A stretch of DNA of 41,294 nt from positions 1 to 41,294 of the forward strand of contig SUVU01000006.1 in NCBI GenBank assembly GCA_015061865.1, read 5' to 3'. Of the stretch, positions 1 through 41,294 are shown one piece after another. The notes under the pieces are model-generated. The model made no database searches, was not told the DNA's origin, and saw only the letters and a list, made by a program, of their open reading frames with translations. The position numbers were made by a program, and so were the translations under genes. Position 1 is the first letter of the stretch, and each line of letters begins with the position of its first letter. Source of the DNA: Lentisphaerota bacterium (lineage in GTDB: Bacteria > Verrucomicrobiota > Lentisphaeria > Victivallales > Victivallaceae).

Positions 1-114
1 CGAGTACGGTGCGGGAGTGTACTGCCGTACTCGACCGTACCGGCGCAGAAGCAAGGCGCGAAAGTGCCCGCGATGCGCCACCGACGGTTAGATTTTATCA
101 CAACAAATGGGACA
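1..114. repeat. Dispersed element R1, copy 1 (left-truncated by window edge)
   Basis: This is the right-hand part of an intergenic element that recurs at 26915-27108 and, in a shortened form, at 20913-20980. Over 1-114 it differs from 26993-27106 at about four positions only, so the copies are nearly identical. It begins with an inverted repeat, CGAGTACGG (1-9) and CCGTACTCG (25-33), and ends with the shared right end GATTTTATCACAACAAATGG. I see no coding potential of its own. It lies downstream of the minus-strand pgk terminator. Mobile, MITE-like or REP-like identity is an inference from copy number and identity. Confidence 0.85.
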
Positions 115-153
115 GAAAAAAATACAGTCCGCGCCCAAACTGGACGCGGACTG
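115..153 (-). terminator. Intrinsic terminator of pgk
   Basis: On the minus strand a perfect 9 bp stem, CAGTCCGCG at 125-133 with CGCGGACTG at 145-153 and an 11 nt loop, is followed by a near-continuous T tract (complement of the A-run at 116-124). It sits 12 bases past the pgk stop codon. Confidence 0.85.
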
Positions 154-165
154 AATGGTGAACTG

Positions 166-1416
166 TCAGTTCAGAGCAGCCACACCCGGCAGTTCTTTGC
201 CTTCGAGGAATTCGAGGGAAGCACCGCCGCCGGTGGAAATATGGCTCATTTTGTCAGCGAGACCGGATTTTTTGACCGCAGAAACGCTGTCACCGCCGCC
301 GATGATGGAAATACCGCCGTTGGCTTTGACTTCAGCGACCGCATCGCAGACACCGAAAGTACCTTTGTTGAATTTTTCCATCTCAAAGCAGCCCATCGGA
401 CCGTTCCAGACCACCGTTTTGGCGGAGCGGATCGCTTCGCTGTAAAGTTTGACGGTTTCCGGACCGATATCCAGACCCATCCAGTTGTCATCAATATCCA
501 GACCGACGACTTTGGTGTTGGCTTCGGGATCGAATTTGTCGGCTTCCACGCTGTCCACGGGGAGCAGGAGTTTGACACCGCGTTTTTCGGCATCGGCGAT
601 CATTTCACGGGCGTAGTCCATCTGATCGGCTTCGCAGAGGGAGTTGCCGATTTTGTGACCCTGCGCCGCCAGGAACGTGTACGCCATACCGCCGCCGATG
701 ATCAGGGTATCGACTTTGGTCAGCAGATTTTTGACGACCGCCAGTTTATCGGAAACTTTGGCACCGCCGAGAATGGCAACAAACGGACGCACGGGGTTTT
801 CCACGGCACTGCCGAGGTAAGCGATCTCTTTTTCCATCAGGAAACCGGCAACGCAGGGGCCGTTCATGTATTTGGTGATGACCGCAGTGGAAGCGTGGGC
901 GCGGTGGGCGGTACCGAAAGCATCGTTGCAGTAAACATCGCCGTAGGAAGCGAGTTTTTTGGCAAGCTCTTTCTGCTGTTCTTTAAGCGCGGCTTTGGCG
1001 GCTTTGAAATCTTCGTCGCTCTGACCGTCTTTCTGTTTCAGTTTCGCCTGTTCTTCTTTGTGATAGCGGGTATTTTCCAGCATGAGGATCTCACCCGGCT
1101 GCAGCGCCGCAGCCTGAGCATCGGCAGCACCGCAATCTTCGGCAAATTTCACCTCTTTGCCCAGCAGTTTGGCGAGGTATTCCGCGACGATTTTCATGGT
1201 GGTATCGCCGGTGATGCCTTTTTCGTCCGGACGGCCCATGTGGCTCATCAGGATCAGACTGCCGCCGTTATCCAGAACGTAGTTGATGGAAGCCAACGCA
1301 CCTTTGATACGGGTATCGTCTTTGATAACGCCCTCTTTGACCGGCACGTTGAAGTCAACACGCATGACTACTTTTTTACCTTTAAGATCGATGTCTTTCA
1401 GAGTTTTTTTGTCCAT
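166..1416 (-). CDS. pgk: Phosphoglycerate kinase
   Basis: The product catalyses ATP-forming transfer of phosphate from 1,3-bisphosphoglycerate to ADP in cytosolic glycolysis. The 416-residue product has the usual family length. Visible hallmarks are the N-terminal substrate loop RVDFNVP (19-25), the SHMGRP loop (58-63), and the C-terminal nucleotide-site segments GGGDS and [14 protein letters not shown]. The ATG start follows a weak GAAAG ribosome site. The gene lies 85 bases downstream of gapA, separated by an intrinsic terminator, so its expression probably depends on read-through or on a promoter I cannot see. It ends in its own strong terminator. A long open frame on the opposite strand is only a codon-bias shadow. 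Confidence 0.97.
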
Positions 1417-1450
1417 TTTGATACACTTTCAATTTACAGGATAGGGAAAC

Positions 1451-1480
1451 AAAAAAGGGCGGGCGTTCTGCCCGCCCTTT
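1451..1480 (-). terminator. Intrinsic terminator between gapA and pgk
   Basis: There is a perfect 11 bp stem (1454-1464 with 1470-1480) and a 5 nt loop. Read on the minus strand it ends in six T residues. It starts 22 bases after the gapA stop and precedes pgk, so it should limit gapA transcripts entering pgk and set a gapA-rich ratio. Confidence 0.9.
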
Positions 1481-1501
1481 CGGGTTTGCTCTGCAAACAA
1501 A

Positions 1502-2597
<1,096 letters not shown>

Positions 2598-2675
2598 GAG
2601 TTAATTGCTAAAAAAATCTTATATATCCGCCCGACTGCGATCTTCAGGGCGCCGGAGGCATTGCGGGCGATTTTT

Positions 2676-2760
2676 CCGGTATTACCGGCAACCGGTCCGG
2701 TGTTTGCACTCTGCGGGGGTTTTGCATGTGATGCAGTATACCGGAATACCGGTTCCGGTA
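2676..2760. promoter_or_regulatory. Cluster of short dyads upstream of gmk (possible operators)
   Basis: Three inverted repeats lie within 85 bases: CCGGT-ATT-ACCGG (2676-2688), TGCAT-GTG-ATGCA (2723-2735) and TACCGGAA-6-TTCCGGTA (2739-2760). The last ends one base before the proposed gmk -35 box. They could be operator sites. CCGG-rich sequence is common in this genome, so chance is possible. This is the main content of the 320-base gap between gapA and gmk. Confidence 0.35.
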
Positions 2761-2761
2761 C

Positions 2762-2789
2762 TTGAATAACTGCCGGGGCGGTATATATT
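2762..2789 (+). promoter_or_regulatory. Probable promoter of gmk-coaC
   Basis: TTGAAT (2762-2767) and TATATT (2784-2789) are 16 bases apart, about 30 bases before the gmk ATG. A shifted -10, TATTAT (2786-2791), would give an 18-base spacer. Confidence 0.6.
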
Positions 2790-2820
2790 ATAACATACGA
2801 GTAACAAACAGGATTTGGAA

Positions 2821-3435
2821 ATGAAAAAACATGGCAATCTGATTGTGATTTCCGGCCCCAGCGGGGTGGGCAAATCCACTTTGATCAAACGTGTCCGGGA
2901 AAATTTGACGGACTTGCAGTTTTCGGTATCGTGTACGACCCGGTCGCCCCGGCAGGGTGAAATTGACGGCAAAGACTACTTTTTTTTGAGTGACAGTGAA
3001 TTTGCCGCCCATCTGGCGGCGGGGGATTTTCTGGAGCATGCGCAGGTTTTCAAACACAGTTACGGTACGCTGCGCAGTGAAGTAAGTTCCCGGATCAGCC
3101 GCGGCGAGGAGGTGGTGCTGGATATTGACGTGCAGGGGGCGAAACAGATCCGTCAGGCGATGGAAAACGACCCGCTGATCGCGGCGGCGGCTCAATTTAT
3201 CATCATTGCGCCGCCGGATCTGGAAACGTTGAAAAACCGGCTCTGCAACCGCAATTCTGAAACTCCGGAGCAATTGCAGCTGCGTCTGGACGGTGCCGTC
3301 AATGAGTTGAAAAATTTCCGGGTGTACGATTATTTGATCGTCAACGGCGATCTGGATACTGCGGCGGCGGAATTGACCGGAGTGCTGAAATCCATTCGTT
3401 TGCGAACCAGAAATATTGTCGGAGAACTGTTTTAA
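2821..3435 (+). CDS. gmk: Guanylate kinase
   Basis: The enzyme phosphorylates GMP to GDP with ATP in purine nucleotide synthesis. The 204-residue protein opens with the P-loop SGPSGVGKS (11-19), followed by the GMP-binding region CTTRSPRQGEIDGKDYFF and the DIDVQGAKQ segment of the family, and has normal length. I chose the ATG at 2821, with AGGA at 2810-2813 seven bases upstream, over an in-frame TTG at 2815. The stop overlaps the next start as TAATG, so gmk and coaC should be translationally coupled. In many bacteria rpoZ lies between gmk and coaBC. Here it is absent from the junction. Confidence 0.97.
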   Translation: MKKHGNLIVISGPSGVGKSTLIKRVRENLTDLQFSVSCTTRSPRQGEIDGKDYFFLSDSEFAAHLAAGDFLEHAQVFKHSYGTLRSEVSSRISRGEEVVLDIDVQGAKQIRQAMENDPLIAAAAQFIIIAPPDLETLKNRLCNRNSETPEQLQLRLDGAVNELKNFRVYDYLIVNGDLDTAAAELTGVLKSIRLRTRNIVGELF

Positions 3436-3974
3436 TGAGTGCAGAAAAGCTGATCGTATTGGGGGTCACCGGGGGGATCGCCGCCTATAAAGCGGCAGAT
3501 TTGTGCAGCAAACTTGCCAAAAACTTTGCCGTGCAAGTAATTATGACCGAAAACGCCTGCCGTTTCGTCACACCGCTGACTTTCCGGACGCTTTCCCGGC
3601 GCCCGGTGGTCACTTCGCTGTGGGAGAGCGACGGCGAATGGCGTCCCCGCCACGTCGATCTGGCCGCTGAAGCGGCGCTTTTGGTCGTGGCTCCGGCGAC
3701 GGCAAATTTCCTTGCCAAAGCCGCCTGGGGGATCGCCGATGATGCGTTGAGTACTTTTTATGCGGCGTACAACGGCAAAACTCTGCTCGCTCCGGCGATG
3801 AATCCGCAAATGTGGGCGCACGAAGCCTGCATCAACAATGTCAATATCCTCCGGGAGCGCGGTGTGGAGTTTGCCGGACCGGCATCCGGTCATGTCGCCT
3901 GCGGTGCCGACGGCACCGGCAGAATGTGTGAAGTCAGCGAAATTTACGCCGCTATTACCGCATTGATGCCGTGA
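3435..3974 (+). CDS. coaC: Phosphopantothenoylcysteine decarboxylase (stand-alone CoaC domain)
   Basis: This FMN flavoprotein decarboxylates 4'-phosphopantothenoylcysteine to 4'-phosphopantetheine in coenzyme A synthesis. The 179-residue product matches only the N-terminal half of the usual bifunctional CoaBC (Dfp). Key features are GVTGGIAAYK near the N-terminus, the active-site His73 in RHVDLA, the PAMNPQMW motif with Asn123, and Cys156 in GHVACG. The CoaB ligase half is not fused and is not in this window. The gene is coupled to gmk by a TAATG overlap and converges on the lipoprotein gene with only three bases between the stops. There is no room for a dedicated terminator. Confidence 0.93.
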   Translation: MSAEKLIVLGVTGGIAAYKAADLCSKLAKNFAVQVIMTENACRFVTPLTFRTLSRRPVVTSLWESDGEWRPRHVDLAAEAALLVVAPATANFLAKAAWGIADDALSTFYAAYNGKTLLAPAMNPQMWAHEACINNVNILRERGVEFAGPASGHVACGADGTGRMCEVSEIYAAITALMP

Positions 3975-3977
3975 AGT

Positions 3978-4355
3978 TCACCGGGGGACCCGGATCGAGC
4001 GCACCTGTCTGCCGCCGTCAATAATGTCCACGACCCATTCGGTATCAGTATAATATGAATAAAGCTGCCACCGGGAATTGCGGTCGCTGGTAAGTCCGGT
4101 GATTTTGGCACATTCCTGCAGTACATTGGCGATTTCCAGCCGGCTGGCATTATCGGAACGGCACTGCATCGCCGTTCCGGGGGCGGTTTGCAACAGTGCG
4201 GCAGTCAATTCGGTGATCATCCGTTCCCGTTTTTCCTCCGGGGTCAGCGGAATTCTGCCGGTGTTATCCGTAATATTTCCCACTGGCGGCTCCCCCGGCG
4301 GCAAACATCCGGCGGCACCGCACAACAGCAGAATCAGGAGCAGATATTTTTTCAT
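3978..4355 (-). CDS. Small predicted lipoprotein at the end of the ExbBD cluster
   Basis: The 125-residue product begins with a short charged N-terminus, a leucine-rich hydrophobic core and a lipobox GAAG|C with Cys17, so it should be acylated and anchored in the envelope. The mature part starts with a Pro/Gly-rich linker, has a helical middle (EKRERMITELTAALLQ) and a C-terminal beta-rich stretch (WQLYSYYTDTEWVVDII). I do not recognise a family. The ATG at 4355 was chosen over a longer frame because the leader begins exactly there and a GGGAGAGGGAAA ribosome site precedes it. It overlaps the zinc-ribbon gene as ATGA, which ties it to the upstream ExbB/ExbD/TonB-like genes. Confidence 0.75.
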   Translation of the reverse strand: MKKYLLLILLLCGAAGCLPPGEPPVGNITDNTGRIPLTPEEKRERMITELTAALLQTAPGTAMQCRSDNASRLEIANVLQECAKITGLTSDRNSRWQLYSYYTDTEWVVDIIDGGRQVRSIRVPR

Positions 4356-4624
4356 TTTCCCTCTCCCGGACGCCCGGAATCCAGCAGCAGATCTGACCGG
4401 CGCCGGATGCAGACCGTGTTGCATTTGGGGCAGCGGCACAAACTTACCGGTGAACGCGGCACAAATGAGTGGTAACAATTATTGCAGTGAAACAATCTGC
4501 TGTGGCTGACCTGCCAGGCGTTGCGCCGCCGCCGTGCCGAAGCCCGCAGCCAGAGCAGCAGCAGATAAAGCAGCAATATCGCCAGCAGTAAAAAGAAAAA
4601 TTCGGAAAAACTGATCGGGATCAC
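4352..4624 (-). CDS. Small membrane protein with cytoplasmic-type zinc ribbon
   Basis: The 90-residue product has one strong transmembrane segment (about 7-27), an Arg-rich stop-transfer stretch (ARRRR), and then two Cys pairs, CNNC (47-50) and CPKC (65-68), spaced as a zinc ribbon. The positive-inside rule puts the ribbon in the cytoplasm. The start is GTG at 4624, overlapping the TonB-like stop as GTGA, with GGGAGG upstream. It overlaps the lipoprotein gene by four bases. Position suggests an accessory or regulatory part of the envelope complex. I know of no described ExbBD partner of this form, and no function is assigned. Confidence 0.7.
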   Translation of the reverse strand: MIPISFSEFFFLLLAILLLYLLLLWLRASARRRRNAWQVSHSRLFHCNNCYHSFVPRSPVSLCRCPKCNTVCIRRRSDLLLDSGRPGEGK

Positions 4625-5313
4625 TTTTTCACCTCCCGGCTCTCTTTATTGCTCCAAATCACCGTATATACCCCCTCCGGATCGCCCCGGCGCACCAATT
4701 CCCTGCCGCAGGCGGCATCCAGCGCCGCAGTGCCGCAGGAGCGCATCACCCGGAACATCGTCACGCTGCCGCGCCGGTAAATATGGATGACTGAATCAGC
4801 GGCGGGAGCTGTTTGGGGTGTCGATTTCGCCAGTGCCGGCAAATTTATCACCTGTCCCTGCGGCGTGATCGCCACTGTGGTCGTCGGACTCTTTTTCACC
4901 GGTGCAGACGTTTGCGGCATCACCCCCAGGCGGGGCGCAACCGGGAAATCATGTCCGGTGAGCGCTTTGCCGGGATGGAGCTGTACCGCCGGTAATCTGT
5001 CCGGCGCCACCGCTGTGACGGCAAATCCCGCCCGCCGGTCACGCTCCGGCAGAGTATCAGAATCCCGCTTGCCGGAACCGTAAATTTGAGACGGATCACG
5101 CAAATCCAGCTGCCGGAAAAATTCCCGGTTGTGTTCGACGTGAACCACGCTCAATACCGTATTCTGCTTTTTCTGATCCGGAGTGCGGTAGTGGTATTCA
5201 AAGGCAAAAAACACCACCGCCAATATCACAATCACCACTGCCGCTGCCTGAAGCACCGGAACAGTGTTGCGTTGACGCTGATGCTGTTTTAAGATCGCCT
5301 GTAACTTAGTCAA
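4621..5313 (-). CDS. TonB-like periplasm-spanning protein (predicted)
   Basis: The 230-residue product has a basic cytoplasmic N-terminus, one transmembrane helix (about 20-39), a long Pro/Thr/Ala-rich middle and a small C-terminal domain (about 174-221). The segment FRVMRSCGTAALDAA resembles the TonB C-terminal pattern V.V..SSG...LD.AA. With exbB and exbD directly upstream, a force-transducing TonB-like role is the best inference, although the C-domain is short and divergent. The start is TTG at 5313 after GGGAG. It overlaps the exbD stop by eight bases. A TolA-like or unrelated scaffold is an alternative. Confidence 0.55.
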   Translation of the reverse strand: MTKLQAILKQHQRQRNTVPVLQAAAVVIVILAVVFFAFEYHYRTPDQKKQNTVLSVVHVEHNREFFRQLDLRDPSQIYGSGKRDSDTLPERDRRAGFAVTAVAPDRLPAVQLHPGKALTGHDFPVAPRLGVMPQTSAPVKKSPTTTVAITPQGQVINLPALAKSTPQTAPAADSVIHIYRRGSVTMFRVMRSCGTAALDAACGRELVRRGDPEGVYTVIWSNKESREVKK

Positions 5314-5773
5314 AACGTCGCTCCCGTCCGGCTTCCAGCGGCTGTACGGCGATGAAACTGGACATTTCCGCCGCTTCAGCGATCGCCATGATCCGACTCA
5401 ATGTTCCGGCAGAAATCGCCTGATCGGCACGGATGACCAGCACTTTTTCGCTTTTGGAAGCGAGCAATTCGTTGCGGAACTGGTTTTCATCTTTCATCAG
5501 CCGGTCACGGTAATAAATTTTGCACTGCCCGCCCGGAGTATCCGGCGCAGTGACCGAAACGATCGCTCTGCCCAGATCGGCAGCCTGCGGGACTTCCGCT
5601 TGGGGCAGATTGACTTTGATCCCGGAGATCCTCACCACCGAACTTGCTACCAGAATAAAAAACAGCAGCAGAAAAAACAGGTCGACCAGTGCCGCCGTCT
5701 GCAACAGACCGGTGCGCTGTTTCAACCGGGTACGGTAGCGGCGGGAACCCAGATGACGGAGTCCGGCAGTCAT
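5306..5773 (-). CDS. exbD: ExbD/TolR family biopolymer transport protein
   Basis: This is an inner-membrane subunit of the proton-driven ExbB-ExbD motor. The 155-residue product has a cytoplasmic N-terminus rich in Arg, one transmembrane helix (about 27-47) carrying the essential Asp in ALVDLFFLLLFFILVASS, and a periplasmic domain containing the family signature VLVIRADQAISAGTLSRIM. It overlaps exbB upstream as ATGA and the TonB-like gene downstream by eight bases. ExbD versus TolR cannot be decided from this sequence. The family assignment is secure. Confidence 0.92.
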   Translation of the reverse strand: MTAGLRHLGSRRYRTRLKQRTGLLQTAALVDLFFLLLFFILVASSVVRISGIKVNLPQAEVPQAADLGRAIVSVTAPDTPGGQCKIYYRDRLMKDENQFRNELLASKSEKVLVIRADQAISAGTLSRIMAIAEAAEMSSFIAVQPLEAGRERRFD

Positions 5774-6405
5774 TGCTGCTCCTCCTCTGACATCTGGTTT
5801 TGACGTTCAAAAAATCCGGTCAGTTCCAAAGCGGCTTTTTCCATATCCAGCGTAATGGATTCCACCCGGTCGATCAGGTAATTGCAGCCGATGTGGCAGG
5901 GAATGGCGACGGTCAGACCCGCTGCCGTGGTCAGCAGTGCCCGGGCAAGCGGGGTGCCGATGGCGCTGACCGAGAAGTATTCGCTGGCCTGGATCGCTTC
6001 AAAAGCACTCAGCATCCCCAGCACCGTGCCGAGCAAGCCCAGCAGCGGCAGAATGGTCGAGAGCGTGGAGAGCAGGGAAATGTGCCGTTCCAGTTTGGGC
6101 AATTCCTCCAGTGCGGCATCGTCGATCGCCGCCCGGATATTGGCATCGCCGCGCTGATGGGCGAGGATGCCGGCGCTGAGCAGTTTTGCCACCGGGCCGG
6201 GGGTGTTGTCGCAGAGGGTCAGCGCTTCAACGATGCCGTTCCGCTGCAAGACATTGAATAACCCGCGCAGCAATTCCCGGACGCTGATCTCGTCCCGGTG
6301 AAACTGAAAAACTTTGGTCAGAAAAATAAACAGCGCCAACACCGAACAGACCAGAATAACCCACATCACCGGCCCGCCGGCATTCATCAATTTCATAAAA
6401 AACAT
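5770..6405 (-). CDS. exbB: ExbB/TolQ/MotA family proton channel subunit
   Basis: This inner-membrane protein forms the pentameric motor around ExbD and uses the proton gradient. The 211-residue product has three hydrophobic segments (about 12-33, 115-140, 158-180). The conserved core LSTLSTILPLLGLLGTVLGMLSAF and the third-helix segment ALLTTAAGLTVAIPC are clear family hallmarks. The ATG follows GGAG and lies two bases after the TPR gene stop. It overlaps exbD by four bases. The TPR-ExbB-ExbD-TonB-like order recalls Tol-Pal or TonB gene clusters with a periplasmic TPR partner. Confidence 0.93.
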   Translation of the reverse strand: MFFMKLMNAGGPVMWVILVCSVLALFIFLTKVFQFHRDEISVRELLRGLFNVLQRNGIVEALTLCDNTPGPVAKLLSAGILAHQRGDANIRAAIDDAALEELPKLERHISLLSTLSTILPLLGLLGTVLGMLSAFEAIQASEYFSVSAIGTPLARALLTTAAGLTVAIPCHIGCNYLIDRVESITLDMEKAALELTGFFERQNQMSEEEQQ

Positions 6406-6407
6406 AC

Positions 6408-8864
6408 TTATTTTCTCCGTATTTTATCCAGTTGTTCCCGGAATTTTTTCTGCATCCCGTCCTGTTTCAGTCCGAGGTATTCCAATTGTCTGATCATCCG
6501 CATCCCCCGCTGCAATGCTCCGGGGGTGCGGTGGCGCACCAGCAGTTCCAGTGCGGTTTCGGTGCCGCGGATGCACCATTGCGCTTCCGGAGTCACCCCG
6601 GCGGCGGCGATCGCCCGTGCCGCATAAAGCAGTTTCTCAAAGGCGCTCACTGCCGCATTGAAGTTCCCCGCCCACTCATGGCACAAACCGAGTTTGTAAA
6701 ATGCCTGCAGCCGGATCTGGGGATATTTGGTATTGACGGCGAGCTGTTCACAGCGGGCGGTGGTTTCGGCAAGCACTTCCGGCGCCGGTGAAACGCCCTG
6801 GATCAGATCGCAATCCACCGCCCGGATGATGGCGATATCAGCCAGCAGCGTTTCCGGGTCGAGTTTTGCGGCGAGCAGAAACATCGCCCGTGCCTGCGGG
6901 TATTCACTGCGGCGGAAAAGTATTTCTCCGGCGTGCAGTGCGCCCTCGGCGGCGATGATCGCAGATTTATTATTGCTGGTCAAGCCGGAAAATATGGTCA
7001 ATGCCTGATCGGTTTTACCGTTTTTATCCAGAAACACCGCTTTTTGCAGGGCGATTTCCAGACCGGCGACGGAATCGGTGAAATTTTTTTCCAGTTTTTC
7101 CAGATCGGTGATCGCTCCGGCGATATTTTCATTGCCGGTGTGATTCAGCACATAATACGCCCATGCTTCGCTTTTGGAGTACTTGGTGCGGAACAATGTT
7201 GCGGCTTTTTCTTTCAACTCCGGATTATCGGTGGAGTGCAATATTTCCAGCGCCAGATAGAGCGCATGGGGCGTCAATGCCGATTTTTCATGCGCCACGG
7301 CGAAATCGACAAACTCTTTTGCCGCTTCATCGTCAAAATTATCCCGGTACGCCATCAGCGCCGCCAGAAATTGGGCGTTTTCCTGATTTTTGCACTTTTT
7401 CACCCGGGCGGCATCCAGATAATATTTTCTGGCAGCGGCAAATTCACCGCGCTGTTCCAATGCTTTTGCCAGCAGAAATCTGGCATCCGCCTGAAACTGC
7501 ATATTGGCGGATTTGCTGAGCAATTCCGCCTCTTTAAGCAGATTTTTTTCATCGCCGGTGCGCTGAAAGAAATTCATAAGCTCAAAATGGATCTTTTCCC
7601 TGCCAACAGCAGGAGTGACCTGCAGCGCCGCCCGGTACTCCCGCAGCGCTCCGTCAAAATCCTTTTGCTCCTCCAGAAATCCGGCGAAACGGCAGTGCCA
7701 CAAACCCTTTTCGGCGGCATGCAGAGAATTATGACAGAGAAAGAGATACAACTCCGACAAATCAGCAGCTTTCTGCAATTTGACGGCGGCACTGATCGCA
7801 TCGGAAGCCGCTTCCAGCCGATCGGCAAGCGGAAAGAACGAATTCAATGCCGCTTCGGTGAAAATTTCCACCGCCTGCCACACCATCGCCGGTCTGGTAA
7901 GCAGTTTCCTGCCGACGAAATTGAAAACTTCGCCGCGATCAGAGGCCTGGGGGAAGTTTTTGGCGTATTTGCGGGCTTCAGCTGCCGCCAGTTCCGGGAA
8001 GTGGTCGGCATAAATTCTGATAAGCTGCCGGTGCAGCCCCCTGCCGATCTCCTCTTTGGGGGAGAAATCCAATGCGGCACGCAAACATTTGACCGCAAAG
8101 GCGAAATCACCGTTTTTCTCCGCTGTTTTCGCCGCCGCCGCCAGCAATTCCAGCAGTCTGATGTGCGGATGTACCGGTTGGGATTCGATAAATTTGTCGA
8201 AATCCTCTTTCAGCTTTGCCGTTTTACCGGCATACGCTTCGACCAGATAAAGTTCCACCGCCCACACGCCGTTCTGCTGTTCTTTGGGGATGGATTTGAG
8301 AAATTTTTCCGCTTCGCTGTTTTTACCGGCACGGATCAGGATATAGAGCGCTTCGATCCGCGCCTCTGCCGCCCATTCAGATTTGCCGGCGGCAAGTTCC
8401 GCAAACAAACGGTATGCCCCGTCAAGATCGCCGGAACGCAGTTTCAGCATCCCCCGGCTGAAATTCACCGCCGGCAGTGACGCCGGATCCCCGGCTGCCA
8501 CGGCGGCAAATATCTGTTCCGCTGCGGCAAATTTGCCCTCCGCCACCAGCAGATCACCCGGCAGGGTCCCTGCCGAACGCAGCGGATGGCGGCGGCGGAA
8601 TTCCGCCAGCACTTTTTTGGCATTGTTCAAATCCCCGGCACGCAAATATGTCCGGCACAGTTTCAATGCACTCTGCGCCCATCCTTCAGCATCCCGGAGC
8701 TTATCCGCCTGCAGCATGGCGTTGTGATAGCCGCCGATGGCGTTGGAGTAATCTCCAGCCGCCAGTGCGGTATCCGCAAGTTTCTGTTCCGGCTGCTCAC
8801 CGGCATAAAGCACCGGAAGCGCCAGCACCGTTGCGGCGAATATGTTACGCAAAAACGATTTCAC
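6408..8864 (-). CDS. Secreted tetratricopeptide-repeat protein
   Basis: The 818-residue product starts with a signal peptide (MKSFLRNIFAATVLALPVLYA, cleaved near residue 21). It is then made almost entirely of TPR-like helical hairpins, recognisable from repeated patterns such as AGDYSNAIGGYHNAM, GEFAAARKYYLDAA, RRSEYPQARAMFLLA and AGNFNAAVSAFEKLL. It should be a periplasmic or outer-membrane-associated scaffold. The start is GTG at 8864 with GGA eight bases upstream. It lies 30 bases after recA and two bases before exbB, so it is probably the periplasmic partner of the ExbB/ExbD/TonB-like complex, similar in position to YbgF/CpoB in Tol systems. It is much larger than CpoB. Confidence 0.8.
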   Translation of the reverse strand: MKSFLRNIFAATVLALPVLYAGEQPEQKLADTALAAGDYSNAIGGYHNAMLQADKLRDAEGWAQSALKLCRTYLRAGDLNNAKKVLAEFRRRHPLRSAGTLPGDLLVAEGKFAAAEQIFAAVAAGDPASLPAVNFSRGMLKLRSGDLDGAYRLFAELAAGKSEWAAEARIEALYILIRAGKNSEAEKFLKSIPKEQQNGVWAVELYLVEAYAGKTAKLKEDFDKFIESQPVHPHIRLLELLAAAAKTAEKNGDFAFAVKCLRAALDFSPKEEIGRGLHRQLIRIYADHFPELAAAEARKYAKNFPQASDRGEVFNFVGRKLLTRPAMVWQAVEIFTEAALNSFFPLADRLEAASDAISAAVKLQKAADLSELYLFLCHNSLHAAEKGLWHCRFAGFLEEQKDFDGALREYRAALQVTPAVGREKIHFELMNFFQRTGDEKNLLKEAELLSKSANMQFQADARFLLAKALEQRGEFAAARKYYLDAARVKKCKNQENAQFLAALMAYRDNFDDEAAKEFVDFAVAHEKSALTPHALYLALEILHSTDNPELKEKAATLFRTKYSKSEAWAYYVLNHTGNENIAGAITDLEKLEKNFTDSVAGLEIALQKAVFLDKNGKTDQALTIFSGLTSNNKSAIIAAEGALHAGEILFRRSEYPQARAMFLLAAKLDPETLLADIAIIRAVDCDLIQGVSPAPEVLAETTARCEQLAVNTKYPQIRLQAFYKLGLCHEWAGNFNAAVSAFEKLLYAARAIAAAGVTPEAQWCIRGTETALELLVRHRTPGALQRGMRMIRQLEYLGLKQDGMQKKFREQLDKIRRK

Positions 8865-8894
8865 TTTACTGTCCGGGTTCAGGGGTGACCGATC

Positions 8895-9965
8895 TCAATT
8901 TTCCGGAGCAGCTGCGGCATCCGCAGTTTCGGCTTTGCGGGGAGCAGCGGCAGCTTTTTCGGCGGCGATTTTTTCTTTGATCCTGGCATCGATTTTCTGC
9001 TGCAGTTCCGGATCGCCGGCCAGAATGGCTTTGGTCTGATCTCTGCCCTGACCGAGCTGTTCGCCGTCAAAGCTGAACCACGAACCGCGTTTTTCCACGA
9101 TGCCCATATCAGTAGCGACATCGAGAATGGAACCGGTTTTGCTGATGCCTTCGTTATACATGATGTCAAATTCAGCGACTTTGAACGGCGGCGCCATTTT
9201 GTTTTTGATGACTTTGACCCGGGCCCGGTTGCCGGTGACGGCATCGCCGACTTTGATCGCCGTGGATTTGCGGATGTCCATGCGGATGGAGGCGTAGAAT
9301 TTCAACGCATTACCGCCGGGGGTGGTTTCCGGATTGCCGTACATCACGCCGATTTTTTCGCGGATCTGGTTGGTGAAAATCACGCAGGTTTTGCTTTTGC
9401 TCGCCGCACCGGTAAGTTTACGCAGTGCCTGCGACATCAGACGTGCCTGCAGACCGACGTGGGAATCGCCCATCTGCCCCTCGATCTCGGCACGGGGAAC
9501 CAGCGCCGCCACCGAATCCACGACCAGCACATCCAGAGAATTACTGCGGATCAGCGTGTCGGCAATATTGAGCGCATCTTCACCGCAATCGGGCTGACTG
9601 ACCACGAGTTTGTCCACATCCACGCCGATTTTCTGGGCGTAAACCGGATCAAGTGCGTGTTCCACGTCGATGATCGCAGCATTGCCGCCGGCGGCCTGGG
9701 CGTTGGCGATAACGTGCAGACAGAGAGTGGTCTTACCGCTGGACTCCGGTCCGAAAATTTCCACGATCCTGCCTTTGGGCAGACCGTAAATACCCAATGC
9801 GATATCCAGTGACATGCTGCCGGTGCTGATGACCGGCACGTCGCTGACGGCGGCATCGGCGCCCAGACGCATGATGGTGCCTTTGCCGAATTCTTTTTCG
9901 ATCTGCTGGATCGCCAGCAAGAGACTTTTTTCTTTATCAACGGCGATGATATCTTTTTCTGCCAT
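8895..9965 (-). CDS. recA: Recombinase A
   Basis: RecA forms ATP-dependent filaments on single-stranded DNA for strand exchange and the SOS response. The 356-residue product contains the Walker A motif GPESSGKTT (72-80), the [20 protein letters not shown] loop 2 region and the conserved core throughout. The C-terminal tail is Ala/Lys-rich and ends in acidic PEN. The ATG follows AGGAG and sits 24 bases after gyrB, with no promoter or recognisable SOS operator in the gap. It therefore appears to be transcribed from the gyrB promoter, an unusual arrangement for recA. Confidence 0.98.
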
Positions 9966-9989
9966 GGTGTTTCTCTCCTGAAGTTACGG

Positions 9990-12657
<2,668 letters not shown>

Positions 12658-12687
12658 GTGAAAATCGCACCTTTTCCGGCTTTTTTC

Positions 12688-12709
12688 AGGGCGTGCGCAT
12701 ACGCACACG
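12688..12709 (-). other. Hairpin after lnt without T tract
   Basis: An imperfect 8 bp stem (GCGTGTGC with GCGCACGC, minus strand) lies some 15 bases past the lnt stop. No T-run follows, so it is at best a transcript stabiliser or a weak terminator between lnt and the gyrB promoter. Confidence 0.35.
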
Positions 12710-12721
12710 CAACGCGGGAGA

Positions 12722-14293
12722 TCATTTGCGGCGTTTGCGGGGGATGAAAAGCAGTATTTCCGCCAGCAGCAGCGCCGCCGGAATGAAAAGCCACCAATTG
12801 CCGTAACGGACAAAAAGTGTCCGGTCGGGGTTGCGCTCCAAAGTGACCGTCACGATCCCCGCCGCCTGCTCCCGGAGCAGTTCGGGGCGGAGCGAATCGC
12901 TGCCGATATAGCCGGTGAATTCGCCTTTGGCAGTGACCACGCCGGAACCGCCGTTGTTGCCGCAGCGGATCATGGGCAGATTGGTTTCCACACAGCGCAT
13001 CACGGCGTTGGCGAGGTGCTGTTCGGGTTCGCTGCTTTCGGGGTACCAGACATCGTTGGAGAGCGCCGCCAGCACGTTGGCGCCATTGGCGGCAAAGCCA
13101 CCGGTAACGTAGGAAAAAACTCCTTCGTAGCAGATGGCACAGCCGATGGAAATATCATCCGAAAGCTGCAGCGGCAGCAAATTTTCACCGGGGGCGAGAT
13201 CTCTGCCCATGTCAAAGGCTTTGACCAGTGATTCCGGCAGATATTTGCGCCCGGGGACGTATTCACCGAAAGGCACCCGGTGAAATTTGTCGTATTTGTC
13301 CTCAAATTCCAATGTGCTGTACTTCACCAGCAGAGCGCTGTTGGTCAGCTGACTGCTGTCACTGGAAAAATCCAGCGTGCCGATCACCATCGGGGTCCCG
13401 GTGAGCAGCGCTCCCAGTTCCCGGCGGTAGCGGGCCGCTGAACTCATATTGGCACGCAGCGGTACCGGCACGGCGCACTCCGGCCACAGCACCAGATCCG
13501 GTTTCTGCTCCAGCACTTTGCGGGTCAATGCGGTATAAGTCGTTATCGCCATGAGCGTTTCGGTATCTGAAGCCCGGCGCAGCTGCGGCAAATTGCCCTG
13601 CACCAGCGCCGCCCGGAGCGTGACCGGATCACGGTAAACCGTTTTTGAATTCATGCAGACCGTGCCGTAAAGCAGGGAAACCGCCCATAATCCGGCGGCA
13701 CATCCGGCGGCAGGCAAACCGGCTTTTTTGCGGCGCAGAGCGAAAATACCGGCACTGCCAAGTGCCAGCAGAAATGTCACCCCGTAACGCCCCGTGAAGC
13801 GGGCGATCTGCATCGCCGCCGGACAGCGCCACATGGTCACGCTGAAGTCATTCCAGACAAACAGCCGGTATCTCGTCCACTCCACCAGAGTAAAAAGCGC
13901 CGCCGCAGTGAAAGCAAACAACAGTTCCTCCCGGGGCGCCGGGAGATTTTTTTTGCGGATGCGGTCGCCGAACCACCCCAGCAATGCGGTGAAAACCGCC
14001 CCCCACAATGCGATCACCGGCATCAATGCCCACGGGATGCACCAGTGGATCTCCCGGAGAAACCGGAAGGCAAAACCTGCCCACGCCATTCCCCAGAGCC
14101 AGCCGCATAAAAAGCGGTATTTCCACTTGTATTCCGTGGCGGCGACCCCATACAGCGGCAGCAGTGACAGCAGTACGGCCAATCCCCAGTTCCACGGCGG
14201 CAGACTGGCGGCATAGATCAGGCCCCCGGCAATGGCGCCCGCCGGCGGCAGATACCGGCGGCAGGCGGCGGCAAGATGCGGCGGCAGTGTCAT
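12722..14293 (-). CDS. lnt: Apolipoprotein N-acyltransferase
   Basis: This inner-membrane enzyme adds the third acyl chain to lipoprotein N-termini, which commits them to outer-membrane sorting. The 523-residue product has about six hydrophobic segments in the first 215 residues and a C-terminal nitrilase-fold domain. The catalytic triad is visible as Glu272 (WPECAVP), Lys336 (KYDKFHRVPFGEYVPG) and Cys388 (GCAICYE), close to the positions known in E. coli. A final transmembrane helix precedes the basic end PRKRRK. The ATG overlaps the murA stop as ATGA. Its presence supports a diderm organism. Confidence 0.95.
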   Translation of the reverse strand: MTLPPHLAAACRRYLPPAGAIAGGLIYAASLPPWNWGLAVLLSLLPLYGVAATEYKWKYRFLCGWLWGMAWAGFAFRFLREIHWCIPWALMPVIALWGAVFTALLGWFGDRIRKKNLPAPREELLFAFTAAALFTLVEWTRYRLFVWNDFSVTMWRCPAAMQIARFTGRYGVTFLLALGSAGIFALRRKKAGLPAAGCAAGLWAVSLLYGTVCMNSKTVYRDPVTLRAALVQGNLPQLRRASDTETLMAITTYTALTRKVLEQKPDLVLWPECAVPVPLRANMSSAARYRRELGALLTGTPMVIGTLDFSSDSSQLTNSALLVKYSTLEFEDKYDKFHRVPFGEYVPGRKYLPESLVKAFDMGRDLAPGENLLPLQLSDDISIGCAICYEGVFSYVTGGFAANGANVLAALSNDVWYPESSEPEQHLANAVMRCVETNLPMIRCGNNGGSGVVTAKGEFTGYIGSDSLRPELLREQAAGIVTVTLERNPDRTLFVRYGNWWLFIPAALLLAEILLFIPRKRRK

Positions 14294-15579
14294 TGTTCTG
14301 AAACCTCCGCCCCGAGCTGCCGGAGTTTTTCCGGCAGTTTTTCATAACCGCGGTAAATCACTTCGGCACGGTCGATCCGGCTGTCGCCCTCGGCGCAGAA
14401 TGCGGCGATGACCATTGCCATGCCCGCCCGGATGTCCGGACTGGAGAGCGACGAGCCGTGCAGGGTGGTTTTGCCGGTTATCACCGCCCGGTGAGGGTCG
14501 CAGACAATGGCGTTTGCCCCCATGCCGATCAGGCGGTCAACGAAGTAAATGCGGCTTTCAAACATTTTTTCAAAAAACATCACCGTCCCCCGGCATTGGG
14601 TCGCCGCCACGATGGTACAGCTCATCATATCCGAGGGATACTGCGGCCAGGTGCCGTCGGAAATCTGCGGGATATAGCCGCCGAAATCCGGTTCGATCAC
14701 CCCCTCCTGACCGCCGGCAAAATAGAGGTGGTCAGGGTAAAGTTCCACTTTCAGCCCCATTTTTTCAAAGACCCGGTGCAGCATCCAGTAGTGGCGCAGA
14801 GTCGTTCCCCGGACGGTGATTTCCGTACCGGTCGCCGCCGCCAGACAGAGAAAACTGCCCGCCTCGATGTGGTCGCCGCAGACGGTGTATTCGGCACCGT
14901 GGAGTGAAGTCACCCCGTCGATGGTGATGGTATTGGTACCGGCACCGGAAATCTGTGCGCCCATGGCGTTGAGCAATTCTGCCAGATCGCGGACGTGCGG
15001 TTCGCAGGCGGCATTGTAAAGCGTGGTGCGCCCGGCCGCTGTGACTGCCGCAATGATGATCTGTTCGGTAGCGGTCACACTGGCTTCATCCAGAAACAAC
15101 TCTCTGCCCGCCAGACCGTTGGGCGCATGGAACGAGTAGGTGAATATATCCGGGCCCATGACCGCCCCCAGTTTGGTCAAACCGTAAAAGTGTCCGTCCA
15201 GCCGCCGTCTGCCGATAACATCGCCGCCGGGCTGGTGGAGTTCGGCTCTGCCGCAGCGTGCCAGAAGCGGGGCGGCAAAAAGGATGCTGGTGCGGTTGCG
15301 GGCGCACAATTCCTGCGGGATGACCGGTTCTTTGATATCCGGGCATTTGAAGCGCAAAGTGTTGTTTTCAAAGGTGAATTCGGCGCCGAGTTCACCGGCG
15401 ATATCCAGCATGGTGCGGACATCCAGAATATCCGGGACATTGTGCAGGATGACCTCTTCGCCGGAGAGCATCAATGCCGGGATCATCGGTAAAACTGCAT
15501 TTTTATTTCCGGAAACTGTCACTTCACCGCCGCGGATACTGCCGCCTTTGACAAACAAACTTTTAATGGGACTTTTCAT
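14290..15579 (-). CDS. murA: UDP-N-acetylglucosamine 1-carboxyvinyltransferase with Asp in place of the fosfomycin-target Cys
   Basis: MurA transfers enolpyruvate from PEP to UDP-GlcNAc, the first committed peptidoglycan step. The 429-residue product has normal length and the SGNKNAVLP motif (Lys26, Asn27). The active-site loop reads HQPGGDVIGRRRLDGH, with Asp120 where most bacteria have Cys (PGGC.IG.RP). The codon at 15220-15222 is GAT on the minus strand. Asp-type MurA enzymes are known from Chlamydia and mycobacteria and are not alkylated by fosfomycin. The ATG follows AGGAG. The gene overlaps lnt by four bases and is divergent from the TtcA-like gene. Confidence 0.96.
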   Translation of the reverse strand: MKSPIKSLFVKGGSIRGGEVTVSGNKNAVLPMIPALMLSGEEVILHNVPDILDVRTMLDIAGELGAEFTFENNTLRFKCPDIKEPVIPQELCARNRTSILFAAPLLARCGRAELHQPGGDVIGRRRLDGHFYGLTKLGAVMGPDIFTYSFHAPNGLAGRELFLDEASVTATEQIIIAAVTAAGRTTLYNAACEPHVRDLAELLNAMGAQISGAGTNTITIDGVTSLHGAEYTVCGDHIEAGSFLCLAAATGTEITVRGTTLRHYWMLHRVFEKMGLKVELYPDHLYFAGGQEGVIEPDFGGYIPQISDGTWPQYPSDMMSCTIVAATQCRGTVMFFEKMFESRIYFVDRLIGMGANAIVCDPHRAVITGKTTLHGSSLSSPDIRAGMAMVIAAFCAEGDSRIDRAEVIYRGYEKLPEKLRQLGAEVSEQ

Positions 15580-15604
15580 ACTGCTGCTCCTGTTCTTTAT
15601 TCAT

Positions 15605-15638
15605 CGCATACAGTATCATATCTGTCAATGCTTTTCAA
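15605..15638 (-). promoter_or_regulatory. Possible promoter region of murA-lnt
   Basis: The minus strand holds two overlapping -35-like hexamers, TTGAAA (15638-15633) and TTGACA (15628-15623). Neither has a good -10 at 17 bases (TACTGT and GATGAA). The promoter is likely here but its exact position is unclear. Confidence 0.35.
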
Positions 15639-15658
15639 GCGGAAAAATTTTTATATTC

Positions 15659-15687
15659 TTGAATTTTTTTCTGCCGCAGTATATTTT
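15659..15687 (+). promoter_or_regulatory. Possible promoter of the TtcA-like gene
   Basis: TTGAAT (15659-15664) and TATTTT (15682-15687) are 17 bases apart. The expected transcript start falls about 15 bases before the ATG at 15709, leaving just room for the GGAG ribosome site at 15695-15698. Confidence 0.45.
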
Positions 15688-15708
15688 ATGTGCCGGAGCA
15701 AGTTTGGT

Positions 15709-16461
15709 ATGAATACTCGTGATTTCAAAAAATTATGCCGCATTGCCGGTGAAACTGTCGTCCGGTACCGTCTGATCGCTGACGGCGACCGGATCCTGGT
15801 GGGCGCTTCCGGCGGCAAAGACAGTTTTGTCCTGCTGCATCTGCTGGATCATCTGCGGCATGTGGCGCCGGTGAAGTTTGACTTTATGGCGGCAACTTTT
15901 GACCCGCAGTTTGAGGATTTCGGGATCGACGCCATTGCCGGGTACTGCCGGGAGCACCATTGGGAACACCACACCGTCAGCGTGAATATCCCGGCGGTCA
16001 TCGCCGATAAAAAAATGGAAAAAAATCCCTGTATGCTCTGTTCCCGGCTGCGCCGGGGCAATCTCTACCGCCTCGCCGGAGAATTGCACTGCAACAAACT
16101 GGCGCTGGGACAGCATCTGGACGATGTGATCAGCAGTTTTCTGATGAGTTTGTGCCGGGGGCAGGGGTTGACTTCGATGGCGCCGCTGGTCAAACCGGAT
16201 GCTCCGGCGCACCCGGAGGTCATCCGGCCGCTGGCGCTCGTACCGGAAAAATTGATTTCCGCCTGCGCCCAAACATTGCCGCTGCCGGAAAAAAGCGGCA
16301 GATGCCGCTACGAAAACCGGGTGGAAAACGGCGACCGGGCATTTTTTTCCCGGCTGGTGGATGAACTTGCCTGCCGTATTCCCGATCTGCACAGCAACAT
16401 TGCCCGGTCACTGACCAGAGTCGAGCCGGAACACCTGCTTATTCCTCCGGCGGAACCATAA
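15709..16461 (+). CDS. TtcA-family tRNA 2-thiolation protein (PP-loop ATPase)
   Basis: The family adenylates and thiolates a tRNA cytidine (C32 in TtcA) in the cytosol using an iron-sulfur cluster. The 250-residue product has the PP-loop SGGKDS (34-39), the CMLCSRLRRG motif (Cys108, Cys111) and the ALGQHLDDV segment. The second Cys pair of E. coli TtcA (PCNLC) is replaced here by SGRC, leaving Cys199, so the cluster may be ligated differently. The ATG at 15709 with GGAG upstream was preferred over an upstream in-frame ATG because family similarity starts there. The 3' end overlaps the convergent U32 gene by 23 bases. Confidence 0.85.
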   Translation: MNTRDFKKLCRIAGETVVRYRLIADGDRILVGASGGKDSFVLLHLLDHLRHVAPVKFDFMAATFDPQFEDFGIDAIAGYCREHHWEHHTVSVNIPAVIADKKMEKNPCMLCSRLRRGNLYRLAGELHCNKLALGQHLDDVISSFLMSLCRGQGLTSMAPLVKPDAPAHPEVIRPLALVPEKLISACAQTLPLPEKSGRCRYENRVENGDRAFFSRLVDELACRIPDLHSNIARSLTRVEPEHLLIPPAEP

Positions 16462-18445
16462 ACAACAGCGACACGCCGTCACGCCGGGAAACGCAGAAAT
16501 CATGGCCGTTCCGGTCGGACCAGTTCCCTGACGGCAGCGGCAGCCGGGTCGCCAGCAAAGGCACATCTGCGGTTGCAGTATGCACTGCCAGCGGCGCATA
16601 CTGCCGGATCGTTTCCAGAGTTTCAGCCGGAGTTTCCGGGGCGGCAACGACGGAATCAGCGCCCAGAGCCGCCGCCATTCTGACAGCGATACTGTTGGTC
16701 ACCGGAAACGGGAAATCAAAGTGGATCTCCGCATCCTCCGGCACTTCCCGGAGCAATTCCGGGGCGTGCCAGCCGGTGGCGATAAATGTCCGGATGCCCT
16801 GCTGACTGGCGGCGGCGATTTTTTGACGGCACATTTCCAACTCTGTTTCGGGGATGAACGGCGGGACGGTGAAAGCACTTCCGGCGGGTGAAGCGGCTTG
16901 AAAACCGCCGCCGGACTGCTGATGATCCGCAAAGAATTTTGCCATTTTTTCTGCGATTTGCGGGTACAGGTCACTGTTTCGCAGTATGGGGGCGAAAAAT
17001 TCCCAGAAATTCCGGCGCAGAGCCTTCAACTCTGCCGCCGGGACGAAAAATTCCCCGGTCACGGTCACCGCGATCTCTGCGGCGGCGAAACCTGCCGGAG
17101 CGCCTTCGGCAAAGACCTTTTTCACACTTTCTGCGGTCAGCGGATGGCGGTCGGCACGGGCGAATCCCGCCGGTGCGTGCCACTTGCCGGTAATGCCGCC
17201 GATCGTACCGGTGAAACCGTCTGCGGCGGCGTGAATGGTCAACTGCAGCCGGTGGCGGAATTCCGGCAGAGTTCCGGCACGCCGGGAAAAGTCAAAGCCG
17301 TTTTCACCGATGCGGAGCAGTTTATCACCGTTTTTGAGCTGAAAACTGCCGGGAATGAACACCTTTTCGCCTGCCCCCGCCCGCAAAGTCCGGCTGCCCC
17401 GGGATTTTTCCATGGCAGTCAGGGAAAAACTTTTGCCGTCACTGCCGGCACGCAGCCGGTCACCCAGATGCAGTGAGGTCAGCACTTCCACCAGGATCCC
17501 CCGCCGGAGGATCTGTTTTACCTCTGCCGCAGTTTCACCGAAAACTCCGCTGGCATCCGGGGCGATCAGCGTGTCCCAGTTGCGCTTGTGATAAAATGCC
17601 GTACCGGATTTGCGGCTGACGGCAGCACGGAGCAGTGCGGCGCTCTCCTCATGTGCCGCCGGATCACCGGGGGAATCCAGCAATATCCGGTAAGCCCGGG
17701 CGGTTTTCCAGACATAATCCGGGGTACGCAGTCTGCCCTCGATTTTCAGCGATGAAATTTTCAGTTTGCGGAACTCATCCAGCAATGATACTCCATTCAA
17801 ATCCCCCGGCGAGAGCCAGTAACCCTCCGGTTTCTTTGCCGGACGGTAGAGTTTGCGGCAGAGCTGACGGCATTGTCCCCGGTTGCCGCTGGCGTGACAG
17901 AGCGTACCGGAGAGCAGACATCTGCCGGAGAGCGAACAGCACAGTGAGCCGTGGACAAAAACTTCCAGTTCCACCGGCGGATCTGCCGCCATCAAACGCA
18001 ATTCATCCAGCGTCACCTGCCGTTCCAGGATCACCCGTTTGAAACCGCATTTGGCGGCGCACTGCAATCCGGCGGAGTTATGGATGCCCATTTGGGTCGA
18101 AGCGTGCAATGTCAATTCCGGGAAGTAGTTGCGCACTGTCCACGCCACGCCGGGATCCTGTACGATCACCGCATCCGGGCGCAGTTTGGACAATTCCGCA
18201 AGCGCTTCAAACATGGCGCCGAGTTCCGGTTCAAAAATAAGCGTGTTGAATGTCACATAGACTTTTTTGCCGTTTTCATGGGCGAATCTGATCAGTCTGC
18301 CCAGCGAATCTGCGGTAAAATTTTCCGCCCTTGCCCGGGCATTGAAACTCCCCAAACCGCAATATACCGCATCGGCGCCGCCGTCAAATGCCGCCAGTGC
18401 CAGTTCCGGATTGCCGGCGGGGGAGAGCAGTTCCAAATGACTCAT
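16439..18445 (-). CDS. Peptidase U32-family protein, long RlhA-like form
   Basis: Despite the peptidase name, characterised U32 members are RNA hydroxylases: TrhP on tRNA uridine-34 and RlhA on 23S rRNA C2501. The 668-residue length, with a C-terminal extension of some 250 residues, matches the RlhA-like long form rather than the shorter TrhP. The signature VFVHGSLCCSLSGRCLLS (162-179) is present, followed by Cys192 and Cys196 in GQCRQLC, probably iron-sulfur ligands. The N-terminus ELLSPAGNPELALAAFDGGADAVY is typical. The ATG overlaps the RNase HIII stop as ATGA. The gene converges on the TtcA-like gene with a 23-base overlap. Confidence 0.88.
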   Translation of the reverse strand: MSHLELLSPAGNPELALAAFDGGADAVYCGLGSFNARARAENFTADSLGRLIRFAHENGKKVYVTFNTLIFEPELGAMFEALAELSKLRPDAVIVQDPGVAWTVRNYFPELTLHASTQMGIHNSAGLQCAAKCGFKRVILERQVTLDELRLMAADPPVELEVFVHGSLCCSLSGRCLLSGTLCHASGNRGQCRQLCRKLYRPAKKPEGYWLSPGDLNGVSLLDEFRKLKISSLKIEGRLRTPDYVWKTARAYRILLDSPGDPAAHEESAALLRAAVSRKSGTAFYHKRNWDTLIAPDASGVFGETAAEVKQILRRGILVEVLTSLHLGDRLRAGSDGKSFSLTAMEKSRGSRTLRAGAGEKVFIPGSFQLKNGDKLLRIGENGFDFSRRAGTLPEFRHRLQLTIHAAADGFTGTIGGITGKWHAPAGFARADRHPLTAESVKKVFAEGAPAGFAAAEIAVTVTGEFFVPAAELKALRRNFWEFFAPILRNSDLYPQIAEKMAKFFADHQQSGGGFQAASPAGSAFTVPPFIPETELEMCRQKIAAASQQGIRTFIATGWHAPELLREVPEDAEIHFDFPFPVTNSIAVRMAAALGADSVVAAPETPAETLETIRQYAPLAVHTATADVPLLATRLPLPSGNWSDRNGHDFCVSRRDGVSLLFMVPPEE

Positions 18446-19362
18446 GATCCGGAAATCTCATGCCACGTTTTAAAGTGCAGTTTGGCGCAGGAACGGAATA
18501 TTTCTGCTCCTTTATCCCGGAAAAGTTCCATTGCCAGCGCCTTGACATTCGCCCCGGCGCCGCGCGGCAGTGTCACCCCCGCAAGGGCGGAAAGTTTTTT
18601 CATGCCGTTGATAAAACCCTCCCGCGCCAGAATACTGGCGGCGGCAACTGCCACGTCACTTTCGGCACGGACCTGCTGATCGAGGGTGATCTGCCGTCCC
18701 CGTTCCATAAGAGCATTGCGGATCAGGCGTTCATCACCGAATTTATCCGAGAGCATCCGGGGGCATCCGGGCTGCTGTTCCAGCAAATTTTCGATCACCC
18801 GGGCGTGTCCCCATGCCAGCAGCCGGTTGAGGTTGCCGATTTTGGCGTACAAGCGGTTGTAAGTTTCCGGCAGCAGTGTCACCGTGGTAAACGCCCCCGG
18901 CGCGATCTGTTTGATCCCGGCGGCAAGTTTCAATATTTTGGCATCCGAATGGATCTGTTTGGAGTCGCAGACCCCCAGCTCCTGCAATTTTTTGCCGGTT
19001 TCGGCAGTGACGGTCACGCCGGCGATGATCAGCGGCCCGAAAAAGTCGCCTTTGCCGCTTTCGTCGATCCCGCCGTGAGGGGAAATTTCCACCGCCGCAG
19101 TTTCGGGGGCGGCAATTTCGGCGGTGCGGTACTCAAAGCTGTGCAGGATCTGCGGTTCCAGCGTATAAAGGACAAATTCCTCCATCCCTTTGCCCTGCAC
19201 CACCAGTTTGCCGCTTTCATAAGCGACGACGGAAACATGATCTCCGGCGGCTTTGAACCGGGCATAAGGTACGGTGGATAATTCCCAGCCGCGCCCCGCC
19301 AACAGCTCCCGCAGCTCCTCCGCCTGCGCCGGAGTTATGGTATTGACATAATTATTTGCCAT
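18442..19362 (-). CDS. rnhC: Ribonuclease HIII
   Basis: The enzyme removes RNA from RNA-DNA hybrids, including R-loops and primers. The 306-residue product carries the N-terminal TBP-like substrate-binding region (about 1-85, with SVVAYESGKLVVQGKG). The RNase H catalytic motif follows as GGIDESGKGDFFGPL (Asp100, Glu101), where the GK variant distinguishes HIII from HII. The ATG at 19362 lies seven bases past the NIF3 gene stop, with GAGGC as ribosome site. A longer frame upstream overlaps NIF3 and is unlikely. It overlaps the U32 gene by four bases, so NIF3, rnhC and U32 form one operon. Confidence 0.94.
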   Translation of the reverse strand: MANNYVNTITPAQAEELRELLAGRGWELSTVPYARFKAAGDHVSVVAYESGKLVVQGKGMEEFVLYTLEPQILHSFEYRTAEIAAPETAAVEISPHGGIDESGKGDFFGPLIIAGVTVTAETGKKLQELGVCDSKQIHSDAKILKLAAGIKQIAPGAFTTVTLLPETYNRLYAKIGNLNRLLAWGHARVIENLLEQQPGCPRMLSDKFGDERLIRNALMERGRQITLDQQVRAESDVAVAAASILAREGFINGMKKLSALAGVTLPRGAGANVKALAMELFRDKGAEIFRSCAKLHFKTWHEISGS

Positions 19363-19369
19363 TTCTGCC

Positions 19370-20131
19370 TCACAAACCGGTGGGAACTTCGGCGAAAACG
19401 GTTTCCACACCGAATTTTTCCCCGATCAGTTTCTGCATCGCCAGCACCCCGCAGGTTTCACTGGCATAGTGTCCCAATGCGATCACCGCCACGCCGGATT
19501 CCAGTGCCGCATGGTGCATGATATGCTCCATTTCACCGGTCACCAGTACGTCGGCACCGGCTGTTGCTGCCGCATAGACCGCATCCACTCCGCCGCCGCC
19601 GGAAACAATCGCCGCCCGGCGGATGATTTTGTCTTTGTCCCCGCGCAGCAGCGGTTCAACTTCCAGAGTTCCGCCCAGTTCAGCGGCAATTTCCGCCAGC
19701 GTCCGGGGGGCGGTCACTTCACCGCAAAAACCGATATACACGCCGTCGTATTCAAAGAAATCTTCCCGCTTTTCCAAGCCGATCATATCGCTCAACAACG
19801 CATTATGTCCGTAAACTTTATGGGCATCCAGCGGCAAATGCGCTCCGTAAAGCGAGATCCCGTTGCCGAAAAGCGTCGCAAACCGTCTGGCATCACTGCC
19901 GACCCACCGTTTCAAACCGCCGCCCCAGCTGATGCCGTGGTGGACAAAGATGAAATCAGCTTTTTCAGCCGCCGCCATTTCAAAAACTTCCTGACAGCCG
20001 TCCACGGCAAACATTACTTTGTTTACTTCGCTTTTGCCCTCGACCTGCAAACCGTTATTGGAAACATCGCCGCTGAAATTTTGCAGTTCCAGCGTCTCAT
20101 CCAGAAATTTCACCAATTCATCGCGTGTCAT
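19370..20131 (-). CDS. NIF3/YbgI-family dinuclear metal protein (GTP cyclohydrolase 1 type 2-like)
   Basis: This is a widely conserved family with a two-metal site and no settled cellular role; some members hydrolyse GTP in vitro. The 253-residue product shows the metal-binding FVHHGISW motif, HLPLDAHKVYGHNALL, and the C-terminal GEMEHIMHHAAL and ALGHYASE. The ATG at 20131 follows AAGGAGAG, and a longer in-frame start lacks a ribosome site. It heads the minus-strand operon with rnhC and the U32 gene, and diverges from the lipid-kinase gene at 20282. Confidence 0.9.
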   Translation of the reverse strand: MTRDELVKFLDETLELQNFSGDVSNNGLQVEGKSEVNKVMFAVDGCQEVFEMAAAEKADFIFVHHGISWGGGLKRWVGSDARRFATLFGNGISLYGAHLPLDAHKVYGHNALLSDMIGLEKREDFFEYDGVYIGFCGEVTAPRTLAEIAAELGGTLEVEPLLRGDKDKIIRRAAIVSGGGGVDAVYAAATAGADVLVTGEMEHIMHHAALESGVAVIALGHYASETCGVLAMQKLIGEKFGVETVFAEVPTGL

Positions 20132-20202
20132 GTTATGCTCTCCTTTGCTGGGTAATATACCACCGGCACGGGAAAAGGTCAAACCGGCAAATGCAGGTTC
20201 AC

Positions 20203-20230
20203 TTGATTTTTCAAGCGGATGTGATATATT
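20203..20230 (+). promoter_or_regulatory. Promoter of the lipid-kinase gene
   Basis: TTGATT (20203-20208) and TATATT (20225-20230) are 16 bases apart. The layout TTGATTTTT ... TGATATATT then ACCC is nearly the same as upstream of the galactokinase gene at 27942-27969. Confidence 0.65.
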
Positions 20231-20281
20231 TACCCGGCAGACAATTTAATCACTGATAAATCAATCCCCCGGAGTCACAAT

Positions 20282-20908
20282 ATGCAGATCAGCTATGCTG
20301 AAGAAATCAAACGTAAACTCGTTCACCTCTCCTCGCTGTGGATGGTGGCGGCAACTTTACTGCTCGCCCGGTGGCAGTATCTGGCGGCGGCAATTTTCGG
20401 AGCATTGCTGCTGCTGACGCTGATTTCCGAACACGATTACGCCAACGGCGGCAGATATCTCGGCAGACTTTACGGCAAAATTTTCGGCAAAATGCTCCGC
20501 AACGAGGTCAAACCCGGTCAATGGATCGTTTCCGGCGGCGCTCCGGTACTGGCGGCGGCGGCACTGGTCAACGTGCTGTTTGCCCCGGTTACCGCGGCGG
20601 CGGCACTGGCGGTCATGCTCACCGGTGATGCCGCCGCCGCCCTCATCGGCAGAAAATTCGGCCGCCATAAAACCGTCAACGGCAAATCCTGGGAGGGTTT
20701 TGCCAGTTTTATCATCGCGGGGTTTGCGGCGCTGGCGGCAGTGCTGGCGATTTCCGGAGCAAACTGGATTTTTTACCCGGCTGGTTTCGCCGCAGTGGTG
20801 TTGGCGGCGGTGGCGGAATTATTTCAGAAACAGTTGAAAATGGACGACAACTTCTCCATTCCGCTGTGCGTCGGTGCGGTATTATTTTTCACCTCGATCA
20901 TTATTTAA
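20282..20908 (+). CDS. SEC59/VTE5-type lipid (dolichol/phytol/diacylglycerol) kinase family membrane protein
   Basis: This is an integral membrane protein of 208 residues with about six hydrophobic segments. The family phosphorylates isoprenoid alcohols or diacylglycerol, usually with CTP. Hallmarks are the early EIKRKLVHL segment, the nucleotide-site motif TGDAAAALIGRKFGRHK (114-130) followed by NGKSWEG (133-139), and the late DDNFSIPL. The substrate cannot be told from sequence. A polyprenol kinase that recycles carrier lipid would fit with the glycan-transfer genes at 37-40 kb, but that is speculative. The ATG is preceded by GGAG at seven bases. R1 copy 2 follows the stop within five bases. 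Confidence 0.8.
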   Translation: MQISYAEEIKRKLVHLSSLWMVAATLLLARWQYLAAAIFGALLLLTLISEHDYANGGRYLGRLYGKIFGKMLRNEVKPGQWIVSGGAPVLAAAALVNVLFAPVTAAAALAVMLTGDAAAALIGRKFGRHKTVNGKSWEGFASFIIAGFAALAAVLAISGANWIFYPAGFAAVVLAAVAELFQKQLKMDDNFSIPLCVGAVLFFTSIII

Positions 20909-20912
20909 CGGT

Positions 20913-20980
20913 ATTATGATTTGTCAAAAACATAAAACGGTTTGATTGCACCCGGTGGATTTTATCACAACAAATGGGAC
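20913..20980. repeat. Dispersed element R1, copy 2 (short form)
   Basis: It carries the same left end (ATTATGATT-GTCAAAAACATAAAACGG...) and right end (GATTTTATCACAACAAATGG) as the copy at 26915-27108, but lacks the internal 122-base hairpin block. The junction falls at a GAT trinucleotide present on both sides of the block in the long form. It lies between the lipid-kinase stop and the LacI-family start and could influence that gene's leader. Together with the ribosome site it fills the 99-base gap, and no convincing separate promoter is seen there. Confidence 0.85.
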
Positions 20981-21007
20981 AATAATAATTTAACAGGAGA
21001 ATAAAAT

Positions 21008-22012
21008 ATGCCGGTTCGGGTCTCTATGCGTAAAATTGCTGAAGTCGCCGGAGTTTCCGTAGCGACCGTGTCGCATGTGCTGAATAACCGCAGCAACATC
21101 TGCTCCGCCGCCACCGCCGAACGCATCCGTAAAGTGGCTGCCGAGCTGGGATACCGGATCAATTTCGGCTATAAACTCATGCACTCCATCCCCACCCGCA
21201 CCGTGGCAGTTCTCGCCGCCACCGAGTACGGGAGCAATAAAGAGTATATCCGGGAATTGACATTGAGATTATTGACCGAATTCGGCGATAACGGCTACGC
21301 CGCCTATTTTCATACCCTGCCGCTGTCGGAAACCGCCGCCCGTACCAAAGTCGATGAATTTCTCGCCCGGGGCGTGGAAAATTTCGTCTTTATCGGGATG
21401 CCGCTGGGCGTGGATAAAATCGTCGAAGATATCCAAAACGCCGGCGCCGGGATGATTTTCAACTCCGTTTCCGGCAACCGCCGCTACGTCGCCAGCGATT
21501 CCGCTTCCGCAGTGACGGAACTGCTGAATTACCTCCGGCAGCAGTGCGGAGATGATTTCCGTCTGTTCAGCACCGCTGCCACCACCAGCGGCAGAGATGA
21601 CCGTGCCGCCGCCCTGCGACGTACCTTCCCCGAACTGGAATTCTCCGCAATCGTCCGCCGTTATGTCGTCGAAATGCCGTCCGAAGGATTGATCGACGAA
21701 AACTATTTCGAGGTGATTTTTGATCAGGCACGCCGCCATACTGACAAATTGCTCCGGGAACAGCCGCAAATAAAAGGTCTGGCATATACCAATGACATCG
21801 CCGCTATGGGCGGAGCTACCGCCGTTATGGCTCTGAAACGCAATGATTGCATCATCACCGGTTTCAACGGCGATCGCGCCGCCGTCAACTTCCCGTACCC
21901 CATCATTTCCGCCCGCCCGGATATCGCCAAACTGGTGAAACTCCTAGCCGCTAAAGCCGTCAGCAAAGAACCCTGCGAAGAATTAGTCATGCCCAAACTG
22001 CTCTTCCCATAA
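21008..22012 (+). CDS. LacI/GalR-family transcriptional regulator
   Basis: The 334-residue product has an N-terminal helix-turn-helix (MRKIAEVAGVSVATVSHVLNN, about 7-27) with the hinge-region pattern ERIRKVAAELGY. A periplasmic-binding-protein-like effector domain follows (about 65-330), as in family members that sense sugars. AGGAG lies eight bases before the ATG. The neighbours do not reveal a regulon: a lipid kinase upstream, repeats and a surface protein downstream. The short R1 element directly upstream may contribute its leader. Codon use matches its neighbours, so there is no sign of recent transfer. The target sugar is unknown. Confidence 0.92.
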   Translation: MPVRVSMRKIAEVAGVSVATVSHVLNNRSNICSAATAERIRKVAAELGYRINFGYKLMHSIPTRTVAVLAATEYGSNKEYIRELTLRLLTEFGDNGYAAYFHTLPLSETAARTKVDEFLARGVENFVFIGMPLGVDKIVEDIQNAGAGMIFNSVSGNRRYVASDSASAVTELLNYLRQQCGDDFRLFSTAATTSGRDDRAAALRRTFPELEFSAIVRRYVVEMPSEGLIDENYFEVIFDQARRHTDKLLREQPQIKGLAYTNDIAAMGGATAVMALKRNDCIITGFNGDRAAVNFPYPIISARPDIAKLVKLLAAKAVSKEPCEELVMPKLLFP

Positions 22013-22034
22013 CAACAATTCGTGGTTCGGCTGG

Positions 22035-22500
22035 GCAGTCTGCGGGCGGGGTGAGTGGATGCGAGCGTGGTTTAGTTTTGCAGTCTGCGGACGGTTGATT
22101 TTGATATTTAGCGTGGTTACGCTTGGGGAGGGAAACCCCACACGGTGAGGTTTTCCTCCCCAAACCCCACCTTTTCCGCTTGCGGCGGATGTGGGGAGAC
22201 TTTCATACCGTTTTGAGGGGCGTGACTCTCCTATGGCGTGGCTACGTCAGTATCAGTACAATTTACATTCGCCTTTACAACCGGGGGTTGTAAAGGCTCT
22301 CCTGCTCGTCCTGCGCTCATCGGCGGCGCTTGCGCTTGCCGCTGTTGCTCCGCTTTGCGTCGCACAGTTCATTCGCATACGGACTGCGCGCTCGCCTCAA
22401 AGAGGCTCGCAACCGGTCTGCAAATCAACCGCTTGCAGACTGCAAACCGGAACTCCGGCTTTGCGTAATAACTCCCGGTACTCCCAGTACGCTTTGCATC
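22035..22500. repeat. Hairpin-rich dispersed element R2, copy A
   Basis: This block shares long, nearly identical stretches with 31468-31871, notably 22111-22447. It contains a 17 bp stem with one wobble and one mismatch (22125-22141 with 22145-22161), a perfect 12 bp stem GCCTTTACAACC-GGG-GGTTGTAAAGGC (22271-22297), and three GCAG(A/T)CTGC palindromes (22035, 22080, 22435). It fills most of the 539-base gap between the convergent LacI-family and beta-helix genes. I see no coding capacity. Its left end (22080-22124) is the reverse complement of the right end of copy B. Confidence 0.85.
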
Positions 22501-22503
22501 CAC

Positions 22504-22534
22504 AAAAAAAACGCCCGGAGGGTAGCTCCGGGCG
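22504..22534 (-). terminator. Intrinsic terminator of the beta-helix protein gene
   Basis: A perfect 9 bp stem, CGCCCGGAG (22512-22520) with CTCCGGGCG (22526-22534), is followed on the minus strand by eight T residues. It starts 18 bases past the stop at 22552. Confidence 0.92.
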
Positions 22535-22551
22535 GTGGGGTTGGTTGAGTT

Positions 22552-25500
22552 TTACGCCGTGATCTGCGCCAGTTTGATGGTTTTGTCTTCAGCGTTATAG
22601 GTCAGGCTGTAGCCGTCGATCGCAATGGCGGATTTGCCGTCCCAAAGTTGCGCTTCGCTACCGTTGACGGCGAATTTGGCGTTGGTGAAGTCGCTGATAC
22701 CCGCAACCGCCGTCCAGTTGGCTTCGCCTTCGGCGATGAAGTCAAACGTCGTGAAATCTTCAGTTGCGCCGGTTTCATTGTTGCGATCGCCGAGGTAAAA
22801 CTCGTTGACCGCCGTGAGCATGCAACCCTCGTTGATGACGAATTTGTCCACATAGTCGATCAGGTTGGCGGTAACGTTGGTTTTCAATTCGACCACCGTC
22901 GCATCGGCATAATCCATACCCGCACTGCTGACCCCGGAAAGGCGTTTCAGAACTTTTTCCGCACCGGCAAAGGTCAGGTTCACATTATCGACCCAGCTGT
23001 AACCATATCTGCCGCCCATAAAGATCGTGTTGACCACTGCCGCATCAGAAACGGTGATGTTCGTGGTGGTGACATAGGTTTTGCCGTCAGCGTTCGCTCC
23101 GGCACCGTAGAGGTAATCGACCGTGCCGCCGGAAATGATGACATTGGAAATGCCGACGTGGCTCTCTGCGCCTTTTTCCGCCCAGCCGCCCGCATAAATG
23201 CGGCTGTGATTGCCTTTGGTAATGGTGATATTGACGGTAGTGACTTCGGCTTTACCTTTGTCACGGGCGTGCGCACCACCATACATATTGGTCGAAACTG
23301 CACCGCCGTCGATGGAGATGTTGACTTCGGTAACTTTCAACTGCGCTTCGGCGGCGGCTTCCGCATCTCCTGCGTTACCATAGAGGTAGCCGCCCGCATA
23401 AACTTTTGCCGCGACTTCGGCAGTGCCGCCGATGAGCAATTCAACTTTATCAACTTCCGCAGTATTGCCCGCAGCAACATACGCTCCGCCGACGAGGTTG
23501 CTCTCAACTTTGCCGCCGGAAATTTTGGTGGCGATCTCGCTTCCGTTGTCTTTGGTCGCAAAGAACGTGCCAACTGCGCCGCCATCCATCACCGTCACAC
23601 CGTCACCGGTATAACTGGACTTGACCTCTTCACCGGAAATCTGTGCTTCGATCTCTTTCAGCAGCAGATTGCCGTTCACGACTTCCAGTGTCAGGTACGG
23701 ATCGGCTTTATCAGTGATCGTAAAGTCACCGATAGCGCTGACTCCGGTGGCGATCGTGACCGCTTCGCCCTGATAAAGCGCACCATTTACCGTCAATGCC
23801 ACATCGCTCAACGACTGATTGATAAAGTTGACTTCCGCAGTTCCGTCAAACTTCATGGTGCTGAGTTTGTCGTTGAAACTCATGCTGCCCAGCGAAATCG
23901 CAGTGGTGTTGCCGAAAACGAAGTCCGCATCGGTCACACTCACACTTCCTGACTCGACCGACAGCGAGGCATTCAGGTCGATTTTGCCGCTGAAAGTCAA
24001 ATTGGCATCGGCGTGTTTCAGGTAAATAATGTCCTCTGCCGTCAGGAATTTGGAATCGCTGATCGTGGCGGTCACATTGGTTATATAAACCGCATGGGCA
24101 GTATTGTTGTAGAACGTGGCACCGTCAATATGCAATTCTCCCAACTTGCTGCTGCCGACCACGCGCACTGCCGCATAATTGCTGTTGTTGATAAACGTGG
24201 CATCATTGACGTTGACCACACCGACATTGCTGTAAACCGCCCCGCAGCTGTTGCTGTCAAACAGGGCATTGGTGACTTTGCCATCCACGGTATTACCGTA
24301 AATATTGATGGTACTTTCGTTACCGTAAATTGCGCCGTGGGCGTCGTTGCTAGCAATATTTCCGCTGAATGTGCCGCCGTAAACATTGAGCGTGCCTTGT
24401 GAGTGGATCGCTGCACCGCGGCAGGTATCGCTGTCGCCTTTGCTGATGGAGTTGCTGAAAAACTTGCCGTCAGTGATATTGGCAGTTCCGGCATTGTAGA
24501 TCGCACCGCCGCCGTATCCGGCATTATTGGTACAAATGGAGTTATTGCTGAATGTCGTACCTGTCACATTGAGCGTGGCTCCACTGCCGTTGCAAATCGC
24601 CCCGCCATTGAAGTTCGCTCCGGGGTTGATGGCGGAATTTCCGGTAAAAAGACCGTTTTTAATGGTCAATTTGCCGTAATTCTCGATCGCACCGCCTGCC
24701 AATCCGGTCGGGGTGAAATTTTTCACCGTCAAACTGTCCAATGTGACATTGATATTGCCGGCAACGGTCATAAACCGGTTTGCTCCACCGGAAATCACCA
24801 CCGGTCCAACAGTATCATTGACCAGCATCAGATTGTTTTTTGCCGTGATCGCTTCGGTCAACGCTACTTCAGAAATCCCGAAACCAACGTAATTGTAACT
24901 GGATGCGACCGCCTGCGCCAGCGTGAATGAATCGGTGACTTTGACCCCGTTTTTGAGGAGTTTCAACTCATTGCCGGCGACAGTGACCGTATAATATTCG
25001 TCGTCAACAGAGATATAACCATCTTTATTGACGGCAAGATCGGTGTCCAGCGTGAAATTTTCCGCGGTGAAATTTTTCGCGATCGTCCGGGCGCCGGAGA
25101 ATTCAGCCGCATCAAGTTTGACGACCACCTTGACTCCGGTCAAAGTCTGCGACTTCATATCGACTTCCGCAGTACCGGCAAACGTGATAGTGTTGTTGCC
25201 GAGGAAATTGGTCACGCCGAAACTGATACTGGTGTCGTTGTTAAAGGTGAATGTAGCATTTTTTTCGGCATAAGCTGTTTTCTCTTTATCAGTATTCATG
25301 AAAAACGAGGCATTGAAAACGTTGTCGCCGGAAAAACGGACATCGGCATAACTGTAAAACGTATCTTTATGCGTCAAAAACTGACAGCCGTCGACCCAGA
25401 TGGTATTTGCGGCACCGTCGTTGCCGGTATAAATCGCACCGCCGTAATTTTTATTGCCGGAGGCAGTATTGCCGGAAAAAGTACAGTTAGTTACCCGGAG

Positions 25501-26736
25501 CGAACCGCTGTTGAGGATCAGTGCGCCGCCGCGGGAGCCGGTATTCGCAGAAAATTCAACGTCGGTAAACGTCACCATGCCGTTGATATAAGCCGCCCCG
25601 CCGTACGAGGTGGAAATATTGTTGCTGAATTCATCACCGGCAAACGACACCGTCCCGGCACTGATGTAGACCGCACCACCGCTTTTGCCGGTATTGGCGG
25701 TAAAAGTGTTGTCGGCAAAGGTCATGGTGTGAGTATCGCCGTTGAGCCATATTGCACCGCCATTTCCGGTAGGTGCGATATTGCCGGTAAAAGTGTTGCG
25801 CCGGATATCCAGATCGGTTTGGGTCGAATAGACCGCCCCGCCGTTGCCGGTGGCAAAGTTATCTTCAAAAACCGCATCGTTTACCGTGACTGCGGGATAT
25901 CCGAAAGAGGTGTTGTAGGCTCTGAATTTAGTGTAGATCACCCCGCCGTTGCCGGCGGTATTGCCGGAAAAAAGCGTTTTGGTGCCATCGGCGGCTTTGT
26001 TGATATTCAGGATCAATTCATTGTACGCCACACCGCCGCTTGACGCGATATTTTTGCTGAATGTCGCACCGTTGACATTGAATCTGCCGTGATAATTGCC
26101 GCCCCAGATCGCCCCGCCGCTGGTGGCAGTATTGCCGTGAAAAAGCATCGCTTTGCTGCCGGCTCCGCCGGAAATATTGACCCAGCCGGCACTCTGGGCA
26201 CTGATTGCCGCACCGACATCGGAGTGGTTGTAAGTAAATGTCGAACCGGAAATATTCATCGTACATGAGGCACTGCCCCACTGGTGGATCGCACCGTAAG
26301 CATCCATGATATTGCCGGTAAAAAGTGCATCATCGACCGTCATCGTGCCGCCGCGGTTTGCGATCAGGCCACGGGAGTCGGGAGCATTTTTCATATTATT
26401 GGCAGAGAAAGTCGAACCGGAAATCAATGCATTATAGCCGCTTTGACCGAACATATACAACAGTGAGGCACCGATCTCGGTACCGTCATTGCCGGTAACA
26501 ACGGTATCAATGAACGCCCAGTTGCCGCCCGTCAACTCCTTGGTGGAAAATGTGACGTTTTCCAGTTTGGTATCATAAAAGACCACCTTATTCATGCTGG
26601 TTGCAGCGAATTTGTCCGTTGTGGAGCCGGTGCCGGAAATATTAAACGTCACATCTCCCACGGTGATCGCCGGAAGCGCAGTTACGGTGCCGTCATTGGA
26701 ATAAATCACGGACCCCGTCAAGTTGATCTCAGCCAT
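22552..26736 (-). CDS. Giant Pmp-like right-handed beta-helix surface protein, no signal peptide
   Basis: The 1394-residue product is built from short beta-strand repeats. Residues 60-470 and 640-900 carry dozens of GGAIY/GGAV and FSGN/FTGN motifs, the pattern of chlamydial polymorphic outer-membrane (Pmp) repeats. Residues 1010-1280 carry a second repeat type with YAGG/YGGA and SISGG motifs. The start MAEINLTGSVIYSNDGT has no signal peptide, and I see no aromatic-terminated autotransporter barrel, so export must use another route. The ATG follows GAAAGG, and promoter and terminator are both clear. It is probably an adhesin or surface-layer component. Plus-strand frames inside are shadows. 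Confidence 0.85.
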   Translation of the reverse strand: MAEINLTGSVIYSNDGTVTALPAITVGDVTFNISGTGSTTDKFAATSMNKVVFYDTKLENVTFSTKELTGGNWAFIDTVVTGNDGTEIGASLLYMFGQSGYNALISGSTFSANNMKNAPDSRGLIANRGGTMTVDDALFTGNIMDAYGAIHQWGSASCTMNISGSTFTYNHSDVGAAISAQSAGWVNISGGAGSKAMLFHGNTATSGGAIWGGNYHGRFNVNGATFSKNIASSGGVAYNELILNINKAADGTKTLFSGNTAGNGGVIYTKFRAYNTSFGYPAVTVNDAVFEDNFATGNGGAVYSTQTDLDIRRNTFTGNIAPTGNGGAIWLNGDTHTMTFADNTFTANTGKSGGAVYISAGTVSFAGDEFSNNISTSYGGAAYINGMVTFTDVEFSANTGSRGGALILNSGSLRVTNCTFSGNTASGNKNYGGAIYTGNDGAANTIWVDGCQFLTHKDTFYSYADVRFSGDNVFNASFFMNTDKEKTAYAEKNATFTFNNDTSISFGVTNFLGNNTITFAGTAEVDMKSQTLTGVKVVVKLDAAEFSGARTIAKNFTAENFTLDTDLAVNKDGYISVDDEYYTVTVAGNELKLLKNGVKVTDSFTLAQAVASSYNYVGFGISEVALTEAITAKNNLMLVNDTVGPVVISGGANRFMTVAGNINVTLDSLTVKNFTPTGLAGGAIENYGKLTIKNGLFTGNSAINPGANFNGGAICNGSGATLNVTGTTFSNNSICTNNAGYGGGAIYNAGTANITDGKFFSNSISKGDSDTCRGAAIHSQGTLNVYGGTFSGNIASNDAHGAIYGNESTINIYGNTVDGKVTNALFDSNSCGAVYSNVGVVNVNDATFINNSNYAAVRVVGSSKLGELHIDGATFYNNTAHAVYITNVTATISDSKFLTAEDIIYLKHADANLTFSGKIDLNASLSVESGSVSVTDADFVFGNTTAISLGSMSFNDKLSTMKFDGTAEVNFINQSLSDVALTVNGALYQGEAVTIATGVSAIGDFTITDKADPYLTLEVVNGNLLLKEIEAQISGEEVKSSYTGDGVTVMDGGAVGTFFATKDNGSEIATKISGGKVESNLVGGAYVAAGNTAEVDKVELLIGGTAEVAAKVYAGGYLYGNAGDAEAAAEAQLKVTEVNISIDGGAVSTNMYGGAHARDKGKAEVTTVNITITKGNHSRIYAGGWAEKGAESHVGISNVIISGGTVDYLYGAGANADGKTYVTTTNITVSDAAVVNTIFMGGRYGYSWVDNVNLTFAGAEKVLKRLSGVSSAGMDYADATVVELKTNVTANLIDYVDKFVINEGCMLTAVNEFYLGDRNNETGATEDFTTFDFIAEGEANWTAVAGISDFTNAKFAVNGSEAQLWDGKSAIAIDGYSLTYNAEDKTIKLAQITA

Positions 26737-26792
26737 TGTTACAGCCTTTCAAGTTACAGATAATTGTTTATCATATTATTTATCATGCACTT

Positions 26793-26821
26793 ATCATACC
26801 ACACCCCCGGCAAAAATTCAA
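26793..26821 (-). promoter_or_regulatory. Sigma70-type promoter of the beta-helix protein gene
   Basis: On the minus strand TTGAAT (26821-26816) and TATGAT (26798-26793) are 17 bases apart, giving a leader of about 50 nt that is A/T-rich. The rest of the 376-base gap up to 27112 holds some 90 bases without a recognisable feature and then R1 copy 3. Confidence 0.75.
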
Positions 26822-26914
26822 GTGCTGCAATCAAAAAAAATGACGCCTGATATAACAAATTTTCAGGTAATGTCCCAAATTTTGTGAAACATACATACAA
26901 GACCGAATGAACAC

Positions 26915-27108
26915 ATTATGATTGGTCAAAAACATAAAACGGTTTGATTGCACCCGGTGGATGCAGCGGGCGGCAATGTCGCGTTTTGCGCCGAGTACGG
27001 TGCGGGAGTGTACTACCGTACTCGACCGCACCGGCACAGAAGCAAGGCGCGAAAGTGCCCGCGATGCGCCACCGACGGTTAGATTTTATCACAACAAATG
27101 GAACAATA
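26915..27108. repeat. Dispersed element R1, copy 3 (full-length long form)
   Basis: This is the complete long element. Its left end is ATTATGATTGGTCAAAAACAT and its right end GATTTTATCACAACAAATGG, with a structured middle. The inner hairpin is CGAGTACGGT with ACCGTACTCG (10 bp), nested in weaker outer pairing (CGGTGG/CCACCG and GCGGGC/GCCCGC). The ends are imperfect inverted repeats (ATTTGT ... ATAAAA on each strand). Absence of an open frame with a ribosome site argues for a non-autonomous element or a structured RNA. It starts five bases from the HNH gene stop. Confidence 0.88.
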
Positions 27109-27112
27109 GGGA

Positions 27113-27409
27113 TCAGGACTGCTGTTCAAGTTCCCGCAGGATCATTTCGGCGGGGGTGAGGAATTTTTTCTGCTGATTGCAGTTCAAACAGCAGACCACC
27201 ATATTGCCCCGGGTGCTTCTGCCGCCGCGGGCGACCGGGACGATGTGATCCAGAGTCAACTCGTCCGGCGGAAATTTCTGTTGGCAGTAATGGCAGATAC
27301 CTTTGCGGAAAAGCTCCTGAAAATAGGGTGTTTTCCGCAATTCCCGGGCTTTGGCACGCTCCCGTTTGATGTGCGCTTCATCGCGCTTGATCTCGACCCA
27401 GTCATCCAT
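27113..27409 (-). CDS. Small HNH-domain nuclease-like protein
   Basis: The 98-residue product has a charged helical N-terminus (about 8-28, KRDEAHIKRERAKARELRK) and a compact HNH/zinc module: CHYC (39-42), DHIVPVARGG with Asp54-His55, Asn69 and CLNC (74-77). HNH folds of this type cut or nick DNA, but a biological target is not evident. The ATG at 27409 overlaps the response-regulator stop by eight bases (ATGGATGA), so the two are translationally coupled. A longer frame upstream lies wholly inside the regulator gene and is rejected. R1 copy 3 follows directly. Confidence 0.85.
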   Translation of the reverse strand: MDDWVEIKRDEAHIKRERAKARELRKTPYFQELFRKGICHYCQQKFPPDELTLDHIVPVARGGRSTRGNMVVCCLNCNQQKKFLTPAEMILRELEQQS

Positions 27410-27806
27410 TTTTATGCTGATCCAGAATCCGCCGGATCTCGCCGGCAACCACCGGCAGGCGGTGGGGTTTGGGCAGAAATCCGCAGGCACCGGCATCCAG
27501 CAGATCGGCGACTTCCTGCTCGGACACAAAACCGCTGGACAGCAGCACCTTCACCTCCGGGTCGATCGCTTTCAACCGCATAAAAGTCTGATGCCCGCCG
27601 GATTTGGGCATGATCATATCCAACAGCACCAGATCGATCTGACCGGGATTGGATTCATAGATTTCGACCGCATCCAAGCCGTTTTCAGCCAGCAGCACCG
27701 AATATCCCAACTCCTGCAGAGCGTCGATGAGAAAATCCCAGATAGTTTCGTGGTCATCCACGATCAGGATCGTCTCATTTCCTCCGGAAAGAGTATCATT
27801 TGCCAT
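27402..27806 (-). CDS. Receiver-only response regulator
   Basis: The 134-residue product is a single CheY-like receiver: acidic pair Asp17-Asp18 (ILIVDD), phosphoacceptor Asp63 (LVLLDMIMP), Ser90/Ser91 and Lys113 (FLPKP). There is no output domain, so it must act by protein contact or as a phosphate relay. The cognate kinase is not in this window. I chose the ATG at 27806 with AGAGGA upstream; ATGs at 27830 and 27839 are less well placed. It is coupled by an eight-base overlap to the HNH gene and diverges from the galactokinase gene. Confidence 0.87.
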   Translation of the reverse strand: MANDTLSGGNETILIVDDHETIWDFLIDALQELGYSVLLAENGLDAVEIYESNPGQIDLVLLDMIMPKSGGHQTFMRLKAIDPEVKVLLSSGFVSEQEVADLLDAGACGFLPKPHRLPVVAGEIRRILDQHKNG

Positions 27807-27839
27807 ATCATAAAATTCCTCTGTTTTCATTTTTTGCAT

Positions 27840-27868
27840 AGTATATACACAAAACGGCAAAAAGGCAA
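27840..27868 (-). promoter_or_regulatory. Sigma70-type promoter of the receiver-HNH operon
   Basis: On the minus strand TTGCCT (27868-27863) and TATACT (27845-27840) are 17 bases apart, some 30 bases upstream of the ATG at 27806. Confidence 0.7.
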
Positions 27869-27941
27869 TACTGACTGCAAAAAAAATCGGAATTTTATCC
27901 GTCTCAACTGGAAAATTTATCCCATTACCACGGCGCAACGG

Positions 27942-27998
27942 TTGATTTTTAATCAGATGGTGATATATTACCCCGATGAAGTATTGCTTTAATATAAT
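27942..27998 (+). promoter_or_regulatory. Promoter region of the galactokinase-trpS-aminotransferase operon
   Basis: TTGATT (27942-27947) and TATATT (27964-27969) are 16 bases apart and match the lipid-kinase promoter closely. A perfect TATAAT (27993-27998) closer to the ATG lacks a -35 and may be a second start. Confidence 0.65.
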
Positions 27999-28014
27999 AC
28001 AGGACGGGTAAATC

Positions 28015-29181
28015 ATGCTCGATGCTTTGATCGGTAAATTTCAGAATTATTACGGCATTGCTCCGGTGGCGGCAGCGCAGGCTCCGGGACGGCTGGAGGT
28101 GCTGGGCAACCACACGGATTACAATGAGGGCGTGGTGCTTTCCTGTGCCGTGGAACAGGTGACGGCTTTTGTGATGGCTCCGGTGACCGGGACGAAGTGC
28201 CGGATCATGGATTTCCGTGACGGCAGAGAGATGAGTTTCGATCTGGCGGATATTGACCGCCCGCCGCCGCGCGGCGGGAGCAAATATATTATCGGCATGC
28301 TCCGGGAATTGCGCCGTTTCGGGCTGCCGGCGCAGGCATTCTGTGCCGCATTGGAGAGCAATGTCCCGCTGTCGGCGGGGATGTCCAGTTCGGCGGCGCT
28401 GGAAGTCGCCTGCGGTCTGGCATTCAGCCTTGCCTACAATCTGGGACTGGAAAACGATCCCGCCCTGCTCGCCCGTGCCGGTCAGGGGGTGGAAAACAAT
28501 TACCTCGGACTGAAAAGCGGTCTGCTGGATCAGTTCAGTTCGATTTTCGGGGTCAAAGATTCTCTGATCATGAGTGACTTCCGCAGTGTGGAAGTCACCG
28601 ACACGCTGACGCTGCCTGCCGGGTATGCGTTTGTGGTGATAAATTCCATGAAAAAGCACCATCTGGTCGATTCGGATTACAACGTCCGGCGGCAGGATTG
28701 TGAAAGTGCCGCAATGAAACTTGCCGGGATATTCGGCGAAACGGTCAAAACCCTGCGGGATGTCTCCACCGAACAGATCGCCGCCGCCCGTGCCAACCTC
28801 TCGTGGCGGGAATACCGCCGCGCCCAGCACGTCATCTGGGAATGCAGCCGGGTCAATACCGCCATGCGGCTGATCCGCGAGGGGGACATCAGAAGTTTCG
28901 GCAGACTGCTGTTTGAGTCTCACGAATCCAGCCGCCTCAATTTTGAGAACAGTTCACCGGAACTGGATATTCTGATCGATATTGCCAAATCCACCCCCGG
29001 CTGTCTGGGCGCCCGGCTTTCCGGCGGCGGTTTCGGCGGCATCACCATCCATCTGGTGCGGGCGGAAAAAGCGGCGCAATACGCTGAAAAAGTTTGTGAT
29101 GCCTACAAAAAGCAGACCGGGATCGCTGCGGACAGTTTCATCTGCGCTCCGGGCGACGGCGCCACCGGATGTCTGCTGTGA
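28015..29181 (+). CDS. galK: Galactokinase-like GHMP kinase
   Basis: The family phosphorylates galactose at C1 with ATP. The 388-residue product has the GalK signature region APGRLEVLGNHTDYNEG (23-39), the GHMP ATP loop PLSAGMSSSAALE (118-130) and the C-terminal GGGFGGI. In classical GalK the signature reads GEHTDY, where the Glu contacts the sugar. Here it is GNHTDY, so substrate preference may differ. The ATG follows AGGA at ten bases. No galT or galE is nearby. The gene is followed after 38 bases by trpS, an unrelated housekeeping gene, suggesting co-transcription without a pathway link. Confidence 0.88.
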   Translation: MLDALIGKFQNYYGIAPVAAAQAPGRLEVLGNHTDYNEGVVLSCAVEQVTAFVMAPVTGTKCRIMDFRDGREMSFDLADIDRPPPRGGSKYIIGMLRELRRFGLPAQAFCAALESNVPLSAGMSSSAALEVACGLAFSLAYNLGLENDPALLARAGQGVENNYLGLKSGLLDQFSSIFGVKDSLIMSDFRSVEVTDTLTLPAGYAFVVINSMKKHHLVDSDYNVRRQDCESAAMKLAGIFGETVKTLRDVSTEQIAAARANLSWREYRRAQHVIWECSRVNTAMRLIREGDIRSFGRLLFESHESSRLNFENSSPELDILIDIAKSTPGCLGARLSGGGFGGITIHLVRAEKAAQYAEKVCDAYKKQTGIAADSFICAPGDGATGCLL

Positions 29182-29219
29182 CCGACATAACAATGTAAAT
29201 CTAACATACAGGAAACAAC

Positions 29220-30182
29220 ATGAGAATTTTGACAGGGATCCAGCCCTCCGGCACGCCGCATCTGGGCAATTATTTCGGAGCAATGCGGCAAGTCTGCGAT
29301 TTGCAGCAAAAAGGCGAAAGTTTCCTCTTTATCGCCGACTATCACGCCCTGACCACCAACCCGGAACCGGCACAGCTGCGTGAACGCATCATCAACCTCA
29401 CGCTGGATTTTCTGGCTTGCGGTGTGGATGTGGATAAAACGGTCTTTTTCCGCCAGTCGGCAGTGCCGGAAGTGTGCGAATTGATGTGGCTGCTCAACAC
29501 CGTTACTCCGGTGGGATTTCTGGAACGCGCCCACAGTTATAAAGACAAAACCGCCAAAGGCTTCATGCCCAACAACGGACTTTTTTCCTATCCGGTGCTG
29601 ATGGCGGCAGATATCCTGCTCTATCAGGCGGATCTGGTGCCGGTGGGCAAAGATCAGAAACAGCATCTGGAGATCACCCGGGATCTGGCGATCAAATTCA
29701 ACAACGAATACGGCGATATTTTCACCATCCCCGAGGGCTATATCCAGAACGAAGTGGCGATCGTCCCCGGCATCGACGGTCAGAAAATGTCCAAAAGTTA
29801 CAATAATACCATTCCGATTTTCGGCAAAGAAAAAGCCTTGCGCAAAACCGTAATGAGCATTGTGACCGACTGCAAAAGTCTGGAGGAGGTCAAAGATCCG
29901 GAAAATTGCAACGTCGTGGCACTCTACAAACTTTTTGCCACGCCGGAGGAATTGGAGGAGATGAAAGCCAATTACCGGGCAGGAAATTACGGCTACGGTC
30001 ACGCCAAACAGGCGCTGTTTGAGAAAATCTGGGCGCACTTTGAACCGATGCGCCGGCGGCGGGCAGAGCTGGAGGCAAATATGGATTTTGTAGAGGAATT
30101 GCTCCGTAAAAACGGCGAACGCGCCCGGGAAGAAGCGGCAAAAACTCTGGATAAAGTCCGCACTGCTGTCGGCTTGCGGTAA
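29220..30182 (+). CDS. trpS: Tryptophanyl-tRNA synthetase
   Basis: The enzyme charges tRNA-Trp with tryptophan. The 320-residue product is at the short end of the bacterial range, but both class I signatures are intact: PSGTPHLGNYFG (HIGH-type) near the N-terminus and the GQKMSKSYNN loop. The AIDQ-type segment appears as VPVGKDQKQHLE. AGGAA lies six bases before the ATG. It lies between the galactokinase gene and an aminotransferase gene with 38- and 44-base gaps, all on the plus strand. Confidence 0.96.
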   Translation: MRILTGIQPSGTPHLGNYFGAMRQVCDLQQKGESFLFIADYHALTTNPEPAQLRERIINLTLDFLACGVDVDKTVFFRQSAVPEVCELMWLLNTVTPVGFLERAHSYKDKTAKGFMPNNGLFSYPVLMAADILLYQADLVPVGKDQKQHLEITRDLAIKFNNEYGDIFTIPEGYIQNEVAIVPGIDGQKMSKSYNNTIPIFGKEKALRKTVMSIVTDCKSLEEVKDPENCNVVALYKLFATPEELEEMKANYRAGNYGYGHAKQALFEKIWAHFEPMRRRRAELEANMDFVEELLRKNGERAREEAAKTLDKVRTAVGLR

Positions 30183-30226
30183 ATGCCGGTAAAATTTTTT
30201 CATAATGATATATTGAGGTATAAAAA

Positions 30227-31411
30227 ATGAATTTGCTGACCGATGAAGTAAAAGGTTTTCTGAGTAATTCCTCCATGATCCGGCGGATGTTTGAAGCCGG
30301 GATCGAGTTGAAAAAACAGTATGGTGCGGATAAAGTTTACGACTTCAGTCTCGGCAATCCGGACTTGCCGCCGCCGCCGGAAATCAAAGCGGCAATGACC
30401 GAACTTGCCGCCGTCAGCGATCAGCCGTTTGCCTTTGGCTATATGCCCAATGCCGGTGAGAATTCCGCCCGTGAAGCGCTGGCAAAACTGGTCAGCAAAG
30501 AGCAGAATATGACCATTCCCGCCGCCAATATCATTGCCACTTGCGGTGCGGCAGGCGGCATCAACGCCTTTTTCCGGGCAGTATTAAGTCGCGGTGATGA
30601 AGTGATCTGTCCGGCGCCGTATTTCGTGGAATACGGCTTTTATGCCGGAAACTTCGGCGGAAGTTTAAAACCGGTGGCTTCGAAAAAAGATTTTTCGCTG
30701 GATGTCGAGGCGATCGCCGCCGCCGTGACCGCCAAAACCCGGGCGATCATTCTCAACTCCCCCAACAACCCCACCGGCAAAATTTATTCCCGTGCCGAAT
30801 TGACCGCCGTGGCAGAAGTTCTGCGTGCCGCCAGAGAAAAATTCGGCAGAATGATCTATATCGTCGCCGATGAGCCGTACCGTTTCCTCAATTTTGACGG
30901 CGTGGAGATCCCGTCACTGCTGGATATCTACGACGGCGCCGTGGTGATCGGCTCTTTCTCCAAAAGCCTGTCGCTCCCCGGCGAACGCATCGGCTATATC
31001 GCAGTTTCACCGAAACTGGAAAATTCCGGCGAATTACTCGGCGCATTGACGCTGACCAACCGGATCCTCGGCTTTGTCAACGCTCCGGTCGTGGCGCAGA
31101 AACTGATCGCCAAATGCTGGGATTGTCAGGTCGATCTGGATATCTACCGCCGCCGCCGCAACGCCATGGCACAGGTATTGCGCGATGCCGGGATCAATTT
31201 CGTCATGCCGCAGGGTGCGTTTTACTTTTTCCCGGAATCCCCGGTGAAAGATGAAAAAGTTTTCATCAACGCCCTGCTGAAAGAACGGGTACTGGCAGTG
31301 CCGGGCAGCGGCTTCGGTCTGCCGGGATATTTCCGGCTGGCATTCTGCGTTTCCGAAGAAACCATCCTGAATTCCGCTGAATCTTTCAAACGCGCCGTCG
31401 CATCTCTCTGA
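30227..31411 (+). CDS. PLP-dependent class I/II aminotransferase
   Basis: The 394-residue product has the aspartate-aminotransferase fold-type I motifs: NPDLPPPPE near the N-terminus, SPNNPTG (Asn181), ADEPYR (Asp215, PLP pyridine contact) and the Schiff-base Lys246 in GSFSKSLSLPGER. The C-terminal YFRLAF holds the substrate-carboxylate Arg. Substrate specificity is not evident; aspartate, alanine or aromatic amino acids are possible. The ATG follows GAGG. It is the last gene of the galactokinase-trpS unit. Downstream lies R2 copy B with no clear intrinsic terminator. Confidence 0.9.
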   Translation: MNLLTDEVKGFLSNSSMIRRMFEAGIELKKQYGADKVYDFSLGNPDLPPPPEIKAAMTELAAVSDQPFAFGYMPNAGENSAREALAKLVSKEQNMTIPAANIIATCGAAGGINAFFRAVLSRGDEVICPAPYFVEYGFYAGNFGGSLKPVASKKDFSLDVEAIAAAVTAKTRAIILNSPNNPTGKIYSRAELTAVAEVLRAAREKFGRMIYIVADEPYRFLNFDGVEIPSLLDIYDGAVVIGSFSKSLSLPGERIGYIAVSPKLENSGELLGALTLTNRILGFVNAPVVAQKLIAKCWDCQVDLDIYRRRRNAMAQVLRDAGINFVMPQGAFYFFPESPVKDEKVFINALLKERVLAVPGSGFGLPGYFRLAFCVSEETILNSAESFKRAVASL

Positions 31412-31467
31412 CCGCAAATTTACTGCCGCCTGTCCCCGGCACAGCTTGACGGCGGTGGTTGAGGTGT

Positions 31468-32154
31468 GCAGTCTGCGGGTGGTTTGAGTGGATATTTTGC
31501 GTGGTTACGCTTGGGGAGGGAAACCCCACACGGTGAGGTTTTCCTCCCCAAACCCCCACCTTTTCCGCTTGCGGCGGATGTTTGCAGACTTTCACACCGT
31601 TTGGCTTGAGGGGGCGTGACTCTGCTATAACGTGGTTACGTCAGTATCAGTACAATTTACATTCGCCTTTACAACCGGGGGTTGTAAAGGCTCTCCTGCT
31701 CGTCCTCCACTCATCGGCGGCGCTTGCGCTTGCCGCTGTGCTTCGCACAGTTCATTCGCATGCGGACTGCGCGCTCGCCTCAAAGAGGCTCGCAACCGGT
31801 CTGCAAATAACCCGCTTGCAGACTGCAAACCTCACCCCGTACCGCATCCATTCAAAACGTTTGCAGACTGCAAACCGGAGCTGCGACGAAGCGGAGCTGA
31901 GGAGCGAGGGGGCTCCGGGGGAAACTTCCCCCGGATGCGGCAACCGTGGCGCAATACCAGTGCCTCTTTCGCCATAAAAGGCGGAAGAGGCCGCAGAATT
32001 GCGCCACACGAGTCGAACGAGCCACCCGCCATAAAGCGCGGACACACCAAGAGCAAAATCCCGCCTTGGCGGGCGCCGGGGCGTGGGGGCGGCGTGAGCC
32101 CCCACAAAAAAAGCGTAACCACGCTAAATATCAAAATAACCGCTTGCAGACTGC
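31468..32154. mobile_element. Hairpin-rich dispersed element R2, copy B, with 44-45 bp terminal inverted repeats
   Basis: The left end (31468-31512: GCAGTCTGC ... GCGTGGTTACGCTT) reappears inverted at 32111-32154 (AAGCGTAACCACGCT ... GCAGACTGC), with a few mismatches. The roughly 690 bases between hold a perfect 12 bp stem (31665-31691), the same 17 bp stem as copy A just inside the left end, and a nested cruciform (31947-32006). No credible gene is present, so this looks like a non-autonomous, MITE-like element or a composite of palindromic units. It fills the 856-base gap between the convergent aminotransferase and esterase genes. Confidence 0.75.
31947..32006. repeat. Nested 60-base inverted repeat inside R2 copy B
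   Basis: The outer arms TGGCGCAAT (31947-31955) and ATTGCGCCA (31998-32006) pair perfectly. The inner arms 31962-31973 and 31980-31991 form 12 pairs with one wobble around an ATAAAA loop. Such a structure could form a cruciform in DNA or a stable RNA hairpin. Confidence 0.85.
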
Positions 32155-32260
32155 CTGCTCAAAAAAACAGCCGCCAAGCCGTGACAAGGACGCGGCGTGA
32201 GCCCCCACAAAAAAAAGCGTACCCCCGCAAAATATCAAAAAAACCGCTTGCAGAGGGTAA
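32083..32260. repeat. Two tandem degenerate R2 end units
   Basis: The unit GGCGTGAGCCCCCAC, A-run, AGCGTA, then ATATCAAAA and CCGCTTGCAG occurs twice (32091-32154 and about 32194-32251), the second more decayed. A GTGGGGGC/GCCCCCAC stem (32083-32105) caps the first. The second runs up to the esterase stop codon, so this sequence is also the esterase's 3' flank. Confidence 0.7.
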
Positions 32261-32267
32261 AAAGTTT

Positions 32268-34235
32268 TTATTCGGTTACAGGTGTTTCAAACGGGGCAAC
32301 GGGGAAACCGGCACGGCTGAAAAGGTTGCCGATCGGGTAGTTGCTCCAGTTATAGCGGATTTTCACCGGTTGGGCGACTTTGTTGCTGGAAACGACCACG
32401 GTTTCGCCGCTGATTTCCGCTTTATCCGCCCAGAACCATTTGCCGTCGGCGCCGCACAGGGCGAAGCCCTCCAGCTGTGCTGCCGGGGAACGGCGGATCA
32501 GTCTGGTAAAGGTTTGATTACCGGTTTTCAGCGGCAGCTGTGCCGGGATGACTGCGGCGGTCAAACCGCCGTCGGTATGGGAAAAACTCACGGTCACTTT
32601 GCCGTTATGACGGATAGATTTGACCGCCGTCGGGCTGGTGCAGGGGACGTTTCTGCCGTAAATTTTATTCAAAGCCAATGCTGCCAGCCGTTCGCCGGGG
32701 AGTTGTTTGTTCCGGGGATGGATGTCCCGGATCTCTCCGGCATCGGTGATGACCACCATGCCGGTATGGGGCAGCTGCAATGCTTCACTTTGCTCCTGCC
32801 GCAAATACTGCCAGTAGCCGCTGTCCGGGTTACTTGCCGGATCCATGAAAGCAGCCAGCTGGCAGAAGAAAAAGGGCAGTTTTTCATCCCGGAATTTCTG
32901 CCGCCAATCGGTGATCATCGCCGAAAAAAGCTCGCCGTATCCCTGATAACGGGTGGCGTTGGCTTCGCCCTGATACCAGAGTACACCGGCAAAGCGGAAG
33001 GGGAAAAGCGGGTGGATCATCGCATTGTAGATGTGGTACCACTGTCCGGCGGTTACCGGCGCATTGCCCAGCTGTACCGGACGGGTTTTCCGCATTTCTC
33101 CGGTGCATTTCGGGAAGCTCTTTTCCCGGTAGATCTCCCAGTTTTTGCCGTCAATTTTGCAGCTGCCGAAGCGGAACGGCTGGGGCAGGTGCATGTGGTC
33201 GTGGGAGATCCAGTAACGGATCATTACTTCATGCTCTCCGGCGGTGAATCTGCCCGGTTTGACCCAAGTACCGAATGGCTTATGGCTCCAGGCGGTATTG
33301 ACGTCGCCATTGAGGACTTCCACGCCGTCGATGTAGACTTTTGCCGGAGCGTACAGTCTGCCGAGATAGATCTGGAAACCTTTGGTGACATCCGCTTCAG
33401 ACAGGGTGATTTTATTGCGCAGCCAGCAGATGCCGCCGCCGGAAATACTGCCGGAATGTTCCTGCCAGAGGGCATCTTTGCCCGGAAATTTCACGGGGCT
33501 GTCGGTGCGGCCGTATTTCTGCTCCCAGGCGGCAGTTTGAGCGAGAAATTTTTTGAACCGTTCCGGATAACTGTGCATATCAGCCAAACGTTTTTCCCCC
33601 ATTTTCACTGCGGCGGGGAAAGGAGCGACGCTCTCTTGGCTCATCCAGCTCTCCAGATAGGTGCCGCCCCAGCTGGAATTGACGATCCCGACGGGGACAT
33701 GCAGTGTATCGTGCAGTTTTTTGGCGAAAAAATAACCGAGCGCCGAAAATGACGGCAGATTCCGGCTGTTGGCGTAAACCCACTGCCCCTGCAATTTGGC
33801 GACCGGGACGGCGGAAGTGGTGTTTTTGACTTTGAAGTGGCGGATCAAGCGGTTTTCCGGCAGCCGGATCGCCTCCTCCAATCCAGCCACATTCCGGAGC
33901 AGATATTCAGCGTTGCTCTGCCCGGAGAGCAGAAATACTTCACCGACGATGACATCGGAAATCACCCGGTCATTGATGTGCAGTTTGAACGGACCGGTCG
34001 GGGAATTTTTCAAATTGAGCGCCACTTCCCATTTGCCGTCGGTGCCGACGATGGTTTCCCGGATTTGATCATTGAATTTCACGGTGACTTTTTCGCCGGG
34101 GATGCCGCCCCCGAAAACCGGGACATTTTCGTGTCTTGCCAGCACTGCCCGGTCGGAAAAAATATCCGGCACCGTCACCGCCGCCTGCAAAACCATGCTC
34201 CCGAAAGCCAAAGCCAATAACAAATATTTTTTCAT
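32268..34235 (-). CDS. Secreted sialate O-acetylesterase family protein
   Basis: The family removes O-acetyl groups from sialic acids or other sugars, which exposes host glycans to further breakdown. The 655-residue product begins with a signal peptide (MKKYLLLALAFGSMVLQAA). An N-terminal beta-sandwich is followed by the SGNH-type nucleophile motif LSGQSNAE (Ser107) and the second conserved block WYQGEANA. A jelly-roll-like insertion occurs about residues 255-365 (GGGICWLRNKITL ... HEVMIRYWISHDHMH). The ATG follows AGGAG. No sialidase or other glycan genes are adjacent, and xylan acetylesterase activity is an alternative. It diverges from the protease gene at 34420. Confidence 0.9.
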   Translation of the reverse strand: MKKYLLLALAFGSMVLQAAVTVPDIFSDRAVLARHENVPVFGGGIPGEKVTVKFNDQIRETIVGTDGKWEVALNLKNSPTGPFKLHINDRVISDVIVGEVFLLSGQSNAEYLLRNVAGLEEAIRLPENRLIRHFKVKNTTSAVPVAKLQGQWVYANSRNLPSFSALGYFFAKKLHDTLHVPVGIVNSSWGGTYLESWMSQESVAPFPAAVKMGEKRLADMHSYPERFKKFLAQTAAWEQKYGRTDSPVKFPGKDALWQEHSGSISGGGICWLRNKITLSEADVTKGFQIYLGRLYAPAKVYIDGVEVLNGDVNTAWSHKPFGTWVKPGRFTAGEHEVMIRYWISHDHMHLPQPFRFGSCKIDGKNWEIYREKSFPKCTGEMRKTRPVQLGNAPVTAGQWYHIYNAMIHPLFPFRFAGVLWYQGEANATRYQGYGELFSAMITDWRQKFRDEKLPFFFCQLAAFMDPASNPDSGYWQYLRQEQSEALQLPHTGMVVITDAGEIRDIHPRNKQLPGERLAALALNKIYGRNVPCTSPTAVKSIRHNGKVTVSFSHTDGGLTAAVIPAQLPLKTGNQTFTRLIRRSPAAQLEGFALCGADGKWFWADKAEISGETVVVSSNKVAQPVKIRYNWSNYPIGNLFSRAGFPVAPFETPVTE

Positions 34236-34348
34236 AAGAATTTCTCCTGATTTTGCTGATAGATGGTTTCAGGTATAATATATCCCGTAAAACAGATATT
34301 TCCACTCCATGTACTTTGAGAAAACGGCTGTTTTTTTAAAAAGTAATG

Positions 34349-34377
34349 TTGCAAAAACATTGATTACCAAGTATATT
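34349..34377 (+). promoter_or_regulatory. Sigma70-type promoter of the papain-fold protein gene
   Basis: TTGCAA (34349-34354) and TATATT (34372-34377) are exactly 17 bases apart, about 43 bases before the ATG. The same hexamer pair with the same spacing precedes homoserine dehydrogenase. Confidence 0.75.
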
Positions 34378-34419
34378 AGTGAATAAATTTGTTTTTTGAC
34401 ATCCGTAAAAGGAGGCGCT

Positions 34420-37023
34420 ATGTTGACTGAATCTCAAAAACAACCGGAACTGGAATTCGTTTCAGCTGATTTGCAATCCGGTGACATCACCGTTGAGGGA
34501 CAAATGCCGGAATTGGAATACATGTACGGCTGTACCGTTACGGCAATGGCGATGCTGTTGGGTTATTATGATCTCTACGGTTATCAGGGGTACGATCTCT
34601 CCGATGTTATTGACGGCAATGTGGCGTTTGATTCCCGGGGCAGTGACGGCAATATTTACAATAAAAACGAGTTTGACAGCGTACTTGGCAGCGCCGCAGT
34701 CACGCATGGACACGTTGACCGCTTTTTTGACCAGACAGCCGCCAGCGAGAAAAAATATACTTACATTGGCGGCAAAGTTGCCAACGGACTCAATATCGAC
34801 GAATGGGATTGTCTGGCAGATTATATCGGCACCAACCAATACTGGCGGGGCAACGGAGATTTGTCCACATCGCACTATTTCTGCGATCTGGCATGGCTGA
34901 AAAGCACCGGGCAGACTTATTATTTCGGCGGAGAAAATATCCCGGTAAAATATGTTGACTATAAATACGGTCTGGAACTCTATGTGCAGAGCAAAGGCTA
35001 TGATCTTGATGATAAACTTACTTACACCGAAAAAGTCGATACCGCCGGCGGCTCGTTTACATTCAAAGATTATATGGCAGAGATCGACGCCGGGCGCCCG
35101 GTACTGATCTCCATAGTGGGGCACTCCATGGTCGGTTACGGCTATAATGAAGATACCAAAGAGATCATTTTCGATGATACTTACCGGCAGAATCAGCGGA
35201 TGAAATGGGGCGGCACCTACAAATATTCCGGTGAAGAACGCGCTTTGCGGGCGATCACGGTCATCGCTTTTGAAACCGGTGATCTGCAGCAAGTCCGGTA
35301 TCATGAAGCCCCGCAAGTGATCGCCAGTACCACGGAAATCACCAATAGAAACGTGATCCTGGCGGTGACATTCAACAAAGATGCCGTGACCAAAGAGTAT
35401 TCCCTGGACGGTGAAAAATACTACAAATGTTCCGGCACTGTTTCCGCCGCCGCCAATGGCACTTATTATTTCCGCAGCAGAGCCGCCAACGGAATTTATT
35501 CTGATGTCGGCACTTATAAAGTTACCAATATCGACAAAACTGCTCCGGCAAAACCGGCGATCAAACTCAATACTTCCGGTTTGAGTTACGATCCGGTAAC
35601 GGTCACGGCTGTATACACCGCAGATTCGGTGAAAAAACTCTATTCATTCGACAATAAAACCTGGCAGGATTACACCGGCTCGCTCACGGTAAACAGCAAC
35701 CGGACGATCTATTTCCGTGCCGCTGATGCGTTTGGCAATACCGTTTCAAGCAGTTATAAAGTCAGCAATATCGTGCCGCTGCCCCCAAAAAATTCGCCGA
35801 CTCTGTCCGGCACCGCCAAAAAAGAGCAGCTGTCGTGGTCGTGGCAGGCGCAGGATGTTGACCGGCTCACCGTTTCGTATCAGGTGAAATTGAATGATAA
35901 AACCATTAAAGTTTACGGCACTGCCTATCAAATTTCCAAAGCTGCCGTCGGGACGCACACTTTGAGCGTCCGTGCCGTCTATACCGGAACAGGATTGCCG
36001 GTGAAATATTCGGCGTGGGCGAGCAAGACCCTTACAGTCAAAGATACTGTCGCACCGAAAATCAGAAAAGTCGCCGCCACCGTCAAAGGTTACTCCGCCA
36101 CACTGAAAATTTCCGCAACTGACAACGGCAAAATCGCCAAATATGTGATCGCTTACGGCAAGAAAAAATTGACCTCCGCTTCCGCCGCCATCACATTGAC
36201 CGGACTTGCGGTGGGCAAAGTGGCAGTTTCAGTGGTCGCTTACGATGCGGCGGGCAATAAGAGTTCGGCGAAAAAAGTCAATCTCACCGTCAAAGATGTC
36301 ACCCCGCCGTCAAAAGTTGTCACGCTGAAAAATCCTGTCGTCACCAGCAAGTACAAAGGCACATTCAGCTGGTCGGCGGCAAAGGACAATTCCGGCAAGA
36401 TCGCCCGGTACGAAATCCAGCTGGATAACGGCAAAATTTACAAATCGACCAAAACGGGCGTTTCCATCAGCAAACTGACGGTCGGCAAACACACTTACCG
36501 TGTCCGTGCCATTGACAAAAACAAAAACGTCGGCGCCTGGAGCAGTCGCAAGTCTTTCACGGTCAAAGACATGACTGCACCTTCAAATGTTTCAGTAAAA
36601 GTAAAAGTTTCCGGCAACAACGCTGTTTTGACGTGGAAAAAGCCCAAAGACAACGTCGGCGTGACCAAATACATTTTGACTTGCAACGGCAAAACCGTCA
36701 CCCTCAAAGGTTCGGTCACGAAATACACCATCACCGGCTTGAATAAGGGCAAATACTCCTATTCGATGGTCGCCGTCGATGCCGCCAACAACAAAAGCAA
36801 AGCGAAAACCGGCAAAATCACCATCAAACAGCCGCTGGCTCCGGCACGTGCCGCCGAAGCACTCTACGCTGCCGCCTTTGCCGCCCCGGAAGCGCTCTTT
36901 GCCCCGCAGACGGACATTCTTGCCTACTGCAATGACCTGCAAGGAGCTGCAAACTTGAGCGACACTGCCGCTTTGACCACGGATAAAAAAGAGGAGCGCA
37001 GCCTGCTTGCCGCACTCTCCTGA
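34420..37023 (+). CDS. Leaderless papain-fold (C39-like) cysteine protease with Ig/FN3-like repeats
   Basis: The 867-residue product has an N-terminal C39-like domain: Cys38 in MYGCTVTAMAMLLGYYD, His235 in VGHSMVGYGYNE and Asp252/253 in IIFDDTY form a plausible catalytic set. Residues 300-460 hold two repeats of the type KKLYSFDNKTWQDYTG...NRTIYFRA. Residues 465-815 hold about four FN3-like domains linked by VKD.TAPS. The tail is Ala-rich. There is no signal peptide. The ATG at 34420 with AAGGAGG is clearly the start, and an upstream in-frame TTG is rejected. It is probably exported by a non-Sec route or acts on surface proteins. Confidence 0.82.
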   Translation: MLTESQKQPELEFVSADLQSGDITVEGQMPELEYMYGCTVTAMAMLLGYYDLYGYQGYDLSDVIDGNVAFDSRGSDGNIYNKNEFDSVLGSAAVTHGHVDRFFDQTAASEKKYTYIGGKVANGLNIDEWDCLADYIGTNQYWRGNGDLSTSHYFCDLAWLKSTGQTYYFGGENIPVKYVDYKYGLELYVQSKGYDLDDKLTYTEKVDTAGGSFTFKDYMAEIDAGRPVLISIVGHSMVGYGYNEDTKEIIFDDTYRQNQRMKWGGTYKYSGEERALRAITVIAFETGDLQQVRYHEAPQVIASTTEITNRNVILAVTFNKDAVTKEYSLDGEKYYKCSGTVSAAANGTYYFRSRAANGIYSDVGTYKVTNIDKTAPAKPAIKLNTSGLSYDPVTVTAVYTADSVKKLYSFDNKTWQDYTGSLTVNSNRTIYFRAADAFGNTVSSSYKVSNIVPLPPKNSPTLSGTAKKEQLSWSWQAQDVDRLTVSYQVKLNDKTIKVYGTAYQISKAAVGTHTLSVRAVYTGTGLPVKYSAWASKTLTVKDTVAPKIRKVAATVKGYSATLKISATDNGKIAKYVIAYGKKKLTSASAAITLTGLAVGKVAVSVVAYDAAGNKSSAKKVNLTVKDVTPPSKVVTLKNPVVTSKYKGTFSWSAAKDNSGKIARYEIQLDNGKIYKSTKTGVSISKLTVGKHTYRVRAIDKNKNVGAWSSRKSFTVKDMTAPSNVSVKVKVSGNNAVLTWKKPKDNVGVTKYILTCNGKTVTLKGSVTKYTITGLNKGKYSYSMVAVDAANNKSKAKTGKITIKQPLAPARAAEALYAAAFAAPEALFAPQTDILAYCNDLQGAANLSDTAALTTDKKEERSLLAALS

Positions 37024-37027
37024 TAAC

Positions 37028-37085
37028 GGCGAGTCACGCTTTTTTGCAGTGGCTCACGCCGCCGTCTTTGGCACGGCTTGACGTT
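37028..37085. repeat. Degenerate R2 remnant (copy C)
   Basis: Read on the minus strand, this stretch (CAAGCCGTGCCAAAGACGG ... GCGTGAGCC ... AAAAAAGCGT) matches the unit at about 32172-32225 in copy B with few mismatches. It occupies the short gap between the convergent protease and membrane-protein genes and contains T6/A6 tracts near stems, so it may act as a bidirectional terminator. Confidence 0.6.
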
Positions 37086-37094
37086 TGTTTCCAG

Positions 37095-39416
37095 TCAAAG
37101 TGCCCGCAGGATCACTTCGTCGATGCAGATTTCAGCGGGGGCTGTCGAGGAAAATTCCAGTGCAAATTTTCCCGGTGCCAGTGGCGGCATGGCAATGACG
37201 TATTCGTTTTTGCCGGGTGGCAAAGTCACTTGCCAAGGGGTTGCAGTTTTAGTTTCGCAATGAAGTTTCACTGTTACCGCTTCACCCCGGACATTGCCGT
37301 GCAGGATCAGTTCTTTGAACGGTGTATCATTTACCACGGTGACGTGCGAATGGATTTGGAGCAGACAATTCCCCTGTTTGCCGCCGGTACGGCAGGTGAT
37401 AAAGCCGTCTGACCAGGTGAAGTTCTTTTTACTGTTGCGATCCGGCACTAAATAGCAGTAGTTTTCAAAATCCAGCACGACATCTTTCAGCGGGAGCAGG
37501 TGATATTTGCCCTGATGCAGCCGGTAAACTCTGCCGTCCCGGATCGGAGAGGCGAAAACTTCGCCGTATGTCCGCCGGAAGTAACTGTCGGCATGACGGC
37601 AGTAGAGTAATTCATTCTGCTGACAGCGCTGTATATAATTTTCCGGAGAAATGACTTTGGCGTACTCGTTTTTTCGCCCTTTTGCCGCCCGGACGGTTTC
37701 ATGGTGGCGCACACTGTATGGCTGTTTCAGATCCAGTTGCGGACTGTAAGTGTATTGCATGTGCCAGAAAAATTCACCGAAACTGCCCTGATCGACCACG
37801 GCGATCGTTTCGCCCTGCCGCAAGTGAGGTGTCAACTGGGCGGCGACCAGATCCATGCCCTGCCGGCGGTAGGTGTAATTATGGGCGCTGGACCGGATGA
37901 TGCCGAAAACCATATCCGGCCAGCACAACAGCGGCAGCAGCAGCAATATATACCAGATACACCAGATCCGCTTCTGCACGATGCTTTTACGGCGCGGCAC
38001 TGCCTGCCGGATCAGAAACAGCGCCGCCAGAAATTCCGCCAGCAGTACTGTACTCATGTAGCGCTCAAACGATGCCAGTATCAGCGCTTCCGCCCGGGTG
38101 AAAGAAAAGACATAATAGATCAGCATGGTAACGGCAAACAGCATCCCTGTTGTCGGAAACATCACCGCCGCCAGCAGCAGATTTTTGCGCAGCTGCACCA
38201 CCGTACAAAATTGCCGGACATAAAGCAGTATGCCGCTGAAACATATCATCAGCGGCAGCGGCGCCAGCCGTACATGCGCCGGAATAAAGACCAGCCAGCC
38301 GCAGTTGAATTCCCGCAGTACCACCCGCCAGCTGTGCAGATCGCCCAGCACTTCGACAGGATTGCCGCTGATCAGCCGGAGCATCCAGCGCAGCAGCACC
38401 TCCCGGGCGTAGGGGACTTCGCCGTGAACAAATGCGTTCCAGATCGCAGCGGCGCTGATTTTGGCACTGGAAAAAATCACATGGCACTCGTAGAGGTCAA
38501 TGAGGTATTTCCACGAATACGCCACCAGCAGCATAAACAGCGCCGGACACACCACGGTCAGATAACTGCGCCAGTTACGGCGTTGAGCCGGAGAAACCAG
38601 TATTTGCACCAGTGCGGTCAGCAGTACCAGTGCTGCCAGACCTTTGCCGGAATCTTTGACCAGCGCCATAAACGCCATTGCCGCAGAGAGATACCAGATA
38701 CGGCTGAAATTTGCCCGTTTATACAATAATATCAGCGCCAGAGCATAACTCATCACCGCCGCCAGCACCCCGTCCACATAAACCGTGTAAAACGCCGCCA
38801 GAAATCCCAGCGGCATCAGCAGGATCAACAGCGTATACCAGATACTGCTGCGCCAGTTGCGCCAATTTACCCGCAACATGCCGGGCAGAAAAAAACTTAC
38901 CAGCAGCTGATTGGTGCCGTAAATTACCGCCGCTTCTGAAAAACCACCGGAAAAACTGCAGTAAAAATACTGCCATACCGGCATGATTGGCGGATAATAA
39001 GCATGTTCGAGCGCCGTACCGTATTCGCAGGAAAGTCTGCCGGTGAGAAAGGTCATTTTGGCAACACATCCCCAGTGGGTGAATTCATCCCAGGAGTCAA
39101 ATTGTCTGCCGATGCTCAACAGCAGCAGCACCAGACTCCAAAAGCCGAATGCCGCCAGACCCGGCGTGAAAAAATAACGGCAGAACTGCCCCCGGTTACG
39201 CTTGGCCCGCCACAATCCGGCGATCAGCAGCACCAGATTCACGGCGGCGATGCCCCAGACTCCCGCCACCGGGATTTTCAGCAGAAAACATCCGTACAAT
39301 GCCAGCGCATTGGTCATCAATGCCGCCGGCAGGGTGATCTCGATACGCCGGCGGAAAAACGCCGCCGCAAATGCGCCGCCGGAGCAGCCCAACAGCAATC
39401 CGGTCAATATCAACAT
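37095..39416 (-). CDS. Polytopic GT-C-like membrane glycosyltransferase (predicted)
   Basis: The 773-residue product has about twelve hydrophobic segments over the first 510 residues and a soluble C-terminal region (about 515-773). The first periplasmic loop contains DSWDEFTHWG, an acidic motif placed as in GT-C enzymes (PMT/ArnT-like) that use polyprenyl-phosphate sugars. The C-terminal 110 residues are beta-rich and resemble a carbohydrate-binding sandwich. Its ATG lies one base after the GT2-GtrA stop, so the two probably work together: the GT2 makes a lipid-linked sugar, GtrA helps flip it, and this enzyme transfers it. The acceptor is unknown. Confidence 0.7.
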   Translation of the reverse strand: MLILTGLLLGCSGGAFAAAFFRRRIEITLPAALMTNALALYGCFLLKIPVAGVWGIAAVNLVLLIAGLWRAKRNRGQFCRYFFTPGLAAFGFWSLVLLLLSIGRQFDSWDEFTHWGCVAKMTFLTGRLSCEYGTALEHAYYPPIMPVWQYFYCSFSGGFSEAAVIYGTNQLLVSFFLPGMLRVNWRNWRSSIWYTLLILLMPLGFLAAFYTVYVDGVLAAVMSYALALILLYKRANFSRIWYLSAAMAFMALVKDSGKGLAALVLLTALVQILVSPAQRRNWRSYLTVVCPALFMLLVAYSWKYLIDLYECHVIFSSAKISAAAIWNAFVHGEVPYAREVLLRWMLRLISGNPVEVLGDLHSWRVVLREFNCGWLVFIPAHVRLAPLPLMICFSGILLYVRQFCTVVQLRKNLLLAAVMFPTTGMLFAVTMLIYYVFSFTRAEALILASFERYMSTVLLAEFLAALFLIRQAVPRRKSIVQKRIWCIWYILLLLPLLCWPDMVFGIIRSSAHNYTYRRQGMDLVAAQLTPHLRQGETIAVVDQGSFGEFFWHMQYTYSPQLDLKQPYSVRHHETVRAAKGRKNEYAKVISPENYIQRCQQNELLYCRHADSYFRRTYGEVFASPIRDGRVYRLHQGKYHLLPLKDVVLDFENYCYLVPDRNSKKNFTWSDGFITCRTGGKQGNCLLQIHSHVTVVNDTPFKELILHGNVRGEAVTVKLHCETKTATPWQVTLPPGKNEYVIAMPPLAPGKFALEFSSTAPAEICIDEVILRAL

Positions 39417-39417
39417 T

Positions 39418-40539
39418 TTACAAATCGTCCTTTTTGCGCCGGAAAATCAAAACATTCTGCAAAGTGAAACTGGTCAGAAACAGCACTGTATCCACCAGCA
39501 CTTTGCACACGACCGGATCTCCGGCGGTCACATAAATCAAACCGCGGGTGAAATAATAACTGCCCGCCAGAATAAATACACACAGCAGATAATACATCGT
39601 CAGCGAACGGAGATCGCCAATGGCATCCTGCCGTTTCGGATCGGTGTATTTGAATACGAAATTGCGGTTCAGGCAATAATTGCAGACCGACGAGATCAGC
39701 CGTGCCGCCACCGTGGAAATAAACAGTTTGCCGGGAGTGATGAACTTCATCAGCAGTGAAAATATCCCGATGTCTACGGCAAAAGAGAGCAAACCGCTGG
39801 TCACAAACAGCATAAACATCACAAATGTCTGCCCGAAAAGGACTTTGCAGATCTGCCAGGAGTCTGTCAGCGGATTGAAATTGGTCCCCGCATTGCCGTT
39901 CAGATAGATGGTGTCGATCATGAGCTGCTCCACCGGCAGATGCAGTTTCCCGGCTTTGATCAGCATGGTGCTTTCAAAATCGAACCGTTCGCCGGGCGCA
40001 TCCAGCAGCCGCCGCATGAAATGCCGGGGAATACCCCGCAGTCCGGTCTGGGTGTCCTGCACATTGATCCGGGCAAGCAGCTTAAAGAGCAGCCGGCTGA
40101 TTTTGTTGCCGCAACGGCTTTTCCACGGCACATTGCCGCTGTCCAGATCCCGCACCCCCAGCACAAACGGATTTTTACTGCCGGATTTTTTCATCATTTT
40201 GACCACCCGCAGAATATCAGCCACCGAGTGCTGACCGTCGGCATCGGCAGTTACGGCGCCGCGGCACCGTTTCTCATGCACCAGAAGATAGTTGAATGCA
40301 GTTTTCAACGCCCTGCCTTTGCCCAGATTGCGGGCGTGGTGCAGGACTTTGCAGCGGTCACGCTGTTCCAGTTCCCGGAAAATACGGCTGCGCCCGGCCC
40401 GGCTGCCGTCGTTGACGATCACCAGCTGATCGACCCCCGCATCCAGCAGCGCACCGGCAAGTTTCAGAAACGCCCGATCCGGATTCAAAGTCGGAATAAC
40501 TACCGCTATCAAAATATTTCCCCTGTTTTGCAAAAACAC
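39418..40539 (-). CDS. Fusion of GT2 polyprenyl-phosphate glycosyltransferase and GtrA-like flippase domain
   Basis: The first 230 residues are a DPM1-like family 2 glycosyltransferase: VVIPTLN near the start, NDGSRAG, and the metal/nucleotide motif DADGQH (99-104). The last 140 residues form a four-helix GtrA-like membrane domain (FVTSGLLSFAVDIGIF ... RLISSVCNYCLNRNFVFKY). The predicted job is to load a sugar on polyprenyl phosphate and help move it across the membrane. The start may be GTG at 40539 (AGGA four bases upstream) or TTG at 40512 (AGGGG seven bases upstream). It is coupled to the GT-C-like gene. Confidence 0.88.
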   Translation of the reverse strand: MFLQNRGNILIAVVIPTLNPDRAFLKLAGALLDAGVDQLVIVNDGSRAGRSRIFRELEQRDRCKVLHHARNLGKGRALKTAFNYLLVHEKRCRGAVTADADGQHSVADILRVVKMMKKSGSKNPFVLGVRDLDSGNVPWKSRCGNKISRLLFKLLARINVQDTQTGLRGIPRHFMRRLLDAPGERFDFESTMLIKAGKLHLPVEQLMIDTIYLNGNAGTNFNPLTDSWQICKVLFGQTFVMFMLFVTSGLLSFAVDIGIFSLLMKFITPGKLFISTVAARLISSVCNYCLNRNFVFKYTDPKRQDAIGDLRSLTMYYLLCVFILAGSYYFTRGLIYVTAGDPVVCKVLVDTVLFLTSFTLQNVLIFRRKKDDL

Positions 40540-40544
40540 TGTTT

Positions 40545-40573
40545 CCTGTAAAGAGAGCTTATCTCTTTGCAGG
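40545..40573 (-). promoter_or_regulatory. Leader hairpin overlapping the ribosome site of the GT2-GtrA gene
   Basis: A 12-pair stem with one wobble (40545-40556 with 40562-40573, 5 nt loop) lies in the transcribed leader. Its 3' arm on the minus strand ends ACAGG, which includes part of the ribosome site for the GTG start, so folding could restrict initiation. Confidence 0.55.
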
Positions 40574-40631
40574 AAAAGCGAAACGGTTTCAATTTGAACA
40601 GTAAATTCTATGTAAACAACTCTATCGTCAT

Positions 40632-40660
40632 AATATATTCCTCCTTGATGGCATTGTCAA
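40632..40660 (-). promoter_or_regulatory. Consensus-like promoter of the GT2-GtrA operon
   Basis: On the minus strand TTGACA (40660-40655) and TATATT (40637-40632) are 17 bases apart. The transcript should start near 40626, giving a leader of about 87 nt that contains the hairpin at 40545-40573. Confidence 0.8.
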
Positions 40661-40709
40661 GTTCCGGCACTTTATGGCGGAAACCGGCAAATTGTAATAA
40701 AAACAGTTA

Positions 40710-40738
40710 TTGCAAATAATCCGTTGCAGTGCTATATT
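40710..40738 (+). promoter_or_regulatory. Sigma70-type promoter of homoserine dehydrogenase
   Basis: TTGCAA (40710-40715) and TATATT (40733-40738) are 17 bases apart, leaving a 50-nt leader before the GTG at 40795. Confidence 0.75.
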
Positions 40739-40794
40739 ATTTAAATGTGTGTAGTTATAACTGATTTATCCCTTTTCAGGAAAGGATTTTTGCC

Positions 40795-41294
40795 GTGAAA
40801 GAGTATAAAGTAGGTATTATCGGGTTCGGTACCGTCGGTGCCGGTGTCGCTGAAAATCTGTTGCTCAACAACGATTGTATCGCCAAACGTACCGGTGTCC
40901 GCCCGGTATTGCATAAAATCGCCGATCTGGACATTAAAACCGACCGCGGAGTCCGGGTCCCTGCCGGGGTGTTGACCACCGATGCCGCCGAAGTCATCCG
41001 TGAGTGTGACATCGTCGTGGAATTGGTCGGCGGTACCACCGTGGCAAAAAAATTCATCCTTGATGCCCTCAATGCCGGCAAATCTGTCGTTACCGCCAAT
41101 AAAGCGCTGCTGGCGCACCACGGCGAGGAATTGTTCGCCGCTGCCGGAAAAAGCGGTGCCGACCTCTGCTATGAAGCCAGCGTCGCTGGTGGTATCCCCA
41201 TTATCAAATCCCTGCGTGAAGGTCTGGTCAGCAACCGGATCGAACGCATTTACGGTATTATGAACGGCACTTGCAACTACATCCTCACCCGCAT
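40795..41294 (+). CDS. hom: Homoserine dehydrogenase (5' part, runs off the window)
   Basis: The enzyme reduces aspartate semialdehyde to homoserine for threonine and methionine synthesis. The first 166 residues are present: the nucleotide-binding start KVGIIGFGTVGAGVAENL, the VTANKALL segment and ASVAGGIPIIKSL with the following MNGTCNYILT, all diagnostic of the family. The start is GTG at 40795, with AAAGGA eight bases upstream. No stop occurs before the right edge. A promoter lies 57 bases before the start codon, and the gene diverges from the GT2-GtrA operon. Confidence 0.95.
   Translation, partial: MKEYKVGIIGFGTVGAGVAENLLLNNDCIAKRTGVRPVLHKIADLDIKTDRGVRVPAGVLTTDAAEVIRECDIVVELVGGTTVAKKFILDALNAGKSVVTANKALLAHHGEELFAAAGKSGADLCYEASVAGGIPIIKSLREGLVSNRIERIYGIMNGTCNYILTR

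Follow-up and report, generated by a model that had tools for sequence, protein, structure and literature searches.

The six genes between positions 3978 and 8864 probably encode an envelope-spanning machine of the Tol/Ton type, and the reading that we tentatively favour as the best one, although it may well prove wrong, is a Tol-like tether between the membranes, found in the PVC clade and equipped with a cytosolic zinc-ribbon subunit. The window, meaning the whole stretch of 41,294 nucleotides that was analysed, is contig C105 of a genome assembly of 2.35 Mb that is 76% complete. Judged from its named relatives, the window belongs to the Lentisphaeria, near Victivallis, the best named matches of its ExbB being the MAG SIG89 (78% identity) and Victivallis vadensis DSM 14823 (63%).

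Organization of the cluster

All six open reading frames were confirmed on the minus strand where the first-pass annotation had placed them, and the tight packing that it had described, with a two-base gap and overlaps of 4 to 8 bases, was reproduced at each junction: from the TPR gene to the lipoprotein gene, a 2-base gap is followed by overlaps of 4, 8, 4 and 4 bases. The features are listed in the order of the operon, after the conserved upstream neighbour:

8895 to 9965, minus strand: recA, directly upstream of the TPR gene
6408 to 8864, minus strand: TPR-repeat protein, predicted to be exported, with a signal-like N-terminal stretch (818 aa, GTG start)
5770 to 6405, minus strand: pore protein of the ExbB/TolQ family (211 aa; Pfam MotA_ExbB, 2.5e-27)
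5306 to 5773, minus strand: protein of the ExbD/TolR family (155 aa; membrane aspartate D31 kept; Pfam ExbD, 3.9e-13)
4621 to 5313, minus strand: TolA/TonB-like force transducer (230 aa, TTG start)
4352 to 4624, minus strand: predicted membrane zinc ribbon (90 aa, GTG start; CxxC-x14-CxxC)
3978 to 4355, minus strand: lipoprotein (125 aa, ATG start; lipobox Cys17; predicted LpoB-like domain at residues 39-125)

Since recA ends 30 bases before the start of the TPR gene and is itself preceded by gyrB, more than six genes probably belong to the unit.

Conservation of the gene order

The same six-gene order is common to the genus of the window. The order-level sample comprised 41 loci, namely the window and the loci fetched from 40 of the 53 other ribbon-positive relatives. 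Scored with gene-order HMMs that had been built from these same loci, ExbB and ExbD immediately precede the ribbon in 38 of the 39 loci with enough sequence, the TPR gene is upstream of it in 35 of 37 testable loci and RecA in 31 of 34, which corresponds in the Lentisphaeria to the conserved arrangement gyrB-recA-TPR-ExbB-ExbD-TonB-like-ribbon. Conservation of the order in related genomes had been proposed as a check: all six genes recur in the genus and the first five keep their arrangement across the order, a clustering that is not due to chance, whereas the lipoprotein gene adjoins the ribbon in only 34 of the 48 genomes with coordinates for both. The TPR protein gave no matches as a query against the genome contigs, and the loci of named relatives were found with the ExbB profile.

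Motor proteins and the loss of the ExbD aspartate

The family membership of ExbB and ExbD is certain from their profile scores, with 95.6 bits for ExbB against PF01618 (MotA/TolQ/ExbB, gathering cut-off 22.9) and 50 bits for ExbD against PF02472 (ExbD/TolR, gathering cut-off 25.4). The nearest solved relatives of the window's ExbB are TolQ (1.3e-20), ahead of ExbB (4.6e-14). For the TPR protein, Pfam TPR_19 and TPR_14 were matched with E values of 2.9e-15 and 1e-11, and the NCBIfam YbgF/CpoB model was matched at 7e-11, yet under its cut-off.

Motors of the ExbB/ExbD type are regarded as proton machines on account of the single membrane aspartate of ExbD. In our alignment, the pore threonine of ExbB (Thr127 in the window) is a threonine in 168 of 168 rows, and the ExbD of the window retains the proton-binding aspartate, D31. 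This residue, called essential in MotB/ExbD/TolR in PMC12204202, is replaced by N, S, G, T or C in 56 of the 157 rows of ExbD obtained from the fetched loci and is replaced in 45 of the 111 loci that carry the ribbon. On an ExbB tree of 117 rows (72 with D and 45 with another residue at this position), which is a quick tree with several long branches, the fewest changes that explain the pattern are 20, and none of the 45 aspartate-less rows has another acidic residue in the ExbD helix. The control consisted of 45 ExbD proteins, drawn from further clusters in these genomes and from ExbB loci mostly outside the clade; after the exclusion of six members of the present cluster, 39 of 39 have the aspartate. 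Since the residue is lost in 45 of the 117 rows, proton flow cannot in general be what supplies the force, and on these alignments this cluster seems able to dispense with the proton step, while the window copy may still be proton-driven. The suggestion of an energy-transducing system is thus sustained by the motor residues kept in the window's ExbB and ExbD, but not for the many relatives in which the aspartate is lost.

The TolA/TonB-like transducer

The transducer is composed of one transmembrane helix, a disordered linker and a C-domain at about residues 145-225. Taken alone, the window protein falls under every curated cut-off in Pfam and NCBIfam, and scans of its relatives one by one gave weak TonB_2 matches in 3 of 23 and weak tonB_Cterm matches in 3 of 23. 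The profile of the family, built from 31 relatives, matches solved TonB C-domains with E values of 3.9e-5 and 4.3e-5. The C-domain is predicted with a pLDDT of about 95 over residues 171-220, and in structural alignment the best three of 832 chains are TolA domain III, TonB-CTD and TolA-III (Z of 5.1, 5.1 and 4.8, the next row being at 3.5). Foldseek returned no significant match for the transducer model, in the viral library included. From the profile and the predicted model, the C-domain of the 230-residue protein is of the TonB/TolA fold, as had been anticipated; together with the Pfam cut-offs passed, this is in agreement with the earlier description of TPR-ExbB-ExbD-TonB-like as a machine resembling Tol/Ton systems. 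The transmembrane helix of the window transducer has no histidine (the motor contact of the SHLS type), and this residue is also absent in several close relatives; a crude count, for which the most hydrophobic 21 residues were taken, with a few over-extended reading frames included and two sequences skipped, finds it in 64 of 94 relatives.

The membrane zinc ribbon

The ribbon protein begins with an N-terminal transmembrane helix, which is followed by a basic stretch and by two CxxC pairs, and the double CxxC is present in 124 of 124 family members. The charge is more positive after the helix than before it in 105 of these 124, which by the positive-inside rule suggests that the ribbon is cytosolic. 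The window protein reaches no curated family above cut-off in Pfam or NCBIfam, and scans of individual members gave only scattered weak matches to zinc-ribbon or rubredoxin-like families, plus the PqiA family in 8 of 22. A literature search for a zinc ribbon with ExbB/ExbD or TolQ/TolR returned nothing relevant.

When the 90-aa protein was used as a query, the ribbon was found in 54 of 60 relatives, in 29 of 29 near-complete genomes and in 23 of 23 genera. These counts, with its position at 38 of 39 order loci, refute the idea that it is a non-standard part and make it a standard member of the cluster across the clade. In the phylum, the ribbon profile matched 149 of 288 genomes, a tally that is rough both ways, weak matches inside long reading frames being counted and some true ribbons being missed; four genomes negative in this search (G064, G066, G078 and G088) do carry a double-CxxC membrane ribbon clustered with ExbD. 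Outside the order, 40 loci of the phylum sample were fetched, and ExbB lies upstream of the ribbon in 24 of the 39 with room for it. Among the 15 others, guaA is immediately downstream of the ribbon in 9, and since 11 of 35 order loci likewise have guaA after the ribbon, these lone ribbons are suggested to be true orthologues left behind with guaA. Some lone ribbons are near rpoA-rplQ genes, the gene names having been read from the sequence without a scan.

The ribbon is carried by 43 of the 80 named loci that were retrieved with ExbB, and these include Verrucomicrobia, Hydrogenedentota, one Kiritimatiellae and one Chlamydiae record; as the loci were chosen by a related ExbB, the presence of the ribbon beside ExbB in them partly follows from the choice. 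The whole genomes behind 35 of these loci were searched: the ribbon was found in 10 of 15 genomes of Verrucomicrobia/Kiritimatiellae/Hydrogenedentota/Chlamydiae-type groups (one match being weak), in 0 of 19 labelled outside these groups, though a related ExbB is present there, and not in one further genome, UBP18. The spread over the order, the phylum and further groups rules out that the ribbon is an oddity of one lineage. Absence or unlinking of the last two genes in relatives had been named as the finding that would speak against the cluster, and the ribbon turns out to be present and linked far beyond the genus.

The lipoprotein

The structural model of the lipoprotein has a pLDDT of 87.7, and the best three of 998 chains aligned to it are all LpoB (Z of 9.4, 8.3 and 7.8, the next being at 6.5), with an rmsd of 2.3 over 86 residues for LpoB 4q6z at Z 9.4. 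Foldseek gave no match for this model at E <= 0.001, the search with the family profile matched nothing relevant and the sequence-family scans gave nothing useful. From the model, the domain is predicted to be LpoB-like. The linker after the lipobox is shorter than that of E. coli LpoB. TolB is absent among the structural rows obtained for the model from the 998 chains, which excludes nothing, and PMC7267771 likens the LpoB domain to the N-domain of TolB. Far from being unique, as had been thought, such a lipoprotein is carried by 58 of 78 genomes of the family. Its linkage holds only in part: among the 48 genomes with coordinates for both genes, it adjoins the ribbon in 34 but is unlinked in 14, so that the finding named beforehand as speaking against the cluster is partly borne out for this gene.

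Genome context and alternative explanations

Twelve Lentisphaeria genomes, including that of the window, were scanned for partner domains, with control genomes positive each time. The plug domain of TonB-dependent receptors (PF07715; E. coli, Caulobacter and Bacteroides as positive controls), TolB_N and the Transgly domain of class A PBPs (GT51) were each found in 0 of the 12, and one clear Pal/OmpA was found in each of the 12. In the window's genome, the single OmpA/Pal is on a different contig from the cluster, transpeptidase matches are limited to two, and a second TolQ-TolR-TonB_2 set is present on contig C158, which makes the present operon an additional machine. Class A PBP loss is reported for several PVC bacteria in PMC8406291. 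With neither plug nor Transgly in the 12 genomes, neither Ton uptake nor an LpoB-PBP1B relay fits. The uptake role suggested at first is therefore not supported, and a Ton system for nutrients, which would account for the TonB-type C-domain, was rejected as scarcely credible. A relay of the E. coli kind, in which Tol, CpoB and LpoB tune a class A PBP, was likewise rejected as very improbable: one operon does hold TPR, TolQRA-like and LpoB-like parts, and CpoB of E. coli coordinates the PBP1B-LpoB and Tol machines according to PMC4458516, but the Transgly domain is lacking in the 12 genomes and the window's genome has only the two transpeptidase matches.

Two other explanations carry more weight. 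The cluster could be the Tol-Pal system of the clade in a split form, the TPR protein being CpoB, ExbB and ExbD being TolQ and TolR, the transducer being TolA, Pal being encoded elsewhere and the ribbon being a local accessory. The proximity of ExbB to TolQ and the single clear Pal/OmpA of every genome are in agreement with it, as are the split tol-pal loci that PMC12204202 describes elsewhere; we nevertheless hold it to be unlikely, given the second TolQ-TolR-TonB_2 set on another contig, the lack of TolB_N and the repeated loss of the ExbD aspartate. It is more doubtful still that the real unit is limited to TPR-ExbB-ExbD-TonB, with the ribbon and the lipoprotein as hitchhikers and the ribbon working elsewhere, for example with guaA or with transcription/translation genes. 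The lone ribbons that adjoin guaA or lie near rpoA-rplQ, the guaA that follows the ribbon within the order and the unlinked lipoproteins would be explained in this way, but not the almost invariable ExbB/ExbD upstream of the ribbon in the order, its adjacency to ExbBD in Hydrogenedentota and in a Chlamydiae record as well, or its clustering with ExbD in the four genomes missed by the phylum search.

A possible tether with a cytosolic ribbon

In the favoured reading of a Tol-like tether, the operon would encode an envelope-spanning machine of the Tol/Ton type belonging to the PVC clade and Hydrogenedentota. In the inner membrane, an ExbB pentamer would enclose an ExbD dimer, and a TolA/TonB-like rod, anchored beside them, would extend through the periplasm towards a partner at either the outer membrane or the wall. 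The likely partners would be the exported TPR protein and the lipoprotein, whose putative LpoB fold may resemble the TolA-binding half of TolB. Such a machine would tether or tension the outer membrane and would not open nutrient receptors. The ribbon, as a subunit with one helix and a zinc knuckle in the cytosol, could dock on the ExbB/ExbD base and, as a regulator or adaptor, connect this base with a signal or partner in the cytosol. Several observations count against this reading: (i) not every ribbon accompanies ExbBD, as 15 of 39 testable loci of the phylum sample have no ExbB upstream; (ii) the lipoprotein gene lies away from the ribbon in 14 of the 48 genomes and its product matches LpoB in structure only; (iii) the window transducer has no transmembrane histidine and 45 of the 117 tree rows have lost the ExbD aspartate; and (iv) the second TolQ-TolR-TonB set could be the true Tol system.

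It is conceivable, although rather unlikely, that the cluster represents a third class of machine built on ExbBD and restricted to PVC bacteria and Hydrogenedentota, in which the ribbon is a dedicated cytosolic regulator and the proton-driven step is now optional. At least 20 changes of the ExbD aspartate, with no substitute acid in 45 of 45 rows, together with an ExbB threonine and often a transducer histidine that are kept, suggest either a regulated tether or another source of power. A clade of motors, linked to gyrB-recA in the Lentisphaeria, that repeatedly drop this aspartate would offer a natural test of a motor without proton flow, and the conserved cytosolic ribbon would be a regulatory input undescribed for Tol or Ton in the literature searched. 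The cluster is also relevant to how the outer membrane is held to the wall in PVC bacteria, some of which are without class A PBPs or TolB.

Comparison with known systems

The closest published survey of force transducers, PMC12204202, describes vWA transducers of PVC bacteria that go with TPR-tolQ-tolR pairs, and the word zinc is absent from its main text. These clusters share with the window a TPR gene, tolQ-like and tolR-like genes and a transducer with a single transmembrane helix, but the C-domain there is a vWA domain and the tolR-like genes number two, where the window has a domain of predicted TonB/TolA type and one ExbD. With Tol-Pal, the likeness extends to a TolQ-like pore, a TolR-like partner, a C-domain of putative TolA/TonB fold and a TPR protein in one operon. 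The window cluster differs from it by being without TolB_N and Pal and by having a membrane zinc ribbon and an LpoB-like lipoprotein; its relatives are often without the ExbD aspartate, and its genome holds a second TolQRA-like set. The Ton system (ExbB-ExbD-TonB) has the same motor families and a C-domain of TonB type, but its receptor plug domain is missing from the 12 genomes tested here. With LpoB, the outer-membrane activator of PBP1B, the common point is a lipoprotein with an LpoB-like predicted domain, but these genomes have no class A PBP domain. The remaining likeness is with AgmX of Myxococcus (7zok), the same protein as GltJ and one with a motor role, which shares a cytosolic zinc ribbon on a trans-envelope motor of TolQR/TonB type. 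The zinc finger of AgmX/GltJ sits within a large TonB-domain protein, and the sequence match to it has an E value of 0.36, which is not significant. By analogy, AgmX/GltJ may nevertheless be taken as a precedent for an envelope motor of a related type that carries a zinc finger.

Replacement of the ExbD aspartate, and a second set of motor genes

In the aligned ExbD rows of the fetched loci, some homologues carry Asn, Ser, Gly, Thr or Cys in place of the proton-binding aspartate, as at L027, L037, L039, L040, L046, L050, L053 and others. According to a quick ExbB tree of 117 rows (72 with Asp in ExbD and 45 with another residue), this replacement had many separate origins, with at least 20 changes.

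A second motor set is present in the window's own genome, on contig C158:
L251:5320-8581, TolQ-like, TolR-like and Pro/Lys-rich TonB_2 proteins, then a 348-aa lipoprotein

This 348-aa lipoprotein had no Pfam match. When 12 Lentisphaeria genomes were searched with Pfam profiles, the TonB-receptor plug, the class A PBP glycosyltransferase domain and the TolB_N domain were each found in 0/12.

Gene neighbourhood and ribbon variants

The lipoprotein gene of the cluster has the following neighbour:
3435-3974 (+), CoaBC-type gene of 179 aa

The flavoprotein (CoaC) domain stands alone within this gene, the end of which is 3 bases from the lipoprotein stop.

The membrane zinc ribbon gene is duplicated in tandem in one relative (G036, L044:9743-10203), and a long basic C-terminal tail is carried by the ribbons of Hydrogenedentota records and of L103, listed apart from them (L087, L093, L100 and L103), no such tail being observed among ribbons of the other groups. 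In many genomes, guaA lies immediately 3' of the ribbon gene (L035, L036, L039, L059, L173, L181 and others), including at loci without ExbBD genes.

Follow-up and report, generated by a model that had tools for sequence, protein, structure and literature searches.

The window, that is, the whole stretch of DNA that was analysed, is the entire contig C105 (41294 bp) and carries three copies of a dispersed repeat, R1, in the places where a preliminary description had located them. The longest is a nearly full copy of 245 bp with both terminal repeats (26866..27110, + strand, as delimited by alignment to the full form); position 26915, at which it was thought to start, lies inside the element, next to a 33-bp deletion, and the true left end is 26866. 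On one side the copy adjoins a 1394-aa frame (22552-26736) with Chlamydia polymorphic membrane protein repeats, an autotransporter-like surface protein; on the other lies a stand-alone HNH endonuclease-like frame (27113-27529), whose stop codon and the right end of the copy are 3 bp apart. The left terminal inverted repeat, GGTAATGTCCCAAATTTTGTGAAAC, occupies 26866..26890 (+), the right one 27086..27110 (+); within them, TGTCCCAAATTTTGTGA at 26871-26887 pairs with 27089-27105 with one mismatch, and the final two bases of the right repeat are degraded (GG for AT). Between the repeats lie a 120-nt covarying hairpin, termed core A (26955..27074, +; match to the R1 covariance model with E=1.5e-24), and the 122-bp block that is missing from the short form (26960..27081, +). 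The deletion, the junction of which is at 26912..26913 according to the alignment to the full form, comprises full positions 43-75 (numbering from TGTCCC), accounts for the difference in length from the 278-bp full form and has removed a -10 box; no other aligned copy has it. Comparison of the flanks revealed no clear target duplication left around the copy.

The second copy (20912..20986, +) is the core-less form with its left end truncated: the true left end was lost beside the stop codon of the upstream ORF, and a lacI-type gene (21008-22012) begins 22 bp downstream of the right end. This copy, initially placed at 20913-20980, does lack exactly the 122-base block, with GAT at both junctions (26960-26962 and 27082-27084 in the long copy), as had been described; that it has the same ends as the long copies does not hold, the true left end of the complete element being absent from it. 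The third copy (1..119, +) is the right part of a long one, cut by the contig end; the truncation described there (1-114) arose because the contig breaks inside the repeat. Approximately 24 contig ends of the host's draft genome fall inside R1 copies, which explains why such drafts break. This assembly break, the true ends of the element, an outward promoter and a second interior module (both below) go beyond the first reading of the sequence.

R1 as a transposed element

A full R1 copy is 278 bp long (GGTAATGTCCC...GGGACAATAAT). Comparison of the upstream sequences of all copies revealed a further 85 bp on the left common to most of them, which starts with GGTAATGTCCCAAATTTTGTGAAAC, the inverted repeat of the right end TCACAACAAATGGGACAATAAT. 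Being short, non-coding and bounded by terminal inverted repeats (TGTCCCAAATTTTGTGA / TCACAACAAATGGGACA), R1 has the makeup of a MITE. In the host genome (a draft of 2.35 Mb in 165 contigs, 76% complete) a 216-bp query gave 43 BLAST matches at E<=0.001 and the 68-bp short copy gave 65, both counts including pieces of single copies; there are about 41 distinct left and 42 distinct right ends with >=350 bp of flank. The end-repeat pattern TGTCCCAWWTKTTGTGA occurs 89 times, as opposed to once for a reversed-pattern control; given this difference and the 43 matches, R1 is not a chance repeat. The preliminary description had proposed a mobile cassette and had named what would speak against it: only three copies genome-wide, a place within a coding gene, or membership in a known REP family. 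What was found instead are dozens of copies of a non-coding element with 25-bp terminal inverted repeats, 8-bp target duplications and empty orthologous sites in two related species.

The duplications were recognised among 27 complete copies from the host genome and from G029, a sister species: in 14 the 8 bp flanking the two ends are identical, and in 19 they have at most one mismatch, while shuffled pairing of the flanks gave a mean of 1.26 and a maximum of 6 (2000 trials). Beyond either border of these 8 bp the agreement drops steeply, and the duplicated targets are AT-rich; examples from other species are aagttgtt (L074), tttttctg (L080) and TATTTTTT (L079). The joined flanks of several copies were searched for in eight relatives, and for the copy on contig C82 (L035) both G017 and G010 show the same gene junction without the element; the empty sites pertain to this one locus, the others not being alignable across species. 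Since copies are about 95-98% identical within a species and 71-87% between species (the closest genomes, G029 and G017, reach 98%), the sequences indicate recent amplification in each lineage.

The interior of the element is interchangeable. That long and short forms exist was described correctly; that there are only two forms was not, as complete elements with core A (the full form), with core A and a module B, with module B only, with small partial deletions and with no core were all found. Four core-less copies of G029 (L093, L109, L148, L113) have the exact 122-bp deletion of the short copy in the window; three of them measure 146 bp between the outer TGTCCC and GGGACA, one is shorter, and in their target duplications 7 or all 8 positions agree. 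It follows that the short form transposed as such, and because core-less copies inserted separately, the core, rightly suspected to be removable, is not needed for transposition. Forms with module B that likewise have duplications of their own are present in the host genome (L044, L063, L125). Module B itself (CTTGTCACGGCGTAGTGCAACGAAG) is a second short hairpin at one fixed site of the element (L015, L035, L085, L183, L162) and is found in other species too. R1 is thus a transposed, non-coding element with an interchangeable interior and a conserved fold.

The transposase that moves R1 is probably of the IS256 type. About 180 bp beyond the matched domain of an IS256-family transposase gene in G017 lies an end (GGTAGTGTCCGAAGTTTTGCG) that is identical to the left end of R1 in 17/21 positions (0/1000 shuffles), and the end of an IS256 fragment in G013 agrees in 16/21 (15/1000 shuffles); the other end of the G017 copy (14/21, 217/1000 shuffles) is not above chance, so that a single G017 end carries the resemblance. 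IS256-type elements (prokaryotic Mutator) make duplications of 8 or 9 bp (PMC3942029), which fits the 8 bp of R1, an element that itself encodes no transposase. It is because of these similar ends and the typical duplication length that an IS256 link appears likely. Among the IS1595, IS1, ISL3 and IS256 elements examined in the genus, no autonomous element with the exact ends of R1 was found. Transposases of IS1595 and of IS1, the latter first guessed from the end GGTAATG, are absent from all 34 genomes of the genus, and ISL3 transposases are encoded in ten of them with no matching ends. No IS256-type transposase was detected in the host genome at 76% completeness; repeats are often lost from such draft bins. 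A 1.04-kb unit bounded by R1 ends in G008 (C49; L183, 733-1770) was read for a transposase, and none was found; inside it are direct repeats that belong to another family and look like nested insertions.

The core A hairpin

Nineteen cores from 16 genomes of the host's genus could be aligned without trouble, and RNAalifold predicts 39 pairs, 21 of them with double changes (79 cells). On this structure 94.6% of the cells pair, versus 84.2% in shuffled alignments and 32-46% in slid controls, and the covariation score is 0.341 versus 0.145 (shuffled) and 0.03-0.07 (slid); the structure was derived from the same 19 sequences, so that the slid control leans towards it. None of 500 shuffles reached the observed values, save one for pair types. 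The fold is kept in 37 sequences, including ones from other genera found later by covariance model, where the stems are rewritten or wholly different (TTTTGC...GCAAAA in L239, TTGCCG...CGGCAA in L242). In the apical helix an unpaired GA faces another GA, each conserved in 36/37 sequences. Wobble cells are G-T in 115 cases and A-C in 15, most of this signal coming from three positions; the polarity points to the + strand of core A. A pseudoknot between GAGTACGG and CCGTACTC, suggested by the sequence of one copy, was rejected, for in L073 the GGAC/GTCC changes favour the local hairpin, without a corresponding change in the 5′ GAGTAC. Rfam has no match at gathering over the window and none at E<=1 on a full copy. 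Covariation beyond chance, as expected of a functional non-coding RNA, suggests that selection maintains the fold of core A, read on the + strand and presumably as RNA; the structured-RNA part of the original proposal is borne out to the extent of this strong covariation.

The covariance model matches in 29/137 genomes of the order: 19 belong to the host's genus, 9 to four further genera within its family and one (G068) to a different family; the single copy in G068 carries MITE ends and may be a contamination. Phylum-wide (388 genomes), all 20 matches fall in the one family, to which core A is essentially confined. The end repeat is present in 21/34 genomes of the host's genus, and a core with MITE ends occurs in another genus, g33 (G117, L236). 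No MITE ends are visible in the inspected flanks of five cores of sister genera (L239, L241, L242, L245, L246); three of these (L239, L242, L246) are single cores downstream of tRNA-Asn, tRNA-Glu and tRNA-Gln genes, 5-15 bp from the 3′ end, in different genomes and always convergent to the tRNA gene. Viral contigs searched for the end repeat and the core-flank motif had no matches. Core A might represent a new class of functional structured RNA of this one family, an independent locus that was captured by a MITE with a promoter and is multiplied by it through genomes, a possibility that we put forward tentatively and rate somewhat below an even chance.

The main alternative is that the covariation arose by mutation alone, arm-to-arm template switching during replication having corrected long imperfect palindromes in what would be an ordinary MITE with no RNA function. 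Inverted and partly duplicated stem pieces among the variants (CTGCATCCACCG in L053, L063 and L044) fit template switching in hairpins. Such correction would erase mismatches too, yet the internal loops persist (the GA/GA in 36/37, G24, G27, A55, G73), as do the U-G pairs of three positions (in 26-30 of the 37 sequences), amid stems that have been rewritten, which makes this an unlikely account. Somewhat less probable still is that the core acts in transposition as a signal at the level of DNA, forming a cruciform or single-strand hairpin to which the transposase or a host factor binds: core and end repeats co-occur through most of the genus, and DNA hairpins do serve IS200/IS605-type and REP systems, but the core-less forms have 8-bp duplications of their own and distinct flanks, and the copies L239, L241, L242 and L245 of sister genera lack end repeats in the flank inspected. 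Acquisition by the MITE of a guide-RNA-like module from a TnpB/IscB system is brought to mind by a conserved structured RNA in a mobile element and by the HNH gene (27113-27529) adjoining the window copy; it is very improbable, as the absence of any Rfam match even at E<=1 argues against HEARO, no TnpB/IscB gene or shared gene was recognised beside the copies by predicted reading frames, and the HNH gene is short, stand-alone and a single neighbour. We give hardly any credence to R1 being a repeat of the REP/REPIN type that a RAYT (Y1) transposase mobilises, for although R1, like such repeats, is a dispersed intergenic palindrome with many copies, a hairpin and the letters GTGG, its 25-bp terminal inverted repeats and 8-bp duplications fit DDE transposition but not HUH/Y1 elements, and the foot of the core stem is not conserved between genera. 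An integron attC site was considered and set aside.

The predicted outward promoter and the probable role of R1

The left arm of R1 contains, on the minus strand, the sequence TTGACA-17-TATATT with TGn before the -10 box (11/12 matches), directed outward through the left end. At least ten genomes share this layout, one of them from another genus (L236), while the spacer sequence varies; the sigma-70 promoter sequence is conserved, and its activity is predicted from it. In the window copy (26866..27110) the -10 box is lost; but for this, the promoter would face the 22552-26736 frame. Genes to the right of R1 copies are co-oriented in 27/42 cases and genes to the left point left in 25/41, an arrangement that leans weakly towards a role as leader or promoter.

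Taken as a whole, R1 is probably a MITE family moved in trans that carries an outward promoter and a cargo interior, the selected hairpin of which would act in mRNA. A transposase encoded elsewhere, most likely of the IS256/Mutator type, would move the element by its ends, and insertion could switch on the gene to the left from the strong-looking sigma-70 promoter of the left arm. The interior is a cargo site for the 120-nt hairpin of core A, for the second short hairpin of module B, for the two together or for neither of them; because forms lacking core A transpose too, it is regarded as cargo and not as a transposition signal. Once transcribed, often in the leader of the right-hand gene, core A would fold into a long hairpin interrupted by two purine-rich internal loops, and a protein or double-strand RNase might recognise these loops and so set the stability or translation of the adjoining mRNA.

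The nearest parallel is the Correia element (CREE/NEMIS) of Neisseria, an intergenic MITE of about 100 copies with terminal inverted repeats, a sigma-70 promoter at its ends, several lengths and an RNase III hairpin in mRNA (PMC2649163, PMC10969869). R1 shares with it the intergenic location, the terminal repeats, the long and short lengths, the promoter and the hairpin; the descriptions of the ends set the two apart, the 26 bp Correia repeat standing against TGTCCCAAATTTTGTGA in R1. The target duplication of Correia elements is TA, that of R1 8 bp. As both ends and duplication differ, R1 is, by analogy, like a Correia element in behaviour, and nearest to it, without being a member. We know of no cross-genus covarying core of this kind in Correia elements. 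The pneumococcal BOX, RUP and SPRITE are intergenic repeats as well, modular or small, and their transcripts are structured (PMC10969869); they are unrelated to R1 in sequence, and the modules of BOX are in tandem whereas the core of R1 is swapped or lost. Literature searches, confined to open-access papers, turned up no such element in Lentisphaerae or Verrucomicrobia.

The unusual part of R1 is its covarying, dispensable core. MITE interiors are usually unconserved leftovers; that of R1 keeps its fold across genera by compensatory changes and yet is dispensable for movement, so that it can be tested directly whether a useful RNA is being spread by a transposon. R1 also adds a portable, conserved and putatively active promoter to an uncultured lineage, putatively of gut or rumen; prepilin-type and regulator genes suggest that this lineage is Lentisphaeria-like (Victivallales). 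A second, related MITE was observed (L128; G000:C114, ~995-1202): it measures 208 bp between its TGTCCC ends and has a different interior, diverged ends (TGTCCCAAAATTGGTGATAC...) and near-matching flanking repeats.
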